Assembly (NCBI RefSeq): GCF_000190435.1
Contig: NC_015152.1
Coordinates: 936,458 to 1,000,457, forward strand
Source: Sphaerochaeta globosa str. Buddy
GTDB taxonomy: Bacteria > Spirochaetota > Spirochaetia > Sphaerochaetales > Sphaerochaetaceae
DNA: 64,000 bases
Direction: 5' to 3'
The notes beneath the pieces are model-generated. The model was not told the DNA's origin and did not search any database. It saw only the letters and a list, made by a program, of their open reading frames with translations. A program made the translations under genes and the position numbers. Shown here in pieces: positions 1-64,000 of this stretch (position 1 is its first letter; each line of letters opens with the position of its first letter).

Positions 1-1025
1 ACAGTCTTCATTGGTTCGGCCAGGAACATCTGGATTGTTTCGGTGATCAACTTCCTCTTTTGTTGAAGGTCCTGGCCATCGATCGCCCCCTATCCATACA
101 GGTGCATCCCACCAAGGCACAAGCCGAGGATGGGTGGGCCAAGGAAGAGGCCATCAGAGCCCATCTGAGCAAGGACCTGTGGAACTATAAGGATCCCAAC
201 CGAAAGGCCGAAGTTATTTATGCCCTTACCCCCATTACTGCCATGTGTGGGTTCAGACCGCTTGCTCAGATAATTCCTATGTTGAAACTCCTTATTCCAG
301 ATGGGTTTGCTCTGCACTTTTCCTATTTGGAAACAGAGAAAGAATCCTCAGACAAGCTTTTGGCAAGACTCTTTGAAGAGCTCTATACGATGAAGATGGA
401 AGATCTCTCTGTCCTGATAGAAGAGTACATTGCTTCGTTGAAAGTTCATGAGGACCTTCCGTTTGCCACCGGCGATGGTGCTTTCTTGGAAAGCAAAGGG
501 ATTGTGCTCTCTTGCTATGGGGCCTATCCAAAAGACCCGGGGCTTTTCTGCCCCTTCCTGCTGCACGTGAAGCATCTGTATCCGGGTGAAGCCCTCTATC
601 TCGAACCGAGGACATTGCACGCCTACGTACTGGGCAACGGCATTGAGTTGATGAGTGCCTCGGACAATGTGTTGCGCGGGGGGCTTACCAACAAGAAAGT
701 TGATGTGAAAGAGCTGATGAAAATTTTGGAGATCAAGGGCAGAGAAGTTGAAAAAGCGCCGATGCTCATCGGCCGTTCAGGACGACTTCATGTACTTACC
801 CCCACGGAAGAGTTCCACCTTATGGTCCTCAAGTCAGGAACCTATCATATCAATGAGAGAAGAAGTATCGAGATGTTGTTTGTTACCGAAGGACAGGCTT
901 CCTTTGAGTCGGAAACGGAGACTCGTACGTTGGAAAAGGGAAGTTGCCATGTAGTCGCTGCATCTCTTGCTTCCTATACCTTGAAGGTTGAGGGAACGCT
1001 CTTTATCGCCGATGTTCCGCGCTAG
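1..1025 (+). CDS. manA: Mannose-6-phosphate isomerase, class I (5' end outside window)
   Basis: Interconverts mannose-6-P and fructose-6-P in the cytoplasm; a zinc enzyme of the cupin fold. The reading frame is open to the left edge (first full codon at base 3), so the true start lies upstream. Seen: the zinc-site motif QVHPTK, the type I stretch around NRKAEVIYALTP with its metal-binding Glu, the conserved LHAYV histidine, and the C-terminal signature ASDNVLRGGLT. All three regions keep their order and spacing for the family. The stop at 1023 is followed, after about 20 bases, by the promoter of the next gene, so the two are probably separate units. No terminator hairpin was seen between them. 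Confidence 0.93.
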   Translation, partial: SLHWFGQEHLDCFGDQLPLLLKVLAIDRPLSIQVHPTKAQAEDGWAKEEAIRAHLSKDLWNYKDPNRKAEVIYALTPITAMCGFRPLAQIIPMLKLLIPDGFALHFSYLETEKESSDKLLARLFEELYTMKMEDLSVLIEEYIASLKVHEDLPFATGDGAFLESKGIVLSCYGAYPKDPGLFCPFLLHVKHLYPGEALYLEPRTLHAYVLGNGIELMSASDNVLRGGLTNKKVDVKELMKILEIKGREVEKAPMLIGRSGRLHVLTPTEEFHLMVLKSGTYHINERRSIEMLFVTEGQASFESETETRTLEKGSCHVVAASLASYTLKVEGTLFIADVPR

Positions 1026-1046
1026 AGAACTTTTCTCAATTTAGGC

Positions 1047-1076
1047 TTGGATAGCCTGTTATTAGAATGCTATAGT
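1047..1076 (+). promoter_or_regulatory. Promoter of the CdsB-like gene, leaderless type
   Basis: TTGGAT (1047-1052), an 18-base spacer and TATAGT (1071-1076). Six bases then separate the -10 box from ATG at 1083, and no Shine-Dalgarno sequence is present. Transcription would begin at or beside the start codon. Confidence 0.55.
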
Positions 1077-1082
1077 CCTTGT

Positions 1083-2357
1083 ATGGATAAGTATCTGAAG
1101 GTATTACGCAAAGAAATGCGCCCTGCGATGGGCTGCACAGAACCTGCAGCCTCAGCCCTTGCCGGTGCTAAGGCTGCACAGCTGTTGACTGGTTATCCTA
1201 CATCCCTGGAAGTAATTACCAGTAGGGACATGGTAAAGAATGCCATGGGAGTAGGACTGCCCAATTGCTCACTCAAAGGTATTCAAGCTGCTGTTGCACT
1301 CGGTGCCTCCGGTGGGGATGTCGAGAAAGGTTTGAGTATTCTCAGTGATCTTTGCCCAGAGCAAATTCAGCGGGCAAGTGCGTTGCCTGTTTTGCTTTCC
1401 ATCGAAACAGAGGTTCCTTCACTCTATATCAAAGTGATCGCCAAGAATGATGAAGGGTATGCGATTGCTGTCATCAGCGGTGAGCATGACCGTTTTAGTT
1501 ATCTTGAGCAGCATGGACAGGTCTTGCTCAGTTTGGCTGTCGATGCCTGTGGCTCTTCCTTGGAAGAGGAGGATGCCCAGTTTCTGGGAAATACTTCCTT
1601 GTCTGAATTGCTTGCATGGGTACAGAGTGCACCACAAGAAGCTCTGGATTTGGTCCTGGAAGCGAAAGAAACCAATATGGCGATAGCCAAGCATGCCATG
1701 GAGCATTCCTATGGGCTTTCTGTGGGGAGGATTGCTTCTGAACCCATTGGTAAGGAACCTTCAAGCCTGTCTGAAGCGTTCAGTCTTGCTTCGGCTATGG
1801 CTGCTGCAGCCAGTGATGCAAGAATGGCTGGTTGTCCGCTTCCGGTTATTATCAACAGCGGCAGCGGCAACCAGGGGATTACCCTTACGGTTCCTCTGGG
1901 GGTTGTTGGTTCCTATTTGAAGTGCAGTGATGAGAAACTGGGTAGGGCTTTATTGCTCAGTCAACTGATTGGCCTTGCCTTGACGGCGAAAAAGAATAGA
2001 CTCAGTGCCTTGTGTGGGGCCTTTACCGCAGCCATCGGTACTGCCTGCGGACTGGTGTACCTGCTCGACGGCACTCTGTTGGAAATGGATAGGGCATTCA
2101 ATACCATGGTGGGCAACCTTACCGGTATTATTTGCGATGGGGCGAAAATGACGTGTGCGCTGAAGATTTACAGCTGTGTAGAAGCTGCAAACCTCGCGTG
2201 CAAGCTTGCTTTCAGGGGAATGTCTCCGGGAAATGAGAGCGGTATTGTTGGAAAGACCAGTAAAGAGAGTATGGATTTCCTATCGAGAATCAGCCATGAA
2301 GGTATGGAAGAAACGGATAAAACGATTCTTTCCATCATGTTGGGAAAACAAGCATGA
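1083..2357 (+). CDS. UPF0597/CdsB family: L-cysteine desulfidase or L-serine dehydratase-like Fe-S enzyme
   Basis: 424 residues. The family includes the iron-sulfur L-cysteine desulfidases and E. coli YhaM; members eliminate the side chain of cysteine or serine to give pyruvate and ammonia (family knowledge; the substrate here is not proven). Seen: the N-terminal MGCTEP motif with a cluster-ligand Cys, a glycine-rich SGSGNQG stretch in the middle, and the C-terminal CDGAKMTCALK segment with further cysteines. I chose ATG 1083 rather than the upstream in-frame TTG at 1047, because that TTG lies inside the -35 box and homologues begin close to the GCTEP motif. The stop overlaps the next ATG by 4 bases, giving translational coupling to the exonuclease. 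Confidence 0.82.
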   Translation: MDKYLKVLRKEMRPAMGCTEPAASALAGAKAAQLLTGYPTSLEVITSRDMVKNAMGVGLPNCSLKGIQAAVALGASGGDVEKGLSILSDLCPEQIQRASALPVLLSIETEVPSLYIKVIAKNDEGYAIAVISGEHDRFSYLEQHGQVLLSLAVDACGSSLEEEDAQFLGNTSLSELLAWVQSAPQEALDLVLEAKETNMAIAKHAMEHSYGLSVGRIASEPIGKEPSSLSEAFSLASAMAAAASDARMAGCPLPVIINSGSGNQGITLTVPLGVVGSYLKCSDEKLGRALLLSQLIGLALTAKKNRLSALCGAFTAAIGTACGLVYLLDGTLLEMDRAFNTMVGNLTGIICDGAKMTCALKIYSCVEAANLACKLAFRGMSPGNESGIVGKTSKESMDFLSRISHEGMEETDKTILSIMLGKQA

Positions 2358-2947
2358 ACTATGTTGCAATAGATTTTGAAACGGCGAATGGATATCCGGG
2401 CGGCGCTTGCTCGGTCGCTTTGGCTCGATTTGATGAAGAAGGGATGTTGCTGGACACGTATTATTCACTTATTCATCCAAAGCACCCGTATTTCGATCCA
2501 AGCATGACAGCGGTGCACCAACTCAAGGACGAAGAATGCCTTGCCGCTCCCGAATTCGATGTGATTTGGCCGCAGATGCGGGACTTCATCGGAAAAGATT
2601 TGTTGGTGGCCCACAACGCAGTCTTCGATATGGGCGTACTCAAAGGATGCTTTGAGGTGTATGACCTGGAAGCACGGCAAATGACCTATCTCTGTACGCT
2701 GACTATTGCAAGGAAAGTCTGGCCGAAGATGCTCAGCTACAAACTAAGCTACTTGGTGGACTACTATGGAATGGAATATCAGGCGCATTATGCCCTTGAT
2801 GATGCAATCATGTGCGGGAAAATGATGCACAAGCTTTGTTACGGGCACCTGTACGAGATGCTCGACCTACGCCGCTTTTTGATCACCAAGGGCATTGAGC
2901 CGAAATTTATCGAGAACCAGCGAAAAGACGCAGATTTTTTCCTATAA
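2354..2947 (+). CDS. DnaQ-like 3'-5' exonuclease
   Basis: 197 residues, a single DEDDh exonuclease domain. Seen: motif I as IDFET at the N terminus (Asp7, Glu9), motif II in AHNAVFDMGVL, and motif III as HYALDDA with the catalytic His and Asp. This is the fold of the DNA polymerase III epsilon subunit and of RNase T/oligoribonuclease relatives. No clamp-binding or polymerase extension follows, so it is a free-standing nuclease; DNA repair or RNA trimming are both possible. It starts in the ATGA overlap with the CdsB-like gene. Its last 41 bases overlap the convergent PAP2 gene on the other strand. Confidence 0.85.
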   Translation: MNYVAIDFETANGYPGGACSVALARFDEEGMLLDTYYSLIHPKHPYFDPSMTAVHQLKDEECLAAPEFDVIWPQMRDFIGKDLLVAHNAVFDMGVLKGCFEVYDLEARQMTYLCTLTIARKVWPKMLSYKLSYLVDYYGMEYQAHYALDDAIMCGKMMHKLCYGHLYEMLDLRRFLITKGIEPKFIENQRKDADFFL

Positions 2948-3806
2948 GTGGATAGAGTCCGGTTGCCCAGAATCCTACCAGCGTATAGCGCATAAAAGCT
3001 CCAACTGCGTACAGCGATTCAGGAATAATTGCCTTGGCTCCCATGAACAGCAGAATGCCGATAAGCCCGATTACGTAGCGAAGGATTTGCTTGCTTCGCT
3101 TCTCTTGGACAACGAAGTTGACTTTCACATTCTCCAGGGCAAAGCCCAAGTAGCCACCGCCGCCCAGGGCAAAGACTTTCATGAGGTCGGTGAAGGCAAC
3201 TTCATCGATCAGGCCCAAATTGAGCAGGATAGCCGTGATGGTCCCTGCAATGAAGGAAAGGGTTCCGATCCATATGCTGAGACGGATACGCTTTTGCTTG
3301 TCGTCGTAGAGAGCATTCAGATAGTGGCTCACCACGAAGCTGATGGCCACACCCAACAACAAGCCAGCAAAAACATCTATAGGCCAGTGAACTCCCAAAT
3401 AGAGCCTGCTCAGTCCTACGAGAGCCATCATCACGGCACATAGGATGCTCAGAGGCCTTTTTTTGAAGGTGAGAGCCAATGCGGTATAAAAGGCCGCTCC
3501 GGTGGTGGTATGACCGCTGGGGAACGAGTAGCCTGTTGCCGTTTCCAATCGCTTCCCATCGATGGACTGGAGTACCTGGAAAGGCCTTGGTGCACGGACT
3601 ATGGCCTTGAGGATCCCCATGCCAAGAACAGCAAACAGGACCGAGGTGAAGAGCGCAAAGCCCTTCTTCTTGTCATAGTTGTAGAAGACATAGAGAATGA
3701 CTGCTATGACGAAAGTCTGCTCGCCTACCGCTGAAGCAATGTTCGCCAAGAAATCGAGGACTGGGTTTGCAATATTGAGAAAGAACAGCATGATGGCTTC
3801 TTGCAT
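2907..3806 (-). CDS. PAP2-family membrane phosphatase
   Basis: 299 residues with about eight hydrophobic segments. It contains the three-part PAP2 signature: a KAIVRAPRP segment, PSGH in SFPSGHTT, and SR...HWPIDV with the catalytic His. Such enzymes dephosphorylate phosphatidic acid, undecaprenyl pyrophosphate or related lipid phosphates at the membrane; the substrate cannot be told from sequence. The start at 3806 has a strong AAGGAG site six bases upstream. A longer frame reaches 3872 but has no ribosome site and would run into the -35 box of the tRNA promoter. The 3' end overlaps the convergent exonuclease gene by 41 bases. Confidence 0.86.
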   Translation of the reverse strand: MQEAIMLFFLNIANPVLDFLANIASAVGEQTFVIAVILYVFYNYDKKKGFALFTSVLFAVLGMGILKAIVRAPRPFQVLQSIDGKRLETATGYSFPSGHTTTGAAFYTALALTFKKRPLSILCAVMMALVGLSRLYLGVHWPIDVFAGLLLGVAISFVVSHYLNALYDDKQKRIRLSIWIGTLSFIAGTITAILLNLGLIDEVAFTDLMKVFALGGGGYLGFALENVKVNFVVQEKRSKQILRYVIGLIGILLFMGAKAIIPESLYAVGAFMRYTLVGFWATGLYPLIGKNLRLFAGSR

Positions 3807-3865
3807 GGATAACTCCTTGGAGCCAGTATACGGGAGGAAAATATCTCTGACAACCAGCAATGTAG

Positions 3866-3894
3866 TTGACAAAAAAATGCGTTTCGTGTAGTTT
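3866..3894 (+). promoter_or_regulatory. Promoter of tRNA-Asp copy 1
   Basis: TTGACA (3866-3871), 17-base spacer, TAGTTT (3889-3894), 15 bases before the mature tRNA. The -10 region GTGTAGTTTC is repeated exactly in front of the second copy. Confidence 0.7.
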
Positions 3895-3909
3895 CCAAGA
3901 GTGCTTTTT

Positions 3910-3983
3910 GAGGGTGTAGCGAAGCTGGTTATCGCGACGGCCTGTCACGCCGTAGATCGCGGGTTCGAGTCCCGTCACTCTCG
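3910..3983 (+). tRNA. tRNA-Asp (anticodon GTC), copy 1
   Basis: A 74-base cloverleaf. The acceptor GAGGGTG pairs with CACTCTC (one G-U), the anticodon loop CTGTCAC gives GTC, and the T arm GGGTTCGAGTCCC is standard. The discriminator is G, as expected for tRNA-Asp. CCA is not encoded, so the CCA-adding enzyme is needed. It is identical to the copy at 4088-4161. Confidence 0.97.
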
Positions 3984-3989
3984 TTTCTG

Positions 3990-4027
3990 CAGCCGCTTTG
4001 GGACTTCCAAGGTGGCTGTACTTTTTT
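3990..4027 (+). terminator. Intrinsic terminator after tRNA-Asp copy 1
   Basis: CAGCC and CTTTGG (interrupted by one G) pair with CCAAGG and GGCTG around a GACTT loop; a run of six T follows at 4022-4027. Confidence 0.8.
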
Positions 4028-4046
4028 GAAAACGCTTTGTGGGTTG

Positions 4047-4075
4047 TTGACAAAACTACAAGGATAGTGTAGTTT
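4047..4075 (+). promoter_or_regulatory. Promoter of tRNA-Asp copy 2
   Basis: TTGACA (4047-4052), 17-base spacer, TAGTTT (4070-4075), 12 bases before the tRNA. It has the same boxes and spacing as the promoter of copy 1, although the spacers differ. Confidence 0.7.
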
Positions 4076-4087
4076 CACTCTTGCTAT

Positions 4088-4161
4088 GAGGGTGTAGCGA
4101 AGCTGGTTATCGCGACGGCCTGTCACGCCGTAGATCGCGGGTTCGAGTCCCGTCACTCTCG
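4088..4161 (+). tRNA. tRNA-Asp (anticodon GTC), copy 2
   Basis: 74 bases, identical over its whole length to the copy 178 bases upstream: the same acceptor stem with one G-U pair, GTC anticodon and G discriminator, no encoded CCA. It has its own promoter and terminator, so the two copies are separate transcription units and not a processed tandem precursor. Confidence 0.97.
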
Positions 4162-4167
4162 CTTTCA

Positions 4168-4203
4168 GAAACCGCCTTGGATTCCAGGGCGGTTTCATTT
4201 ATT
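4168..4203 (+). terminator. Terminator after tRNA-Asp copy 2
   Basis: A 13-bp stem (GAAACCGCCTTGG with CCAGGGCGGTTTC, one G-U) around an ATT loop, followed by an AT-rich but T-poor tail (ATTTATTAT). Confidence 0.7.
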
Positions 4204-4235
4204 ATATGCAGGTATATCCTGATTTTGGAGGAACG

Positions 4236-5306
4236 ATGAAGGTACTGGTCGGCATGAGCGGTGGGATTGACTCTTCAGTCGCTGCTTACTTATTGAAGCA
4301 GCAGGGGCATGAGGTGATGGGCGTTACGATGACCATCTGGAATAAACGCTCCCATCTGACTCGTCCCTTGAACTCCACCAGTTGCTTTGCTCCCGATAAG
4401 ACTGAAGATATTATCGCCATCAAGAAAATCTGTGAGAAAATTGGAATCGAGCACCAGGTGCTTGAACTCAGTGACCTCTTTGAAGAAATTGTGCTAGCCA
4501 ATTTCAAGACGGAATACATGGATGGAAGGACTCCCAATCCCTGTGTCTGGTGCAATTCCAAGATTAAGTTCGGAGCCATGGTGGAGTACGCCAAGGAAAG
4601 CGGACTGGACTTTGATCGGTTCGCTACCGGTCACTATGCAAGAATTGTTGAAGAGAATGGCCGCTATGCAGTTGCAAAGGCTGTAGACTTGAAAAAGGAC
4701 CAGTCGTACTTCCTCTATCGGCTCAACCAGCAACAGCTTGCCCGTACCCTGTTCCCTCTTGGTGCAATGACCAAGGAAGAAGTCCGGCGCATCGATGTTG
4801 CCCAAGGGTTTCACAAGGTATATCAAGAAGAAAGCCAGGACTTCTACGATGGTGATTACACGGACCTGTTGGACATTACGTCCCGCCCCGGCAACATTGT
4901 AAACAGGCAAGGCCGTGTGTTGGGTCGGCATGAAGGTATTTGGCATTATACCATCGGCCAACGCAAGGGCTTGGGTATTGCAGCAGAAAGGCCTCTCTAT
5001 GTGCTTGCATTGCGCTCTGATACCAATGAAGTAGTGGTCGGTTTTGTAGAGGATACTCTGCAAAGCACCGTAACAGCTGGCGATGTTGTTTGGTCGAGCG
5101 TCCAAACGCTTCAGCAGGAGGTCATGGTTCAGGCAAAAATCCGCTCAACCGGCTTTGCTACCGAGGCAAAAGCGCATCAGAATCCCGATGGGAGCATTAC
5201 TGCAATCTTCAGTGATGAAGTGAAAGCCGCCACCGTCGGACAGTCGTTGGTCCTCTATGATGGGCCTGTCATTCTTTGCGGAGGCATTATCGTCCAAGCC
5301 TGTTGA
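4236..5306 (+). CDS. mnmA: tRNA-specific 2-thiouridylase
   Basis: 356 residues. It makes s2U34 in the anticodons of tRNA-Lys, -Glu and -Gln, taking sulfur from a persulfide relay. Seen: the PP-loop SGGIDSS at residues 8-14, TGHYARI, and the central domain through the tRNA-binding IGQRKGLGI motif. The active site is unusual. The usual first cysteine is C106 within CVWC (C103/C106), but the second catalytic cysteine, normally in an STGICFIG-like motif, is missing: that place reads ESQDFYDGD. C50 is a possible third ligand. This pattern recalls Fe-S dependent thiolases, but that is inference. The start at 4236 follows GGAGG with a 4-base gap. Confidence 0.9.
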   Translation: MKVLVGMSGGIDSSVAAYLLKQQGHEVMGVTMTIWNKRSHLTRPLNSTSCFAPDKTEDIIAIKKICEKIGIEHQVLELSDLFEEIVLANFKTEYMDGRTPNPCVWCNSKIKFGAMVEYAKESGLDFDRFATGHYARIVEENGRYAVAKAVDLKKDQSYFLYRLNQQQLARTLFPLGAMTKEEVRRIDVAQGFHKVYQEESQDFYDGDYTDLLDITSRPGNIVNRQGRVLGRHEGIWHYTIGQRKGLGIAAERPLYVLALRSDTNEVVVGFVEDTLQSTVTAGDVVWSSVQTLQQEVMVQAKIRSTGFATEAKAHQNPDGSITAIFSDEVKAATVGQSLVLYDGPVILCGGIIVQAC

Positions 5307-5358
5307 GTGTTGCTCACCTCCTGCTTTCGGTTTATGATGAAATGACAAGGAGCGATCA

Positions 5359-6171
5359 ATGCGAGTCATTATCCAAAACGATTATGAGAATCTGTCCCTC
5401 TGGGCAGCACGGTATATTGCCAACAGAATCAGGGCGTTTGAACCAAATGCAAATCGGCCATTTGTCCTTGGCCTCCCTACTGGATCCTCCCCGCTGGGAA
5501 CCTATGCTGAGTTGATCAGGCTGAATAGGGAAGGGTATGTCTCCTTTGCCAATGTTGTTACCTTCAACATGGATGAGTATGTCGGACTTGCTCGGGACCA
5601 CGAGCAGAGCTACTACACATTCATGTGGAAGAATTTCTTCAACCATATCGATATCAAAGCCGAAAATGTGCACATCCTGGACGGGACAGCCAAAGACCTC
5701 GAAGAGGAATGCCGCTCCTATGAGGATGCCATTGCCGCCTTTGGTGGTATCGAGCTGTTTCTCGGTGGCATAGGAGCCGATGGACATCTCGCATTCAACG
5801 AACCGTTCTCCAGCCTTTCCAGCCGGACGCGCATCAAGAGTCTTACCTACGACACCAAGGTTATGAACAGCCGGTTCTTCGACCACGATATGAGCAAGGT
5901 TCCTTCCCAGGCCCTGACCGTCGGTGTCAAGACAGTCTCTGACAGCCGCGAGGTCATCATTCTGGTCAATGGCCATAACAAGGCACGGGCCTTGCAGGCG
6001 ACCATCGAAGGGGGCGTCAGCCAGAGTTGGACCTGCAGTGCATTGCAACTGCACCCCAAGGCTCTCATCGTCTGCGATGAAGCTGCCTGCGGAGAACTGA
6101 AGGTGGATACCTACAAGTACTTCAAGGATATTGAAGGCGATAATCTTTCAGTTGCAGCGATGCTCAAGTAA
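5359..6171 (+). CDS. nagB: Glucosamine-6-phosphate deaminase
   Basis: 270 residues, normal length. It converts glucosamine-6-P to fructose-6-P and ammonia, the last step in using N-acetylglucosamine. Seen: [11 protein letters not shown] near the N terminus (sugar phosphate binding), FNMDEY with the catalytic Asp, and [14 protein letters not shown] with the active-site His. AAGGAG lies eight bases before ATG 5359. No nagA or transporter is adjacent, so acetylglucosamine deacetylation must be encoded elsewhere. It is separated from mnmA by 52 bases and ends at a strong hairpin. Confidence 0.95.
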
Positions 6172-6183
6172 CCTAAAGAAAAG

Positions 6184-6210
6184 CAGGCTCAGCATTTTTT
6201 GCTGAGCCTG
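6184..6210. terminator. Hairpin between convergent nagB and the DUF362 gene
   Basis: A perfect 11-bp stem (CAGGCTCAGCA with TGCTGAGCCTG) with a T5 loop, set between two convergent genes. There is no long T tract on either side; the minus-strand side reads CTTTCTTT. It probably serves as a bidirectional terminator. Confidence 0.65.
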
Positions 6211-6217
6211 AATCATC

Positions 6218-7327
6218 TTATTTCACTTCGATCAACTGGTATTTGGTGCTCCCCAATCCAATTTTTTCTGCATGTTCCAGTCCTACCCGCCAATCGGTGG
6301 TCGGATGGCTGGTTGTAAGGTTGTCGCACTGTTTCTGACTCACTTGGCCCAGCTTGGCAGTAGGAATGGGGGGCATGTTGTTTACTGCATCCACGCAGGC
6401 TTGGTCCAAGGCTACCGGGTCGAATGAGGCAAAGAACCCGACATCCGGGACAATAGCCAGATCATTCTCGCTGTGGCAATCACAGTCGGGGGAGACCTCG
6501 ATGACGATACTGATGTGAAAACAAGGTCTGGTATAACAGATTGCATGGGTATACTCAGCAATCTTGCAATTCAGCTTGTCGTTGGAGCTGTTGTCGTTGT
6601 TGGAAATGGCATCAGTGGGACAGACACCGATACAGCGGCCGCAACCGACACACTTGTTTTGGTCGATCCAGGAAAGTCCCTCTGTGATCATCGGGGCATC
6701 GTGGGCGCAAATGTCCACGCAGTTGCCGCAACCGATGCACAAACTCTGGTCCACCTGGGGTTTTCCATCACAGTGCATCTCCATTTTACCAGCCCGTGAT
6801 CCTCCACCCATCCCGATGTTTTTCAGAGCCCCGCCAAAGCCTGTGCTTTCATGTCCCTTGAAGTGGGTAAGGCTGATCAGAACGTCGGCATCCATCAGGG
6901 CCCTTCCAATCTTTGCCTCCTTCACATACTCCCCGCCAACGACGGGAACCAGGACTTCATCGGTTCCTTTCAATCCGTCGGCGATAATGAGGTGACAACC
7001 GGTGGCATACGGCATGAACCCGTTCTTGTATGCACTGTCCAAGTGGTCCAGGGCGTGCTTTCTCCCTCCTACGTACAGGGTGTTGCAATCAGTCAGGAAG
7101 GGTCTTCCTCCCAGCTGCTTGACTACATCGACCACGGTTGCTGCGTAATTAGGTCGGAGAAAAGCCAAGTTCCCCGGCTCGCCGAAATGCATTTTGATGG
7201 CGGTGAACTTATTCTTGAAATCGATGGAAGCAATGCCGGCTTGCTTGATCAGTCTTTCAAGTTTGATAAGGCGTGAGTCTCCATTATGGCAACGAAGATT
7301 TGTGTAGTAGACTTTGGAAGTGTTCAC
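6218..7327 (-). CDS. DUF362 domain protein with 2x[4Fe-4S] ferredoxin module
   Basis: 369 residues. The N-terminal half is the DUF362 fold (KMHFGEPGN, the DCNTLYVGGR stretch, LTHFKGHESTGFGGALKNIGMG). Two complete cluster motifs follow at about residues 197-240, CIGCGNCVDIC and CVGCGRCIGVC, and the C-terminal part returns to DUF362 (FASFDPVALDQACVDAV). It is probably a cytoplasmic electron-transfer protein; no substrate is established for this subfamily. The start is a GTG without a clear ribosome site, chosen because homologues begin with the S-K-V-Y-(F/Y)-T-N pattern. It stands alone between a terminator and the trmJ-GDPD operon. Confidence 0.85.
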   Translation of the reverse strand: MNTSKVYYTNLRCHNGDSRLIKLERLIKQAGIASIDFKNKFTAIKMHFGEPGNLAFLRPNYAATVVDVVKQLGGRPFLTDCNTLYVGGRKHALDHLDSAYKNGFMPYATGCHLIIADGLKGTDEVLVPVVGGEYVKEAKIGRALMDADVLISLTHFKGHESTGFGGALKNIGMGGGSRAGKMEMHCDGKPQVDQSLCIGCGNCVDICAHDAPMITEGLSWIDQNKCVGCGRCIGVCPTDAISNNDNSSNDKLNCKIAEYTHAICYTRPCFHISIVIEVSPDCDCHSENDLAIVPDVGFFASFDPVALDQACVDAVNNMPPIPTAKLGQVSQKQCDNLTTSHPTTDWRVGLEHAEKIGLGSTKYQLIEVK

Positions 7328-7358
7328 GGAAAATACCCCGGTTTTTGATTTTTATTTG

Positions 7359-8165
7359 TTATCGTAGTCCCATCTCACTGACTACCTTGATAGCCAGCTG
7401 TGGTCTGTCTGTCATGATCGAGTCAACACCCAACCCTAAAAGGCGGCGCATCTCTGCTTCCTCGTTGATGGTCCATACCTGGATAATGGATCCCCGCCTG
7501 TGCATTACCTCTACAAACTGCTTGGTTATGATTTCAATCCCCCATTGGCGGACAGGAACCTGAAAAATCACCTTTGACCTTGCAGTTGTCCACGTAGGCA
7601 GAAGATGCAGTTTTTGCAATGCAAGCAAGGGAGCCACTTCCTTTGTGGTGATACTGGTCTGGATTCTTGGCTCTTTTTTCCTAAGCAACTGTAGATTCGC
7701 AAGATTGAATGACGCTGCCACAACGCGCTTGGTTGCCTGCTCCTCTTCGATTACCCTAATGAAGGCATCCACAGTGTCGGGGCCCTCGCTTTTCAAATCG
7801 ACATTGAAACGCATCGCTGGACAGGTTTTCAGTGCCTCCTGAAGGGTGCATAACTGTACTCCCTTGCCTCGGAAAGGAAAGGTTTTTCCTCCATCGGGGG
7901 TGAATGTGTACCCGGCATCCAGTTGTTTCAGTTCCCTAAGGGTGTGATCTTCGACACTGCCGCTGCCGTTGGTATTGCGTTCCAGCGTTGGGTCGTGCCA
8001 AATTACCAAGTAGCCGTCCTTGCTCAAATGTACATCGGTCTCGATTACATCCACACCCATTTTACAGGCGCTTTCGAAGGCCGGCAAAGTATTCTCAGGA
8101 AAGTGGGCGCTGTCACCCCGATGGGCGACTACGCGGGGAATTGGATCAAAAAAAGACTTAAACAT
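7359..8165 (-). CDS. Glycerophosphodiester phosphodiesterase
   Basis: 268 residues, one GDPD TIM-barrel domain and no signal peptide, so a cytoplasmic UgpQ-like enzyme. It releases glycerol-3-phosphate from glycerophosphodiesters such as deacylated phospholipids. Seen: AHRGDS at the N terminus (catalytic His-Arg), ENT and IETDVHLSKDG (metal-binding Glu and Asp), IWHDPTLERNTNG (second catalytic His), and the C-terminal VWTIN and DSIMTDRP motifs. The start overlaps the end of the trmJ-like gene by 8 bases and GGAGG sits just before ATG, so the two genes are one operon. Confidence 0.93.
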   Translation of the reverse strand: MFKSFFDPIPRVVAHRGDSAHFPENTLPAFESACKMGVDVIETDVHLSKDGYLVIWHDPTLERNTNGSGSVEDHTLRELKQLDAGYTFTPDGGKTFPFRGKGVQLCTLQEALKTCPAMRFNVDLKSEGPDTVDAFIRVIEEEQATKRVVAASFNLANLQLLRKKEPRIQTSITTKEVAPLLALQKLHLLPTWTTARSKVIFQVPVRQWGIEIITKQFVEVMHRRGSIIQVWTINEEAEMRRLLGLGVDSIMTDRPQLAIKVVSEMGLR

Positions 8166-8901
8166 CGTCCTCCGTCTCCTTATGAGCCTTGATGCGGGAC
8201 ATTTTCACAAAGACCTTCACCATTTTCTGGATTTCGCTTTCAGTCAACCCTGCACGAACAAAGGTGTCCCTAAGGAATCTGAATGTCCAAAGCTTTTCCT
8301 GGGCGAGCTTGAAATACCCGATTTCATCGAGTGCCTCACAAGAGGCGAGGGCTGCTTTTTCACATCGGTCCTGAGTTACCGGATTGGCCTCGACAGGATA
8401 TGTCTTGATGGTGTCGAACAGAGTGAATGTGACAATTTGGACAGCTTGGGAGAGGTTGAGGGAAGGGAATTGGTCGCTGGTGGGAATGGTAACCACCTGC
8501 GAGCATTGGGCGACCTCGTCGTCGGTCAATCCGTCCGATTCCCTGCCAAAGACAATGGAGACCAAACCCTGTCCAGTCTGTTGTATGGTGGATGCAAGTT
8601 GCAGGGGGCTGAGTGCACTATTCTTGCGAAACTTGCCACGTCTTCGGGTGGCAGCAACTGAGAGTACACTTTGCGCAAGTGCCTCCTTGAGGGTTGGAAA
8701 TCGCTTTGCATTGTCCCACACATCGCTGGCGTGCAGGGCAAGTGTTCGTACGCGATTCTCATCATACTCACGCTCTCCTACTAGGACGAGACGGGTGATT
8801 CCCATCGTCTTCATAGCGCGACACGTCGAGCCGATATTGGCTCCATCCTGTGTGTCCACAAGTACAATTTGAATCCTGGCGAGATTGCTTTGTTGGTCCA
8901 T
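8158..8901 (-). CDS. TrmJ/TrmH-family (SPOUT) RNA 2'-O-methyltransferase
   Basis: 247 residues. SPOUT methylases of this group 2'-O-methylate tRNA (position 32 in TrmJ) with SAM. Seen: GANIGSTCRAMKTMG near the N terminus (motif 1, with the catalytic Arg), VFGRESDGLTDDE (motif 2), and IPTS...PSLNLSQAVQIV (motif 3, the SAM knot). The ~80-residue C-terminal tail (CEALDEIGYF...FLRDTFVRAGLTESEIQ) matches the helical tail of TrmJ relatives. ATG 8901 was chosen over an upstream in-frame TTG at 8937, because a good promoter places transcription initiation at ATG 8901 and the TTG lies in its -35 box. No Shine-Dalgarno sequence is present. Confidence 0.87.
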   Translation of the reverse strand: MDQQSNLARIQIVLVDTQDGANIGSTCRAMKTMGITRLVLVGEREYDENRVRTLALHASDVWDNAKRFPTLKEALAQSVLSVAATRRRGKFRKNSALSPLQLASTIQQTGQGLVSIVFGRESDGLTDDEVAQCSQVVTIPTSDQFPSLNLSQAVQIVTFTLFDTIKTYPVEANPVTQDRCEKAALASCEALDEIGYFKLAQEKLWTFRFLRDTFVRAGLTESEIQKMVKVFVKMSRIKAHKETEDDV

Positions 8902-8908
8902 AAATCCA

Positions 8909-8950
8909 GTAGTACCAGATATTGAAGGTTTTTCCAAGCTAGTCTATAGT
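8909..8950. promoter_or_regulatory. Interlocked divergent promoters of the trmJ-like and AI-2E-family genes
   Basis: Plus strand: TTGAAG (8922-8927), 17 bases, TATAGT (8945-8950), 6 bases, ATG 8957. Minus strand: TTGGAA (8937-8932), 17 bases, TGG-TACTAC (extended -10 at 8914-8909), 7 bases, ATG 8901. The two promoters cover the same DNA, with each -35 box inside the other's spacer. Neither gene has a ribosome binding site, so both messages would be leaderless. Confidence 0.6.
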
Positions 8951-8956
8951 TGTTCC

Positions 8957-10189
8957 ATGACAGAAACATCGTCCGGCAACAACAAGTATTCACATATCTT
9001 TCTTGGAATACTCGCAGTTTTGGCCATTCTTGCAGTACTGAAAGTCTCCAAGGATGTTACCATCCCCTTGGTCCTCTCTTTCTTTTGTTTCCTATTATTC
9101 AGTCCTTTATTGCGTCGGCTCGATAAATTGCACATCCCCAAGATTTTTTCAGTAACCTTTGTGATGGCTCTTTTGCTTTTCATATTTGTGCTGGCCGGTT
9201 GGTTTGTAATCATGACCGTGGACACCTTGGTTCGCTTGATACCCTTCTATGCCGAGAAAGTGGTGTCGCTGGATCGGCTGATCTCCAGCAGGGTTTCTAC
9301 CTTCGTCGATCTTCCTTTAGGAACAAGTTTCCTCTCCCTTCTGCCGGTAAACTGGTCGAGTCTTGCGATCAGCAGTCTTACTTCCATTTCAAACAAGTTC
9401 CTGGACATAACCAAGGTAGCGACCCTGGTCTACATATTCTTTCTCTTTTTGCTCTTGGAGCGACAGAGCGTCATTCCCAAGTTGCTTGCAGCTATACCCA
9501 AGAGCAAAGGTATGAAAATTGCCGTGATGTTTGAACGCATCACCCGCCAGATATCCAAATATCTGCTTCTTAAGGCTGTGATCAGTGCTTTCACCGGACT
9601 GTTTTTCTTTTTGGCTGCCATAGTTACCGGGCTCGACTTACCCATCCTGTGGGGTGTGTTGGCCTTTGTTTTCAATTTCATCCCCTCTGTCGGATCGGTC
9701 ATTGTCACTACATTGACCATCTTTATGGCCCTGATCCAATTTGCCCCTGACTGGACTAACGTAATGTACGTGGGCATCCTTACCATCAGCACCCAGATGA
9801 TATTGGGCAACATCATCGATCCTCGCCTTCAGGGAGGACAGCTCAACCTCTCTCCTTTTGTTATTCTGGTTTCCTTGTCATTGTGGGGATTTATCTGGGG
9901 TATTCCTGGGATGTTCATCTCCGTTCCGCTGACCAGCGTCCTGCAAATCCTTTGCGCCAATATCAAGAGTCTGAGGCCTGTGGCAATCCTCATTTCAAGC
10001 GGCAAGAGTTACCAACGGGAGAGTACCAAACAACGGACCTTGGAACGATATCTGAGAAAGCAGGATAAGCTCAAGCGCGGCGAGCATCCTACGGCGGCCC
10101 ACATGGCTGAGGCGGAGAATGCCGAAGCGACCAACGATTACCATAAGGGCGATTTTGTGTTGCCTGAGAGTTTCGGCGACAAAAAATGA
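8957..10189 (+). CDS. AI-2E family (PF01594) membrane transporter
   Basis: 410 residues with about eight membrane segments: a pair near the N terminus, a periplasmic-loop region (LVRLIPFYAEKV...), then five or more helices including the family motif GVLAFVFNFIPSVGS and the region WGFIWGIPGMFISVPLT. Family members export autoinducer-2 (TqsA) or act as Na+/H+ antiporters; the substrate is not predictable here. A charged tail of about 60 residues at the C terminus (rich in Lys, Glu and Arg) is cytoplasmic. The gene overlaps the next one by ATGA. The start at 8957 lies six bases behind the -10 box. Confidence 0.85.
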   Translation: MTETSSGNNKYSHIFLGILAVLAILAVLKVSKDVTIPLVLSFFCFLLFSPLLRRLDKLHIPKIFSVTFVMALLLFIFVLAGWFVIMTVDTLVRLIPFYAEKVVSLDRLISSRVSTFVDLPLGTSFLSLLPVNWSSLAISSLTSISNKFLDITKVATLVYIFFLFLLLERQSVIPKLLAAIPKSKGMKIAVMFERITRQISKYLLLKAVISAFTGLFFFLAAIVTGLDLPILWGVLAFVFNFIPSVGSVIVTTLTIFMALIQFAPDWTNVMYVGILTISTQMILGNIIDPRLQGGQLNLSPFVILVSLSLWGFIWGIPGMFISVPLTSVLQILCANIKSLRPVAILISSGKSYQRESTKQRTLERYLRKQDKLKRGEHPTAAHMAEAENAEATNDYHKGDFVLPESFGDKK

Positions 10190-11070
10190 ACGGTTTCCCT
10201 TTCTTGACAGAACAAGAGGCGGCTACCTATCTTTGGCCGGCCTTTTCGCTTGAAAGCTCCTCACTAGAGGAGTTTCGCTCGCGGATTCTCTCCTTCTACG
10301 AACGGCATGGTCGTCATTTTTCGTGGCGACAGACCAGCGACCCGTACCATATCCTGCTTTCAGAAGTGATGCTTCAGCAAACACAGACTTCCAGAGTCGA
10401 GCCTAAATACGAGCTATTCCTCTCTCTATGGCCTACTTTCGCCGATTTGGCTGGCAGTTCGCTGGATGAGCTGCTCTTTCACTGGAAAGGTTTGGGATAT
10501 AACCGAAGGGCATTGAACCTCAGAAAAAGTGCAAAAATGACCGAAGCCTGGAACTGGACCATTCCTGATGACCCTCTCTTGATTGCATCGCTTCCCGGGG
10601 TGGGGAAGTCAACCGCGGCAGCTTTACTTGCGTTTTGCTACCATCACAAGTCAATTTACCTGGAAACAAACATACGTAGGGTTCTGCTAACCTGTTTCTT
10701 TGCAGAAGAGGAAGCGGTGAAAGACAGGCAACTGGAAAACCTGCTTGCCTCACTGGCCGACGGGGTACAGGATATGAAGAGCTGGTACTACGCCCTGATG
10801 GATTATGGGGTGTTGCTCAAGCAGTTGCTTCCCAACGCAAACGTTCGCAGCGCCCACTATGCAAAGCAGAGCACCTTTGAGAATTCAAACCGCCAGATCC
10901 GCGGGGCCCTGATCCACCTGCTCTCCGATACCGGACCCAAAGAGCGCGACCAGATAGCTACGATGCTCGCAAGTTTTGAGGAAAATCGCATTTATGCATG
11001 CCTTGGACAGTTGCAAAGCGAGGGGTTTGTCGAGGAGATGGACGGCATATACCGTATTGCTAAGGATTAG
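10186..11070 (+). CDS. MutY-like adenine DNA glycosylase lacking the Fe-S cluster
   Basis: 294 residues, HhH-GPD fold. MutY removes adenine mispaired with 8-oxoguanine. Seen: FSWRQTSDPYHILLSEVMLQQTQ with the catalytic Glu60 and the LQQT wedge, then the helix-hairpin-helix LPGVGKSTAAAL at 136-147. Two departures from standard MutY. First, the catalytic Asp of the LDGNVKRV motif is Glu160 (LETNIRRV). Second, the four-cysteine Fe-S loop is absent: after MDYGVLLKQ the chain reads PNANVRSAHYAKQS with no Cys. The C-terminal ~60 residues look like a winged helix, not the usual MutT-like 8-oxoG domain. It overlaps the upstream gene by ATGA and the convergent gene by 11 bases. Confidence 0.8.
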   Translation: MNGFPFLTEQEAATYLWPAFSLESSSLEEFRSRILSFYERHGRHFSWRQTSDPYHILLSEVMLQQTQTSRVEPKYELFLSLWPTFADLAGSSLDELLFHWKGLGYNRRALNLRKSAKMTEAWNWTIPDDPLLIASLPGVGKSTAAALLAFCYHHKSIYLETNIRRVLLTCFFAEEEAVKDRQLENLLASLADGVQDMKSWYYALMDYGVLLKQLLPNANVRSAHYAKQSTFENSNRQIRGALIHLLSDTGPKERDQIATMLASFEENRIYACLGQLQSEGFVEEMDGIYRIAKD

Positions 11071-11965
11071 CCTTCTTATCTACGAACAAATTTCCGGCCA
11101 TACCGGCAAGCATCAACAGCGAACCAACTAACAGCGGCAGCGAGAAGCTGTCAAAGAATAGGGTATCGATAGCCAGGCTCATGAGAATCTGGGCGGAAGA
11201 GAGCAATAAAGCTGAATAGACCGCAGGAATCTTCACGATGACGTAACTGGTGCTTACCACCACAAATACCGCAAGCGTACCGCCGGAGAAGAACAGCAAC
11301 AAGGGGAGGCTTGGTGTGGTGATGAGACCTGCAAGTGTCTCCTTTCCCTGCAAGAGGAAGTAAAAAACCAGACCAGCAGCCAGGCCCCCGATGAAATTCT
11401 GATGGCTGGCCCTGATGGCTCCTTTGTAGATGGCAAGCGTGCTGTTGAGCACCATTTGCGTCATGGTAAGGGCGCCTGCAAGAATGCCCAGTGCAATGAA
11501 GAGCAAGGCGAACGTCCCTTCACCGCTGCCGGCCATAATGATAATGCCGACCAGACTGACTCCCAGACTGAGGGCCTTGGCCTTGTTCAAGGAACGTTTT
11601 TGCATACCCATCCAGCCGGTAAGATCAAATACAAGCGAGCAGAGGCTCTGACCGAAGACGGTGGAAGCCATAGCCAGCGATGCTCCGGTGTTGATGACCG
11701 TATAGTAATTCAGATTCAAAATGGCCAAACCGAACAAACCATTGAAATAGAGATACCATGGAGCTTTCAGCCCGGGCCCCCTGATTGCAGGCTTGTTTCT
11801 TCCGACTATCAGGATAAGCGAAAGAATAGTCAATCCAATGGTATGATTGACGATCAGCGAGACGCCCATGGTCGTTGCTTGCCCGTACAGGGTGTTTGCA
11901 ACAACCATGATTGAAATGACCATGCCGGTGATGACATCCAAAATGAGATACAGTGCGAGGTTCAT
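11060..11965 (-). CDS. YdcZ/DUF606-family DMT transporter (two fused repeats)
   Basis: 301 residues, about ten membrane segments. The chain consists of two related halves of ~150 residues, each of the size of a single YdcZ protein (five-helix unit), as in fused DMT-superfamily pairs. Seen: a first half ending near GVSLVGIIIMAG and a second ending near GSLLMLAGMAGNLFVDKK; the two ends are clearly alike. The substrate is unknown. ATG 11965 is preferred over ATG 11986: TACAAT ends six bases before it, the layout seen at other leaderless genes here. Its stop overlaps the convergent MutY-like gene by 11 bases. Confidence 0.78.
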   Translation of the reverse strand: MNLALYLILDVITGMVISIMVVANTLYGQATTMGVSLIVNHTIGLTILSLILIVGRNKPAIRGPGLKAPWYLYFNGLFGLAILNLNYYTVINTGASLAMASTVFGQSLCSLVFDLTGWMGMQKRSLNKAKALSLGVSLVGIIIMAGSGEGTFALLFIALGILAGALTMTQMVLNSTLAIYKGAIRASHQNFIGGLAAGLVFYFLLQGKETLAGLITTPSLPLLLFFSGGTLAVFVVVSTSYVIVKIPAVYSALLLSSAQILMSLAIDTLFFDSFSLPLLVGSLLMLAGMAGNLFVDKKANP

Positions 11966-11971
11966 GAGGGT

Positions 11972-12018
11972 ATTGTATCCTTTCATGCCTTGTCATGCCA
12001 GCATAACCTTCCTACAAT
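11972..12018. promoter_or_regulatory. Divergent promoters of cobT and the YdcZ-type gene
   Basis: Plus strand: TTGTCA (11990-11995), 17 bases, TACAAT (12013-12018), 6 bases, ATG 12025. Minus strand: TACAAT (11977-11972), 6 bases, ATG 11965, with only a poor -35 match. No ribosome site precedes either ATG. There is no room for a cobalamin riboswitch upstream of cobT. Confidence 0.6.
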
Positions 12019-12024
12019 GGCGAT

Positions 12025-13071
12025 ATGTCCATACCCCCAGTCGACCGAAGTTCCCTTTGTATGTACCAGCAGATGTTGCTTGGTAAAGCGATGCCCCCCC
12101 ACAGCCTGGGAAGGCTCTCCGACCTTGCCCTGGACCTCGCCCTGATCAGGTCCCGTCCGCTGAAGCATCTTGCACTTATTCTCTTTGCTGCAGATCATGG
12201 TATTGTTGAGGAAGGGGTTACGCACAGCCCTCCTGAGATTACCTATCAGCAGTGCTGCAATTTTGCCGCCAGTGGTGGTGCATGTTCCCTGTTTGCAGGT
12301 CTGAACAATGTTTCGCTTTGTGTCATCGATGTAGCAGTCAAGCATACGTTCTCTCCCTCTGACGGCGTGTTGGATGAGAAAGTTGCTTGGGGAAGCAGGA
12401 ATTTCCTGTATGAAAAGGCTCTTGATAAAGAGGCTTGCTTGCAGGCAATTGAAGCGGGACAAAAGGCCGTTTCAAATGCTTTTACGCAAGGCTTTGATGC
12501 CATTGCCTTCGGTGAGATGGGAGTAGGGAATACCACCAGTGCTTCCAGCGTGGCTGCAGCCCTCACCGGCTTGCCTGTGGCCTCGCTCACCGGTAAAGGT
12601 TCGGGCTTAAGCGATGAGGAGCTCATGCATAAGATAGCCGTAATTAAGAGAGCCCTTTCGTTGCATTCCCAGCGCGAACCCTTTGAGGTGCTTTGCAACC
12701 TTGGGGGATATGAGATGGCAGCCATCTGTGGTGGCATGTGGCAGGCGGCCCGGCTGGGCCTGCCCATCCTGCTTGATGGGTTTGTGGTAAGCAGTGCAGC
12801 CTTGGTGGCGGTACGAATGGAGCCAGCCTTGGCTGACTACCTGATTGCCTGCCATCGCTCTGCAATGCAGGGTCATCAGGCAATACTGGATGCCATCGGG
12901 TGCAAAGCGGCACTTCTTGACCTGGGAATGCAGCTGGGAGAAGGAACAGGAGCCTTGGCGGCCTGGCCGCTGGTTCGGCTTGCAAGCCATATTCTCTTTG
13001 AGATGACCAGCTTCGAACAGGGTAGGGTTACGAACAGCACCGCGCTCCTGCAAGAGTTGGGGGTACTATGA
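12025..13071 (+). CDS. cobT: Nicotinate-nucleotide:dimethylbenzimidazole phosphoribosyltransferase
   Basis: 348 residues, full length. It activates the lower-ligand base (5,6-dimethylbenzimidazole or another benzimidazole/purine) to its alpha-ribotide for cobamide assembly. Seen: KAMPPHSLGRLSDLA at the N terminus, FAADHGIVEEGVTHSPPEIT, MGVGNTTSASS, the LTGKGSG loop, and the C-terminal LGEGTGA motif with the catalytic Glu. First gene of the cobamide operon; its stop overlaps the cbiR start by ATGA. No corrin-ring synthesis genes are nearby, so the operon serves salvage. Confidence 0.96.
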   Translation: MSIPPVDRSSLCMYQQMLLGKAMPPHSLGRLSDLALDLALIRSRPLKHLALILFAADHGIVEEGVTHSPPEITYQQCCNFAASGGACSLFAGLNNVSLCVIDVAVKHTFSPSDGVLDEKVAWGSRNFLYEKALDKEACLQAIEAGQKAVSNAFTQGFDAIAFGEMGVGNTTSASSVAAALTGLPVASLTGKGSGLSDEELMHKIAVIKRALSLHSQREPFEVLCNLGGYEMAAICGGMWQAARLGLPILLDGFVVSSAALVAVRMEPALADYLIACHRSAMQGHQAILDAIGCKAALLDLGMQLGEGTGALAAWPLVRLASHILFEMTSFEQGRVTNSTALLQELGVL

Positions 13072-13868
13072 AAACTCCAAATCTCCGTATCGGGACCACC
13101 AGCTATATTCTGGCTGACGACATTCTTCCCAATGTCCGCTACCTCGCCCCCCTAGTCGATGATATTGAACTGGTCCTGTTCGAAAGCGAAGGGATGAGTA
13201 ATCTACCATCCAAGCAGGTCATTGATGAATTGGCAGCTCTTGCTACGCAGCATGACCTTACCTATACGGTGCATTTCCCTTTGGACCTATATCCCGGCAG
13301 CAGTGATCCCTCTCTTCGGTCAGCGTGTGTTTCCTCCCTTCTTTCCATCATCGAACTGACTCGAAGCCTCAAACCTTTCGGGTATGTACTGCATCTCACT
13401 CCTGAACTGTATGGGCCACTGCCTTCCTTGGATGTCGGACGTTGGCACGTTTGTGTGGATGAGACCTTGCAGACGTTGCTGAAACGTACGGATGTGGATC
13501 CAAGCATGTTCTGCATTGAAACGCTCAGCTATCCGTTTTCCTCTGTGCAGGACTTGGTTGAACGCTACAATCTTTCGGTAACGCTGGACATCGGGCATAT
13601 CTGGCTGATGGGGTATGACAGCGACAAGGCGATGGATGCCCTTTTTAGAAGGACTCGCATCTGCCATCTGCATGGAGTGCGTGAAAAGACCGACCACCTG
13701 GGTTTGGACCAGGGGGATCAAGCCGCTATCGAGCATTTTTTGCATCGTCTCGTTTCGCAAGGAAACTGCGACGGTAGGGAGCGTGTTCTTACGTTGGAAG
13801 TGTTTTCCGAGGAACAGTTCCATGCTTCCCTCTCCCTCTTGGGTCAAACCCATGCTATGATGAACTGA
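13068..13868 (+). CDS. cbiR: Cobamide-remodelling phosphodiesterase CbiR
   Basis: 266 residues, a TIM barrel of the AP-endonuclease-2/xylose-isomerase-like superfamily. Seen: the start R-I-G-T-T-S-Y, then metal-ligand-type positions in YTVHFPLDLY, IETLSYPF, LDIGHIWLMGYD and CHLHGVREKTDHLGLDQGD, and a final LEVFSEE. CbiR (characterised in Akkermansia and Rhodobacter) hydrolyses the phosphodiester of finished cobamides to free cobinamide, so the cell can attach its preferred lower ligand. The call rests on the fold, the length and the position between cobT and cobU/cobS, the known setting for cbiR. A generic sugar isomerase is the alternative, but context argues against it. Confidence 0.82.
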   Translation: MKTPNLRIGTTSYILADDILPNVRYLAPLVDDIELVLFESEGMSNLPSKQVIDELAALATQHDLTYTVHFPLDLYPGSSDPSLRSACVSSLLSIIELTRSLKPFGYVLHLTPELYGPLPSLDVGRWHVCVDETLQTLLKRTDVDPSMFCIETLSYPFSSVQDLVERYNLSVTLDIGHIWLMGYDSDKAMDALFRRTRICHLHGVREKTDHLGLDQGDQAAIEHFLHRLVSQGNCDGRERVLTLEVFSEEQFHASLSLLGQTHAMMN

Positions 13869-13884
13869 AATTGGGGAGGGCGCC

Positions 13885-14532
13885 ATGGCTACCATTGACC
13901 TGAAAAAGACCCAGATAATGGGATATCCGCTTCATCCTGGAAAAGGAACGCTTGTTTCTACAACCGGGGGAGTGAGAATTCATACCCGTCTCAAGAGCCA
14001 AGTGAGCCTTATCATAGGTGGAGGGCGAAGCGGCAAGAGTTCCTATTCCCAGGATTATGCACTGAATATCTGTGAAGGGACTGAATCGAGAGCCTATATC
14101 GCAACAGCCGAACCGATTGATGAGGAGATGAAACAGCGGATTGCCGCCCATCAGCAGGACCGGGGAGAACGATTCATCACCATCGAGGAAAATCTTGACT
14201 TGGCTAAGGCCATCAGGGACCTTCCACCCTCAGTTGAAGTATGCGTAGTTGATTGCCTGACTGTATGGCTGGGGAATCTCTTGCATCACTATGGGATACC
14301 TTCCAAGCGGTTTGTGCAGATGGATGCACTGTATGAGGTGCTTCGCAACCCTCCTTGCGAGATTCTGTTGGTGACCAATGAAACGGGCTTGGGTCTGATT
14401 CCTGCCGATGCCGAGAGCCGTTCCTTCCGTGACCTCGCAGGATGGATGAATCAGGATATCGCCCAGATCGCCCAGAATGTCATTCTGCTCGTGGCAGGGC
14501 TGCCGCTTGCCCTCAAGGGCAAGGTGTTGTGA
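13885..14532 (+). CDS. cobU: Adenosylcobinamide kinase / adenosylcobinamide-phosphate guanylyltransferase
   Basis: 215 residues. It phosphorylates adenosylcobinamide and transfers GMP from GTP to it, giving the AdoCbi-GDP used by CobS. Seen: the P-loop GGGRSGKSS at about residues 44-52, the AHQQDRGERFITIEE segment (guanylyl-site region), VDCLTVWLGN, and VTNETGLGLIPA. An N-terminal extension of ~38 residues before the P-loop strand is unusual for CobU; the start at 13885 is nonetheless supported by GGGAGGG upstream. The extension could be wrong if an internal start is used, but no better ribosome site was seen. It overlaps cobS by GTGA. Confidence 0.94.
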   Translation: MATIDLKKTQIMGYPLHPGKGTLVSTTGGVRIHTRLKSQVSLIIGGGRSGKSSYSQDYALNICEGTESRAYIATAEPIDEEMKQRIAAHQQDRGERFITIEENLDLAKAIRDLPPSVEVCVVDCLTVWLGNLLHHYGIPSKRFVQMDALYEVLRNPPCEILLVTNETGLGLIPADAESRSFRDLAGWMNQDIAQIAQNVILLVAGLPLALKGKVL

Positions 14533-15275
14533 CCTTGCATAGCCTGAGTTTTGCCTTCAGGACCCTTACTCGATTCCCCTTACCCGGCAACGGTGAGGAT
14601 AAGCCTGAGAAGAGTTTATTTTGGTTTCCCCTTGTGGGGGCCGTTCTTGGGTTATGCTCATACGGCATCTCCTTGCTCCCTCTCACTGATACCGTTTGCG
14701 CTGCCTTGATTATTGCAGCAGGTGCCTATCTGACTCGGGGCTTTCACCTCGACGGTCTTGCTGATTTTGCCGACGGCTTAGGGGGCGGGTACAGTCGTGA
14801 GCGGGCTTTGGCGATAATGCGTGACAGCCATAGCGGCGCTTTTGCAGTGATTGTGCTTATCACCGTATTGCTTGTGCAGTATGCATGTATAACCGAGCTT
14901 GTCCAAACGCTGCCGTTGGCTCTTATTTTTGCTCCTGCCATCGGGCGATTGATGCAGGTTATTGCAGCCTCGTTTCTTTCCTATGCACGAGAAGGCGAAG
15001 GCACAGCTTCTCTTCTGGTACGACGTTCGACCAGGAAACACAGCATTGCACCTACGCTCCAAGTAGTTGTCGCGTTGGTGCTCCTGTATTACTTCTGTAA
15101 TGAAACATTCGCCTTGAGGGCTTTGCTCTCGCTGGGGTGCGCCTTGGTGATGAACCTTGTCGTCATGCGGGTTGCAAAGAAGCGTCTTGGCGGGGTTACA
15201 GGGGATGTATTGGGAGCAATCGAGGTACTTTGTGAAAGTGCATCGCTTCTCGGCTTCCTTCTCCCTCTTGCATGA
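14529..15275 (+). CDS. cobS: Adenosylcobinamide-GDP ribazoletransferase (cobamide synthase)
   Basis: 248 residues, a multi-pass membrane protein. It joins AdoCbi-GDP with alpha-ribazole (phosphate) to complete the cobamide at the membrane. Seen: FRTLTRFPLP at the N terminus, the core motif GFHLDGLADFADGLGGGYSR, then MRDSHSGAFA, followed by four or more hydrophobic helices. The GTG start at 14529 lies inside the cobU stop (GTGA overlap); a longer reading from 14442 would only read cobU in the wrong frame. The family length is about 250 residues, matching this start. Confidence 0.94.
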   Translation: MTLHSLSFAFRTLTRFPLPGNGEDKPEKSLFWFPLVGAVLGLCSYGISLLPLTDTVCAALIIAAGAYLTRGFHLDGLADFADGLGGGYSRERALAIMRDSHSGAFAVIVLITVLLVQYACITELVQTLPLALIFAPAIGRLMQVIAASFLSYAREGEGTASLLVRRSTRKHSIAPTLQVVVALVLLYYFCNETFALRALLSLGCALVMNLVVMRVAKKRLGGVTGDVLGAIEVLCESASLLGFLLPLA

Positions 15276-15323
15276 ATTTGGCGTGTCGGTAATACTACCT
15301 TACACAACATGAGAGGTAGGGTG

Positions 15324-15929
15324 ATGGATATTGTCTGTCTTGATATGGAAGGGGTACTCGTACCGGAAATCTGGATTAATGTTGCCTTGCGTACCGGCAT
15401 TGAAGAGCTGAAGATTACAACCCGCGAGGAGCCTGATTACGACAAGCTCATGGCCAACCGCATTAGGATTCTCAAAGAGCACAACCTGCATCTTTCCGAT
15501 ATCCAGCAGGTAATCGACGGTATGGGACCGCTTGAAGGTGCCTATGAGTTCCTCAAGGCTCTTAGGTCGATGACTCAGGTGGTAATCCTCAGTGACACCT
15601 TTACCGAGTTCGCCCAGCCTCTGATGCGCCAACTCGACTATCCTATGATTTGGTGCAACAGCCTTGAGGTCGACGATCAGAATATGATTGTGCGCCACCG
15701 TATGCGGCTGCATGACGGCAAGCGAAAGGCAATTCAGGCGCTGAAGGTCCTGAACTATCGTACCTTTGCAGCAGGCGACTCCTACAACGATTTGAATATG
15801 ATCAGGGAAGCTGATGGCGGTTGTCTTTTCCGTGCACCCCAAACCATACTCACCCAGTGTCCCGATCTACGCATCACCAACACGTACGAAGAGTTTCTTT
15901 CTGAGATCGAGGATTTCCTGAAAGCATGA
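15324..15929 (+). CDS. thrH: ThrH-type HAD phosphatase (phosphoserine phosphatase / homoserine kinase-like)
   Basis: 201 residues, closely matching Pseudomonas ThrH along its length. Seen: the HAD nucleophile motif CLDMEGVLVPEIW (Asp, then Glu in place of the second Asp, as in ThrH), MANRIRIL, VVILSDTFTEFAQPLMRQL (motif II), the HDGKRKA lysine (motif III), and AAGDSYNDLNM (motif IV). ThrH dephosphorylates phosphoserine and can pass phosphate to homoserine. Here it directly follows cobS, and no CobC-type alpha-ribazole phosphatase is seen in the cluster; it may fill that step (inference). ATG 15324 has an AGGTAGGG-like ribosome site; ATG 15309 is a less likely alternative. Confidence 0.87.
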   Translation: MDIVCLDMEGVLVPEIWINVALRTGIEELKITTREEPDYDKLMANRIRILKEHNLHLSDIQQVIDGMGPLEGAYEFLKALRSMTQVVILSDTFTEFAQPLMRQLDYPMIWCNSLEVDDQNMIVRHRMRLHDGKRKAIQALKVLNYRTFAAGDSYNDLNMIREADGGCLFRAPQTILTQCPDLRITNTYEEFLSEIEDFLKA

Positions 15930-16147
15930 AGAGAGAACGTCTGACTCCCACCATAGTCATGCTTGTACTTTCCATGCTGGTTGGGTTCTCCCTGCTTGGC
16001 TTGGTATACAAGCCTTCCTTATTGATGGTGCTCGTGCTAGGATTGGTAGTGTTAAGTATGGCAGTTGCCCTTCTTGTCTATGCCGTGAAATTCGACCGTC
16101 AGATGAGAGGGCGGGAGAAAGCGCATGAAGAGTCGACTCAAAAATGA
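15926..16147 (+). CDS. Small two-helix membrane protein, function unknown
   Basis: 73 residues. Two hydrophobic segments (about residues 10-27 and 32-53) joined by a short loop, with a basic N terminus and a charged Lys/Arg/Glu C-terminal tail, which predicts both ends in the cytoplasm. I do not recognise the family. It begins in the ATGA overlap with thrH and its end overlaps the SAM hydrolase gene by 23 bases, so it is part of the same coupled message and likely real despite its size. A structural or assembly role with the membrane proteins CobS or the ECF transporter is possible but unproven. Confidence 0.7.
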   Translation: MKRERLTPTIVMLVLSMLVGFSLLGLVYKPSLLMVLVLGLVVLSMAVALLVYAVKFDRQMRGREKAHEESTQK

Positions 16148-17009
16148 GCTTATAGCAAACCAAGCATGGAAAGAACGGAAGACCGTAGTTTTCCTCAGTG
16201 ATTTTGGTACCGGCGATGGAGCTGTCTCTGCCATGCACGGGGTGGCCAACAGCATTTCCAACAGCATTCGGTTGGACGACTTGACCCACGACATCCCTCA
16301 ATTCAACATCTGGGAAGCTTCCTACCGGCTTGCCCAAGCTTTGCCGTATTGGGCTGCCGGTACCGTATTTGTGTGTGTGGTCGACCCCGGGGTGGGTTCA
16401 GACCGCAAGAGTATTGCCGCCCTGACCGAAAGTGGGCATGTGGTGGTGACGCCTGACAACGGGACCCTTACCCATGTTGCCGACCGCATCGGATTGGTGG
16501 AAGTACGTACGATCAACGTGGAGGATAACCGGCTTAGCGGCAGCCAGATGAGTTACACGTTTTTCGGTCGCGATGTCTATGCATATACAGGGGCCCGTCT
16601 TGCTGCCGGACTCATAGAATTTGAGCAACTAGGTCCGATTCTTCCCAAACTGGTCAAGTTGAAGATTGAGCGGGCACGCCTTGAAAGCACGTCCCTCATT
16701 GGTTCCATCGATATTCATGATAGCCGCTACGGTTCGTTGTGGACGAATATCGGCAATGAATTCTTGTCTCAGTTGGGCGTAGACTGGGGCGATCAGCTGC
16801 AAGTGGTGATTACCAAGAACGGAAGAATCGTGTACGGCTACCATCTGCCCCTCTGCAAGGCGTTCACTGATGTGGACAAAGGGGAGCCGTTGATTTATGT
16901 CAACAGCCTGCTTAAGCTTGCAATTGCCGTCAATCAGGGGAGTTTTGCTGCAACCTATCAAATCGGCACGGGTGAAGGGTGGAAAATTACCTTTTCAGTG
17001 GTATCATGA
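16125..17009 (+). CDS. S-adenosyl-L-methionine hydrolase (adenosine-forming), DUF62
   Basis: 294 residues. The family splits SAM with hydroxide into adenosine and methionine, and is related to fluorinase and chlorinase. Seen: FLSDFGTGDG near the N terminus (substrate Asp), VVDPGVGSDRKSIA and TPDNGTL (conserved Asp and Arg of the catalytic set), and TFFGRDVYA, followed by the beta-barrel C-terminal domain. The start overlaps the preceding small gene by 23 bases and lies behind a GGGAG site. An ECF transporter follows after 28 bases, so the enzyme probably works on the same salvage route as the transporter. Confidence 0.9.
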   Translation: MKSRLKNELIANQAWKERKTVVFLSDFGTGDGAVSAMHGVANSISNSIRLDDLTHDIPQFNIWEASYRLAQALPYWAAGTVFVCVVDPGVGSDRKSIAALTESGHVVVTPDNGTLTHVADRIGLVEVRTINVEDNRLSGSQMSYTFFGRDVYAYTGARLAAGLIEFEQLGPILPKLVKLKIERARLESTSLIGSIDIHDSRYGSLWTNIGNEFLSQLGVDWGDQLQVVITKNGRIVYGYHLPLCKAFTDVDKGEPLIYVNSLLKLAIAVNQGSFAATYQIGTGEGWKITFSVVS

Positions 17010-17037
17010 CTAGAGCTTTTTTCAAGGAGGTTTGTTT

Positions 17038-17604
17038 ATGAGTACATCAAAAGGTATGCAGGCGGTAAAAATGGTGGTGATTATCGCCATCGGTGCAGCA
17101 CTCTATGGAGTCGGCGGTCTGATCAGCATCCCGGTGTTTGCCAACACAACCATTAAGCCGGCAATGGCGATTTTGGCTCTGTTTGCCGCAGTTTACGGGC
17201 CTGTCATCGGCTTTCTGGTCGGCTTTCTCGGGCATCTGCTTACTGATTTGTTTGCAGGTTGGGGTGTTTGGCTTACTTGGGTGCTCGGTAGCGGAATCGT
17301 AGGTGCTGCCATCGGCCTGTTCGGAAAAATGAGCAACCATACCATTGATAAGGGAGAGCTTCCCCGGTCTTCGATCGGCTTGTTCATCCTGCTCTCTTTC
17401 TTGGGTAACTTCATCGGCTATATGATCAGCGCCCTGCTTGACTACCTTTTCTTTGCCGAACCCATGGACAAGGTCATCACCCAGCAGTTGATCATCGCCT
17501 TCTCCAATACCATCGTCATCGCAATCCTTGGCACCTTGCTACTCATGCTCGTCGTGAGACGCAATGCAAGCAACAAGAATCTAGCCAAAGACAACGAGGC
17601 ATAA
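17038..17604 (+). CDS. ECF transporter S component, UPF0397 family
   Basis: 188 residues with five to six hydrophobic helices. Seen: the family start AIGAALYGVGGLISIPVF...TTIKPAMAILALFAAVYGP, then GFLVGFLGHLLTDLFAGWGVWLTWVLGSGIVG, typical of UPF0397 S components. S components bind the substrate in the membrane and dock on the shared A-A'-T module, here encoded next door. The substrate of this family is not firmly known to me. AAGGAGG lies eight bases before ATG 17038. Genetic linkage to a SAM hydrolase and cobamide genes suggests a nucleoside- or methionine-related substrate, or a cobamide precursor. Confidence 0.88.
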   Translation: MSTSKGMQAVKMVVIIAIGAALYGVGGLISIPVFANTTIKPAMAILALFAAVYGPVIGFLVGFLGHLLTDLFAGWGVWLTWVLGSGIVGAAIGLFGKMSNHTIDKGELPRSSIGLFILLSFLGNFIGYMISALLDYLFFAEPMDKVITQQLIIAFSNTIVIAILGTLLLMLVVRRNASNKNLAKDNEA

Positions 17605-17617
17605 AAGGAGTACGCAC

Positions 17618-17632
17618 GGGCTCTTATAGCCC
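17618..17632 (+). promoter_or_regulatory. Hairpin between ribosome site and start of ecfAAT
   Basis: AAGGAG at 17605-17610 is the only good ribosome site, but ATG 17644 is 33 bases further on. Between them GGGCT-CTTAT-AGCCC forms a 5-bp stem, which would bring site and start closer. The frame is open from 17605 with no other start codon. Confidence 0.4.
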
Positions 17633-17643
17633 CGGGTGCATGC

Positions 17644-20277
17644 ATGCAAGAAGATCTCATCACGTTCAACGACTTCAGCTTTACCTATCAAGCCCAGACG
17701 GAAGCCACGCTCAAGCATATCAATCTCAGCATTAGGAAAGGTGAGAAAATACTGATAGCTGGTCCGTCGGGCAGTGGGAAAAGCACGCTTGGTTATTGTA
17801 TAAATGCCCTCATTCCCCACGCCTTCGGTGGGACTATGGAAGGCAGTGTCACGGTGTGCGGCTTGGATATCCAAAGCTCGGATATCTATGCGGTCAACCA
17901 GAAAGTCGGGACGGTGATGCAGGATACCGATGCACAATTTGTTGCCTTGAGCACCGCCGAGGATATTGCCTTTTCTCTGGAAAACCAGTGCATGGGGCAG
18001 CAAAGTATGCAAACCTTGGTCAGGAATATGGCACGTGTTGTCGATATGGAGGATTTCCTCACCCATAGTCCGCAGGATTTGTCCGGTGGACAGAAACAAC
18101 GTGTTTCGCTTGCCGGTGTTTTGGTGGACGATGTTCAGGTGCTGCTCTTTGACGAGCCGCTGGCCAACCTTGATCCTGAAACCGGCAGGGTTGCCATTTC
18201 CTTGATCGACGAGCTCCATAGGACAACTGATACGACGATTATCATCATCGAACATCGCCTCGAGGATGTGCTTTCCTGCCCAGTCGATAGGATATTGGTG
18301 ATGCAGGAGGGCAGCCTCGTTGTTGATGCCGCTCCAGGGAAGCTGCTCAGTTCGGCACTCCTTCCTTCCATGGGCATCCGCGATCCTCTGTATCTGGCTG
18401 CTTTGCGGTTGGCCGGCTGTGACATTGCCTCCCTTGGTGATGCAAGCCGTCTCGATGCAATGACCGTGGAGAGCTGTGCACCCAACCTTGCGTCTTGGTA
18501 TACGAAAAGCCGCAAGGAACACCGGTCGTTGACCCGTCCCGTCCAGTTGGAGATCAAGGACCTTTGTTACTCCTACGATGGCATCAAGGGTGCCTTGCAA
18601 TCGATGAATGCAACCCTGCATCAGGGAGAAATGGTAAGCATCCTTGGAAGTAACGGGGCAGGGAAGTCGACCCTCGCCCAACTTCTGATGGGAGTGCTGA
18701 GGCAGGATAGTGGGGATATTCTGTTTGAAGGCCAGCTGCTCAACGACTATTCGTCCAGCCAACGCTCCTCGATGATCGGGTTTGTGATGCAGAATCCCAA
18801 TCATATGATCAGCTGCGATTTGGTCTACGATGAGGTGGCGTTTGCCCTGCGCCAACGCGGTTACCGTGAACAGGATATACACGATCGGGTGATGGATGTG
18901 CTTGGCCTGTGTGCCTTGCGCCCCTTCCATCATTGGCCGATCTCGGCTCTCAGCTATGGGCAGAAGAAACGGGTAACCATAGCATCCATTCTAGTCACCC
19001 AGCCCAAGCTGCTTATTCTTGATGAGCCGACCAGCGGACAGGATTATGTACGCTATACCGCCTTGATGGAGTTTTTGAGTCATCTCAATCGTACCATCGG
19101 CCTTACGATTGTGTTCATAACGCACGACATGCATCTGGCTCTGGAGTATACCCAGCGTTCCCTGGTTTTGCATGAGGGTTCGCTTCTATGCGACAAGAGC
19201 ACCGCGGAAGTCTTCAGCGATGAAGCACTCCTGGCTACAGCAAATCTGAAGGTTACCAGCCTCTACACCCTTGCCAAGCGGTGTGGCATTGACGATATCC
19301 CCTCGTTCATCGATACGTTTGTGCAAGCCGAGGCAATGGGACGGAGTGTGGTTACCGATGTCGCCCAGATTCCTTGGAAACCCCTGACTCCGCTTGCGTC
19401 TGTTCAGAAGGAGAAACCAAAGAAACGAGTGCAAAAGGGGGGACGAAAGTTTGGATTCACCCTCTCCTACGAAAGTACCGATTCTTTGTTGCATCCTCTC
19501 AATGGAGTGACAAAACTGGGAGTGTTCCTGCTGTGGATCATCTTTAGCCTCACCACCTTCGATCTACGGTTTTTAGTCTTTGGCACTGCCTGTTCCTTTA
19601 CGCTTTTGCTCGCTTCCAAAATTCCGCTACGCAAATTCAAACCCTATATTTTGGGTATGTGCACCATCATTGCCCTGAATGCCCTCTTTATCTACCTCTT
19701 CTCTCCCGACCAAGGAACCCGCTATCTCGGGACCAGGACGGTAGTTTTCGGTTCTGAAAGTGCGCGGTATGCCCTGACTGAGGAGACACTGTTCTACTTG
19801 TTGGTGGTCTGCCTCAAGTATTTCTCACTCTTTCCCATGGCGCTTCTGTTCGTCAGCATCACCCATCCTTCTGAATTTGCCTCTTCGCTCAATCGTCTGG
19901 GGCTTTCCTACAGGATCAGTTATGCAGTAGGACTTGCCCTTCGCTACCTGCCGGAGGTCACCTCCAGCTATCTGCATATTCTTCACGCCCAGATGGCGCG
20001 TGGGGTGGATATCTCTAAAGCAGTCTCCTTGGGTAAGCGAATTGCATCGGTAAGCAGGATTCTTGCCCCGTTGGTACTCTCCAGCCTCGACCGTATAGAG
20101 GTGATAACCAATGCCATGATCCTCAGGGGTTTTGGACGTATGGAGAGGCGAACCTGGTATATGAGTCGTTGCCTGAAGGCACGAGATTATGTCGCCCTTG
20201 GACTGGCTGTGCTTCTGGTGACTGTGAGTCTTTGGGTGCGGTTAGGAACGAAAGTCATGTTTTGGTATCCTTTCTAG
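17644..20277 (+). CDS. Fused ECF energy-coupling module EcfA-EcfA'-EcfT
   Basis: 877 residues combining three normally separate subunits. Residues ~1-270: first ABC ATPase, with Walker A GPSGSGKST (40-48), signature LSGGQKQR, Walker B VLLFDEPLANLDP, and switch His in IIEHR. Residues ~300-560: second ATPase, with Walker A GSNGAGKST (~333-341), signature LSYGQKKR (Tyr in place of the usual Gly), Walker B LLILDEPTSGQD, and switch ITHD. After a basic linker, residues ~608-877 form the membrane subunit EcfT, with coupling motifs AQMARGVD and ILRGFGR. It powers the adjacent S component and maybe others. Its length equals the sum of the parts and no frameshift is visible. Confidence 0.93.
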   Translation: MQEDLITFNDFSFTYQAQTEATLKHINLSIRKGEKILIAGPSGSGKSTLGYCINALIPHAFGGTMEGSVTVCGLDIQSSDIYAVNQKVGTVMQDTDAQFVALSTAEDIAFSLENQCMGQQSMQTLVRNMARVVDMEDFLTHSPQDLSGGQKQRVSLAGVLVDDVQVLLFDEPLANLDPETGRVAISLIDELHRTTDTTIIIIEHRLEDVLSCPVDRILVMQEGSLVVDAAPGKLLSSALLPSMGIRDPLYLAALRLAGCDIASLGDASRLDAMTVESCAPNLASWYTKSRKEHRSLTRPVQLEIKDLCYSYDGIKGALQSMNATLHQGEMVSILGSNGAGKSTLAQLLMGVLRQDSGDILFEGQLLNDYSSSQRSSMIGFVMQNPNHMISCDLVYDEVAFALRQRGYREQDIHDRVMDVLGLCALRPFHHWPISALSYGQKKRVTIASILVTQPKLLILDEPTSGQDYVRYTALMEFLSHLNRTIGLTIVFITHDMHLALEYTQRSLVLHEGSLLCDKSTAEVFSDEALLATANLKVTSLYTLAKRCGIDDIPSFIDTFVQAEAMGRSVVTDVAQIPWKPLTPLASVQKEKPKKRVQKGGRKFGFTLSYESTDSLLHPLNGVTKLGVFLLWIIFSLTTFDLRFLVFGTACSFTLLLASKIPLRKFKPYILGMCTIIALNALFIYLFSPDQGTRYLGTRTVVFGSESARYALTEETLFYLLVVCLKYFSLFPMALLFVSITHPSEFASSLNRLGLSYRISYAVGLALRYLPEVTSSYLHILHAQMARGVDISKAVSLGKRIASVSRILAPLVLSSLDRIEVITNAMILRGFGRMERRTWYMSRCLKARDYVALGLAVLLVTVSLWVRLGTKVMFWYPF

Positions 20278-20396
20278 GACAAAGAGACACTAATAATGCA
20301 AAAAGTGTGGTAGAGAGCTTGACAGATGGCCGGGTTATCCCCATCTTATATTGAATAAAAATCCAAGGGTCGAAGTTTGACTTTTGCAGGAGGCAT

Positions 20397-20759
20397 ATGG
20401 TGTCCGATACGTTTGTACTAGAGATGGAAGAGCAGCTTATTGCCATGAGAAAGGAATTGCTGGACAAGTTGACCGAAGACAACAGTGACTTTCGGGAGAT
20501 GGTCAATGCCATGGGTATTAAGGACAGCATCGATGTTGCAGCGGATGATATAGCCTTCAAGAAGATGGAAGCAATCAACAAGCATGAGGCAAACCGCCTG
20601 CGCTCGATTGAGAATGCTCTGGCCCGAATTCATAACGGCAAGTACGGCCATTGCTTGAAATGTTTGAAAAAGATTCCTGAAGAGCGCCTGCGGGCAATTC
20701 CCTATGCAGTATTGTGCGTAGATTGCAAGAATGCCGAGGAAGTACCAGGAAGACGATAA
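20397..20759 (+). CDS. DksA/TraR-family zinc-finger protein
   Basis: 120 residues. DksA binds RNA polymerase through its secondary channel and, with ppGpp, adjusts rRNA and amino-acid promoters. Seen: a coiled-coil body (residues ~5-85) with the tip sequence DSIDVA, which fits the DxxDxA motif needed for activity, and a four-cysteine zinc finger (CLKC...CVDC) at about residues 82-110. The usual long N-terminal part of E. coli DksA is shortened. The start at 20397 has AGGAGG upstream. It is monocistronic between the ECF operon and a strong terminator. Confidence 0.88.
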   Translation: MVSDTFVLEMEEQLIAMRKELLDKLTEDNSDFREMVNAMGIKDSIDVAADDIAFKKMEAINKHEANRLRSIENALARIHNGKYGHCLKCLKKIPEERLRAIPYAVLCVDCKNAEEVPGRR

Positions 20760-20774
20760 AGCTCGCTTTAGCAT

Positions 20775-20826
20775 AAAAAAGAACAGAAGGAAATCCAAAT
20801 GCTGGGCAACCTTCTGTTCTTTTTTT
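20775..20826 (+). terminator. Terminator after the DksA-like gene
   Basis: An A-run plus GAACAGAAGG pairs with CCTTCTGTTC plus a T7 run around a 19-base loop. The stem is symmetrical, so it can also stop the convergent MBL operon on the minus strand. Confidence 0.88.
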
Positions 20827-20837
20827 GTCTGAGAATG

Positions 20838-21485
20838 TTAGAGATAGGGATTGTGTTGCTCGCGTGCTATGGTGCTTGCAGGCCCGTGACCGGGAAGTAT
20901 CTGGACTTCCTCGGGGAGCTTCAGCAAGCGCTGGCAGCTTTCAACGATACGTGAATAGGATCCACCTTGTAGGTCAGTGCGGCCGATGCTTCCGGCGAAC
21001 AAGGTATCGCCGGTGAACATGAACTGACCCTCTTCATGGTAAAAACAAAGGCCTCCAGGGGTATGTCCGGGAGTTACCAATACGCTCAGGTGGCTGTCTT
21101 GCAGAAGCTGTCCATCATGTAAAAAGGCGGTAGGTTGGGGAAGATTGCTCAGCTCTTCTTCATATTTGTCCCAAAAACTCTTGTCGAAACATACTTGTTT
21201 GAGGTTGTCGTATCCGTCTGGACCCAAGTAGAGGGAATCCTCTTCGCTGACCAGTATTTCCAGCTCCGGCCAATGGTTTTTCAAAGCGCCGAGTGCAGTG
21301 ATATGGTCCCAATGGGTATGGGTCAGAAGGATGGCGACCGGTGTGACGTTACGCTTCTCGATGCGGCGGATGATGGCGCTCTCGTCACTACCCGGATCGA
21401 TGATCCAGGCGCTTGAGGTCTCCTCATCGCCCAAAATATAGCAGTTCGTCTGGTAAGGTCCCACCACAAGTCGTTCGACAAACAT
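20838..21485 (-). CDS. MBL-fold metallohydrolase (glyoxalase II-like)
   Basis: 215 residues, no signal peptide. Seen: the metal motif THTHWDH, the third-His segment TPGHTPGG, GDTLFAGSIGRTD with the bridging Asp, and LPGHGP near the C terminus. This is the YcbL/GloB2 subgroup of glyoxalase II-like enzymes, which hydrolyse S-D-lactoylglutathione or other thioesters; in an anaerobe without obvious glutathione use the substrate is open. It lies 3 bases after the DbpA-domain gene, with AAGGAG before its ATG, so the two are co-transcribed. Confidence 0.9.
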   Translation of the reverse strand: MFVERLVVGPYQTNCYILGDEETSSAWIIDPGSDESAIIRRIEKRNVTPVAILLTHTHWDHITALGALKNHWPELEILVSEEDSLYLGPDGYDNLKQVCFDKSFWDKYEEELSNLPQPTAFLHDGQLLQDSHLSVLVTPGHTPGGLCFYHEEGQFMFTGDTLFAGSIGRTDLQGGSYSRIVESCQRLLKLPEEVQILPGHGPASTIAREQHNPYL

Positions 21486-21488
21486 CCT

Positions 21489-22061
21489 TTACTCCTTGTT
21501 GGAATAGCTCACTGCGGCTGTTCTGCCTTTGATGTCCATTCCATTGAGCTTGACGATGGCTTTCTCGCAGTTCTCCTCGCTCATGCTGATGAAGGAGTAC
21601 TTGTCGTGAATGCGGATGCTGTAAATGTCATCACGGGTGATTTCAAGTTCAGTTTGCAGCAGTTGGCTCAACTCTTTTGCATACAGGCGCTTCATCTTGC
21701 CGATGTTCAGGTACAGGGTTCGTGCGCCTTCGGGCAGGGCTTTCTCTTCCCTGACTTTTTCCTGGGGCTTTGCCTGTGGTTCCTCGGCCTTGGAAGGGGC
21801 TTTGCTCTCGCGCTTTACTTTTGCCGGTCTCGCCGTTTCTCGGCTGTTGGCCCTTCTGGGATTGTTAGCCTGCAGGATTTCCCTCAAGAGGTAGGCCATG
21901 AAATAGCCGCGCAGGGTGAAGGGTACGTTTTTCTTGATCAGCCTCTTCAGTCTTTCCAATTCATCGGGACTGGCGTCGGCCTTGACCTTTGCTGCCAGCA
22001 GTTGGATAGTGCCGGTCAACAGGTCTTCTTCGTTCGGGGTGCTCTTGTTTTCATTGTCCAT
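21489..22061 (-). CDS. Stand-alone DbpA-type RNA-binding domain protein
   Basis: 190 residues. N-terminal helical part (residues ~10-60), a low-complexity basic/acidic linker rich in Lys, Glu, Ala and Pro (~65-110), and a C-terminal DbpA RNA-binding domain (from RTLYLNIGKMKRLYAKEL to AVSYSNKE). In DbpA this RRM-like domain docks the helicase on 23S rRNA; here no helicase is attached. A separate DEAD-box helicase with its own such domain lies at 52534-54402. Start 22061 has AAGGAG eight bases upstream; the frame continues upstream to 22355 but with no ribosome site and unlikely composition. A ribosome-assembly or RNA-chaperone role is likely. Confidence 0.82.
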   Translation of the reverse strand: MDNENKSTPNEEDLLTGTIQLLAAKVKADASPDELERLKRLIKKNVPFTLRGYFMAYLLREILQANNPRRANSRETARPAKVKRESKAPSKAEEPQAKPQEKVREEKALPEGARTLYLNIGKMKRLYAKELSQLLQTELEITRDDIYSIRIHDKYSFISMSEENCEKAIVKLNGMDIKGRTAAVSYSNKE

Positions 22062-22369
22062 GAGCAATTCTCCTTGATAGTGATTTGCCTCGCTTTGGAT
22101 GCCAGCGGCGGGCATTTTGTTTCCTGGATACGTAGCTGCACCTCTGCCTCTTTTTGCCGGCCGCGGCAGGGAAGAGGGAAGGAAGGGCGAACTGTCTCCT
22201 TCGCCACCTGCAAGAAACAGGCGGATGACGAAAGTAAGCGGATACCGCAAGGCGGTCACACTCAAAGGTAGGAAGGTGCATGCTGGCACATACACGGGCT
22301 TCCTCCAGCCCTGTCTGCGGGAGAACCATACTATGCATGAGGTAAAGGTCCCCATCCCACGGGCAGTTT
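22062..22369 (-). promoter_or_regulatory. Long structured 5' leader of the DbpA-domain operon
   Basis: This is most of the 416-base stretch (22062-22477) without a gene. From the predicted start near 22369 to ATG 22061 there are about 308 untranslated bases, GC-rich and able to form several hairpins (for example GGCGAA with TTCGCC around GGAGACAG, and a CGCCTTGCGG region). No known riboswitch, RNase P, SRP or tmRNA core was recognised. One 11-base stretch, GAGACAGTTCG, equals a conserved segment of domain V of 23S rRNA near the DbpA target. This may be chance or mimicry. Confidence 0.45.
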
Positions 22370-22375
22370 GTCCTC

Positions 22376-22405
22376 AGAATACTCAACCTCTTCCGGCTTT
22401 GTCAA
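22376..22405 (-). promoter_or_regulatory. Promoter of the DbpA-domain/MBL operon
   Basis: TTGACA (22405-22400), 18-base spacer, TATTCT (22381-22376). Five of six bases or better in both boxes; it sets the start about 308 bases ahead of the first ATG. Confidence 0.65.
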
Positions 22406-22441
22406 GGAACGAAAGAATGCGGTTGCTCTTCCTTTCTCTCT

Positions 22442-22471
22442 TTGCGTATAAGGCCCTAGCTGTGGTACTAT
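22442..22471 (+). promoter_or_regulatory. Promoter of the coiled-coil/mltG operon, leaderless type
   Basis: TTGCGT (22442-22447), 18-base spacer ending TGG, TACTAT (22466-22471; extended -10), 6 bases, ATG 22478. No ribosome binding site. Confidence 0.6.
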
Positions 22472-22477
22472 CGGAAT

Positions 22478-23560
22478 ATGGGTAATTTGCAGGCGGACAT
22501 TCAGCAAAAGCAGAAGGAGATAGAGCAACATTTTAGTGATGTGTTCTCACTTTATGCCGATTTAGGCAGGAGCGTAGCGCTTGTTCAGCAGATTTCCAGC
22601 CTAAGGTATGCCGTCAACGAGTATGCAAAATTCTGTTCAGAGCTGGAACGCTATGAGAGTGCAAAACATTCCTACGAACAGCTTTTAGGATACATCAGCC
22701 AGATCGAGGACCGTTCAAGGAAGATCAAGGAGATTGAAAAGGACATTCGTTTGCTTGAGAAACCGTTCGCAAGCGTGTATGCCCAACTCGGGGCGATAGC
22801 CTATGAAGCCTACATCTCCCAGACGCTTAGGGAGCATGTCAGACAAGCTTGTTTCCCGTTCTTTGAGGACCATGCAAAGAAAACCCGGAAACTGGAAAAC
22901 CGCAAACAAGTACATACCGGGTTTGTTGGTCGTCAAATCATCAACGTGCAACTGGATTTGCAGCGCAAAGTTCTACCGGGCTTGCTGGTTAAAGCAGGCC
23001 AGCATTTGGTGGCCATCGAATGTGAGAGAGATCTTCCCGTTATACACAGACAATCGTTGCTGGATGAGCTACAGCATCTGAAAGAGCGGCAGCAGGAGCT
23101 GGGCCAGGAGCTGGAGCTCCACCATAGTGCCATGGCAAAGCTGCAGTCTCAGGAGGTGCAAAGCCCCAAGGCCCGCCTGGAAGAACGGGCAAGTGAGATG
23201 AAATCGGCCCAGAAAGCTGCTGAGAAGGCGGCCTCGGTGTATGGAAAGGCCTTGTATGAGACACTGCCAGAGGATGTGCATGCCGATCAAATCGGTCAAA
23301 AAGCAATCCTATTGATGGACCAGATAACGTTGCATCGCAAGCGGACCAAGAGTCTGCAACGCGAAATCAAGCAACTGGAGAACCTGATTCAGGTGCAGGA
23401 GCTACAGGCTCAGATTGAGTTGGAAAACCAGAAGATTGAATTGCTTCGTTCACAAATTGATACCTGCAATCGGCAGATCAGCCAAATTGCAGCCTCCATT
23501 GACGGGAAGCATAAACGCATTGCAACCTTGCTTCCCCCCGCACAACTAACCGATGGCTGA
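22478..23560 (+). CDS. Cytoplasmic coiled-coil protein, function unknown
   Basis: 360 residues, not recognised. Heptad-rich helices dominate: residues ~1-100, ~185-250 and ~285-345 are strings of Glu, Lys, Gln and Leu typical of long coiled coils. Between them lies a more globular segment (~100-180, including AQLGAIAYEAYISQTLREHV and GQHLVAIECERDLP). There is no signal peptide or membrane helix. Its end overlaps the mltG start by 8 bases, so the two are translated together; a role in cell-wall elongation or division is a reasonable guess. The start follows a leaderless promoter, and ATG 22478 is the first codon of the frame behind it. Confidence 0.75.
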   Translation: MGNLQADIQQKQKEIEQHFSDVFSLYADLGRSVALVQQISSLRYAVNEYAKFCSELERYESAKHSYEQLLGYISQIEDRSRKIKEIEKDIRLLEKPFASVYAQLGAIAYEAYISQTLREHVRQACFPFFEDHAKKTRKLENRKQVHTGFVGRQIINVQLDLQRKVLPGLLVKAGQHLVAIECERDLPVIHRQSLLDELQHLKERQQELGQELELHHSAMAKLQSQEVQSPKARLEERASEMKSAQKAAEKAASVYGKALYETLPEDVHADQIGQKAILLMDQITLHRKRTKSLQREIKQLENLIQVQELQAQIELENQKIELLRSQIDTCNRQISQIAASIDGKHKRIATLLPPAQLTDG

Positions 23561-24965
23561 GAAACAAAAGGAACCAACGCAGTTGTCCTTGGATTTGGAA
23601 GAGACCAAAACTGCGGCGCCAAGCAAAGCCAATACTTCCTCGTACAAAGTGGTATTGAAGGATGAACCGGATACAAAAGCACCTCGTCCAGTCGTGCGAA
23701 AAAAGACTTCGGTGACAACCCGCAGCATGACGGTAAAAATATCGTCTTCGAAGAAAGCAGAGGAACCTGCACAAAAGCCCAAGGCTACTCCCGCAAAACA
23801 GGGCGGCACAGCCGTTGTACGACGTCCTAAAGCTGCCGTACAGACGATCAGGACTGCGGAGCAGCCGAATCCTCACTTGGTGCAAACACATGTGATACGG
23901 CCAAAAAGTAATACCGTTGCGCGACCGAAGGTGCAACCTCCCCCGATTGGCAAACGAAAAGGATATCGTACATCAAAAGCTGCCATGTTTCTTATTCCGC
24001 TGCTTGCGGCAACCCTTTTGTTTTGCTTTGCAATCCTGTGGTGGGTGCTGTCCGATCAGCAAGAGCAACGCGTTGAGCCTAGTTCGCTCATTGAGGACAG
24101 GCCGGCTATTGCCTTCACGATCGAGCGTGGTATGACTGCCCGCTCAGTAAGCTTGTTGCTGGAGCAATTGGGGGTGGTTGAGGATGCTCAGGCATTGCTC
24201 TCCTACTTCGTTGAGAACAATCTTGCGACAATTCTCAAGACCGGTTCCTATTTGATGCACAGCGCATTGAGTTTTCCGGAAATAGGGACCATGCTCACCG
24301 CCGAGCCGCAGATGGTGCAGTTGACCATTCCGGGAGCTTTTACACTCAAGACTATCGATGATTACTTGGTCAACCGATTGGGTTTTGCAGAGGGAACTTT
24401 CCTCCAATCTGCGCACGATTTGGCTACCGCTTACGGTCTCGGATTTGCAGAAGGTTGGTTGCTTGGCGGTACCTATACGGTAAACCGGCAGCGAGCTGCC
24501 AATGATTTGGCTTTGGCTATGTATGAGGCAATGCTCAACGAGATTCAGAAGCACCTGAGTTCTCCCCAGTTGGAGGTGTACTCGATCCAGGAGTTGTTGA
24601 TCATTGCTTCCATGATTCAGGCCGAAACCCAGGAAGCCGGCCAAATGCAAGAGATTTCATCGGTAATTTTCAATCGGTTGAAGAATGAGGAGCCGCTTGG
24701 GATCGATGCAACCACCCGCTATGAGCTGGATGACTGGGTCAATCCCATTCCCACCCATGCCTTGGAAACGAAGACTCCCTACAATACCCGGCGAAAGGTG
24801 GGGCTGCCGCCGAGTGGAATATGCAGTCCCTCACCCGAGGCTGTGCATGCAGCGTTCTTTCCGGCGGACACTCCCTATTTCTACTACTTGCACGATGAGA
24901 ATAAGCAGATTCATTTTGCTCTTACCTACGAACAGCACAAAGAAAATATCAAACAGTATCGGTAG
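23553..24965 (+). CDS. mltG: Endolytic murein transglycosylase MltG with long cytoplasmic tail
   Basis: 470 residues. MltG cuts nascent glycan strands at the inner membrane and ends their growth. Residues 1-140 form a hydrophilic, Lys/Pro/Thr-rich tail with no match to the family; a membrane helix follows at ~147-166 (FLIPLLAATLLFCFAILWWVL), then a periplasmic LysM-like part and the YceG domain. The catalytic region reads LIIASMIQAETQE; the invariant Glu is kept and the preceding Glu of E. coli is Gln, which is common. The ending has TPYNTRRKVGLPPSGICSPS and PADTPYFYYL, both typical. Spirochaetes of this group have odd walls, so the long tail is worth noting. Confidence 0.92.
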   Translation: MAEKQKEPTQLSLDLEETKTAAPSKANTSSYKVVLKDEPDTKAPRPVVRKKTSVTTRSMTVKISSSKKAEEPAQKPKATPAKQGGTAVVRRPKAAVQTIRTAEQPNPHLVQTHVIRPKSNTVARPKVQPPPIGKRKGYRTSKAAMFLIPLLAATLLFCFAILWWVLSDQQEQRVEPSSLIEDRPAIAFTIERGMTARSVSLLLEQLGVVEDAQALLSYFVENNLATILKTGSYLMHSALSFPEIGTMLTAEPQMVQLTIPGAFTLKTIDDYLVNRLGFAEGTFLQSAHDLATAYGLGFAEGWLLGGTYTVNRQRAANDLALAMYEAMLNEIQKHLSSPQLEVYSIQELLIIASMIQAETQEAGQMQEISSVIFNRLKNEEPLGIDATTRYELDDWVNPIPTHALETKTPYNTRRKVGLPPSGICSPSPEAVHAAFFPADTPYFYYLHDENKQIHFALTYEQHKENIKQYR

Positions 24966-25608
24966 CTTGTTCTGTTCTGTAGAGGATGAACGAATAGAGT
25001 ACCGGAGCGATGGCGATAATCGGGATGCCAACCAAAAAAAGTGGTACCGCACTCAAGCCAACCAACATGCCCAGGATGCAGACAATGCTTACCCCTGTCC
25101 AAAGCCAGCCAGCAAACCGGTGGGTTTTTTTCCAGTTGTATTCGCTGGCAAGTGTCCAGGGGAGCTTGAACCCGATGGTATAGTTGAGTTTGCATTTCGG
25201 CAAATAGTTTCCAATGATCAGAAAGAGAATGGAAACCGCCAGGGGAACGACGCGTTCAACCTGAATGGGTTTCCCGAGTGCTATCAAGAGGGTAAGGGGA
25301 CACAGAAAAAGATTCAGCGGTGCGATAATCCACCGAGAGATGTGATAAATCCGTTCGCTGGGATCGCGCTTGGGATCGGATTTTAATGCTACTTGCAGTA
25401 CGACATTCAAAAGCGTGAGTAAAAGGGGAAGTATAAAGGCAGCGAAAGCCTTTGACGCATAGCCGTCCGGATCGCCGGCTGCATTGAAGTGTATTGCCAC
25501 TTGGTCGGGCAGGTCCTGATAGACCATCACCGAGAATACCAGCGGCAGCAGGCATACAATTGTGGTAATAATAAGCGTACGATCAAAAAGAGAGCGTTTT
25601 TGTTTCAT
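24949..25608 (-). CDS. sdpI: SdpI/DUF1648 family membrane protein
   Basis: 219 residues, six to seven membrane helices. In Bacillus, SdpI is the immunity protein and signal receptor for the SDP toxin. Seen: the DUF1648 motif YQDLPDQVAIHFNAAGDPDGYASK in the first loop, and the SdpI-type GNYLPKCKLNYTIGFKLPWTL...WKKTHRFAGW segment (split here only for clarity). ATG 25608 has GGGAGG upstream and lies 26 bases inside the sdpR gene; a longer frame to 25653 is not supported. The 3' end overlaps convergent mltG by 17 bases. No sdpC-like toxin gene is nearby. Confidence 0.88.
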   Translation of the reverse strand: MKQKRSLFDRTLIITTIVCLLPLVFSVMVYQDLPDQVAIHFNAAGDPDGYASKAFAAFILPLLLTLLNVVLQVALKSDPKRDPSERIYHISRWIIAPLNLFLCPLTLLIALGKPIQVERVVPLAVSILFLIIGNYLPKCKLNYTIGFKLPWTLASEYNWKKTHRFAGWLWTGVSIVCILGMLVGLSAVPLFLVGIPIIAIAPVLYSFILYRTEQATDTV

Positions 25609-25876
25609 CAGATCCTCCCGTAAACTGGGCGCACCAAAGCATGATTTCCTCAAAGACTGAGGCGTTGAGTTCGTAATAAATGAAATTCTTGAATTTGCTT
25701 TCTGTTATGAGAGAAGCCTTTTTCAACAACGAGAGATGGTATGAAACGGTGGCAGCGGAGAGATTGGGGAAATTAGTTACAATTTCTCCCGCACTCAGTT
25801 TGCCTTTTTTCAGTAGTGAGAGCATTTCTCGCCGCTGGGGGTCGGAAATGGCTTTCATGGTTTCTGAGAACCCCAT
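25583..25876 (-). CDS. sdpR: ArsR-family autorepressor SdpR
   Basis: 97 residues, a winged-helix HTH. Seen: MKAISDPQRREMLSLLKKGKLSAGEI at the N terminus, the recognition helix SAATVSYHLSLLKKASLI, and the wing ending IYYELNASVFEEIMLW. It matches the SdpR pattern (no metal-binding ELCVCD motif). In Bacillus, SdpR represses its own operon until SdpI, carrying toxin signal, traps it at the membrane. TAGGAG precedes the ATG at 25876; a near-perfect palindrome sits right at the transcription start. It overlaps sdpI by 26 bases. Confidence 0.92.
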   Translation of the reverse strand: MGFSETMKAISDPQRREMLSLLKKGKLSAGEIVTNFPNLSAATVSYHLSLLKKASLITESKFKNFIYYELNASVFEEIMLWCAQFTGGSDETKTLSF

Positions 25877-25884
25877 GGATGCTC

Positions 25885-25937
25885 CTATTTCGAAATATTT
25901 CTAAATAGATAGTATCCGTAGCAAAAAAGTTCGTCAA
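25885..25937 (-). promoter_or_regulatory. sdpRI promoter with palindromic operator
   Basis: TTGACG (25937-25932), 17-base spacer, TACTAT (25914-25909). Immediately downstream, 25885-25908 is a 24-base palindrome (arms CTATTTAGAAAT and ATTTCGAAATAG, one mismatch) that covers the expected start of transcription. It is the obvious SdpR binding site. Confidence 0.75.
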
Positions 25938-26022
25938 GTATATCCCATAGCCTGCGCAATACCGAGTCAGTGCAATGTAAGGGCCATAAGCGGGTAGGGG
26001 ATTGGGTTTCTTCATTTTTTTC

Positions 26023-26066
26023 ATAAAAAATGCACACGTTTGTACTTGTGTACATCGGTGTGCATT
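26023..26066 (-). terminator. Terminator after tRNA-Leu
   Basis: On the minus strand AATGCACAC and TGTAC pair with GTACA and GTGTGCATT, with a CGA/AAC bulge and an ACAA loop, followed by a T6 run. It lies about 42 bases after the tRNA. Confidence 0.75.
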
Positions 26067-26107
26067 CTTAATTTGTTGTTGATAAACAAATTATCAGATA
26101 CTATGTT

Positions 26108-26192
26108 TACCGGCGATCGGAATCGAACCGATACGGATTACTCATCCATCAGATTTTGAGTCTGACGTGTCTACCAATTTCACCACGCCGGC
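26108..26192 (-). tRNA. tRNA-Leu (anticodon CAA)
   Basis: 85 bases. The acceptor GCCGGCG pairs with CGCCGGT (first pair G-U), followed by discriminator A. The anticodon stem TCAGA/TCTGA encloses loop CTCAAAA, giving CAA (reads TTG). A long variable arm (TGGATGAGTAATCCG) is typical of class II tRNA-Leu. T arm: ATCGGTTCGATTCCGAT. CCA is not encoded. Confidence 0.96.
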
Positions 26193-26205
26193 ATTAGCGA
26201 ACTTC

Positions 26206-26234
26206 ATGCTATCAAATCCGGTTGGAAAAAGCAA
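26206..26234 (-). promoter_or_regulatory. Promoter of tRNA-Leu
   Basis: TTGCTT (26234-26229), 17-base spacer, TAGCAT (26211-26206), 13 bases before the mature tRNA end. Confidence 0.55.
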
Positions 26235-26260
26235 CACAGTTTTAAAAAATTAGAGGCAGA

Positions 26261-26289
26261 TTGTCTTTTCAGCTCAATTGCTTTAGAGT
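26261..26289 (+). promoter_or_regulatory. Promoter of the patatin-barrel gene
   Basis: TTGTCT (26261-26266), 17-base spacer, TAGAGT (26284-26289), 21 bases before the GTG start and ahead of a GGAGGG ribosome site. Confidence 0.5.
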
Positions 26290-26310
26290 AGAACGTACAC
26301 GGAGGGAATT

Positions 26311-28353
26311 GTGAAGAGGTTTAAGACATTCCTGGCCATGCTGCTGTTGTTTTGTATGGTTGTTTCCAATTTGGCAGGCATGGATGCAGATGATATTCTC
26401 AGTGCCAACCTTCCTATCGCCTATGGTGATGCCCAGTTCAGACAACGTATATTGGAACGGACCAACGGGGAGCGTTCTCCTATTGGTTTGGTGCTCAGCG
26501 GTGGATCGGCCCGTGCTTTTGCCCATATCGGAGTGCTTAAGTACCTCGAGGAACAGGGCATTGTTGTAGATTTCATCATCAGCAATTCAATGGGAAGTAT
26601 TGTCGGCCTTATGTACGCTGCCGGCCTCTCTCCTGATCAGATTCTAGACTGCGTTACAGGAGTCTCCCTGCAGAGCCTTTTCGATACCACCCTTCCTCTT
26701 CAAGGCGGAATGCTCGATTCCTCACGTTTCCTGGCAAAAGTCGCATCAATTCTTGGCGAGGACCTACGAGTTGAAACGCTTGTACTACCCATCATCGTCA
26801 TCGCTGAAGATTTGGTAACCAAACGCCAGATCCATATCAGCGAGGGTGACTTCTACACAGTACTCAGAGCCAGTTATGCCCTCCCGGTTTACTTTCCCCC
26901 GGTCGAGTACCAAGGACATCTGCTCCTTGACGGCGGTGTGACCAATATTGTTCCCGTTAATCTTGCGTATGAATTTGCCGACTCGGTCATTGTTTCTACT
27001 ACGTTTTATGATGTGGATACCCTGAACCTGAAGAATCCCCTGACTATTCTGAATGTCTCACTGGATATCGGAAAGCGAAGAAGGGGAGTGGATGAACTTA
27101 AGCAGGCTCTGGACGATGTCATTTGGATTCGCAACAATGTTGAGTCTGTCTCCTTCATGGAGTTCTCCAAGGCCGAATACCTCACCCAAAAAGGGTATGA
27201 GTCTGCAAAACTGCAGGAACAAAGCCTTTCTGGTTTGTATAAGAGTGGTATCAGCGAGGAACTTTCCCAGTTGCGGGTGCAACTGCAGAAAAACCTGTTG
27301 GTAAGCAGCAGCCAATACGATTTATTCAAGCATGTACCGGTCAATGTCCCTTCGCACCTGCTTGGAGCAGGCCTGGACAGCGACTACACCTTCTTTGATA
27401 CCTCGGCTCTCAGGGATGATACAACCTTAGGGTTGAAATATCAGTGGAAAACAGGCAATCTCGCCCTGTCGGCCAATGTGGGATATGCTTTCAATTTTGT
27501 GACGAATGACCAGTTCTCCGCCGTTCCTGCGATCAGGACGCAAGTTGACTATCATATGCTGAAACATCTGAAAGCGACCGGATATGCATCGGTTCTCTTT
27601 GATTTCGCCGATGCCGCTCCGATTTTCTCGTTTGGTGCAGTATTGGAAGGTAGGGTTTTTACCTTCCAAAATAAACTCCGGCTGAGTCTAATGCAGTCCA
27701 TAGAACAGATGAGCAATACCAAGAACAGCACCTTTACGGATGCTTGGGACGGGCATACCTATCTCTATACTGTTCGGTTGCAAGGATTGCTTGCAGCACA
27801 GGAGAAGCAGGGATGGAGTTTGAGCGATACTTCGCTGGCTTTCAACTATCAAATCCTTGGTGATTATACAATCAACAGGTCGTTCCTCTCGACTCGGCTT
27901 GAGACCGAGCTCGTACAGAATGCATGGGACATGTTTGGTTCAATGGTAAGTTACGCGCGCTTTGCCGCTGATGGCAATGGTGATGTCCCATTCTTTATTT
28001 CTGATGGTTTTCGCACGACCAATACCCTGATTAAAGCACAGGGGCACGATTTGAGTCTCTCGGTGAATCCTGCAAATCATTTGGTCGGTTTGAATCTGAC
28101 GATCGGGTACCGACCCGTTTCGTTCAGGCCAACCATGGCTGAGCTTTTCCTCTTCCAAAATTCTTCAGTAGCAGTGTATGCCGATTTGTTGTGGTATCAG
28201 AATAGCTTCAAGCCGGCGCTCTCCTTGGGATTGGAAATGCATACCGACATCTCCCTCTTAGGTATTCGCACCCTCCCGTTGACCGTCTATGGGGGATGGG
28301 ATCAGAGTGTGAATACCATTGTCTGGGGATTCTTCTTCACTATGAGTTTCTAG
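26311..28353 (+). CDS. Patatin-like phospholipase with C-terminal outer-membrane barrel
   Basis: 680 residues. A signal peptide (KRF, then a hydrophobic stretch to about residue 23) precedes a patatin domain (58-~320) and a beta-barrel region to the final Phe, the layout of PlpD-type type Vd autotransporters. Seen: oxyanion loop SGGSARAFAHIG (63-74), nucleophile elbow SNSMG with Ser93, and catalytic Asp207 in LLLDGGV. The elbow normally reads GxSxG; the first Gly is Ser91 here. The barrel half has alternating aromatic strands and ends in FFFTMSF. Start is GTG 26311, with GGAGGG upstream. It probably acts on phospholipids at or outside the outer membrane. Confidence 0.87.
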   Translation: MKRFKTFLAMLLLFCMVVSNLAGMDADDILSANLPIAYGDAQFRQRILERTNGERSPIGLVLSGGSARAFAHIGVLKYLEEQGIVVDFIISNSMGSIVGLMYAAGLSPDQILDCVTGVSLQSLFDTTLPLQGGMLDSSRFLAKVASILGEDLRVETLVLPIIVIAEDLVTKRQIHISEGDFYTVLRASYALPVYFPPVEYQGHLLLDGGVTNIVPVNLAYEFADSVIVSTTFYDVDTLNLKNPLTILNVSLDIGKRRRGVDELKQALDDVIWIRNNVESVSFMEFSKAEYLTQKGYESAKLQEQSLSGLYKSGISEELSQLRVQLQKNLLVSSSQYDLFKHVPVNVPSHLLGAGLDSDYTFFDTSALRDDTTLGLKYQWKTGNLALSANVGYAFNFVTNDQFSAVPAIRTQVDYHMLKHLKATGYASVLFDFADAAPIFSFGAVLEGRVFTFQNKLRLSLMQSIEQMSNTKNSTFTDAWDGHTYLYTVRLQGLLAAQEKQGWSLSDTSLAFNYQILGDYTINRSFLSTRLETELVQNAWDMFGSMVSYARFAADGNGDVPFFISDGFRTTNTLIKAQGHDLSLSVNPANHLVGLNLTIGYRPVSFRPTMAELFLFQNSSVAVYADLLWYQNSFKPALSLGLEMHTDISLLGIRTLPLTVYGGWDQSVNTIVWGFFFTMSF

Positions 28354-29426
28354 TTTTCCTCGAGATTGTGCTTTCTGATATATTCCAAATCCTCTTCAGT
28401 CAAATCGGTGTTGGGCAGCCGCTCTTCGTCTTGCTCTTCAACAACCTTGGGTGTTGTAGCCTTAATCGGGCGAACAGCAAAACCTTCCAAGGTATCTCCC
28501 TCGTGTACGGCAAAAGCACCCGTTATAGGCTTTGGCATTCTGCCGGAGGCCACATTCACTGGGTCGGCATCGATTTCCTTGGCTGTCTTGAGCCTGGTTT
28601 CGCCTGCTTCCAACAGTGAAAGCAAGCTCTGAATGTGCTCTTGTTTCATTCCTGAAGTATTGGAAAAACGGGATTGAAGGGCAGTCTTGAGCATGTCAAT
28701 CGCTTCTTTTGCCTCCCCGTAGTGGATGAGGACCTGTGCATAGTGCACATACGGTTCTGGAAACCTGGGGCTTTTCTTTACAAGTTCGGCGAAGAGGGCA
28801 TCGGCTTGTTCCCATTTGCCTTGCAGCAGATAAAGCCATCCGCGATTGTCCCTGATGCCGGGGCTGGTATTCTCCATTTCTCCGGATTCGTCGATCAATG
28901 CCTTGGCCTTGGCGAGATTGCCGCTTTCCAAGGCATAAGTGGTGTAGTTGATGAAGAGATTCTTGTCCCGGTATCCGCTTTCATAGACTTGCTCTACTGC
29001 CTCCAAAGCTTTTCCCAGGTCTCCCTCCATCCAGTACGCCATGCTGATCATAGTCTTGGCAATGTTGTCCAGATTGGGTTCTTTGCCTTTTGAGGCGCTA
29101 AGGTACTGTTGTAGTATTGCTTTCCCTTCAGCGGCATCTCCGCGCTGTAGGAACATACTTGCAGAAGTGACGACATACGATTTCTGCAATCCTGCTTTTA
29201 TGGCTTTGCGATAGAGAGGCCAAGCTTTCTCCCAATCTTGGGGATTCTCGCTGGTAATCGTCCTGTTGGCCTTTACATAATAATAGATACTACGTCTGAG
29301 GTAGAGCAAACCAAGCATGAAGATTGCGAGCAAAAGCATTTTGCTGTAGGTGGGAATCTTGAGGGTGAAAATAATGATGGTAACCAAAAGAGACAACCAT
29401 AGTCCATAATTCTTAGTGCGTTTCAT
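28350..29426 (-). CDS. Membrane-anchored TPR protein, function unknown
   Basis: 358 residues. Two close hydrophobic segments at residues ~8-45 anchor the N terminus; the rest is a helical-repeat domain with TPR-like units at ~67-270 (for example ISMAYWMEGDLGKALEAVEQVY and NRGWLYLLQGKWEQADALFAEL). The C-terminal ~80 residues are acidic and low in structure. TPR proteins serve as assembly scaffolds; no partner is visible. GGGGAGG precedes ATG 29426. Its stop overlaps the convergent patatin gene by 4 bases. Confidence 0.8.
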   Translation of the reverse strand: MKRTKNYGLWLSLLVTIIIFTLKIPTYSKMLLLAIFMLGLLYLRRSIYYYVKANRTITSENPQDWEKAWPLYRKAIKAGLQKSYVVTSASMFLQRGDAAEGKAILQQYLSASKGKEPNLDNIAKTMISMAYWMEGDLGKALEAVEQVYESGYRDKNLFINYTTYALESGNLAKAKALIDESGEMENTSPGIRDNRGWLYLLQGKWEQADALFAELVKKSPRFPEPYVHYAQVLIHYGEAKEAIDMLKTALQSRFSNTSGMKQEHIQSLLSLLEAGETRLKTAKEIDADPVNVASGRMPKPITGAFAVHEGDTLEGFAVRPIKATTPKVVEEQDEERLPNTDLTEEDLEYIRKHNLEEN

Positions 29427-29476
29427 GCGTAAAGGCCTCCCCTGTACGGTTGTACTCTACAAGGAATGGAAGGTGG

Positions 29477-29506
29477 TTGCAAGAGTGGGTTTATTTGCCG
29501 TATCGT
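29477..29506 (+). promoter_or_regulatory. queH promoter, leaderless type
   Basis: TTGCAA (29477-29482), 18-base spacer, TATCGT (29501-29506), 6 bases, ATG 29513. No ribosome site. Confidence 0.5.
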
Positions 29507-29512
29507 ATAGCT

Positions 29513-30037
29513 ATGGAAGCACGTGATATTCTCGTACATGCTTGTTGCGGCCCCTGCAGCACCGCCAGCATCGAGCGATTGCTCGAAGATGGTTGGAATC
29601 CAGTATTGTACTTTTCAAATAGTAATATTTTCCCCCAAGAGGAAGCCGAGCGCCGGTATGAGGCCTTGTTGCAGGTTGCCCACAGCTATCAGCTCCAGGT
29701 AATTCATGAACGGTATGATCATGAGAGTTGGCTGCAATCCATCCAGGGTCATGAAATGGAAAAAGAAGGCGGCTTGCGGTGCGAGAAGTGCTTTGCCTAC
29801 AACCTTTCACAAGCTGCCGCTAAGGCACAGGCTCTCGGGTTCTCCCACTTCACCACAACGTTGACTGTCAGTCGGTTCAAGAACAGCAAGCTCATTTTTG
29901 CTGTCGGCCAGCAGCTTGAGGGCTTTGAGTGTATCGATTTCAAGAAAAAAGGCGGCTTTGAGAAGAGCGTACAGTTGAGCAAAGAGCTGGGAATCTACCG
30001 CCAGCAGTATTGTGGATGCGAATTCAGCATGCACTAG
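29513..30037 (+). CDS. queH: Epoxyqueuosine reductase QueH
   Basis: 174 residues. QueH (DUF208) carries out the last step of queuosine synthesis, reducing epoxyqueuosine in tRNA, in organisms without QueG. Seen: HACCGPCS with C11, C12 and C15 near the N terminus, the phosphate-binding YFSNSNIFP, the second cysteine pair LRCEKCF, the TTTLTVSRFKNS motif, and the C-terminal YCGCEFS. These are the [4Fe-4S] and iron ligands of the family. ATG 29513 is preferred over ATG 29450, which lies upstream of the promoter. The tRNA-Asp genes at 3.9 kb are natural substrates of the pathway. Confidence 0.93.
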   Translation: MEARDILVHACCGPCSTASIERLLEDGWNPVLYFSNSNIFPQEEAERRYEALLQVAHSYQLQVIHERYDHESWLQSIQGHEMEKEGGLRCEKCFAYNLSQAAAKAQALGFSHFTTTLTVSRFKNSKLIFAVGQQLEGFECIDFKKKGGFEKSVQLSKELGIYRQQYCGCEFSMH

Positions 30038-30044
30038 CTCCCCT

Positions 30045-30073
30045 TTGCCTGCATTCTGTTCTGATGCTATACT
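30045..30073 (+). promoter_or_regulatory. Promoter of the cls-pfkB operon
   Basis: TTGCCT (30045-30050), 17-base spacer, TATACT (30068-30073), 22 bases before ATG 30096, which has a GGAGGAGG site. Confidence 0.6.
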
Positions 30074-30095
30074 CTTCAATCTGGAGGAGGTGGGT

Positions 30096-31631
30096 ATGCT
30101 GCGAAAACTGTTGAAGTTCTTCACAGGAAGATTGTTCATCTCCTTTGTGCTTATTTCTCTGCAAATCGGAATTTTGGTCAATATTTTCTCGTTTGCCCAA
30201 AATAGTGCGCTTTGGATACAGTTTCTTTCAGCTCTTTCCATTCTCATGACGTTGGTGGTAATCTCCCGCGACCTCAACCCTGCCTATAAAATCGGCTGGA
30301 TGCTCATTTTTATGTCCATTCCAGTCTACGGTGGCATATTCTACCTGTTTTTTGGTAATCGTCGGCTTAATGCGCGACTTCGATCACGTCTTGAACAACT
30401 CAATATTTTCTATCAGAAGGGAGTGGAAGGAGGAGCCTACAGCGAACTTCTCCCGATGAAAGCGTTGGCTTCTTATTCTCCAACCCTTGCACGACAAGCC
30501 CAATACATTGCGAATATTACCGGGTTTCCTGTCTGGGGAAATACCGAGGTAGAGTATTTCAGTTCGGGTGAGGCTTGGGTTCTCGATGTCCTTTCTGAAA
30601 TGAAGAAAGCAAAATCCTTTATTTTCATGGAATTCTTCATTATCAGCGAAGGCGAGATTTGGGATTCATTCCTCGCAGTGTTGCTCGAAAAGCAGAAAAT
30701 GGGTGTGAGAATCTGTCTTATGTATGACGATGTCGGCTCAATTTTGGATATTCCCTCCCATCTGGATCGCCGACTCAGATCGCTTGGGTTGGAAGTAGTC
30801 GCTTTCAATCCTCTCAGGGCTCACCTGAACAGCAAGCTCAATAGCCGTGACCATCGCAAGGTGTTGGTCATCGATGGCAATATCGGGTACACAGGCGGTA
30901 TGAACATCGCTGACGAGTACGCCAACCGGAAGCTGAAGTTCGGGCATTGGAAAGACACGGCGGTAAAACTGCGCGGTGATGCTGTGTGGAGCCTTTCCCA
31001 GATGTTCCTTCAGCTGTGGGCCTTCTCGACCGGGAAGTTCGAAGATTTTGCCAAGCATAGGCCGACAATTACCACCAAGATGGATGGATTCGTCCAGCCG
31101 TTTGCCGATAATCCCTTGGATAACGAGAATGTTGCGGAGAATGCGTATATCCAGATTATCAACATGGCCAAACGGTATGTATGGATTACTACGCCCTATC
31201 TGGTTTTGGATAATGAAATGCTTACTGCCCTCAAGATTGCCTCGCAAAGTGGTGTGGATGTGAGAATCATCACACCCCATATGCCGGACAAGTGGTATGT
31301 GTTTGCGGTGACCAGGGAGAATTACCGTCTGCTTTTGGAAGCAGGGGTAAAGATTTATGAGTATACACCTGGCTTTTTGCATGCGAAAATGTTCGTCAGT
31401 GATGATAGGGTGGCAATTATTGGAACGATCAACATGGACTATCGTTCATTCTATTTGCATTTCGAAAACGGGGTTGCCTTTTATGGTTCTTCCGTGATTC
31501 GCAAAGTATATGAGGATATCCAGCATACTTTACAGATTAGTGAACGTATTGCACAGGATTTCCATAAAAAAAGGCCATGGTACAAGCGATTGCTAGGCCT
31601 GATTCTCAAGATTGCCGCACCGCTGATGTAG
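30096..31631 (+). CDS. cls: Cardiolipin synthase (PLD family)
   Basis: 511 residues. It makes cardiolipin from phosphatidylglycerol at the inner membrane. Two N-terminal membrane helices (~13-35, ~40-60 and a third around IFYLFFGNRRL) precede two phospholipase-D domains. First HKD motif: DHRKVLVIDGNIGYTGGMN; second: FLHAKMFVSDDRVAIIGTIN; both His-Lys-Asp sets are complete. Length and layout match bacterial ClsA. ATG 30096 lies behind GGAGGAGG; the frame open to 30012 overlaps queH and is not needed. The PfkB gene follows after 8 bases. Confidence 0.94.
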   Translation: MLRKLLKFFTGRLFISFVLISLQIGILVNIFSFAQNSALWIQFLSALSILMTLVVISRDLNPAYKIGWMLIFMSIPVYGGIFYLFFGNRRLNARLRSRLEQLNIFYQKGVEGGAYSELLPMKALASYSPTLARQAQYIANITGFPVWGNTEVEYFSSGEAWVLDVLSEMKKAKSFIFMEFFIISEGEIWDSFLAVLLEKQKMGVRICLMYDDVGSILDIPSHLDRRLRSLGLEVVAFNPLRAHLNSKLNSRDHRKVLVIDGNIGYTGGMNIADEYANRKLKFGHWKDTAVKLRGDAVWSLSQMFLQLWAFSTGKFEDFAKHRPTITTKMDGFVQPFADNPLDNENVAENAYIQIINMAKRYVWITTPYLVLDNEMLTALKIASQSGVDVRIITPHMPDKWYVFAVTRENYRLLLEAGVKIYEYTPGFLHAKMFVSDDRVAIIGTINMDYRSFYLHFENGVAFYGSSVIRKVYEDIQHTLQISERIAQDFHKKRPWYKRLLGLILKIAAPLM

Positions 31632-31639
31632 GAGGAGTG

Positions 31640-32524
31640 ATGAGGTTTCTAAACTATGGATCGGTTAACATCGATTTGGTCTTTACTGTCGATCATATCG
31701 TCAAGGGAGGGGAGACGCTGCAAAGTACCTCGCTTACCAGGAGTGCAGGTGGCAAGGGTGCCAATCAGAGTGCAGCGTTGGCCAAGGCCGGCTCTTCAGT
31801 ATTTCACGCAGGTAAGGTCGGCTTCGATGGTGCGTTTTTACTTGAGCTGCTCTCTGGGTATGGTGTGGATGTCTCGAATATCCAATCCTATGAGGGAGCG
31901 ACCGGTCAAGCCCTGATCCAATTGGATTCCAACAAACAGAATGCCATCATCCTGTATAGCGGCGGTAATGGGGCCATTACGACCGAGGAGATCGACCGTA
32001 CCCTTGAACAATTCAACAGTGGCGATATGCTGGTATTGCAGAATGAGATTGTGCATACCGAGTATCTGATCAGAAAGGCAAAACAACGGGGTATGAAAGT
32101 CTGTATGAATACTGCTCCTTTCGATTCCTCCTTGCTCTCCCTTCCCTTGGATTTGGTGGACATCCTGGTTGCCAATGAGATTGAGGGTGCAGGTCTTGCC
32201 GGTATGGAAATGACTGCCGACTACAAAACCATTCTTGAAAGGTTGGTCACCCGGTACCCAAATTCCGAGATTCTTCTTACCATCGGTAAGCAGGGTTGTT
32301 GGTATGCTTTCAAGGATCTTAGGATCCATCACGGTATTTATGAGACACAGGTTGTCGATACAACCGCAGCCGGCGATACGTTCATAGGATTCTACCTTGC
32401 CTCGATCGCCCGCGGCTATTCAATCCGCCAAGCGTTGCAATATGCAAGCAAGGCTGCCGGCCTTGCTGTTTCACGGCCCGGTGCAATGGCTTCCATCCCC
32501 CTTGCTTTCGAGGTGTTTTCCTAA
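31640..32524 (+). CDS. PfkB-family sugar kinase (ribokinase-like)
   Basis: 294 residues. Seen: the N-terminal start NYGSVNIDLVFTVDHIVKGGET, the PfkB motif AGGKGANQSAALAKAG, ILTIGKQG-like strand (LLTIGKQGCWY), and the C-terminal ATP/active-site motif DTTAAGDTFIGFYLAS with the catalytic Asp. The pattern is closest to ribokinases; the substrate (ribose, another pentose or a nucleoside) is inferred only. A GGAGGAG site lies just before ATG 31640, eight bases after the cls stop. Linkage to cls gives no clue to function. No ribose transporter is close by. Confidence 0.88.
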   Translation: MRFLNYGSVNIDLVFTVDHIVKGGETLQSTSLTRSAGGKGANQSAALAKAGSSVFHAGKVGFDGAFLLELLSGYGVDVSNIQSYEGATGQALIQLDSNKQNAIILYSGGNGAITTEEIDRTLEQFNSGDMLVLQNEIVHTEYLIRKAKQRGMKVCMNTAPFDSSLLSLPLDLVDILVANEIEGAGLAGMEMTADYKTILERLVTRYPNSEILLTIGKQGCWYAFKDLRIHHGIYETQVVDTTAAGDTFIGFYLASIARGYSIRQALQYASKAAGLAVSRPGAMASIPLAFEVFS

Positions 32525-32551
32525 ACCAGATTCAAGCAGTATCTCTCACAT

Positions 32552-32593
32552 AAAAAAGAGAAGCCAGTGATGTTTCCCGCAACACTGGCTTCT
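32552..32593 (-). terminator. Terminator after the small secreted protein gene
   Basis: AGAAGCCAGTG pairs with CACTGGCTTCT around a 13-base loop; on the minus strand the stem runs into CTTTTTTA. The plus-strand side has no T run, but the hairpin may also end the cls-pfkB message. Confidence 0.75.
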
Positions 32594-32639
32594 GATTATT
32601 TGCAAGCTTGTCTGTCCGGACGCGCTATCTAGAAGCAAT

Positions 32640-32876
32640 TCAATTGGCAACCACGAACAAGGTCCTGTCCATTCCCTGCACGGCGACCGAGTAGGTGAAG
32701 TTGTAGGCATTGGAGGCGACCGTAAAGCCGAACTCGTCGGCGCTGAAGGTGGTCCTCTCCGGGATGTATGCATGCAGCTTGAGAGTCACGGTGTCGTTCA
32801 TGCCGGCGGCGAAGAGAGAGGAAGAGAGCAATGCCATGAGGATGATGGTAAGTGCGATGGTAGCTAACTTCTTCAT
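32640..32876 (-). CDS. Small secreted protein, function unknown
   Basis: 78 residues. A clear signal peptide (KK, then a hydrophobic run to SLFAAG, cut near residue 24) leaves a mature chain of about 54 residues: TVTLKLHAYIPERTTF and SNAYNFTYSVAVQGM are beta-strand-like with many Thr, Phe and Tyr. I do not recognise the family; the segment resembles the first strands of a larger secreted beta protein, so it could be a shortened member. AAGGAG precedes ATG 32876. Its own promoter is the best in the window and it has its own terminator, which speaks for strong expression. Confidence 0.7.
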   Translation of the reverse strand: MKKLATIALTIILMALLSSSLFAAGMNDTVTLKLHAYIPERTTFSADEFGFTVASNAYNFTYSVAVQGMDRTLFVVAN

Positions 32877-32909
32877 ATGCTCTCTCCTTCTTGTCGTTGT
32901 TGTACTTGA

Positions 32910-32969
32910 AGAATAGGGAATATGTGAGAAGATGTCAATACACGAAATACTATAATTTATTATAATAAA
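32910..32969 (-). promoter_or_regulatory. Strong promoter with AT-rich upstream element
   Basis: TTGACA (32938-32933), 17-base spacer, TATTCT (32915-32910), about 33 bases before ATG 32876. Upstream, 32940-32970 is nearly all A and T and contains the perfect 14-base palindrome TTTATTATAATAAA (32956-32969): an UP element, a regulator site, or both. Confidence 0.65.
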
Positions 32970-33232
32970 AGAAATTAGCGAATGTCATATGTACGAAGAA
33001 GTGACCTATAACATCTACCAATAACATATAACATAGCACAAGTTTTAACCGGTTTAGCAATCGCGATTGTTCACTTGTGACAGAGACAATACGCTGAATT
33101 TGCAGGCATTCGCACATACGGCATCCTTTGTGCTTGTGGCATATCCTTTGCTGTGACAAGAGACATGAACGAAGTATTGCACCGCTTCTGACAGGAGAGC
33201 GGTGAGCAAAGTGAACTGAACTTCTCCCAGAA
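32970..33232. other. Non-coding stretch between the small secreted gene and the AraC gene
   Basis: With the promoter to its left this makes about 350 bases without a gene. Seen: three copies of ATAACAT or its end AACAT within 33007-33034, and an imperfect direct repeat of GGCAT(AT)CCTTTG around 33120-33155. No open frame with a ribosome site, no tRNA and no clear terminator for araC was found. Confidence 0.35.
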
Positions 33233-34024
33233 TTAGGAGCCGAGAAGTTGCAGGTGTGTTTTCCTATACGCCGAGGGGCTGGTTCCCGTAGACTGCTTGA
33301 ATCGTTTGGAGAAGTGGAATTCAGAACAGAACTGGAGTCTGTCTGCAATCTCCTTGACCGAGAGATTGGTACTGGTGAGCAATGCCCTTGCCGCCTCAAG
33401 TTGTAAGTTGGAATAGTACTGCATCGGGGTGGTGTTCATGCGCTTCTTGAAAAGGCGTACAAAATAGGAATGATCGAGTTGTACATGGTTTGCGATCATC
33501 TGCAGGTCGACCTTGTCGAAGACATGGCGTTGCATGTAGCGGATGGCTTTTTCGAGCCGGATGTTTTCGCCCTTAACCTCTTCAATTTTCGTTCCAGCAG
33601 CAAGGTTGTACAGAAGCCCCAGTACTTGATGGCATGCACTGATGCGCAGTTCCCTGGTTTGGCTCAATCCTTTATCCCTGACTTCCTCGAAGAAGAATCG
33701 CCAGTTGGTTCCAACTTTTATCGGGTTCATGGTTTCCAATCTTTTGGCAAGTTCAAGCTCCTCGGGACAGAAGAGGAGGGTGGCATAGTACGTAAGGCTC
33801 TCCTCCTCATTCGCTTCAATGCTGTGGATGGTCTCTCCTGTGGTGACGAACAATGAGCCTGGGGAGATGCTATAGCGGTTGTGAGCATTGGAAAACGTGC
33901 CACTGCCGCTTACAAAGTAATGGAGCTCAAATTGCCCCTTCTCATGGCTGTGTACCCGTTGGTGCCATAAGAGTTCCTGTTGTTCATGCATCTGAAAGAC
34001 AAAAACTGCGTCCAATAGTTCCAT
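33233..34024 (-). CDS. AraC-family regulator, probable xylose operon activator
   Basis: 263 residues: an N-terminal cupin sensor domain (~1-140, with HSHEKGQFELHYFVSGSG and YSISPGSLFVTTGETIHSI) and a C-terminal AraC double helix-turn-helix (~165-263: VDLQMIANHVQLDHSYFVRLFKKRMNTTPMQYYSNLQLEAA split over two helices, and SVKEIADRLQFCSEFHFSKRFKQ). It is divergent from xylB-xylA with 87 bases between, so it most likely controls them in response to a sugar. Start ATG 34024 lies six bases after a TATTAT box, without a ribosome site. The sensed sugar is not shown by sequence. Confidence 0.88.
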   Translation of the reverse strand: MELLDAVFVFQMHEQQELLWHQRVHSHEKGQFELHYFVSGSGTFSNAHNRYSISPGSLFVTTGETIHSIEANEEESLTYYATLLFCPEELELAKRLETMNPIKVGTNWRFFFEEVRDKGLSQTRELRISACHQVLGLLYNLAAGTKIEEVKGENIRLEKAIRYMQRHVFDKVDLQMIANHVQLDHSYFVRLFKKRMNTTPMQYYSNLQLEAARALLTSTNLSVKEIADRLQFCSEFHFSKRFKQSTGTSPSAYRKTHLQLLGS

Positions 34025-34030
34025 AAGTCA

Positions 34031-34060
34031 ATAATACATATGTTTTTCCAATCTTGTCTA
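34031..34060 (-). promoter_or_regulatory. araC-type gene promoter, leaderless type
   Basis: TAGACA (34060-34055), 18-base spacer, TATTAT (34036-34031), 6 bases, ATG 34024. In contrast the xylB side offers only a TATGGT-like -10 and no good -35, as expected for an activator-dependent promoter. Confidence 0.6.
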
Positions 34061-34111
34061 TGGTAATACCCCTTCTGTTGGAGGATGCTGTAGCAAAGGA
34101 GACGGAGTAAT

Positions 34112-35590
34112 ATGCAAGTTGTTGCAGGAATTGATACTGGAACGCAGAGTACCAAGGTGCTCTGTTATGACGTTGACACAAAGAGCGTTCTGTTGACCGT
34201 CAGTGCGTCTCACCAGATGTTCAGCTCGGATGACGGGACCCGTGAGCAAGAAGCCGTATGGTACTTGGATGCCATCAGGTCCTGTTTTGATCAAATAGAC
34301 CCTGCCATTAAAAGTCAGATTAGCGGTATCGGTGTTTCAGCGCAGCAGCATGGTTTCGTTCCTGTTGGAAAGGATGGGGAAGTGCTTGCCCCGGTGAAAC
34401 TCTGGTGTGACACCTCGACGAAGGCCCAATGCGATGAACTGACAGAGAGGCTTGGCGGGGAAGAACGGGTATTTGCCTTGCTGGGAAACCAGATTTTGCC
34501 AGGCTATACGCTTTCCAAGATTCTACACCTCAAGCAACATCGCAAGGATGCCTATGACAAGCTTGCACATATTCTGTTGCCGCACGATTATATCAACTAC
34601 TATCTTACCGGCGAGTATACCGCCGAGGCGGGTGATGCCTCCGGTAGCGCCTTCTTCGATGTGAAGCATAAGAAGTGGAGCCGTGAAGTTCTTGAGGCTG
34701 TCGATGAGAATCGCGACTTGTACAGCCTGTTGCCTCCCTTGGTGGAAGCGGGCAAGAGTTGTGGCAAGGTGCAAGCCTCTACGGCTAAGGAACTGGGTAT
34801 CCCACTCGGTATTCCCGTCTCCTGTGGAGCGGGTGACAACATGGCAGGAGCCATAGGGACCGGGTGTGTCGGCAAGGGTGATTTGACCATGAGCATGGGT
34901 ACCAGCGGGACCTTGTTCGGATACAGCGACAGCTGCATTACCGATCCTAAGGGACGTCTTGCGGCCTTCTGCTCGTCAACCGGCGGGTATATGCCGCTGC
35001 TGTGCACGATGAATTGTACCATTACCACCGAGTCGGTCCGCTCTCTGTTCGGCTACGATGTCAAACAGCTTGACACGTTGGCCGGTGAAGCTCCGATCGG
35101 ATGTGAGGGTGTTACGATGTTGCCATTCTTCAATGGGGAACGCGTTCCCAACCTGCCCCATGGCAAGGGTGTGATTGCAGGCCTGGATATGAGCAATATG
35201 AAGGTGCAGAACATAGCCCGTTCGGCTCTTGAGAGTTCCATCTATGCTATGAAAGGCGGCCTGGATGCGTTTAGGGAGCTTGGTTTTGTTCCCCAACGGA
35301 TTATTCTCACCGGTGGCGGTGCAAAAAGCGCCATCTGGAGGCAGATCGCTTGTGATGTCATGCAATTGCCGCTAGCAGTTCCGATGGTTGCAGAAAGTGC
35401 CGCTTTTGGTGCTGCCTTGCAGGCATTATGGACACTAAAGGGTACCAGTATTGTGGATCTTGCCAAGGAGCACGTGCTTTTTGACGAGTCGAAATCATGT
35501 ACACCGGATAAGGAAGCGGGCAAGCAGTATGAAGTAGCCTATGCCCGTTATCAAGCGTATGTAGAGGCCATGACGCCTCTGTTTGCATAG
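34112..35590 (+). CDS. xylB: Xylulokinase
   Basis: 492 residues, FGGY kinase family. It phosphorylates D-xylulose to xylulose-5-P for the pentose phosphate pathway. Seen: AGIDTGTQSTK at the N terminus (phosphate-binding), GIGVSAQQHGFVP with the xylulokinase QQHG signature, MSMGTSGTLFGY, and the C-terminal ATP motif ILTGGGAKSAIWRQI. AAGGAGACGGAG lies before ATG 34112. It precedes xylA by 9 bases, so both are one operon. The gene order kinase then isomerase is reversed relative to E. coli. Confidence 0.95.
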   Translation: MQVVAGIDTGTQSTKVLCYDVDTKSVLLTVSASHQMFSSDDGTREQEAVWYLDAIRSCFDQIDPAIKSQISGIGVSAQQHGFVPVGKDGEVLAPVKLWCDTSTKAQCDELTERLGGEERVFALLGNQILPGYTLSKILHLKQHRKDAYDKLAHILLPHDYINYYLTGEYTAEAGDASGSAFFDVKHKKWSREVLEAVDENRDLYSLLPPLVEAGKSCGKVQASTAKELGIPLGIPVSCGAGDNMAGAIGTGCVGKGDLTMSMGTSGTLFGYSDSCITDPKGRLAAFCSSTGGYMPLLCTMNCTITTESVRSLFGYDVKQLDTLAGEAPIGCEGVTMLPFFNGERVPNLPHGKGVIAGLDMSNMKVQNIARSALESSIYAMKGGLDAFRELGFVPQRIILTGGGAKSAIWRQIACDVMQLPLAVPMVAESAAFGAALQALWTLKGTSIVDLAKEHVLFDESKSCTPDKEAGKQYEVAYARYQAYVEAMTPLFA

Positions 35591-35599
35591 GAGGATACA

Positions 35600-36928
35600 A
35601 TGCAGTATTTTGTTGGACAAGAAGAGTATTTCAAAGGAATCGGTAAAATTCAGTTCGAAGGAAAGGGGAGCAAGAACCCTTTGGCTTTCAGATATTATGA
35701 TGCTAAGAAGGTAATTGCCGGCAAGACCATGGAAGAACATCTTCGTTTTGCCACCGCCTACTGGCATAGCTTCTGCGCTGATGGCACCGACCCGTTCGGC
35801 AACTCCACCATCGACTTTCCCTTCCGCAAGGCGGATAAATATGAGAATGCTGTAGCCAAGGCTGATGCTGCATTCGAATTCTTTACCAAGCTCGGTACTC
35901 CGTTCTATTGCTTCCATGACATCGATGCTTCTCCCGATCATGAAGTGGCAGCCGAGTACGAGAAGACCTATCATAAAATTGCCGATGAGCTGCTTGCCCG
36001 CCAGAAGGCCAGTGGCATCAAGCTTTTGTGGAATACCGCCAATGTGTTTTCACACCCCAACTACATGAATGGTGCGGCTACCAATCCTGATTTCAAGGTG
36101 GTTTCACGCGCTGCTGTACAGGTTAAGAACAGCCTTGACGTGAACGTCAAGCTCGGTGGTTCCAACTATGTTTTCTGGGGAGGCCGTGAGGGCTATATGA
36201 GCCTGCTCAATACGGATATGAAGCGCGAGCAGGAGCACCTTGCACGCTTCTTGACGATGGCCAGGGATTATGGACGCAGCATCGGTTTCAAGGGTACCTT
36301 CCTGATCGAACCCAAGCCGATGGAACCGACCAAGCACCAATATGACTACGATGCGGCAACCACCATCGGTTTCTTGAAGAACTGGGGCTTGGAGAAGGAT
36401 TTCAAGTGCAATATTGAAGCTAACCATGCAACACTGGCCGGTCATACGTTCAGCCATGATTTGCAGGTCTGCGCCGACAATGGCATGCTCGGCAGCGTTG
36501 ATGCCAACCAGGGCGACTCGATTAATGGTTGGGACACCGATGAGTTCCCCAGCAATGTGTATGAAACCACGCAGGCAATGTTGGTCATTCTCAGAAACGG
36601 TGGACTTGGCAACGGCGGTCTTAACTTCGATGCCAAGAGACGGCGCAACTCCACCGACCTTGAGGATTTGTTCATCGCCCACATCGGTGGCATGGATAGT
36701 TTTGCTCTTGGTCTTGAGGTAGCCCAGAAAATTTTGGACGACGGCGTAATCGATTCCTTTGTGAAGGAACGCTATAGCTCCTTCGATAAGGGAGACGGCA
36801 AGAAGTTTGAGGAAGGCAAGCTTAGTCTGGCAGAACTCGCAGAGCTTGGACGCAATGCCAAGATTGAGAAGAAGAGCGGTAAGCAGGAGTATCTGAACAA
36901 CCTGTTGAATTCCTACCTCTTCGGCTAA
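35600..36928 (+). CDS. xylA: Xylose isomerase
   Basis: 442 residues, class II length. It converts D-xylose to D-xylulose with two divalent metals in a TIM barrel. Seen: [12 protein letters not shown] with the catalytic His and Asp pair, [59 protein letters not shown], and the metal-binding [20 protein letters not shown]. All are intact. GGAGG precedes ATG 35600. The stop overlaps the stop of the convergent AEC gene by 4 bases. No xylose transporter gene is adjacent. Confidence 0.97.
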
Positions 36929-37833
36929 GAGAGAAGCGGTGCCAGGACGAAATAACAAAGAACGCTGATCAACACCGACAGCGATGAGGTGAAGGAGGCA
37001 AGTTTTCCCTGATCGGAAATTTTCTCGGTGAATGCCACCGAGCTGTTTGAGATCGGGGAGAACACCGCCAGAGCCAAGGTGACGCGAATGACCTGGTTGA
37101 ACTGGGTGTGTTTGAGGAAGTAATACGCAAACACGGTTGCCACGCCATAGCGGATACAAAGCAGCACTACTGATTTTTTGATCCAGCCCGGTTGAAAACG
37201 AATATCCAACATGAACCCGATCATCAACATAGCGATGATCGGGTTTGCTTTTCCAATGGTCTGCATCCAATTCTGCAGGAAGAGGGGCAGGGTGAGGTTT
37301 GCAAATGAGAGGCTGATCATGACAAGGTAGGTGACAAACGGTACCGAGGTAAAGAGTTTCTTGACCAAATCCTTGGTATTGGGTTTTGTTCCACTTACGG
37401 TGTTGGAAGCAAGCGAGTAGGTAAAGCCGGTAGTCATAAGGGCATTGCCAAGGTCGAACAGGGAAGCGGCTACCAAAGCGGGGGCGCCAAAAAGGGCTTG
37501 GACGAACGGGAAGGAGAAATTGCCTACGTTGTACGTCGAACCGCAGAGCAGAGCGTAGCCTTTCTGGCTGTTTGACTCCTTCCTCATGGCGATGTAGGAC
37601 AACACCATCATCACTACATTGGCAAGGATTCCATAGAATATGAGGACTAAAAGCGAATAATCGAGTTTGAACGTGTTGAAGCTGGCTACAATTGCTGCAG
37701 GCAACGTGATGTTCAAGGTAATTTTTGAGAGGGTTGCCCCTTCTTTTTCTGAAAAGAGCCCAATGCGTTTAAGAAAATTCGCCAGGGCGATCAGAAAGAG
37801 AAAGAGTGCAACTTGCAATAATGACTGCGCCAT
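36925..37833 (-). CDS. AEC family (auxin efflux carrier-like) transporter
   Basis: 302 residues, about ten membrane helices in two five-helix halves. Seen: [27 protein letters not shown] at the N terminus and the ITLPAAI motif, the central crossover [13 protein letters not shown], and the second half with IGFMLDIRF and [18 protein letters not shown]. Bacterial members export malate or other organic acids and amino acids; substrate unknown. Upstream in-frame ATGs exist at 37842 and 37884; 37833 was chosen because a TTGCGT-TAGGAT promoter ends 7 bases before it. It may be a sugar-acid exporter serving fermentation (guess). Confidence 0.82.
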
Positions 37834-37840
37834 AGGGTGC

Positions 37841-37869
37841 ATCCTATCTTCACAAAGGTGGTAACGCAA
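37841..37869 (-). promoter_or_regulatory. Promoter of the AEC gene, leaderless type
   Basis: TTGCGT (37869-37864), 17-base spacer, TAGGAT (37846-37841), 7 bases, ATG 37833. If ATG 37842 were used, it would lie inside the -10 box. A weak AGGA overlaps the box, so a leadered message from further upstream cannot be excluded. Confidence 0.45.
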
Positions 37870-37915
37870 GAGGGTGGTGGTCAACTCTTCAATTTTTCAC
37901 CTGAGTAGTTCTTGG

Positions 37916-38872
37916 TTAGCTTTGCAGGAATGCAAGTTCTTCTTCTGTCAGGGTGAGGTCTGCTCCTCCAAGGGTTTCGGTGATCTGCTCAACCCGGCTG
38001 GAACCTGCGATGGCAATGGTCGGATTCTTCTGGCTGGTCAGATAGGCCATTGCGATGGCGGCCGGGGTGACTCGGAGATGCTGACTCAATGCTTGCACTT
38101 TGGGAGCCAAGGCAAGATTTTCCTCGGTAAGAAATCTGCGTTTGGCATTGGAGCTGAGCCTATCCTCATTTCCCGACAAGAGTTTTGAGAACAACCCTTT
38201 TGCCTGGGGGGCGAAGCACATTACCGGCATAGCTTCTTTCTCATACCACAGGCGTTGCTGTTCGGTCATGCATACCAATGTGTCATCACCCCAGGTTTCA
38301 GGTGTGCAACGGGCGAGGCTCCATTGGATTTCACTTATTTCAAAGGTTGGTTTTCCATGGGCTTTAGCCCACGTGTTGGCTGCTTCTATTCGCTCGGTTC
38401 TCCAGTTGGAGACGCCCAGATGTTTGACCAGCTTCTTGTCGATAAGCATGGACGCAAGGTCGATAATCTCATCGCTGCCCATCAATGGATTGTCGCGGTG
38501 GAAGAACCAGATATCCAGGCAGTCGGTTTTTAGTTGGTCCAGACTTTGGCTGATGTCCAGCATCATGTCCTTCTCGTTGATCCTGCTATGGCTCATATCC
38601 TCCTTATACGGGTGACATCCCTTTGAGGCGACCGTGATTTTTTCGTGTAGGTTGTTTGCCCTCAACCACTTGCCCAGCACCTGTTCGCTGGTGGAAGGTC
38701 CACCTGCCTTGTCCTGACCGTAGATGTGGGCGGTGTCCAGCAGATTGCCGCCCTGCTGTACATAGATGTCAAGCTGCCGCATTGCAGTTTCTTCACTGAC
38801 AGCAGCACCATAGTGGTCGCAGCCCAGAGAAATCTGGGCGATCTGTTTTCCAAAAAAGTTGAGGTATTTCAT
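37916..38872 (-). CDS. Aldo/keto reductase
   Basis: 318 residues, an NAD(P)H-dependent TIM-barrel oxidoreductase. Seen: ISLGCDHYG at the start, LLDTAHIYG with the catalytic Asp and Tyr, VASKGCH with the Lys, and WFFHRDNP with the His, followed by KHLGVSNWRTERIEAA and the cofactor site PTIAIAGSSRVEQITE. The group is that of YajO/general stress-type AKRs. Substrate unknown. It begins in a TAATG overlap (1 base) with the upstream ferritin-VIT gene, so the two are translated together. Confidence 0.92.
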   Translation of the reverse strand: MKYLNFFGKQIAQISLGCDHYGAAVSEETAMRQLDIYVQQGGNLLDTAHIYGQDKAGGPSTSEQVLGKWLRANNLHEKITVASKGCHPYKEDMSHSRINEKDMMLDISQSLDQLKTDCLDIWFFHRDNPLMGSDEIIDLASMLIDKKLVKHLGVSNWRTERIEAANTWAKAHGKPTFEISEIQWSLARCTPETWGDDTLVCMTEQQRLWYEKEAMPVMCFAPQAKGLFSKLLSGNEDRLSSNAKRRFLTEENLALAPKVQALSQHLRVTPAAIAMAYLTSQKNPTIAIAGSSRVEQITETLGGADLTLTEEELAFLQS

Positions 38873-39750
38873 TAAATTTCAATTCCCAGGAATCGCTTGA
38901 CCAAGATTCCGATCACAAACGAGATGGCAGCCACACTAAGACTGATGAGCGCCATTTCCGTGAAACGCTTGCCGAAGGGAAGATCCTTTGCAACTGAAGT
39001 GTAGTAGGTGAACAGCATGATTATGACTACCACAACGACCAGCATGAGGATCAAGGCGAGTACATAGCTTTCCAAAAGCAGATAGGGAAGGACCATGAAG
39101 GTGACCGTAAAGAGATAGGCGATGCCGGTGTACATGCTGCTTTTTGCTGCATTCTTGTCGCCGCTGTTCTTTGCCGATAGATATTCACTGGAGGCCATGG
39201 ACAGTGTTGCCGATATACCGGTGATAAGGCCCGAGAGTGCGATGAGTCTGGTGTTTTGCAAAGCGAAGGTGAGACCTGCCAAAGTGCCGGAAAGTTCGAC
39301 CAGGGCGTCGCTGAGACCGAGAACCATCGAACCAATGTATTGCAGGCGCTCCTCATCGAGCATTGCCAGCAGCTGTTGTTCGTGTCGGTCCTCATCCTCG
39401 GAGATTTGTTTTGCCTGCGGTACTTCCGCGATCAGGGCGGCATAGCCTTTGGTTGCCTTGTCTTCACCCCTTTCCATTTTCTTTAAAACAAACGTGTAGC
39501 CGAGCAGGAGGGCAAGCATGCTGTAAAACCATGCTTTCACCCGATTGGGCTTGACTTGTTTACCAGTCATTTTCTCCCAGATTTTGGCATGCCTAAGTTC
39601 TTCTTCCCCTATGCGACGAAGTATGTCACTGTTATGCTCATCTTTCACACGCTTTGCGAGGCTTTTATAGATTAGGTGTTCAGTCAATTCTCCCCGCTGT
39701 AGATAGAGGAGGATCAGCATGGTTTTCCGGCTCATTGTTTTTTGTTCCAT
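38872..39750 (-). CDS. VIT1/CCC1-family metal transporter with N-terminal ferritin-like domain
   Basis: 292 residues. The N-terminal ~130 residues form a ferritin/rubrerythrin-like four-helix unit, with iron-ligand type motifs EEELRHAK and EDEDRHEQQ. The C-terminal part has about five membrane helices of the VIT1/CCC1 family (SMVLGLSDALVELSGTLAGLTFAL at the first helix, SMASSEYLSAK after the second). Such fusions (MbfA type) export iron or manganese and use the ferritin-like part as sensor or gate. ATG 39750 has GAGGGAG upstream; the longer frame to 39870 crosses the divergent promoter region. It is operonic with the aldo/keto reductase. Confidence 0.88.
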   Translation of the reverse strand: MEQKTMSRKTMLILLYLQRGELTEHLIYKSLAKRVKDEHNSDILRRIGEEELRHAKIWEKMTGKQVKPNRVKAWFYSMLALLLGYTFVLKKMERGEDKATKGYAALIAEVPQAKQISEDEDRHEQQLLAMLDEERLQYIGSMVLGLSDALVELSGTLAGLTFALQNTRLIALSGLITGISATLSMASSEYLSAKNSGDKNAAKSSMYTGIAYLFTVTFMVLPYLLLESYVLALILMLVVVVVIIMLFTYYTSVAKDLPFGKRFTEMALISLSVAAISFVIGILVKRFLGIEI

Positions 39751-39808
39751 TGTACTTGCTCCCTCAGCCAAGTATACCCAGCGGGTTTGGTTTTGGAAAT
39801 AGCTTTGC

Positions 39809-39837
39809 TTGACCGCACTCGGTTCTCTTTGTAGTAT
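39809..39837 (+). promoter_or_regulatory. Promoter of the TrpR-like gene
   Basis: TTGACC (39809-39814), 17-base spacer, TAGTAT (39832-39837), 23 bases before ATG 39861, which has a GGAGGAG ribosome site. Confidence 0.6.
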
Positions 39838-39860
39838 TGATGCAGAGCTCGGGAGGAGAC

Positions 39861-40148
39861 ATGGATACAAATTATGAGGACTTGATCAAGGTTTTTGCTT
39901 CTACTACGGATGTACAGGATATGCAGAGACTGCTTGAGGAAATGTTGACTCCGAATGAGAGAAAGGATCTGCTGCTCAGATGGAACCTGATGAAGGATCT
40001 CTATCGCGGTCTCCCCCAGCGTGAAATTGCCGCTTCCTATGGTATTTCACTGTGTAAGATTACCAGGGGCTCCAAGATTTTGAAACAGAAGGACTCGTAT
40101 TGCAAGCGGCTGCTCAGTGACCGCTACGATGACCATCTCCATATCTAG
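39861..40148 (+). CDS. TrpR-family (TrpR/YerC) repressor
   Basis: 95 residues. The chain matches the TrpR fold from end to end: LLEEMLTPNERKDLLLRWNLMKDLYRG, then the helix-turn-helix LPQREIAASYGISLCKITRGSKIL. TrpR binds tryptophan and represses trp genes; the YerC branch has no known ligand. No tryptophan genes lie in this window, so the target is unknown. GGAGGAG precedes ATG 39861; an in-frame TTG at 39837 overlaps the -10 box and is rejected. A 15-base palindrome lies 30 bases after the stop, before the next gene. Confidence 0.88.
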   Translation: MDTNYEDLIKVFASTTDVQDMQRLLEEMLTPNERKDLLLRWNLMKDLYRGLPQREIAASYGISLCKITRGSKILKQKDSYCKRLLSDRYDDHLHI

Positions 40149-40177
40149 GAGCCAGAATAAGGAGTTCCTCAATCCAG

Positions 40178-40192
40178 TGGTATATGATACCA
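40178..40192. promoter_or_regulatory. Palindrome upstream of the sugar transferase gene
   Basis: TGGTAT-ATG-ATACCA, a perfect inverted repeat in the 91-base gap after the TrpR-like gene. It is a candidate operator; it does not resemble the E. coli trp operator. Confidence 0.35.
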
Positions 40193-40239
40193 TGGTTAAC
40201 GATATCTCCAAGCGTGTATGAAGAAGGTTCCATATTGAT

Positions 40240-41613
40240 ATGAAGAGTTCGAGACGTTCGTTGCTAGCTTTAAAATTGATTAGTGATGCTTTGGCAATAC
40301 TTCTTTCTTGGTTGCTTGCAGGATATTTAAGATTTTTTATCATACCCGGAGGTGTTCGGGCTTCATTTACGATGTTCTTGCAGGTTTCTATCCTAGTCGT
40401 GTCCTACACGCTTTTTTTCATCAGCCGGAATGGGTTGTATATAGAGGACCTAGAGCACTCCTGGCGCAAAGAAACCAATAAACTGATGATAAGCGCGTTC
40501 GAAGGTTTTTTGTTGTTGGTAATTACGCTCTATTTTGTGTTTATACAGAAGGTCAGCCGTTTAGCTATCGGTCTGCATTTCATCCTGCTTGTGATCTTTT
40601 TAGTGACCGAAAGAACCATTATCTCTAGCTATATCATGAGCTGTTACCGCAAAGGAAAGTATAACCGAAGGATACTTTTGGTCGGGTATGGTGAAAACCT
40701 GCAAAACTATGAACGTGCGCTGCATAGCAAGAGTATTCTTGGGATTAACTTGGCTGGTCAGTTCGATGGACAAGGGATTGCAATCGGGGGGGCAAGGCAG
40801 CTAGAGGCTGAATCGCTTCGTATTGCAGTAGAGCAGACGAAGCCTGACTTGGTGGTCATTTCGTACCCGGGCAGTGAGTATGAGAAACAGCAAGCCATGG
40901 TAGCCCAGGGTTTGGACCTGCTCAACGAGAAAGTGGTCCTGATTCCCTCTCTGCCGGAGTCGTATATCGGTACGCAGATTTCTGACTTCCGTTGGATTCC
41001 CATGTTTACCTTGAATGCAGCTGATATCGGCGCGTTTCAGCGGATCGCCAAACGCTTGTTCGATATCGTGACGTGCAGTATCGGCATTACCCTGATTTCT
41101 CCGATTCTTCTATTGCTCGCTGTACTGGTGAAACTTTCATCCCCCGGTCCTGTCATTTACAAGCAAAAACGGGTGACGCGGGACGAGAAAATCTTTACCA
41201 TGTACAAATTCAGGAGTATGCGCAACGATATTGCTGAAGGAACCGCTCATTGGACGGAAGAGAATGATCCGAGAGTGACGAGAATTGGAAAGTTCCTACG
41301 CAAGACCAGTCTTGACGAGCTTCCCCAATTGTTTAATGTTATCGGCGGCTCGATGAGCTTGATCGGTCCCAGACCCGAGCGCCCGGAATTGGTGGAACAG
41401 TTCAATTCTGAGATTCCCGGGTACCGGATGCGCCATCGGGTGAAGGCTGGAATTTCCGGCTGGGCCCAGGTTAATGGATGGAGAGGCAACACATCGCTTG
41501 AAAGGCGTATTGAGTTTGATCTCTTCTACATCCGAAACTGGAGCATGCTTTTTGATCTGAAGATTGTGCTGTATACGTTCTTCAGAGGTTTTGTTAATGA
41601 AAATGCATATTGA
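40240..41613 (+). CDS. Polyprenyl-phosphate sugar-1-phosphate transferase (WbaP/WcaJ type)
   Basis: 457 residues. It loads the first sugar phosphate onto undecaprenyl phosphate to start polysaccharide assembly. Seen: four N-terminal membrane helices (residues ~8-130), a Rossmann-like CoA-binding-type middle part (RILLVGYGENLQNYERAL...), a fifth helix (~275-297), and the catalytic cytoplasmic domain with KRVTRDEKIFTMYKFRSM, TSLDELPQLFNVIGGSMSLIGPRPE and KAGISGWAQVNGWRGNT. All are typical of the bacterial sugar transferase family. The start at 40240 has only a distant AGAAGG ribosome site. The next gene follows after 13 bases. Confidence 0.92.
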   Translation: MKSSRRSLLALKLISDALAILLSWLLAGYLRFFIIPGGVRASFTMFLQVSILVVSYTLFFISRNGLYIEDLEHSWRKETNKLMISAFEGFLLLVITLYFVFIQKVSRLAIGLHFILLVIFLVTERTIISSYIMSCYRKGKYNRRILLVGYGENLQNYERALHSKSILGINLAGQFDGQGIAIGGARQLEAESLRIAVEQTKPDLVVISYPGSEYEKQQAMVAQGLDLLNEKVVLIPSLPESYIGTQISDFRWIPMFTLNAADIGAFQRIAKRLFDIVTCSIGITLISPILLLLAVLVKLSSPGPVIYKQKRVTRDEKIFTMYKFRSMRNDIAEGTAHWTEENDPRVTRIGKFLRKTSLDELPQLFNVIGGSMSLIGPRPERPELVEQFNSEIPGYRMRHRVKAGISGWAQVNGWRGNTSLERRIEFDLFYIRNWSMLFDLKIVLYTFFRGFVNENAY

Positions 41614-41626
41614 TGTGGAGAATTTG

Positions 41627-42457
41627 ATGAATAAACGGTTTCTCGTGGTGCTGTTTTTCTGTTTGCTGAGCTTGGCCGGGCTTTTTGCTTCATCCGTTGA
41701 GGTTCGAGAAGCACTTCCTCTTTTATCGGAGGCTGAATATCAGGCCCTCGATGCTGGGGAAATGGTCTATGGCCGTACCCTCGATGGGGGTAAAATCGCC
41801 CAATTCTTCGTCCAGGGTACAGAGGCTTCCAAACGTGCAGAGTTGGCACAACAGGAAGAGAGTGGATTTTCCATCGGGGCGGTCAGCTACATCCCCTATG
41901 GGCCAAAGCTGAAAGCAATGGATCCATCAGAACGTCAACTGGCAGTTTTTAATGCCATCAGGGCTATTTCCACTCAGGAAGGTCTGACCTATATTTCATG
42001 GCGCGCTGGAAACAAGGAGAAAGTTCTCATCGAGAAGTCCTCCTACATGGAAGATTCCAAGAATTTGAATAAGCTGGTAACTGATCCTGTGGCAACGGTA
42101 TTTCCGTTTACAGAACAAAGCTATGTCTATCAGAGGGATTCTTCCTTTGGCGGCAACCGATATCTTCACACCTATACCAATACCGACAAGGAAATTTTTG
42201 TTGAAATCAGCAATATCAGTTCTTTGAAAGTACTTGGCTTGTTTACTGCAGTGAAGGCGGGGCAGTTGTCCATCAATATGGGAACGTACCAGTTGGATGA
42301 GGGGCTTTTGCTGGTTGCCCTTACCAGTGTACGCGATCGCAAGCCTGAAGTTTCCGTTCTGGGCCTGACAGTCGACCTTCCTTCGGCATTCAGACGTCGA
42401 ATTGTTGCGCTACAGAACTGGTTCATTAGCCAACTCAATACTCTTGAAATTGAATAG
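41627..42457 (+). CDS. Exported protein, function unknown
   Basis: 276 residues. A signal peptide (NKRF, a hydrophobic run, cut near LFASS) leads to a mature protein of mixed alpha/beta character, without cysteines or repeats. I do not recognise the family with certainty; conserved-looking pieces are AISTQEGLTYISWRAGNKEKVLIEKS and TDKEIFVEISNIS. ATG 41627 has TGGAG upstream; a frame open to 41564 overlaps the transferase. It lies between a sugar transferase and a Wzi-like barrel, 10 bases before the latter, suggesting a periplasmic part of a polysaccharide export route (inference). Confidence 0.7.
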   Translation: MNKRFLVVLFFCLLSLAGLFASSVEVREALPLLSEAEYQALDAGEMVYGRTLDGGKIAQFFVQGTEASKRAELAQQEESGFSIGAVSYIPYGPKLKAMDPSERQLAVFNAIRAISTQEGLTYISWRAGNKEKVLIEKSSYMEDSKNLNKLVTDPVATVFPFTEQSYVYQRDSSFGGNRYLHTYTNTDKEIFVEISNISSLKVLGLFTAVKAGQLSINMGTYQLDEGLLLVALTSVRDRKPEVSVLGLTVDLPSAFRRRIVALQNWFISQLNTLEIE

Positions 42458-42467
42458 GATTATAGAT

Positions 42468-44492
42468 ATGAAACGATTTCGCGGTTTCTTGGTACTAGGC
42501 TTGTTGTTCTTGACTCTTTCTTCTCTTTCAGCAGCGATGCATACGTCTGTACCCGTCGACCATAGGGTGTATCGAATACTTGAAGTAGCACAAATCAGAG
42601 GTTTGATAGACAATCAGCTGGCTGTCAAACCGTATAGAGCAAGCAAGGTTATCGCCCTGCTTGAAGAGATTGCCAGTCAACCAAGCTCTCTTCAAAGCGG
42701 GGAAGCGGAGGAGATTGCAGGGCTTCTTAGCCAGTTGAATCAAACCTATGGGACAGCTCCTTCCTATGCCGACAAACTTTTTTCCACTGGATTTCTGAGA
42801 ACCTATGATGCTGATAAACAGCTTGGCGCATCTATGGGAATAACCTTGGCTTCACAGCAGACGATCAGCTTGAATCAGAAAGGTGAATATGATTCCAGAA
42901 ATGGGGTGGTAGCTTTCCTGAAGGGTGATATTGGCCCTAGCATCTCCTTCAATATGGATTTCGGTATGGTTTTCGACCACCTGAACAACAGAGTGTTCCT
43001 TCCTTCTGAATTTACTATCCCCGGTGAAGGTTTCTACTTATTGATGCTTGAAGGAGGCCGAACGGCATGGTCAATTCCTTTCGACAACCTCTATACAAGC
43101 CTTACGCTTACGCCTGAGGTAACCGGCTCCTTTTTCGACGGGGCCTTGCAATTACGGTGGGGCACGCTCAAGCGTGATTGGGGTCCGGGACTGAACAATT
43201 TGATTCTCTCCTCCGATGCCCGTAGTTTTGATGCACTAGAGCTGCAATTGCTGCTGACTCCTTGGTTCCGTTTCTCGGTTATGAATGGTTCCTTGGGTAA
43301 GTTCTCACTTAATACTATTGATGGCACTCCCTTTTTCTCTGATTATTTTGGATCGAAGGAAGATAGGGTAAACTATCGTTTTGATAACAATTTCAGTGCT
43401 CATCGTGTCGAACTCGATTTCGGTAAGAACTTTACCTTCTCAATTTTTGAATCTACTGTGTGGCAGAAACGCTTTGAGTTGAGTTATCTCAATCCTGCAA
43501 CTATTTATATGTTCCAGCAGAACAGCATGGGTGACATCGATGATTTGTTTGCCGGTGTCGATGCTTCATTGACGCTCCCTTCCAAGGCCCGCATCTACGG
43601 TGCGATGGCCATGAATGAAATGAACGTGGTAGGCAACCCCATCACCATGCTCAAGGCACCCAGGAATATGTTTGCCTTCCAGGCAGGTGTGGTAGTGCCT
43701 CTTCCCATAGGATCCTTCTCCTCATTGACATTCCAATGGACGTATATCGGGCCGTTTGTGTATACGCACTATCCATTGAGGAAGTTGACGGGGTATGTGG
43801 ATACTAAATACGAAAACGGTAGTCCTGTAACTAATCTTACTGAGCCAATTGTCATAATTACTGATACCGGTCGTACTGTTACCTATGATGGAACCAATAT
43901 TAGTCTCGCTGCTAAAGGGCCTGATGATGCAGAAACTATAAATCTTACTAGTGCAGAATGGTACAGTAATGGTACCTATACCTTGACCAAAGACGGTCGT
44001 ACCATGATTGAAAAAGAAGGGGATAAGTATCTCATCTACGAAACCTATTCAGAAACCGCCTATGTGAACAAGGGTGAGAACCTTGGGTATCCGCTGCAGC
44101 CCAACTCCCAGGAGTTCCTTGTCCAGTTGGATCTTGGACTCCCCAAGGGTTGGACAACACAACTGCAGGCCAAGTATCAGGCACGCAGCGGCCAATATGG
44201 ATACTCGATCGACCAGTTCATGCTCTATGCCATCGATGACCAGTATCCAGAAAAGGATTTCTGGAATCATGTATTCAACCACACCCTTTCTGTTCTGGCC
44301 TCAGCATCTAAGAAACTGGATGGAATGCCCATCTCTCTGTCTGCTTCCTACCGGTTCATTGCAGACTGGGAAAGACCGATTGATGAGAGTACCACAGCTG
44401 AACGCTTTGATGGGCTTGGCACCGTCTTTGGGGCATGGCAGAATCCTACCTTCAATCATGTCGTGCAGGTGGGTGTGAAGATTTTTTATTGA
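42468..44492 (+). CDS. Outer-membrane beta-barrel protein, Wzi/capsule-assembly-like
   Basis: 674 residues. Signal peptide to about residue 23 (LSSLSAAMH), a short N-terminal helical part with VYRILEVAQIRGLIDNQL, then amphipathic beta-strands to the C-terminal aromatic VGVKIFY, an outer-membrane barrel ending. The segment LQLRWGTLKRDWGPGLNNLILSSDARSFDALE is like the Wzi/PF14052 core (family knowledge; moderately sure). Wzi proteins hold capsule on the cell surface. A stretch at residues ~470-545 rich in Thr, Asn and Asp is an extra surface loop. It is the third gene of a probable operon with the sugar transferase, and a terminator follows. Confidence 0.72.
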   Translation: MKRFRGFLVLGLLFLTLSSLSAAMHTSVPVDHRVYRILEVAQIRGLIDNQLAVKPYRASKVIALLEEIASQPSSLQSGEAEEIAGLLSQLNQTYGTAPSYADKLFSTGFLRTYDADKQLGASMGITLASQQTISLNQKGEYDSRNGVVAFLKGDIGPSISFNMDFGMVFDHLNNRVFLPSEFTIPGEGFYLLMLEGGRTAWSIPFDNLYTSLTLTPEVTGSFFDGALQLRWGTLKRDWGPGLNNLILSSDARSFDALELQLLLTPWFRFSVMNGSLGKFSLNTIDGTPFFSDYFGSKEDRVNYRFDNNFSAHRVELDFGKNFTFSIFESTVWQKRFELSYLNPATIYMFQQNSMGDIDDLFAGVDASLTLPSKARIYGAMAMNEMNVVGNPITMLKAPRNMFAFQAGVVVPLPIGSFSSLTFQWTYIGPFVYTHYPLRKLTGYVDTKYENGSPVTNLTEPIVIITDTGRTVTYDGTNISLAAKGPDDAETINLTSAEWYSNGTYTLTKDGRTMIEKEGDKYLIYETYSETAYVNKGENLGYPLQPNSQEFLVQLDLGLPKGWTTQLQAKYQARSGQYGYSIDQFMLYAIDDQYPEKDFWNHVFNHTLSVLASASKKLDGMPISLSASYRFIADWERPIDESTTAERFDGLGTVFGAWQNPTFNHVVQVGVKIFY

Positions 44493-44500
44493 AACAAGAG

Positions 44501-44528
44501 GGGAGAATTGAAAGATTCTCCCTATTTT
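44501..44528 (+). terminator. Terminator after the Wzi-like gene
   Basis: GGGAGAAT pairs with ATTCTCCC around a TGAAAG loop, followed by TATTTTGC. It starts 8 bases after the stop. Confidence 0.65.
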
Positions 44529-44681
44529 GCTTAAAACTGTAACGTAGTGGCTTGCTTCTTGGATTATGCTGTATATCACTATGTGCTCGTATTTTGGTAG
44601 GGCTTGCTCTTTTGTTGACAATGTCAATGGAAGTGATATATCTTGCCATATAGTAATAGTATGTACACAGAATGAGGATAT

Positions 44682-46487
44682 ATGGGTAATCTGAGAAAAA
44701 AGGTTGTTTTTTTCTTTCTTGTTTTCCTGGTTAGCTTTGGTGGAGTTGTTTTTGCCAGTGAGCCATTGATTACAACCGATCAAGTGACTGGATACGGAAT
44801 TGCCGGCTATGAGTTCTCCGTTAAGGGAAAGACCACCAAATATGCCCTTCGTAACGCCATCGTCCCTTCTGATGGTGATGTTTTATATACGTCTGAATCC
44901 GCTTTTATTGCAGCCCTCGATGCCAAACGACAGACCCTGGTAAACAAGCAATTGTTTCTCAACGTAAGCTATGACTATCGTGTGGCATCCTTCAATGATG
45001 GGGTGGCGTACTATACGGTCACCTACTATGTGGAAGATTCAAAGACGCTGATTGTGCTTCCTTACCCGAAATTCGACAATGACGATACTGGGTTCCTATT
45101 CGGTGCGAAAGCAAAGGATACCAACTTGCTTGGTACCCTCGGAGAGCTCAACTTTACCGGGTATATTTCCCAAAATGATGGGACGCTGGAGAGTTGGGAT
45201 AATCGGGAAGACCATGTTGAACTCGACATCTCCAAATTCACGTTCCTTGACACTTCCATCAGCCTCAATTTCGTCTATGAGCGGCAGAAACGCGACAAGC
45301 CCATGGGAACCTATGACTTCGACCTTGACTGGACGGGTATCAATCTGATGGGAACAAGACTGAACTTCTATACCGAAGGTGTTTTTGACCCTACAGCCTC
45401 AGCCCAAACCTTTAATTATGATGTCAGTTGGATAGGTTTGAACCTCTTCGGGACACATGTCAATCTGGCTACCTGGGCTGACCTCAAACCTGCAACTGAC
45501 TTCTCCGTACTCGATCCAACGCTCTATGGATTTTCCTTCAGTTACGGTCCCTTCAATCAGAACGAAGGCCTCTATACCCTCAGCTCATTGGTGCAATGGG
45601 AAAATAACATCACCAATTTCACTACAGAAACCACTCTTTCCCAGCACGACCTGAAGCTCTTCACCCGGCCTCTCTCGTTCGACATACGAGTCGAAACGAA
45701 TCAGGCATTAGCATCGGAATATGTAGACAACGTATTGCTTAGTTCCACGGTAGGAACGAGTTTTCCCCTGCCGTTTGGCTTGACCTGGGGGACATCGTTC
45801 ACAGGAGCTCTAAACTTTATTTATAGCCAGAATCCCCTCCAGCACTATTTCGAATATGTGAACACGCTCAGCAATGGCGGACGCATCAACTACCTCTCCA
45901 ATCTGCATAAGTTCAGAAGAGGTCTGATTTTCTCCTTCAAGCATGTCTATCGTGAGTATCCCCAAGCAGAATATGAACATAAAACCTATTGGTATATGGA
46001 AAGTAGTGCCACTTGGTTTCCGTTTATTGTATGGCGGTTCAACCCATCCATCCGGTTGACTGGTTTCTATGGAGAAAACGTACAGTATAAATTCCTTCCC
46101 TCCAATGAAGACCTGAATGTAGCCGACTACTTCAGGGGCTACCTGTCACGCTCACCCAAAATTGTTGAAGTAAATGAAGCCCTTTCCTACGGCGGTGTCA
46201 TCAACTTAAATATGACCGTGGACTTCATAGATTTCGGATTTGCAAAATCGTATGCCAATCCCTTCCTTGATATCGGAGTTTTCAGCAATCCTTCAGAACC
46301 GGATGGTCGTACCATTCTGGCAAGTGCCGGTGTGGAAGGGTGGGGTGTGCTTAGACGCTTCCCCAGCCATCCTATGCGTGTAGCCTTGGGATTGAACCTC
46401 TTTGATGTCTATGAAGCAATGCAGGGCCGTATGGAGCCGTTACAGGTCGAGTGGGAACTGTCAGTCAGCTTCGAGCTCTATTTCTAG
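44682..46487 (+). CDS. Omp85/BamA-like outer-membrane protein with one POTRA-like domain
   Basis: 601 residues. Signal peptide to about residue 26 (GVVFASEP). Residues ~55-125 look like a single POTRA domain (beta-alpha-alpha-beta-beta: TKYALRNAIV, SAFIAALDAKRQTLVNKQLF, YYTVTYYVEDSKTLIVLPYP). The rest is a 16-strand-like barrel ending in SVSFELYF. The transition GFLFGAKAKDTNLLGTLGELNFTGYI resembles the POTRA-barrel joint of Omp85 proteins. BamA itself has five POTRAs, so this is a small relative of unknown substrate. It starts at ATG 44682 behind GAGG; its own TTGACA sequence lies at 44616. The convergent GT28 gene ends 5 bases away. Confidence 0.72.
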   Translation: MGNLRKKVVFFFLVFLVSFGGVVFASEPLITTDQVTGYGIAGYEFSVKGKTTKYALRNAIVPSDGDVLYTSESAFIAALDAKRQTLVNKQLFLNVSYDYRVASFNDGVAYYTVTYYVEDSKTLIVLPYPKFDNDDTGFLFGAKAKDTNLLGTLGELNFTGYISQNDGTLESWDNREDHVELDISKFTFLDTSISLNFVYERQKRDKPMGTYDFDLDWTGINLMGTRLNFYTEGVFDPTASAQTFNYDVSWIGLNLFGTHVNLATWADLKPATDFSVLDPTLYGFSFSYGPFNQNEGLYTLSSLVQWENNITNFTTETTLSQHDLKLFTRPLSFDIRVETNQALASEYVDNVLLSSTVGTSFPLPFGLTWGTSFTGALNFIYSQNPLQHYFEYVNTLSNGGRINYLSNLHKFRRGLIFSFKHVYREYPQAEYEHKTYWYMESSATWFPFIVWRFNPSIRLTGFYGENVQYKFLPSNEDLNVADYFRGYLSRSPKIVEVNEALSYGGVINLNMTVDFIDFGFAKSYANPFLDIGVFSNPSEPDGRTILASAGVEGWGVLRRFPSHPMRVALGLNLFDVYEAMQGRMEPLQVEWELSVSFELYF

Positions 46488-46492
46488 TGGCC

Positions 46493-47641
46493 CTAGTTCA
46501 GGGTGAGGCCGAACTTACCTAGCATGACTTCTTTTGCATCAAAGAGAATCTGCTTGGCAAACGCATCGCTGTCAAAGATGAGCGGCAGCTTGTCGAAAGC
46601 TAGTTGCATTGCTTGTTGTTGCTCGTTGCTTTCGCTGTATGCCTGGAGGATATCAACCTGTTTTTCCACATTGTTCTCCACCCAACCCACTTTTCTGCGC
46701 TCAAAAAAGATACTGGTCGGCCAGGCTGCGTACAGCAAGCTGGAAATTAGAAAGGGGCGTTGCAGGGATAACGATTCCATCAACGCATTTGCTCCTGCTT
46801 TTCCCGCCTGTACATCGCACGCACACATATAGTCTTGGATGTTCTTCACGAAGCCCGGCGTATGCAGGGGAAAGTCGGGATGCTTTTCCTTAAAGACAGT
46901 ATAATGCAGCTTGGTGCTGGCACTGAGTTCGCCCACCGTGATGACCTGCCAGTTTAAATTGCGTTTCACCACTTCATCCAGGAAATCGGTAGTTCCGATA
47001 CCTTCCCCACCCAGATTAAGCAGAACGGTGAAGCATTCCTTCAGCCCGAGTTTCCTGCGTGCTTCTGTTCTGCCAAGGGGCTTGGTGAGCATGAATTCAG
47101 TTTTCAGGGGGAATGGACAAATCCTGATGGTATGTTCCGGTTGGCCTGCTCGGATGGCAAGCTCCTTACCGATCTCAGTGCAGATATAGAGCCGGTCGAG
47201 ATCCTTGTTGATGCCCAGATTCGGGGTAAAGACTACATCGGCTGCATACTCAAATACAGGAACCGGTATATGCAGATAGTCAACGAGCGGTTGGATGATG
47301 GAAGCAGCAAGAAAGTGGGGAACAACCAGTACATCAGGCTTGGTCTGTTCATACCAGGCCTGGAAATCGTTGACGGCATGGGAGTGGGTGGCTACATAGC
47401 GCACACGCTTGGCATTTGCCACTGAATCGTTTCGTGCATTGACCTTTGCTTCCATTTTCGGGAAATGCAGTTGAAGACGCCAATTGTACTTGCTGATCCA
47501 ATTTATCATAGGCGCGCCGACAGTGGCGAACAGATTCTCAATTATCGTTGTATGGCCAAGGCGAATGAAGGCATCAGAAAGTGCCCTTGCCGGTGTAATA
47601 TGCCCTTTCCCAGCATCGACGTACAATAGTGCTATATGCAT
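46493..47641 (-). CDS. GT28-type glycosyltransferase, diacylglycerol glycosyltransferase-like (copy 1)
   Basis: 382 residues, GT-B fold like MurG, MGDG synthase and UgtP. N-terminal acceptor domain: LLYVDAGKGHITPARALSDA with the glycine-rich loop; C-terminal donor domain: FTVLLNLGGEGIGTTDFLDEV and the nucleotide-sugar site DVQAGKAGANALMESLSLQRPF. The likely product is a glycolipid built on diacylglycerol; processive addition is possible. It is about 40 percent identical by eye to the neighbour at 47666-48790. ATG 47641 stands 6 bases behind TATTCT, and its promoter lies inside the end of that neighbour. Confidence 0.85.
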   Translation of the reverse strand: MHIALLYVDAGKGHITPARALSDAFIRLGHTTIIENLFATVGAPMINWISKYNWRLQLHFPKMEAKVNARNDSVANAKRVRYVATHSHAVNDFQAWYEQTKPDVLVVPHFLAASIIQPLVDYLHIPVPVFEYAADVVFTPNLGINKDLDRLYICTEIGKELAIRAGQPEHTIRICPFPLKTEFMLTKPLGRTEARRKLGLKECFTVLLNLGGEGIGTTDFLDEVVKRNLNWQVITVGELSASTKLHYTVFKEKHPDFPLHTPGFVKNIQDYMCACDVQAGKAGANALMESLSLQRPFLISSLLYAAWPTSIFFERRKVGWVENNVEKQVDILQAYSESNEQQQAMQLAFDKLPLIFDSDAFAKQILFDAKEVMLGKFGLTLN

Positions 47642-47647
47642 ACACCA

Positions 47648-47676
47648 AGAATAGGAGAAAACGGTTCAATCTGCAA
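47648..47676 (-). promoter_or_regulatory. Promoter of GT28 copy 1, leaderless type
   Basis: TTGCAG (47676-47671), 17-base spacer, TATTCT (47653-47648), 6 bases, ATG 47641. The -35 box is inside the last codons of the upstream paralogue, so copy 1 can be expressed apart from it. Confidence 0.55.
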
Positions 47677-48790
47677 GGGCTTTTACCTCGTTGATGAGGA
47701 GGTTGACAAACAGATCGCTGTCAAATTGCAACGGAAGTGATGCAAGGTGCTCCTGCATCTGGTTTTGGGCTACAGAACTCTCTGCAAAAGTTTTTATGGT
47801 AAGCATTTGTTTTTTAGGGCTTCGGATCACCCAGCCAACCTGGTATGCATCGAAAAACGATTTGGTGTCGCGAGCTGCATGCAGAAGCTCGTTGATCATA
47901 AACGGCCTTTGCAGCGAGAGGGATTCCATCAAGGCATTCGCTCCAGCCTTGCCGGCTTGGATATCACATGCCAGCATGTACAGTCCGATATTGGAGACAA
48001 AACCGGGGGTGTGTACACGCATCCGGGGCAGTTGCTTTGCAAGGGTTTGAAAACGGTTTTTGGTCGCTTCCGACAGATTTCCCACTACTACTACCTGCCA
48101 GGCCAGCTTGTTCTTTATCAGCTGTTTCAGCAAGGAAGCTGAACCGATTCCCTCCCCTCCAAGATTGAGTAAGAGGGTGAAACGGTCCTCAAGGCCGAGT
48201 TTTTCCCGTGCTTGGGTGCGTGTAAGTTTTTCCATGGCCTGGATGGAAGTCTGCAACGGGAAGGGGCAAAGGCGAACCTGCTCACTTGAGTACCCTTGGG
48301 CGAGGAGATTTTTCACTCCTAAGCTTGTCGGGATGAACATGCGGTCTATTTTTTGATGAAAGCCTGCCTTGGGGTTGTTGAATACATCGGCAACATAGAT
48401 AAAAATTGGAACCTGCAAATTGGACTGCTTTGCAATCGCTGCAATGATGGATCCCCCCAGAAAATTGGTACAAAGGATGAAGTCCGGCTTGGTTTGCTCA
48501 TACCAGAGCAAAAAATCACGTTTGGTGTGTAGCCGCACCGCGAAAAAGCGAATCAGGGATGCTATGAAATGGGTATCCATCCAGCGGTGATACATGCGCT
48601 CCAAACGTGGATGCTGGAGCATAAAACGCCACTCATGTTTGCAAAACCACTGCCAAAACGGGGCTTTAAGAACAGAAAACATGTCCAATAGGTATGTTTC
48701 ATGCCCTGCACGCTCCATTGCGTCAGAAACAGCTTTGGCGGGGACATAATGGCCTTTCCCCGCATGTACATAGAGCATGGTGCCAAGCAT
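47666..48790 (-). CDS. GT28-type glycosyltransferase, diacylglycerol glycosyltransferase-like (copy 2)
   Basis: 374 residues, paralogue of the gene just downstream. Seen: MLYVHAGKGHYVPAKAVSDAM at the N terminus, FTLLLNLGGEGIGSASLLKQL, and DIQAGKAGANALMESLSLQRPF in the donor-sugar site; these three stretches are nearly the same in both copies while the acceptor-side helices differ, so acceptor or sugar number may differ. ATG 48790 is chosen over a longer frame to 48853: a TTGTTG-TATGAT promoter ends six bases before it, and the paralogue begins at the equivalent residue. Confidence 0.85.
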   Translation of the reverse strand: MLGTMLYVHAGKGHYVPAKAVSDAMERAGHETYLLDMFSVLKAPFWQWFCKHEWRFMLQHPRLERMYHRWMDTHFIASLIRFFAVRLHTKRDFLLWYEQTKPDFILCTNFLGGSIIAAIAKQSNLQVPIFIYVADVFNNPKAGFHQKIDRMFIPTSLGVKNLLAQGYSSEQVRLCPFPLQTSIQAMEKLTRTQAREKLGLEDRFTLLLNLGGEGIGSASLLKQLIKNKLAWQVVVVGNLSEATKNRFQTLAKQLPRMRVHTPGFVSNIGLYMLACDIQAGKAGANALMESLSLQRPFMINELLHAARDTKSFFDAYQVGWVIRSPKKQMLTIKTFAESSVAQNQMQEHLASLPLQFDSDLFVNLLINEVKALAD

Positions 48791-48796
48791 GCATCT

Positions 48797-48825
48797 ATCA
48801 TACCCAATAAAGAAGCCATCAACAA
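48797..48825 (-). promoter_or_regulatory. Promoter of GT28 copy 2, leaderless type
   Basis: TTGTTG (48825-48820), 17-base spacer, TATGAT (48802-48797), 6 bases, ATG 48790. No ribosome site. Confidence 0.55.
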
Positions 48826-48840
48826 GGGTTTTTACCTTTC

Positions 48841-48869
48841 TTGCATCCTGCACAAAGTCACAGTATAGT
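48841..48869 (+). promoter_or_regulatory. Promoter of the GT4 gene
   Basis: TTGCAT (48841-48846), 17-base spacer, TATAGT (48864-48869), then AAGGAG (48875-48880) and a GTG start at 48890. The leadered layout contrasts with the divergent leaderless neighbour 16 bases away. Confidence 0.65.
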
Positions 48870-48889
48870 GCAACAAGGAGCTAATCGTT

Positions 48890-50110
48890 GTGAAGATACT
48901 CATCACTACCGATTTCTATTTGCCCTATACGACGGGAGTGACCACGGTTGTGGTGAATGAAATGGCCACTCTTCCCCTCCAAGGACATGAAGTGCGACTC
49001 TTAACCATCGGCGACAGGCAAAAGTCCTATTACCAAGATGGGGTGTATCACATGCAAGCGAGTCGTCTCAAACCGTTTGGTGATTCCTACATGACCTTCT
49101 CCTACAAGGATCCATTGCTTGAAGAAATTCTTGCTTGGAAACCCGATCTGGTCCACTCCAACAATGAGTTCTTTTCCATGGGATATGCCAAACGGATAGC
49201 AAAAGCTTTGCACATACCCTTGCTGCATACCTGCCACACTGATTTTACCCGATATGATGCAGAGCAACGTATTCGCCATACCCTGTGGGATACTGCGATG
49301 GCCCTGATCATAAAGCAGAGAGTGAAGCATTGTGACTTGCTTATCAGTCCTTCCTCAGCACATAAAGCCATGCTTGAACGCTACCGGATACTAAAGCCTA
49401 TCGAGGTGCTGCCCAGCGGAATCGACCTACAGCGGTTTGGTTTGAGAATTGACGATGAACTGCGTTCAAGGATGCGTTCGGATTTGCTCTTCAAGAAGGA
49501 GCATATTGTTTTAGTTTCCGTTTGCCGACTAGCCCCTGAGAAACGGGTTAATCGCACCATCGATGCCTTTTTCCTCCTCTCATTATTGGAAGATTCTGCT
49601 CGTCTTCTCATCGTAGGAGGAGGGCCGAAACTTGAGAGTCTACAACAGCAGGTCAAAGATTTCGGATTGGAAGGTCGTGTTGTATTCACCGGTTCGGTTC
49701 CCTGTGAATCGGTACATCGCTATTATCAGGCTTCTGATCTGTTTGTCTCCTCCTCGATCAGGGAATCACAGGGTTTGGGATTTGTAGAGGCGATGGCCTC
49801 AGGCCTCCCTGTGCTGCTCTGTGAGGATGGGTCACTCGGCTTCTCTATTGAGGATTCGGGTTGTGGATTTCTCTACCAAGACGAAAAACGTTTTGTATCC
49901 ATTCTCACGACTCTCATCAATAATCCTTCTCGCATCAAGGAAATGGGAGAAAGAGCAAAAGAAGCGAGCGAACGATTCAATCTACAACAATGGGCCTTTT
50001 TACTTTCTTCGATCTGTAGCCGTCTGCAAACCGAATCTGCGTTGAATCCTGGTAACCAATCGAATGACCGAAGGCATAATCAACAGAGTAGACAGCATGC
50101 AATTCAATAA
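48890..50110 (+). CDS. GT4-family glycosyltransferase, glycolipid-type
   Basis: 406 residues, GT-B fold. Seen: ITTDFYLPYTTGVTTVVVNEM with the G-V-T loop, HTCHTDFTRY, the C-terminal domain start LVSVCRLAPEKRVNRTIDAF, GGGPKLESLQQQVKDFGLEGRVVFTGSV, and the E-x7-E motif ESQGLGFVE. The pattern is close to monoglucosyl-diacylglycerol synthases, and two GT28 glycolipid enzymes are divergent from it, so the three probably build membrane glycolipids. GTG 48890 follows AAGGAG. The last ~37 residues (Gln-, Ser-, Arg-rich) are encoded opposite the end of the RND gene over 111 bases and have no family match. Confidence 0.87.
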   Translation: MKILITTDFYLPYTTGVTTVVVNEMATLPLQGHEVRLLTIGDRQKSYYQDGVYHMQASRLKPFGDSYMTFSYKDPLLEEILAWKPDLVHSNNEFFSMGYAKRIAKALHIPLLHTCHTDFTRYDAEQRIRHTLWDTAMALIIKQRVKHCDLLISPSSAHKAMLERYRILKPIEVLPSGIDLQRFGLRIDDELRSRMRSDLLFKKEHIVLVSVCRLAPEKRVNRTIDAFFLLSLLEDSARLLIVGGGPKLESLQQQVKDFGLEGRVVFTGSVPCESVHRYYQASDLFVSSSIRESQGLGFVEAMASGLPVLLCEDGSLGFSIEDSGCGFLYQDEKRFVSILTTLINNPSRIKEMGERAKEASERFNLQQWAFLLSSICSRLQTESALNPGNQSNDRRHNQQSRQHAIQ

Positions 50111-52447
50111 TGCAATGCTCATGAGGCTGCCGAAATAGCGAACCGGTGTGTAGGATGCAAACAGGAACATCATCATGCCACCGACGATAGAGAGCGTGGT
50201 CAGGATGATGGGTCTGCCGGTCTCCCGAATGGTCTCCGAAAGCAGTGATTCTACAGATCGGTTGTCTATGCCAAGCTTATTCCGATACCTGATCAAGAAA
50301 TGGATTGCATCATCGATGCCCGCCCCGACAGCAATGGCTGCAAAACTGACGGTGATCATATCGAAGGGTATTTGGAAGAAATACATGAAAATATAGTTCG
50401 CCATGACTCCGCTGATAATGGGGATCAACGCATACAGGGCGAAAGAAAGAGATTTGAATGCAAAAAGCACCACCAAGAAAACTAGAAGGTAGCTTGCGTA
50501 GGTGCTTTTTGACTGGTCCGAAAGCAGGGTATTGGAAAAATGCAAGCTTCTATGCGGTTCTCCTCCCAGCGTCACAATCGTACCGTTGGGCAGCAAGGGC
50601 AGATACGAGAGTACCGTATCCTCAATGCGTTTGGCACTGCCGATGGTTCCGAGCGCCTGCTCTTTTGCGTCATAATTCTGCAAAATTATTGTAAGTTTGG
50701 TCCCTTCCGGATTCATGATGGCACCCATCTCTTCCTGACCCTGGCGACTCATAAGAATGACCATGCGGCTGAGCAGATTGAGCAGGCCATCCGATTCGGG
50801 AATACCTGCCTCCTGGCTGTAGACCGAGTTCGCAAAGGCCACATAGGAAGCAAAGGAAAGGATATGCCGGACATCGTCACTCGATTGTAGTATTGCTTGC
50901 TCGAAAGCATACACATCTTGCAGATTCTCACTCTTCAAGAAGAACTGACTCTCCCCCTGTGGAGCTTCCACTGTGATGAGATAGGGGGTGTCCCCACCCA
51001 TTTTTTGAGCGAAATTTCTGCTCGTTATGCCTAAGGGATCCTTTTTGGGGAGATAGGACATGTAGTTTGTGTTTACCGGGATATGGTCTCGAGTGAGGGC
51101 GTACCCACCGATAATAAGAATGAACAGCACAATGAAAAGCGGCCAGGCACGTTTTACCACACGATCGATGGAAATGACCAACAGCGCAAGATATCCTTTT
51201 TTGTAGGTTGTAATTTGCTCTTGTTTGGGAGGAACCACCAAGTTCAGCATGGCTGGAAGGTACGTCGATGCCAGAACGGCACAATAGCTGACCCCGATTC
51301 CGACTGCGATGCCAAATTCTCTCAACGCTGGTGTTTTTGAAAAGAGCAGGCTCATAAAGCCTATGACGGTGGTCATGCAGGCGAAAACAATGGTACGCAG
51401 GATTTTCTGCGTGGACTGAACCGGGTTCATGCCTTTTGCATAATCAGAATAATACTCTCCGATGACATGGATCGCATACGAGGACCCTAGGTTGAGCACC
51501 ATGCAAGGAGTGACAATATTTACGATGGTCAGCGAGTAGCCAAGCAAACGCATCGTTCCAAATGTCCAAATGATGCCGATAACTGACATGGAGAAGGGAA
51601 GGAGGACACTTCGCTTGGCTTTGAAACTGAGATAATAAATGGTCAGGATGGCAATGAAACAGAGGGTAAGCAGAATGCTCAAGTCTCTGCCAAGGTAGTG
51701 CATCAAACGATTGGTAATAATCGCACCGCCATTGATGGAGACTTTGATGTCGGCTTCCCTCAGCTCATCGAGAATTGCAGAGAGTTCATTCTCCATCTGA
51801 TGGGTCAGTGCAAAGGATTCAAAGCTGAACAATATGCTTGTCAAATCTTCGCTGACCAAATAGTTCTTCACCAACGGATCATTCTCAATACGCTTGAGCA
51901 AAAGCTCGGCTTGTTCGTCAGTCCATGCTTGTTGGCCTGAATTGGTTGCAAAGGGGACACTGACAAGGCGGCTGCCTCGCTTTTCAAAGGTTACGAAGTC
52001 AAGCACGGAAAAGCTCTGACCCACATACCCGGTAGCACTGAGTTTTTGCATGACGGAGGAAATGCGATTCAACGTATCTGCCTCATAGAGGACCGGGCTT
52101 TCCAGCATCACCAGATAGGAAGTGCTGTATGCAAGGTTTTCTTCAGGTGCGATGGTTTCTTGCTTGTTGCTGGCTACGAGATAGTCCCCCAAGGATGAGC
52201 TGTCAAGCACCATTGTTTCAGGGATTGCCTCTCTATACTCTTGCTGATCGGCTTGCTGCTGAGGTTTGTACTCCCCCGTGCCTCCTGTGTAGGTTACCCC
52301 TTTCCCTGTTTCGTTCATGAGGGAGTTGTAATCTGCATCAAGGTGCAGAAAAGATGCGTGGTATAGGAAAAATGCCGTTATCAGGAGAACCACAGCCAAA
52401 GTCAATTTGCTGTGCTTTCCGGCGAAGACAAGTAGGCTATGTTTCAT
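50000..52447 (-). CDS. RND-superfamily MMPL-type exporter
   Basis: 815 residues, 12 membrane helices in two halves: one helix, a large periplasmic loop (~35-215), five helices, one helix, a second loop, five helices. Seen: GRDLSILLTLCFIAILTIYYLSF and the VVTPCMVLNLGSSYAIHVIGEYY helix with family-typical small and acidic residues, VFACMTTVIGFMSLLFS, and in the second half GAGIDDAIHFLIRYRNKL and ETGRPIILTTLSIVGGMMMF. The family moves lipids, hopanoids or other hydrophobic molecules out of the inner membrane. Next to glycolipid glycosyltransferases, lipid export is a natural guess. GGGAG precedes ATG 52447. Confidence 0.9.
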   Translation of the reverse strand: MKHSLLVFAGKHSKLTLAVVLLITAFFLYHASFLHLDADYNSLMNETGKGVTYTGGTGEYKPQQQADQQEYREAIPETMVLDSSSLGDYLVASNKQETIAPEENLAYSTSYLVMLESPVLYEADTLNRISSVMQKLSATGYVGQSFSVLDFVTFEKRGSRLVSVPFATNSGQQAWTDEQAELLLKRIENDPLVKNYLVSEDLTSILFSFESFALTHQMENELSAILDELREADIKVSINGGAIITNRLMHYLGRDLSILLTLCFIAILTIYYLSFKAKRSVLLPFSMSVIGIIWTFGTMRLLGYSLTIVNIVTPCMVLNLGSSYAIHVIGEYYSDYAKGMNPVQSTQKILRTIVFACMTTVIGFMSLLFSKTPALREFGIAVGIGVSYCAVLASTYLPAMLNLVVPPKQEQITTYKKGYLALLVISIDRVVKRAWPLFIVLFILIIGGYALTRDHIPVNTNYMSYLPKKDPLGITSRNFAQKMGGDTPYLITVEAPQGESQFFLKSENLQDVYAFEQAILQSSDDVRHILSFASYVAFANSVYSQEAGIPESDGLLNLLSRMVILMSRQGQEEMGAIMNPEGTKLTIILQNYDAKEQALGTIGSAKRIEDTVLSYLPLLPNGTIVTLGGEPHRSLHFSNTLLSDQSKSTYASYLLVFLVVLFAFKSLSFALYALIPIISGVMANYIFMYFFQIPFDMITVSFAAIAVGAGIDDAIHFLIRYRNKLGIDNRSVESLLSETIRETGRPIILTTLSIVGGMMMFLFASYTPVRYFGSLMSIALLNCMLSTLLIMPSVIRLVTRIQRRFGLQTATDRRK

Positions 52448-52495
52448 GATACTCCCAAATCTTATAGTGGGAAAAAGTATACCATAGAGTTGGCA

Positions 52496-52527
52496 TAAGA
52501 AAAACCCACTTGATTGCCAAGTGGGTT
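52496..52527 (-). terminator. Terminator after the DEAD-box helicase gene
   Basis: AACCCACTTG pairs with CAAGTGGGTT around a 5-base loop; on the minus strand a TTTTTCTTA tail follows. It begins 7 bases after the helicase stop. Confidence 0.85.
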
Positions 52528-52533
52528 ATGATT

Positions 52534-54402
52534 TTAGTCGTTATACCGACGTCTGGAGCTGGGTCCTTTCTTGCTGAACGAACCTTTCTTGGTCTTGGAA
52601 GTACTATACTTCCCGTGGACCCGTGCTGGTCTATCGTCCAAGGCTGCAGGTCTGCTTTCGTAACGTTCTTCACCGTACGAATCCCTTCCATACGGCTGGT
52701 AGTCGTCACGGTCACTTCTTCTGGCTGGACGGTCAGAGTAGGATGGACGTCTATCATCACGGGTTCTACCCGAAAGATTCTTCCCGTTCGGATTGTCCGG
52801 TTTTGCCCGGCTGATCATGGGCTTGCCTTCCGGTCCTTGCTCGCCGAACGTCTTGAGAATGCGCTCTGCAACCTGCAAGGGAGCACTGACGAAGGAGAAC
52901 TCCTCACGAACTGAAACATCTTGGATGTCCCGGTCCTCAGCCCCTACCTGTTCGATGAGATAATCGACGAGCAGACGCTTATCCAGTCCGTCCTTACGAC
53001 CACGGGCAATGAACAAACGGGTAAATCCGCTCTCTTCCTCGCGTACGGGTCTGTCGCCCCTGCGATCATCCCTGCCGCCAGTGATGTGCTGATACTTGGA
53101 AACATCGAGCTCATCCTTGTAGAAGTGATCTAAAAGGGCTGCTACTACGATTTCAGGCTTCTTGCCGTCCAACAGCTGTTCAGCAATGGGAAGGAAGTGA
53201 CTGGTTTCTGCATCATCATCAGAGATGGCCATGAGCCGACTGAGGATGCGTGCGCGCTTGATCCTGATAATCTCACTCGCCTCAGGCACGGATTCGCGTC
53301 TGATATTGGTTTTGGAGACATTCTTGATGAAGGAGAACCGCTTAAATTCGCGGGGAGCCACAAAGGTAATGGCAATACCGGTCTTACCTGCGCGCCCGGT
53401 TCTTCCTACACGGTGGATATAGGCATCGGGATCTTCAGGAAGTGAGAAGTTGATAACGTGGGTGAGATCGGAAATATCGATACCACGTGCCGCAACGTCG
53501 GTTGCAACAATGATGCTGATGCTTCTTTCTCTCATTTTGTGGAGAATGAGCTCTCTTTGCTTTTGGGAAAGATCGCCGTGCAAAGGTTCTGCATCGTACC
53601 CGCGGTCCATGAGCTTTCGGCCCACTTCGTCACACTGAACCTTGGTTCGGCAGAAAATTATTCCATAGAAATTCTCTTCCATATCAATGATACGGGTGAG
53701 AGCTTCCAACTTGTCCGACTCCTTCACCTCAACATAAATTTGGTCGGTGAGGTTGCTGGTCATGGTATCCTGTTGGATTTTTACCACCTGGGCGTTATGC
53801 ATGAAACGCTCAGCCAACCGCTGGATAGGCTGGGGCATGGTTGCAGAGAAGCAGAGCATACGTTTCTCTGCAGGGGTCTGCTTCAGTACTTCCTCGATAT
53901 CCTCGATGAATCCCATGTCGAGCATTTCGTCAGCCTCGTCGAGTACCACGAATTTTAGGTGCTCAAGGTGTAACGAACCTCGTCTGAGGTGGTCCAGGAT
54001 ACGTCCGGGTGTACCAACTACAACATGCACACCTCTTCTGAGTTTGCGAAGCTGTAGTTCCATGGAGGCGCCACCATATACAGCGGCAATCTCCAGTCTT
54101 CGATCTCCCTTGAGGGAGTTGATCTCTTCTGCGTTTTGTACGGCAAGCTCGCGGGTAGGTGCGAGAATGAGTGCTTGGACCTGGTAGAGGGATGGGTCTA
54201 CGATTTCGAGAATGGGAAGCCCGAAAGCAGCGGTTTTACCGGTTCCGGTTTGTGCCTGGCCAATTACGTCAACCTGATCCTTGAGGAGCAAAGGTATGCA
54301 TGCGCTCTGAATTTTGGTAGGTTCTTCGAAACCTTTCGCTTTAATGGCGGCAATGGTTTGTGCGGACAGCCCTAGGTCCGCAAAGCTTGTTAACTCTGAC
54401 AT
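52534..54402 (-). CDS. deaD: DEAD-box ATP-dependent RNA helicase (DeaD/CsdA type)
   Basis: 622 residues. Helicase core 1-~370 with the Q motif (FADLGLSAQTIAAIKAKGFEEPTKIQ split in two helices), motif I AQTGTGKTA, PTRELA, VLDEADEML, SAT, ATDVAARGID, and HRVGRTGRAGK. Then a helical region (~370-470), a DbpA-type RNA-binding domain (~480-555: FTRLFIARGRKDGLDKR...), and a tail very rich in Arg, Asp, Ser and Tyr. It unwinds RNA in ribosome assembly and mRNA decay, usually cold-induced. AGGAG precedes ATG 54402; a ~90-base leader upstream has a TCGGTT/AACCGA hairpin (54433-54447). Confidence 0.94.
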   Translation of the reverse strand: MSELTSFADLGLSAQTIAAIKAKGFEEPTKIQSACIPLLLKDQVDVIGQAQTGTGKTAAFGLPILEIVDPSLYQVQALILAPTRELAVQNAEEINSLKGDRRLEIAAVYGGASMELQLRKLRRGVHVVVGTPGRILDHLRRGSLHLEHLKFVVLDEADEMLDMGFIEDIEEVLKQTPAEKRMLCFSATMPQPIQRLAERFMHNAQVVKIQQDTMTSNLTDQIYVEVKESDKLEALTRIIDMEENFYGIIFCRTKVQCDEVGRKLMDRGYDAEPLHGDLSQKQRELILHKMRERSISIIVATDVAARGIDISDLTHVINFSLPEDPDAYIHRVGRTGRAGKTGIAITFVAPREFKRFSFIKNVSKTNIRRESVPEASEIIRIKRARILSRLMAISDDDAETSHFLPIAEQLLDGKKPEIVVAALLDHFYKDELDVSKYQHITGGRDDRRGDRPVREEESGFTRLFIARGRKDGLDKRLLVDYLIEQVGAEDRDIQDVSVREEFSFVSAPLQVAERILKTFGEQGPEGKPMISRAKPDNPNGKNLSGRTRDDRRPSYSDRPARRSDRDDYQPYGRDSYGEERYESRPAALDDRPARVHGKYSTSKTKKGSFSKKGPSSRRRYND

Positions 54403-54528
54403 GGAACTCCTGATACATATGTGATTGGATTATCGGTTGTGAACCGAGATATACATAATAAGCTAGTGCAGTCTATACAAATGCGCAACTTGTTGCAAGA
54501 CAGAAACATCCTAAATAGAGAAATTTGC

Positions 54529-55569
54529 CTACCAACGATTATAGACCCGTTCTGCAAAGCCCAAGAGCCTGTTTAGTTGCAGCATTGTGCCATCGTCAAG
54601 CATGCAGGTTCCACTGAAATACCCGAATACCTGGTGCTGGTCACTTTGTATTACCAGAAAATTCGTCTTTGAGCAACGATCGACACAGGGTTCGAATTCA
54701 AGGTTGAGCCGTCCCTCCTTATCCTGCATGGTCCATGGTGCAAGATAGTTGTTCTGATCGAAGACAAAATCTACCTCGCCAAGCTTATGTATGGCATGGT
54801 TGTAAAGTATGGCATTCTCACTGGCAGGGGAGCGGTCGGAAAAACCATAGCCGAGATTCAGGCCGAACGGTACATTTTCCAGCAATGCCGATACACTTGC
54901 CCAATACCAGGTGTTTTGGTAGGTCCACCTCCCTCTGCCCCAGTCAAGAACCCCCCAAGCTTCACCTAAGAGTAGTTGCTCTGTTTCCATACCTCTTCTG
55001 ACATTGCCTGTTGCGCTGAGACAATTGATTTTCTCATTGAGATAGAAGGCTTTGCGTTGTTCCTTCCAACTGGTTGCGATATTCAGACTGTCAGCTGAGT
55101 CTGCTTGGGTGAGGGTGATGTCGAAATCCAACCCCACTGTGCCATCGGGCAGCACCAACGTAGGGCAAGCTACCATGATATGACGATCGAAGCCCCGTTT
55201 GATGAATGCCAGACGAAGTTTTTTATTCGCCCAGGAGACTTGGCTGTCCTGTGTCGAAGACGGGGCAAGCCCGATAGAGCCGCGGGGGAAAAACGTCAGT
55301 GCATCGGTCTGGCTGACCTTCTTGGCATTGAAGTCGATATAGCTGAGCGCAAAGAGCGCTGCATAGCCCAAGTCGCTGATGGTCGCTGTAACAGCATACC
55401 CTTTCTGTTGGTTGATTATGGCATAGTAGTCCCACTCCTTGATGGAGAGAGAGCCGCCTTTGACTTTGCTGCGTTCATACCGCCAGAAGGGGTGGCGGGC
55501 CCAGCCTTCTTGGATAATATGCCCTTTCCGGTCAAGCAAATCTTGGCCGTGGATGATTTGTTGCTGCAT
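54529..55569 (-). CDS. DUF2804 family protein
   Basis: 346 residues, no signal peptide or membrane segment. The family signature is clear: KEWDYYAI near the N terminus, LAFIKRGFDRHIMV, and the strongly conserved WGRGRWTYQNTWYWASVSA followed by FGLNLGYGFSDRSPASENA. Function is unknown; the fold is predicted to be beta-rich, lipocalin-like, in related proteins. AAAGGGGGTG lies before ATG 55569. The stop at 54529 and the upstream phosphoesterase end 24 bases before its start suggest both are on one transcript. Confidence 0.87.
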   Translation of the reverse strand: MQQQIIHGQDLLDRKGHIIQEGWARHPFWRYERSKVKGGSLSIKEWDYYAIINQQKGYAVTATISDLGYAALFALSYIDFNAKKVSQTDALTFFPRGSIGLAPSSTQDSQVSWANKKLRLAFIKRGFDRHIMVACPTLVLPDGTVGLDFDITLTQADSADSLNIATSWKEQRKAFYLNEKINCLSATGNVRRGMETEQLLLGEAWGVLDWGRGRWTYQNTWYWASVSALLENVPFGLNLGYGFSDRSPASENAILYNHAIHKLGEVDFVFDQNNYLAPWTMQDKEGRLNLEFEPCVDRCSKTNFLVIQSDQHQVFGYFSGTCMLDDGTMLQLNRLLGFAERVYNRW

Positions 55570-55593
55570 TCTTACACCCCCTTTCTGTGTATT

Positions 55594-56667
55594 CTACAAC
55601 CCCCAGGTATCAACCGTATAGGTGACGACCTCATACGGACGGCCATCGGAGAACAGGGTGACGCTTTTGATCCCCTTGCTATGATACTTTGAACCGTAGG
55701 ATCCGTAGCTTGCACTTCTTCCATAATTCAGGTCGATACCTTCCCAAGTTCCCGAAAAATCGTTGAGATGGTCGTGACCGCTGAAGATAGCAACGGTATT
55801 TCCAATTTCGTGCATTGCCTCAAACAATCCGGAGTTTTCAAGCGGTACATTGACTTTTCTGTCAAGCTGTACGCCAAGAGCTGTACCGCTTTCCCATAAA
55901 AGCTTGAATTCAGGGACAGGAATATGCATAAAAGCGTAGAGTGGAATATTGGTAAGGCCATCCTCCACCCAACGATACCAAGCTATCTGGGAGGGATATA
56001 GGTAATCGGGAGCTATAACACCCCCCTCATAGACCCTGCTGTCTTGGGAGTCCAACAGAATTATCGCCTGTACCACCTGCCCATCCTTGGTAAGGACTAT
56101 CGGATAATTGCTATTGCCCGCCACCCAATCTTCCCCTTGAGAGAAGAGGGCTGTTGGATAGCCGTCCAGAAGGTTTGCAAGTGTCGGTTTATCGTGCGTG
56201 TGCTGCCCGTCATGGTTGCCGAAACTCAAGGCCCAAACGCGGTTGTGCTCTTGCATGAAGTCGGCAAATTCAGTGAGCATTTTCAGGCTGTCGAAACTAT
56301 ACAGGAGATCTCCGCTGATGACCGTCAAGTCAGGGTTGGTCTCATCGAAGGCTTTTTCCAGCATTGCATAGATTTTATCGCGGCCGGAGAAGGGGCCCCT
56401 TCGAAGGTGGAAGTCGGTACCCCAAAGGATGGTAAACGAATCGTTGGTGTAGGGAAGTGAAAAGGCTTTCTGTTCAAAGATTGCCGTTTCAAGGTTGAAA
56501 GCTTCCTCGGCAAGAGAAAAAAGCTCGGTATGTCGATCAAATTCTTGGTAGATTCTGGTATTGTTCAGGCCCATGATAACCAGATAGGTAGCAATCCCTA
56601 GTGCGATGAGCAGGATGGCCAATGAGAGTACTACTGTTTTAAGAACCCAAGAGGCTGATCGTTTCAT
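55594..56667 (-). CDS. Membrane-anchored metallophosphoesterase
   Basis: 357 residues. An N-terminal membrane helix (~10-32, VVLSLAILLIALGIATYLVI) and a calcineurin-like phosphoesterase domain facing out. Seen: GTDFHL (motif I), VISGDLLYS (II), SFGNHDGQHTHD (III), a later FMHIPVPEF, and SGHDHLNDF (V). All metal-binding residues of the family are kept. The substrate may be a phospholipid head group or nucleotide; UDP-diacylglucosamine hydrolase-type use cannot be excluded. The start at 56667 has neither a good ribosome site nor a well-placed -10 box, so it is less certain. Confidence 0.85.
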   Translation of the reverse strand: MKRSASWVLKTVVLSLAILLIALGIATYLVIMGLNNTRIYQEFDRHTELFSLAEEAFNLETAIFEQKAFSLPYTNDSFTILWGTDFHLRRGPFSGRDKIYAMLEKAFDETNPDLTVISGDLLYSFDSLKMLTEFADFMQEHNRVWALSFGNHDGQHTHDKPTLANLLDGYPTALFSQGEDWVAGNSNYPIVLTKDGQVVQAIILLDSQDSRVYEGGVIAPDYLYPSQIAWYRWVEDGLTNIPLYAFMHIPVPEFKLLWESGTALGVQLDRKVNVPLENSGLFEAMHEIGNTVAIFSGHDHLNDFSGTWEGIDLNYGRSASYGSYGSKYHSKGIKSVTLFSDGRPYEVVTYTVDTWGL

Positions 56668-56707
56668 ATAGTCTGTAGCCTAGCACGTATCAGGGTTCGT
56701 TTCCATA

Positions 56708-56735
56708 TGAAAAAGCTGGCACGAATGCCAGCTTT
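56708..56735 (-). terminator. Terminator after the PpiD-like gene
   Basis: AAAGCTGGCA pairs with TGCCAGCTTT around CGAA (TTCG on the minus strand), followed by a T-rich TTTTTC on the minus side. It lies 22 bases after the stop. Confidence 0.75.
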
Positions 56736-56757
56736 CTCAAGGAGGAAGAAGAAATAC

Positions 56758-58335
56758 CTATTTGGTTTGTCCAAGCACCACGGTAAGGAAGGTGGTCAGG
56801 AAGTTGTCCTCGAAGGCATCGGAAGTATACAAGGCTTGGGAGAAGTCCTGTTGGTTCTGGCTTCCGCTGTAGTAGTCATAGAACATTGAAAGATAACTGG
56901 ACATACCTTCATCCAAGGTATCCTCTCCGACTTCAAGCAACAGGTAAGCGGCTCCCACCTTGATGGGATCGAGCAGGGTGTTTGCCTGTGCAGTATACAT
57001 CTGCTTGGCAACATCGCCGGTTGCGGCGCTGCTGAGAATGCCAGCTGTATCGGTATAGGAGAAATCACTCATGTAGCTGCTCTTTCCGACGTTGTATGGG
57101 GTGGCTCCTACTGCAACGACTTCCAAATTGTTCTTGAGAGCTACCTCGTCGAGGCCTTCGGCTTTTGCAGTCTCGGCCCAGCTCTTCGCAAGATCGGAGA
57201 GATAGGAATCGATCAAAGCAGAATCGTTGACAGCCAGATAGGCCTTTACGGAAGCAAGGGTTGTCTCATCTGCATAGTCGCTCTCAACAGCAGCACTGTT
57301 GACTTTGTACAAGGTGAATGAGCCATTTGCTTCGAAGGGGCCGATGACATCGCCATCCTTGGCACTCAAGAGGGAAAGAGCTTCGTCGGCATTCTTGAAA
57401 TTGGAAACAATACCGTAGTAGTAAAGCTGTCCAACCTTGCCTTCCTGTGCAGCATAGCTGTCCAGGCTGTTTGCAACAGCAGCTGCCTCGAAGGTGGTCT
57501 GCCCGCTGGTGATGGATTCGTATACGGTCTTGGCCTGTTCAGCAGTCTCAACAGAAATAATGCTCAGGTCCATGGTATAGAAGAGTTGCTTGTTCTGTAG
57601 CGCATACTGGGAAGCAAGCTCGTTCGGGTACTGGTTCTGGTCAACGGAAAGATAGCGGAATGTTCTGCCCTTGCTGGCCATGGTGGCAATGTATTCTGCC
57701 TCGGCACTGGAAGAGAGAACCGTCCCGACATCATCGACCACAATCTGATAGGGAAGCGAGCGGCGGATTGACTTCTCAACGTTAGCCTTTGATTCTGCAC
57801 TCGCTTTCTGGTAGGTCTCAACGTCGAACTTGCCATCCTTGTTATAGGCACCGCTGTTGATGATGGCACGGTTTACTACATCATCGGCGGCAATAATGCC
57901 AGCCTTGGTGGCAAGCTCATTGATGGCGGTGAAAATCACAGTACTGTCATACGCACTCTTCCAGATTTGGTACAGGGCCTGGGTCTGGTCGGTACCGCTG
58001 GACTTGTACTGGTTGGCATAGTTCTGGACTTGGTCATAGAAGTAATTGCCGTAGACATACTTTATTTCTTGCTTGCCATACTTGCCGAAGACGATTCCAT
58101 TACTCGTCCTCTTGCCTACGAAGGCTTCGATTGCGGGAGCCAATACAAAGGAGACAGCGATGAGGATTAGGATAAGCATTCCTAAAACCCAGCCAATGGT
58201 GATTTTGCGTTTCGGCTTGAGAACAACTTCTTTTTTGCCCTCTACCGCTACCGCATCCTTTTTTGCTTTTCCGATTGTGAGCTCTTTTGCCTCATCCTCG
58301 GGTTTCTTTCCATTTGTGTTGTCGTTTGCAGACAT
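56758..58335 (-). CDS. PpiD/SurA-like periplasmic foldase with N-terminal anchor
   Basis: 525 residues. A hydrophilic, Lys-rich cytoplasmic tail (~1-45), one membrane helix (~48-68, WVLGMLILILIAVSFVLAP), then a SurA-N-type chaperone part (~80-250: FGKYGKQEIKYVYGNYFYDQVQNYA, DVVNRAIINSGAYNKDGKFDVETYQ) and a parvulin-like region (~260-370: YTMDLSIISVETAEQAKTVYESI, GKVGQLYYYGIVSNFKNADEAL). The parvulin part is diverged, so prolyl isomerase activity is unsure. It probably chaperones outer-membrane proteins leaving the Sec channel. ATG 58335 has GAGG upstream. Confidence 0.82.
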   Translation of the reverse strand: MSANDNTNGKKPEDEAKELTIGKAKKDAVAVEGKKEVVLKPKRKITIGWVLGMLILILIAVSFVLAPAIEAFVGKRTSNGIVFGKYGKQEIKYVYGNYFYDQVQNYANQYKSSGTDQTQALYQIWKSAYDSTVIFTAINELATKAGIIAADDVVNRAIINSGAYNKDGKFDVETYQKASAESKANVEKSIRRSLPYQIVVDDVGTVLSSSAEAEYIATMASKGRTFRYLSVDQNQYPNELASQYALQNKQLFYTMDLSIISVETAEQAKTVYESITSGQTTFEAAAVANSLDSYAAQEGKVGQLYYYGIVSNFKNADEALSLLSAKDGDVIGPFEANGSFTLYKVNSAAVESDYADETTLASVKAYLAVNDSALIDSYLSDLAKSWAETAKAEGLDEVALKNNLEVVAVGATPYNVGKSSYMSDFSYTDTAGILSSAATGDVAKQMYTAQANTLLDPIKVGAAYLLLEVGEDTLDEGMSSYLSMFYDYYSGSQNQQDFSQALYTSDAFEDNFLTTFLTVVLGQTK

Positions 58336-58386
58336 GATAAACCTCTTTCTCCCGTGCATTTTCCGCATGTGCGGACAGTCCTATGA

Positions 58387-58415
58387 AAAATAGCATTTCA
58401 CCTAGCTACTGTCAA
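58387..58415 (-). promoter_or_regulatory. Promoter of the PpiD-like gene
   Basis: TTGACA (58415-58410), 17-base spacer, TATTTT (58392-58387). The ~45-base leader holds a small CCGC-ATGT-GCGG hairpin. Confidence 0.6.
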
Positions 58416-58457
58416 TGAATAGCTGTAGAAAAGCACAAACAGCCAATTTTATTCGTA

Positions 58458-58486
58458 TTGACATTCAAAGGACCAATAGGTATATT
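58458..58486 (+). promoter_or_regulatory. Promoter of tRNA-Pro
   Basis: TTGACA (58458-58463), 17-base spacer, TATATT (58481-58486), 21 bases before the mature tRNA. Confidence 0.8.
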
Positions 58487-58507
58487 GAACCTCGGCTGTG
58501 AAGCTGA

Positions 58508-58580
58508 CGGGTAGTAGCGCAGGGGCTAGCGCACTTGGTTCGGGACCAAGGGGTCGGAGGTTCAAATCCTCTCTGCCCGA
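58508..58580 (+). tRNA. tRNA-Pro (anticodon CGG)
   Basis: 73 bases. The acceptor CGGGTAG pairs with CTGCCCG (one G-U), followed by discriminator A. The anticodon stem CTTGG/CCAAG encloses loop TTCGGGA, giving CGG. T arm GGAGGTTCAAATCCTCT. CCA is not encoded. Confidence 0.96.
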
Positions 58581-58596
58581 GTAAGCAGTACATGAT

Positions 58597-58635
58597 AACT
58601 CCTTATTTCGTAACAGAAATGAGGAGTTTCTTTTA
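58597..58635 (+). terminator. Terminator after tRNA-Pro
   Basis: AACTCCTTATTTC pairs with GAAATGAGGAGTT (one G-T-type mismatch) around GTAACA, followed by TCTTTTATA. Confidence 0.8.
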
Positions 58636-58650
58636 TACTAGGAGCATCCA

Positions 58651-59460
58651 GTGTATACCACCTTGGCCTTGGATTTGGATGGAACCCTCACCACCAGCAC
58701 CAAACAGATAACCGCTGCTACCGTTGAAGCAGTACAACAAGCCCACCAAAGGGGGGTGCATATCGTACTTGCCAGCGGCCGGCCGGTTTTAGGCATTATA
58801 CCGGTTGCCAGAACGTTGGGCCTGCTTGGTGAGGATGCAACCATCCTTGCCTACAACGGAGGGCAGTTGGTCTCTACCAAAAACCTTGAGGTACTCTGGG
58901 AAAAAACGGTGGATGTCCAGACAATCCATACCTGTTTTGCCTATGCAAAGGGACGGAACCTTGCGGCCCTTTCCTATGACAAGGAGGGTGTCATCACCGA
59001 AATGCCTGCCGATCGGCATGTGCTTCTGGAAGCCTACAACAATGCCATCCCCATTCGGAAGGTGGATGATCTCATTGCAGAGGTGCAGCACCCCATGCCC
59101 AAGGTGATGATCGTAGGGGAGCCGAAGAAATTGCTTGCTGCAAGAAAAGCCTTGCTTCCCCTTGTTGGAGACGCTGCAGACCTCGGGTTCAGCGACCCCT
59201 TCTTCATGGAAATAACCGCAAAAGGGGTGCACAAGGCATCGAGTCTGACTATGTTGCTTTCACTCTTGGGCCATGCAGCCAAAGATCTCATGGTTGTCGG
59301 AGACGGCCTGAATGACGTTCCGATGTTCGGCATTGCAGGCCTTGCCGTGGCCATGGCCAATGCCAGCGATGAGGTGAAGACCCATGCCCATGCCACTACC
59401 GCTTCAAACAACGAAGATGGGGTTGCTTTGGCCATAGAACGCCATATTCTTACCAAATAG
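58651..59460 (+). CDS. Cof-type HAD-IIB phosphatase
   Basis: 269 residues. It removes phosphate from small sugar phosphates or cofactors; YidA, Cof and similar enzymes are broad in range. Seen: motif I LALDLDGTLTTS, motif II VLASGRP, the C2B-type cap domain (~85-180), KAKGVHKAS-like Lys motif (TAKGVHKASSL), and motif IV VVGDGLNDVPMF, ending AVAMANASDEVK. Start is GTG 58651 with GGAG seven bases upstream. It may be read partly from its own promoter, since the tRNA-Pro terminator lies 16 bases upstream. No specific substrate can be named. Confidence 0.92.
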   Translation: MYTTLALDLDGTLTTSTKQITAATVEAVQQAHQRGVHIVLASGRPVLGIIPVARTLGLLGEDATILAYNGGQLVSTKNLEVLWEKTVDVQTIHTCFAYAKGRNLAALSYDKEGVITEMPADRHVLLEAYNNAIPIRKVDDLIAEVQHPMPKVMIVGEPKKLLAARKALLPLVGDAADLGFSDPFFMEITAKGVHKASSLTMLLSLLGHAAKDLMVVGDGLNDVPMFGIAGLAVAMANASDEVKTHAHATTASNNEDGVALAIERHILTK

Positions 59461-59475
59461 GGCAAAAACTCTTCA

Positions 59476-59503
59476 TTCACAACACTTTTTGTTGTGCTAC
59501 AAT
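59476..59503 (+). promoter_or_regulatory. pnrA promoter with inverted repeat in the spacer
   Basis: TTCACA (59476-59481), 16-base spacer ending TGC, TACAAT (59498-59503; extended -10), 43 bases before ATG 59547. The inverted repeat CACAACA-CTTTT-TGTTGTG (59478-59496; the arms' inner bases flank a T-rich loop) fills the -35/-10 interval, where a bound repressor would block polymerase. Confidence 0.55.
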
Positions 59504-59546
59504 ACCAGGTACATTCATCACGGACCAACCATAAGGAGGGTAATCC

Positions 59547-60647
59547 ATGAAAAAACTGAGTATTCTGGTACTTGTAGTGTGTATGACGACCATGCTCTTC
59601 GCCCAAGGCGGCAAGGAAGTTGCGGCCTCTGACGGCAGACCGACCATCCGCCTATTGACCGACGCAACCGGTATTGACGACAAATCCTTCAACGCAGCAG
59701 CGTGGAGAGGCATTGTCGAATATTACGGTGATACGGTTGAGAATACCGCCAACCGCGGCAAACTCTACGATGTAGTGACTGCACAGACCCAGGACATGTA
59801 CATTCCGAACCTCAGACAGGCATCGGATGAAGGCTATGACCTGATTATGGTCACGGGTTTCACCTGGGCTGACGCATTGGGAGAAGTTGCTCCCCAGTAC
59901 CCCGACCAGAAATACACCATTGTCGATGTTGACTGGGTTGGGCAGCCGAACGTTTTGGAGTTCATTTACTCCGAAGAACAGGGATCCTTTTTGGTAGGTA
60001 TGGCTGCAGCGTTGCAGGCGAAGGAAGACGGCATCAAGAATCCAAAATTCGGTTTCATCGGTGGCGTTCCCGGAGCCACCATCACCAAGTTTGAGATGGG
60101 CTATGTTCAGGGTATCCGCTCGATTTTCCCCGATGCACAAATCTACGACTACTATGCCAACGACTGGGGCAAGCCCGAGCTCGCAAAGGCACAGGCCAAG
60201 AACTGGTACGACATGGGTGTCTACTGCATTTTCAGTGCAGCCGGCGGAACCGGAAACGGAACCATCGCACAGGCGAAAGAGTATCGGATGCAGGGCAAGA
60301 ACGTCTGGGCAATCGGTGTTGATAGCGACCAGTATGCCGATGGCATCTATACCGGAACCAAGAGTGCGGTTCTGACTTCCATGCTCAAGAGAGTGGAGAA
60401 CTCCTCTCTGATGGTCCTCAAGGCCGTAGCAGATGGTTCCTATAAAGGTGGCGTGGTGCAGATGGGCATGATCGACGACGGTGTCGGCTACTCAACAGCC
60501 AATCCTGAACTCAGCGCGAATGTGGTCAAGCAGGTTGATGCAGCGAAGGCTGACATCAACAGCGGCAAGATCAAGCTGTATAAGACCTATCGTGAAGCCC
60601 TCGCTTCAGGTGCTGCTCCGGCAGGGCTTGCAGCACTGGATGACTGA
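59547..60647 (+). CDS. pnrA: BMP/PnrA-family nucleoside-binding protein
   Basis: 366 residues. The periplasmic receptor of a purine nucleoside ABC importer, like Treponema TmpC/PnrA and Bacillus Med-type proteins. Signal peptide to about residue 20 (KKLSILVLVVCMTTMLFA). The family normally carries a lipid on Cys; Cys12 sits in LVVC, a poor lipobox, so it may be either lipid-modified or freely periplasmic. Seen: TDATGIDDKSFNAAAWRGI at the N-terminal nucleoside site, VTGFTWADAL, the hinge FIGGVPGATITKFEMGYVQGI, and IFSAAGGTGNGTIAQAKE, WAIGVDSDQY. AAGGAGGG lies before ATG 59547. Confidence 0.93.
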   Translation: MKKLSILVLVVCMTTMLFAQGGKEVAASDGRPTIRLLTDATGIDDKSFNAAAWRGIVEYYGDTVENTANRGKLYDVVTAQTQDMYIPNLRQASDEGYDLIMVTGFTWADALGEVAPQYPDQKYTIVDVDWVGQPNVLEFIYSEEQGSFLVGMAAALQAKEDGIKNPKFGFIGGVPGATITKFEMGYVQGIRSIFPDAQIYDYYANDWGKPELAKAQAKNWYDMGVYCIFSAAGGTGNGTIAQAKEYRMQGKNVWAIGVDSDQYADGIYTGTKSAVLTSMLKRVENSSLMVLKAVADGSYKGGVVQMGMIDDGVGYSTANPELSANVVKQVDAAKADINSGKIKLYKTYREALASGAAPAGLAALDD

Positions 60648-60657
60648 TTACCCCAAT

Positions 60658-60718
60658 GCCGGCAGGAAACTGCCGGCTCTCTGTGTGCCCATGTAAGAGC
60701 GTGGTCAGACAGAGAGCC
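60658..60718 (+). promoter_or_regulatory. Two mutually exclusive hairpins between pnrA and the ATPase gene
   Basis: Hairpin 1: GCCGGCAG-GAAA-CTGCCGGC (60658-60677). Hairpin 2: GGCTCTCTGT (60675-60684) with ACAGAGAGCC (60709-60718). They share three bases, so both cannot form fully at once. No T tract follows either. They probably protect the pnrA message and lower expression of the transporter genes. Confidence 0.5.
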
Positions 60719-60734
60719 TTGCAATAAGGAGCTG

Positions 60735-62267
60735 ATGGTGAGCGAATACGCAATAGAAATGAGGAACATCACCAAAACGTTTCCCGGAGTGGTGGCAAAC
60801 GACATGGTGACCCTGCAGGTGAAGCATCAAGAAATACACGCTTTGCTGGGTGAGAACGGTGCAGGCAAGTCGACTCTGATGTCCATATTGTTTGGATCGT
60901 ACAGTGCTGACAGCGGGTCCATTCTTCTCGATGAAAAGCCTAGGGATATCAAGAATCCGAATGTGGCTACCAGTCTGGGAATAGGGATGGTGCACCAACA
61001 TTTCAAACTGGTGCAGAATTACACGGTTGCCGAAAATATAGTATTGGGCATGGAACCCACGAAGGGTGGGATGCTCGACATGAAAAGTGCCAGAGAGCGC
61101 GTGGCCAAACTCAGTGACCAGTACGCATTGAAAGTAGACCCTGACGCATTGGTGGAAGATATTACCGTGGGGCAGCAGCAACGTGTAGAGATCCTGAAAA
61201 CGCTCTACCGTAATGCAAACATCATTATCTTTGACGAACCTACCGCTGTATTGACTCCCCAAGAGGTTGATGAGTTGATGGACATCCTCAAGAAGCTTCG
61301 GTCCGAGGGAAAGACCATAGTGCTTATCACCCACAAGCTGAAAGAGATCAAGGAAGTCGCCGATCGCTGTACGGTGCTGCGTCGCGGACGTTGCATCGGA
61401 ACTGTCATAGTCAAGGATGTCAGTGAACAAGACCTTGCTGAAATGATGGTGGGCCGAGCGGTGAAGTTTGAAATTGAGAAGCCTGAACAGCGGGTAGGCA
61501 AGGTAATGCTCAGCCTGCAGAACCTGCAGGTGACCGACCAAAGCGGCATCGTACGCGTCAAGGACCTGAGTCTTGATGTGCATGAAGGGGAGATAGTCGG
61601 TATCGCCGGTGTCGATGGTAACGGCCAAAGTGAATTATTGGGTTCCATTATCGGTCTGCTGCCCCTTTCAGGGGGGGCAATCCTTCTTGATGGCAAATCC
61701 ATGGGCAACCTCTCCATCCGGGAGAGGATCCAGGCGGGCCTCGGCTATATCCCTGAAGACCGGAAGAAATTCGGGGTGGTAGGCGAATTCTCCATCGCAG
61801 AGAACACCGCACTGAAAAATTACTACCTAAGCCCCTATCGGAAGCGTTTCGGCGTGCTTGATTTTGATGCTATGAAGAACGAGGCTGAAAACCTGATCAA
61901 GCAGTTCGATATCCGCAGCGCCGAGGGAGCACAGACCAATACCGGAAGCCTGTCCGGGGGAAATCAGCAGAAGGTCATCGTAGCCAGAGAGATTTCTCTC
62001 TCCCCTAAGGTGCTGGTAGTTGCCCAACCTACCCGTGGGTTGGATGTAGGTGCAATTGAATACATCAGAAAAAGAATCATTGCCGAGAGAGGGAAAGGCA
62101 GGGCAATCCTGCTGATTTCCTTCGAGTTGGATGAGATCATGAACCTCTGTGACCGCATTGCAACCCTCAGCAAGGGGAGCATCGTAGCGGTAAACAAACA
62201 GAATGAAATTACTGAATACGAAATAGGCCTGATGATGGCTGGTTCGAAGAAGGAGGCAGTACGATGA
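60735..62267 (+). CDS. Nucleoside ABC transporter ATPase (two ABC domains)
   Basis: 510 residues, two fused ATPase domains as in sugar/nucleoside importers. Domain 1 (~1-250): Walker A GENGAGKST, signature VGQQQRVEILKTL, Walker B IIFDEPTAVLTP. Domain 2 (~255-510): degenerate Walker A GVDGNGQSE, signature SLSGGNQQKVIVARE, Walker B VLVVAQPTRGLDVG, where the catalytic Glu is Gln; this is the normal asymmetric pattern of the family. It powers import of purine nucleosides bound by the upstream receptor. GTG/ATG choice: ATG 60735 follows AAGGAG. It overlaps the next gene by ATGA. Confidence 0.94.
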   Translation: MVSEYAIEMRNITKTFPGVVANDMVTLQVKHQEIHALLGENGAGKSTLMSILFGSYSADSGSILLDEKPRDIKNPNVATSLGIGMVHQHFKLVQNYTVAENIVLGMEPTKGGMLDMKSARERVAKLSDQYALKVDPDALVEDITVGQQQRVEILKTLYRNANIIIFDEPTAVLTPQEVDELMDILKKLRSEGKTIVLITHKLKEIKEVADRCTVLRRGRCIGTVIVKDVSEQDLAEMMVGRAVKFEIEKPEQRVGKVMLSLQNLQVTDQSGIVRVKDLSLDVHEGEIVGIAGVDGNGQSELLGSIIGLLPLSGGAILLDGKSMGNLSIRERIQAGLGYIPEDRKKFGVVGEFSIAENTALKNYYLSPYRKRFGVLDFDAMKNEAENLIKQFDIRSAEGAQTNTGSLSGGNQQKVIVAREISLSPKVLVVAQPTRGLDVGAIEYIRKRIIAERGKGRAILLISFELDEIMNLCDRIATLSKGSIVAVNKQNEITEYEIGLMMAGSKKEAVR

Positions 62268-63364
62268 AACTTACTCGTCAAAAACTCATCCAATCGGATG
62301 GTGCTGTCTCGGTTCTTGTCGTAGTGCTTGGTTTTCTTGTCGGTACCATTTTGGTCGCGCTGGTGGGAAAGAACCCCTTGAACATGTACAAGGCACTCTT
62401 TCAGGCATTAAGCGGGTATAACATCGACAATGGACGGATGAATATCCGTTACATTGCAGAGACGTTGAACTATTCAGTTCCCTTTATACTCTGCGGTCTT
62501 TCGATGGGCTTTGCAAAGCGGGTAGGTCTGTTCAACATCGGTGGAGAAGGCCAGTACATCATGGGTCTGACCATCGCCCAGGCAATAGCATTGCTTGGGC
62601 CCCAGGTTCCTGTATTGCATTGGCTGCTGGCCATCCTGGGTGCCATCGTAATCGGTTCTCTCTGGGGTGGGGTTGTAGGCATCCTCAAAGCCAAATATGA
62701 AGTGAGTGAAGTGGTTTCCACCATCATGCTCAACTATGTGGCTCTCTACCTGAGTCGTATCATCTGCCTGCAATTGCCGGGTGCCACCACCTACAAGACG
62801 GCCAACTTTCCCGAGACGGCTTTGATCGGCAATACCTTCTTCCAAAAAATTACCAACAATTCCCTTTTGAACAACGGCATTTTCATGATGGTCATTGCGG
62901 TATTGGTCTATTGGTTCATCATGGAGAAAACCAGCCTCGGCTATGGTATGCGGGCCACCGGTTTCAATAAGGAGGCTGCAAGGGCCAGCGGAATTCCGGT
63001 TGTCAGATCCATCTCGATTTCCATGGCCATCAGCGGCGCCTTTGCAGGTCTGGCAGGCGGAATCGTCGCCCTTGGCTCCTTTAAGTATGGACGGGTTCTC
63101 TCGGGCATGGACAATTACGGCTTTGACGGTATTGCCGTTGCCTTGGTCGGTAACTGTACGGCTCTGGGAACAACCTTGGCAGGTTTCCTGTTCGGCCTTC
63201 TGAAGAACTCCCAAGCCCTGATGCAGGGCAAGCAGATACCCAAGGAGATTACCTTCATCATCCAGGGCCTGATCGTAATTTTCATCGCCCTGCGTTCGGC
63301 TTTGAAACTCTATCAGGAGTACCTGGATAAGAAGCAGTTGCAGAAGGAGGTAGGAATCAAATGA
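62264..63364 (+). CDS. Nucleoside ABC transporter permease 1
   Basis: 366 residues, about ten membrane helices, of the BPD_transp_2 family used by ribose and nucleoside importers. Seen: the long N-terminal helix VLVVVLGFLVGTILVAL, LCGLSMGFAKRVGLFNIGGEGQYIMG (family motif), GALWGG-like region (IGSLWGGVVGILKAKYEVSEVVSTIMLNYVA), and the coupling loop MRATGFNKEAARASGIPV, with LVGNCTALGTTLAGFLFGLL near the end. It pairs with the second permease, whose ATG lies within its stop (ATGA). No own promoter. Confidence 0.93.
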   Translation: MKLTRQKLIQSDGAVSVLVVVLGFLVGTILVALVGKNPLNMYKALFQALSGYNIDNGRMNIRYIAETLNYSVPFILCGLSMGFAKRVGLFNIGGEGQYIMGLTIAQAIALLGPQVPVLHWLLAILGAIVIGSLWGGVVGILKAKYEVSEVVSTIMLNYVALYLSRIICLQLPGATTYKTANFPETALIGNTFFQKITNNSLLNNGIFMMVIAVLVYWFIMEKTSLGYGMRATGFNKEAARASGIPVVRSISISMAISGAFAGLAGGIVALGSFKYGRVLSGMDNYGFDGIAVALVGNCTALGTTLAGFLFGLLKNSQALMQGKQIPKEITFIIQGLIVIFIALRSALKLYQEYLDKKQLQKEVGIK

Positions 63365-64000
63365 GTATGCTATGGGGAATGCTTCCTTCAATTTTGATGA
63401 TCGTCGCCCCGATTCTCATCACCGCCATCGGCGGCATGATTTGTGAGAAGGCGGGCGTCGTAAATATTGCACTCGAAGGACTGATGGCCATCGGTGCTTG
63501 CACTGCGGCTTCCGCCCATGTCCTGATGGAGAGCGCGGGAATGAATCCCAACCTTTCGCTTTTCCTGGCCTTGGCATTGGGCTTTGTCGTCGGCGGTCTC
63601 TTTTCGTTGGTACATGCGGTTGCCGCCATCAACCTGAATGCCGACCAGACCATAAGCGGCACGGGTATTAACCTATTGGCCAACGGGGTGACCATTTTCG
63701 CAAGCCAGATTCTTTTCAGTGCCGACCGAACCCGTGAGTTCCGCATGGGTATGCAGACTGACGCTCTGGGTATCTATCCCACGGCGTATATTGCCATTGC
63801 GGTGGTGCTTTTCTCTTGGTTTCTGCTCTATAAGATTCCTTTCGGGGTGCACCTCAGGGCATGCGGAGAACATCCGGGAGCAGCGGAGAGTGTGGGCATC
63901 AACGTCAAGAAGATGCGCTACTTTGCCGTCATCGCCAGCGGAGTGTTGGCCGGTCTTGCCGGTGGATGCGTCGTCCTTACCCAAACCATCCAATATACTT
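63361..64000 (+). CDS. Nucleoside ABC transporter permease 2 (3' end outside window)
   Basis: At least 213 residues, cut by the right edge. BPD_transp_2 family, partner of permease 1. Seen: ITAIGGMICEKAGVVNIALEGLMAIGA at the N terminus (the family's GVVNIALEG motif), then NADQTISGTGINLLANGVT, and the coupling loop GVHLRACGEHPGAAESVGINVKKMRY, followed by the VLAGLAGGCVVL helix. It starts at ATG 63361, four bases inside the stop of permease 1, so the pnr operon has at least four genes: receptor, ATPase, permease 1, permease 2. Confidence 0.93.
   Translation, partial: MSMLWGMLPSILMIVAPILITAIGGMICEKAGVVNIALEGLMAIGACTAASAHVLMESAGMNPNLSLFLALALGFVVGGLFSLVHAVAAINLNADQTISGTGINLLANGVTIFASQILFSADRTREFRMGMQTDALGIYPTAYIAIAVVLFSWFLLYKIPFGVHLRACGEHPGAAESVGINVKKMRYFAVIASGVLAGLAGGCVVLTQTIQYT

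Follow-up and report, generated by a model that had tools for sequence, protein, structure and literature searches.

The 3'UTR of a small secreted-protein gene in Sphaerochaeta globosa str. Buddy, here called A, carries a 26-nt element that is more conserved than the A protein and than synonymous sites, and part of it is complementary to a motif in the 3'UTRs of a second family of secreted proteins, B. From these sequences I tentatively propose, as a reading with rather less than an even chance of being right in full, a genus-wide circuit free of Hfq and CsrA in which co-regulated surface-protein mRNAs would be connected through their tails; the A tail would be antisense to some B 3'UTRs and a mimic of B leaders, and the B leader would be a new class of cis-regulatory RNA. 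A putative transcription factor would bind TGTCAYAWGY sites at fixed upstream distances and would control the secreted set, the 78-aa A together with the ~180-aa B family. The A transcript would have two outputs, a small exported protein and a trans-acting 3' RNA element: GGACAGACAAG in the A tail would pair with CUUGUCUGUCC in part of the B mRNA 3'UTRs, and the CUUGCA and GGGAAA loop of the same tail would imitate B leaders and could titrate a leader-binding factor. The direction of regulation that I infer is that A levels would tune B protein synthesis or mRNA life. Gene A lies in a window of 64,000 nt, the whole stretch of DNA analysed (NC_015152.1 positions 936,458-1,000,457), and coordinates given below are window positions.

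Gene A (32640-32876, minus strand) comprises 78 codons with an ATG start behind an AAGGAG ribosome site. Its N-terminus, MKKLATIALTIILMALLSSSLFA, is by inspection a Sec-type signal peptide (approximately residues 1-23, no lipobox Cys), and the mature protein after this putative signal would have about 54-55 aa. A homologue is found in the relative Sphaerochaeta sp. S2, and matches occur in 20 of 26 Sphaerochaeta genomes, 18 of them with full-length copies; the remaining two are a broken frame (G095) and a 31-residue piece at a contig end (G112). A seven-row profile, applied at E 0.001 or better, matches 47 of the 139 genomes of the order, and a sample of 392 genomes from the phylum yielded 19 with a match; 15 of these belong to the same family, and the other four, all marginal, do not. 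The proteins of close relatives have 74-79 aa, and nearly all of them end in V/I-A-N/K/R. With the window copy as reference, dN/dS is 0.10-0.24 in 16 of 23 comparisons and 0.37-0.65 in three, and in the other four dS is saturated and unmeasurable. Since homologues of the same length exist and the ratio is 0.10-0.24 in those 16 comparisons, A is not a chance ORF; judged from these ratios, purifying selection acts on it. The frame-broken gene of G095 (contig C64) still has its 3'UTR element intact. Another genus (G121:C15) contains three distant A-like genes of 81-82 aa within ~18 kb, without the 3' element.

An earlier, sequence-only reading of this locus had described a 78-residue precursor of no known family, and both statements hold: the ORF is conserved, there is no Pfam match, and all NCBIfam matches fall below the cut-off. 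Nor does the PDB contain a relative of A (best E 0.31), and an AlphaFold2 model from six sequences, with four C-terminal strands, is too weak to use (mean pLDDT 69, pTM 0.33). That reading would have been overturned by full-length homologues exposing A as a broken remnant, and the close relatives speak otherwise by their length and common C-terminal ending. I also reject A as the remnant of a longer protein on a wider count, in which 48 of 49 homologue places read hold 72-99 aa and one is frame-broken; this count leaves out 13 weak matches (E 2.5e-5 or worse), of which one is a contig-end piece and 12, in frames 271-472 aa long, align chiefly to the signal-peptide end of the query. Among the roles suggested earlier, the association of A with the secreted B proteins speaks for a surface or matrix protein, and from it I take A to be most likely a surface or envelope component; for a toxin-like peptide or a signal the sequences offer no support.

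Transcription would start from a sigma-70-type promoter on the minus strand, TTGACA-17-TATTCT (32910-32938; 10/12 consensus match), with the -35 box at 32938-32933, the -10 box at 32915-32910 and a 17-bp spacer. Upstream of it, inside an AT-rich stretch, is the AT-only perfect 14-base palindrome TTTATTATAATAAA (32956-32969, minus), one of three perfect 14-mer palindromes in the window; the palindrome is kept only in close relatives, whereas upstream A/T-richness is general. Promoter, ribosome site, AT-only upstream element and palindrome are all present as described in the sequence-only reading, as is the gene's own terminator, and the sequences support its picture of a small exported protein whose gene has a promoter, a ribosome site and a terminator, the promoter region being conserved. 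Its further claim that this is the strongest promoter in the window holds only in part. Two sites score 11/12 (58458 on the plus and 32988 on the minus strand) and the A promoter is one of ten at 10/12, but the 25 bases upstream of it are the richest in A/T (21) among these 12 top sites, and its -35 region has been conserved across species. Promoter-like sites at 31000-35000 are not enriched (5 versus 4.6 in shuffles). What the earlier reading overlooked is everything from the sites beyond 32969 to the second copy of the gene, the 3'UTR element and the link to B.

Beyond the palindrome lies an inverted site, TGTCATATGT (32983-32992, plus), of the form ACATRTGACA, whose distance from the -35 box is 53-54 bp in 23 of the 24 members, and then the site TGTCACAAGT (33073-33082, minus, at about -206), which is 142-145 bp from it in 21 of 24. 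Further site-like repeats follow at 33132-33193 on the minus strand (TGCCACAAGC at -265 and TGTCAGAAGC at -317), and conserved footprints reach about -320 in the 24 A upstream regions, one of which is truncated by a contig end. Sites matching at least 8 of 10 positions number 276 in these regions against 35 in block shuffles, a comparison in which the consensus was drawn from the same sequences. As a genome-wide over-represented motif TGTCAYAWGY was rejected, because exact copies in the own genome number 31 versus 40 for the reversed pattern; to judge from the sequence, what distinguishes the site is where it lies rather than how often it occurs.

The neighbourhoods of all 31 own-genome sites were scanned for a downstream start codon. 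Four sites lie in two A modules and seven more lie upstream of secreted-protein genes, and it is through this shared site that the B family, secreted proteins of ~180 aa, was reached. The seven belong to five B genes (L181 with two sites, two genes in L182, L229 and L183/L226) and to L205, and TTGACA follows downstream of the site in all six genes. The L205 gene (G000:C1:3234400-3236400, minus) encodes a 173-aa secreted protein; its site, TGTCATAAGC, is at -190, TTGACA follows 100 bp past the site, and its leader contains GGGAAAGATCTTGCAC. Where site and -35 box are both listed, their distance in B genes is 120-121 bp in 8 of 11 and 106-107 bp in three. Across the family, a site occurs at -245 to -190 in 38 of 47 upstream regions (strict form in 32), compared with a mean of 0.16 in mononucleotide shuffles and one each in the intervals -185 to -130 and -75 to -20. 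The interval -130 to -75 had 37, since the -35 box, TTGACATAAG, falls within it and is counted.

A profile search finds B in 24 of 26 genus genomes; within the 64-kb window there is no B gene (best E 0.65). The proteins have signal-peptide-like starts and look beta-rich, and the PDB contains no relative (best E 0.22). Pfam does not identify them as pilin or chaperone-usher subunits, CblD matching 2 of 18 members only (best E 0.041). I claim no common descent of A and B, since their profiles align over the signal peptide only. One B gene without the 3' motif (L181/L184) adjoins, by inspection of its ORFs, an apparent polysaccharide synthesis cluster, and a transposase-like ORF lies beside it at 10505-11839 of L184.

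The 3' element of A, AGCGCGTCCGGACAGACAAGCTTGCA (32601-32626, minus), lies 6-14 nt past the stop codon and directly before the intrinsic terminator (32552-32592, minus), which consists of a hairpin at 32560-32592 with the loop CGGGAAA and a T-tract at 32552-32557. The fold of the whole 3'UTR, terminator hairpin included, has -25.9 kcal/mol; a simple scanner did not return that hairpin. The loop GGGAAA is present in 17 of 21 aligned distinct A 3'UTRs, and the terminator stem covaries, with a kept double change in 7 of 16 predicted pairs. Over 24 members, the diverged copy in G094:C31 excluded, the element varies at positions 5, 8, 9 and 16 only. In the 81 pairs with protein identity below 0.50, fourfold-site identity is 0.37 and element identity 0.87; in the 80 pairs at 0.50-0.60 the values are 0.39 and 0.94. 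In both groups the fourfold sites exceed random identity only slightly. Conservation between stop codon and terminator that exceeds that of the coding sequence is a hallmark of 3'UTR-derived small RNAs, and the A tail has it. The same conservation would go unexplained if A were simply a small secreted protein of the usual kind behind a good promoter, with nothing more to it, so that this reading, for all that it suits a coding sequence under purifying selection and a signal-peptide-like start, is very improbable indeed.

The element is not read-through coding, because its frame relative to the coding sequence varies (13, 8 and 3 of 24), and a read-through peptide was rejected on this ground. 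A conserved hairpin within it is not claimed either, as the six pairs that RNAalifold places in the 26 nt hardly vary. A covariance model of the 3'UTR was run against 139 genomes under strict filters, with 35 candidates scored per genome, and gave 26 matches of at least 42 bits, all behind gene A family members: 25 already known copies, one of them frame-broken, and a contig end in G111 reading LFVVAN-stop. No strong stand-alone copy was found in these genomes. Weaker matches comprise G094:C31:285 behind a diverged paralogue (33.6 bits), a contig end in G112 (C100, 30.3 bits) behind an ORF of undemonstrated family membership, the opposite strand of known elements, and places elsewhere in G066, G111:C222 and G000:C1:2104487. 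A comparison of the A 3'UTR with known RNA families yielded two chance-level matches and no family.

Just past the stop codons of two own-genome B genes is AAACTTGTCTGTCC, which is a stretch of the A element in reverse complement; the 11-nt segment GGACAGACAAG (32607-32617, minus) is complementary to CTTGTCTGTCC in some B 3'UTRs. When the 26 genus genomes were scanned with TGCAARCTTGTCTGTCC at up to two mismatches, 60 places were found, 25 of them A elements, against 12 for the reversed pattern. Non-A places at 0-1 mismatch lie in B 3'UTRs in 11 of 12 cases (the exception is G105:C5), and those at two mismatches in 4 of 23; of the 20 other non-A places seven were read, and none of these seven lies behind a B gene. 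One of the 11 (G110:C1:1337200-1341700) lies behind a B gene that has internal stops but retains the 3' motif. The B profile, which was built mostly from motif-bearing genes and therefore carries a mild bias, yields 50 distinct 3'UTRs behind matching frames, one of them a 34-residue fragment. TTG[CT]CTGTCC occurs in 16 of the 50, and in 17 an uninterrupted stretch of 10 nt or more is complementary to the A element, most often CUUGUCUGUCC facing GGACAGACAAG; shuffled elements give a mean of 0.025, the reversed or same-sense element gives 0 of 50, and 33 B 3'UTRs are without 10 nt of complementarity. On this sequence evidence the A tail has species-recurrent complementarity to trans-encoded mRNAs. 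That it acts in trans by pairing with B tails, with or without a decoy role, seems to me evenly poised between right and wrong.

Predicted duplexes between the A tail and the 16 motif-bearing B 3'UTRs have -20.3 to -30.1 kcal/mol, compared with shuffle means of -6.6 to -14.8 kcal/mol, although some single shuffles came close. Non-motif B 3'UTRs also yield strong predicted duplexes (-33 kcal/mol at best, as the best of several windows), so that a duplex cannot be judged by its energy alone. Most pairs have a mismatch at the central base of the pairing, no clear compensatory change was seen between A and B, and the pairing does not account for the element's initial stretch, AGCGSGTCC. In five genomes, a looser search for complements returned 116 places, A elements making up nine, and the reversed pattern returned 74; in the own genome there was no excess (21 versus 21). 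Long complements at start codons were not convincing at any of 19 own-genome places and one of G100; a single own-genome place is near a candidate start, a TTG. Hfq, the usual but not universal partner of 3'UTR-derived small RNAs, has no match in the own genome.

The B motif is present in 15 of the 20 genomes with the A element, counting G110 and also G109, whose 3'UTR is the same as that of G115 and was deduplicated. The A element without the B motif is found in G100, G103 (no B gene found), G105, G106 and G111; its complementary stretch is changed in G106 and unchanged in the other four. The B partner thus cannot be the only constraint on the element, and these four genomes slightly lower my estimate for the pairing. 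Conversely, G102 and G112, both incomplete drafts, have the B motif without a strong A element. An element that only stabilises or localises the A mRNA would sit naturally before the terminator, needs no partner, and would stay intact in genomes without the B motif, but it would leave both the complementary B 3'UTRs and the leader sub-motifs described below without an explanation, and I regard it as quite improbable.

In most B leaders, a first hairpin whose loop is of the GGGAAA type is followed by CUUGCAC, another hairpin and the ribosome site. The strings GG[AG]AA and [CT]TTGCA both occur in 32 of 40 leaders (promoter to start codon), a test that can also be met by a ribosome site. In the 33 leaders that were aligned, six different-looking ones and one near-duplicate being left out, GG[AG]AA is in a 6-8-nt loop in 24 (7 nt in 11), and 31 have a second hairpin after CUUGCAC, its stem occurring in 13 different sequences. 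These counts come from a stem finder and are no formal covariation score, since the automatic alignment misaligned the stem arms. Rfam gave no leader match for 16 B loci at gathering scores, and for one B leader at relaxed settings only one chance-level match. A cobalamin riboswitch (RF00174, 87.9 bits) lies at 1105-1295 of L260, downstream of a B gene in G097 whose leader is at 434-502.

The A tail repeats the CUUGCA and GGGAAA loop of the B leaders, in opposite order. The tail might therefore be a decoy only, binding an RNA-binding protein that controls B leaders, with the antisense match a by-product or a part of some other step. Both sub-motifs are indeed common to most B leaders and the A tail, the element is intact in the four genomes where no B motif was found, and in two genomes outside the genus (G080 and G081) the 3'UTRs of distant A-like genes keep CTTGCA and the GGGAAA terminator loop without the rest. 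A decoy, however, gives no account of the nearly fixed GGACAGACAAG or of its complement recurring in B 3'UTRs, and it has no candidate protein: the CsrA/RsmA that a sponge of that type would need was not found, the CsrA search of the own genome being negative. I consider a pure decoy rather unlikely. The tails of G080 and G081 may possibly be an ancestral form of the element.

Pairing between A and B tails would have partial precedents. In the case of cpxP/CpxQ, a small exported protein under a strongly regulated promoter has a 3'UTR that outconserves the rest of its gene and whose 3' end yields a processed RNA, CpxQ, which works with Hfq (PMC9438474, PMC4817254). Gene A resembles cpxP in the small exported protein, the presumably regulated promoter and the more conserved 3'UTR, but it differs in that Hfq was not found here, in that the complement lies in partner 3'UTRs, and in that an RNA from the A 3' end is a predicted one. 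The Listeria hly 3'UTR pairs with the prsA2 5'UTR and the S. aureus vigR 3'UTR with isaA and folD (PMC7821165, PMC9217812), so that one mRNA's 3'UTR pairs with another mRNA, as is predicted for A and B. Unlike in those cases, the A-B partners would both be short 3'UTRs beside terminators, recurrent in the genus and belonging to genes that share upstream sites. RsmW is presented as a 3'UTR-type sponge of RsmA/CsrA (PMC7821165, PMC4950607), and the A tail could likewise be a 3'UTR RNA that sequesters a leader-binding regulator; the differences are that no CsrA was found in the genome and that the GGGAAA loop and CUUGCAC make a different motif. A literature search returned no work on spirochete 3'UTR small RNAs or Sphaerochaeta regulatory RNA, no work on complementary 3'UTRs of two mRNAs and, among the matches listed, no title on Sphaerochaeta transcription or proteins. 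If the conserved pairing of A and B mRNAs is true, bacteria can wire sets of surface proteins through 3'UTRs, and the pairing is a directly testable case of this; the locus further provides a candidate motif for leaders, a new family of small secreted proteins and regulator sites at fixed spacing.

Finally, the whole A module of 677 bp (32553-33229, minus) has a second genomic copy at G000:C1:674.4-675.1 kb, with 98.7% identity (99% at the protein level), sharp ends and different flanks. No match pointing to a phage or plasmid origin of the module was found. Its near-identical second copy with sharp ends, and the two 8-bp palindromes GTCCGGAC and CAAGCTTG within the element, would suit a site for a DNA-binding protein or recombinase that happens to be located within 3'UTRs, pointing in opposite directions in the two families. 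Such a DNA site is nevertheless improbable: in the members read, the element follows the stop codon and precedes the terminator, always in the same direction within a family; at up to three mismatches, the own genome shows it nowhere but in the two copies of A; and viral contigs contain no exact match. One relative contig (L007) has the A module in the surroundings of the second copy and two others (L008, L011) have it in those of the window copy. From sequence, the own-genome pair looks like the product of a recent gene conversion of exactly the module. In the relative G091, two A copies, apparently at the same two sites, diverge more than this pair does.
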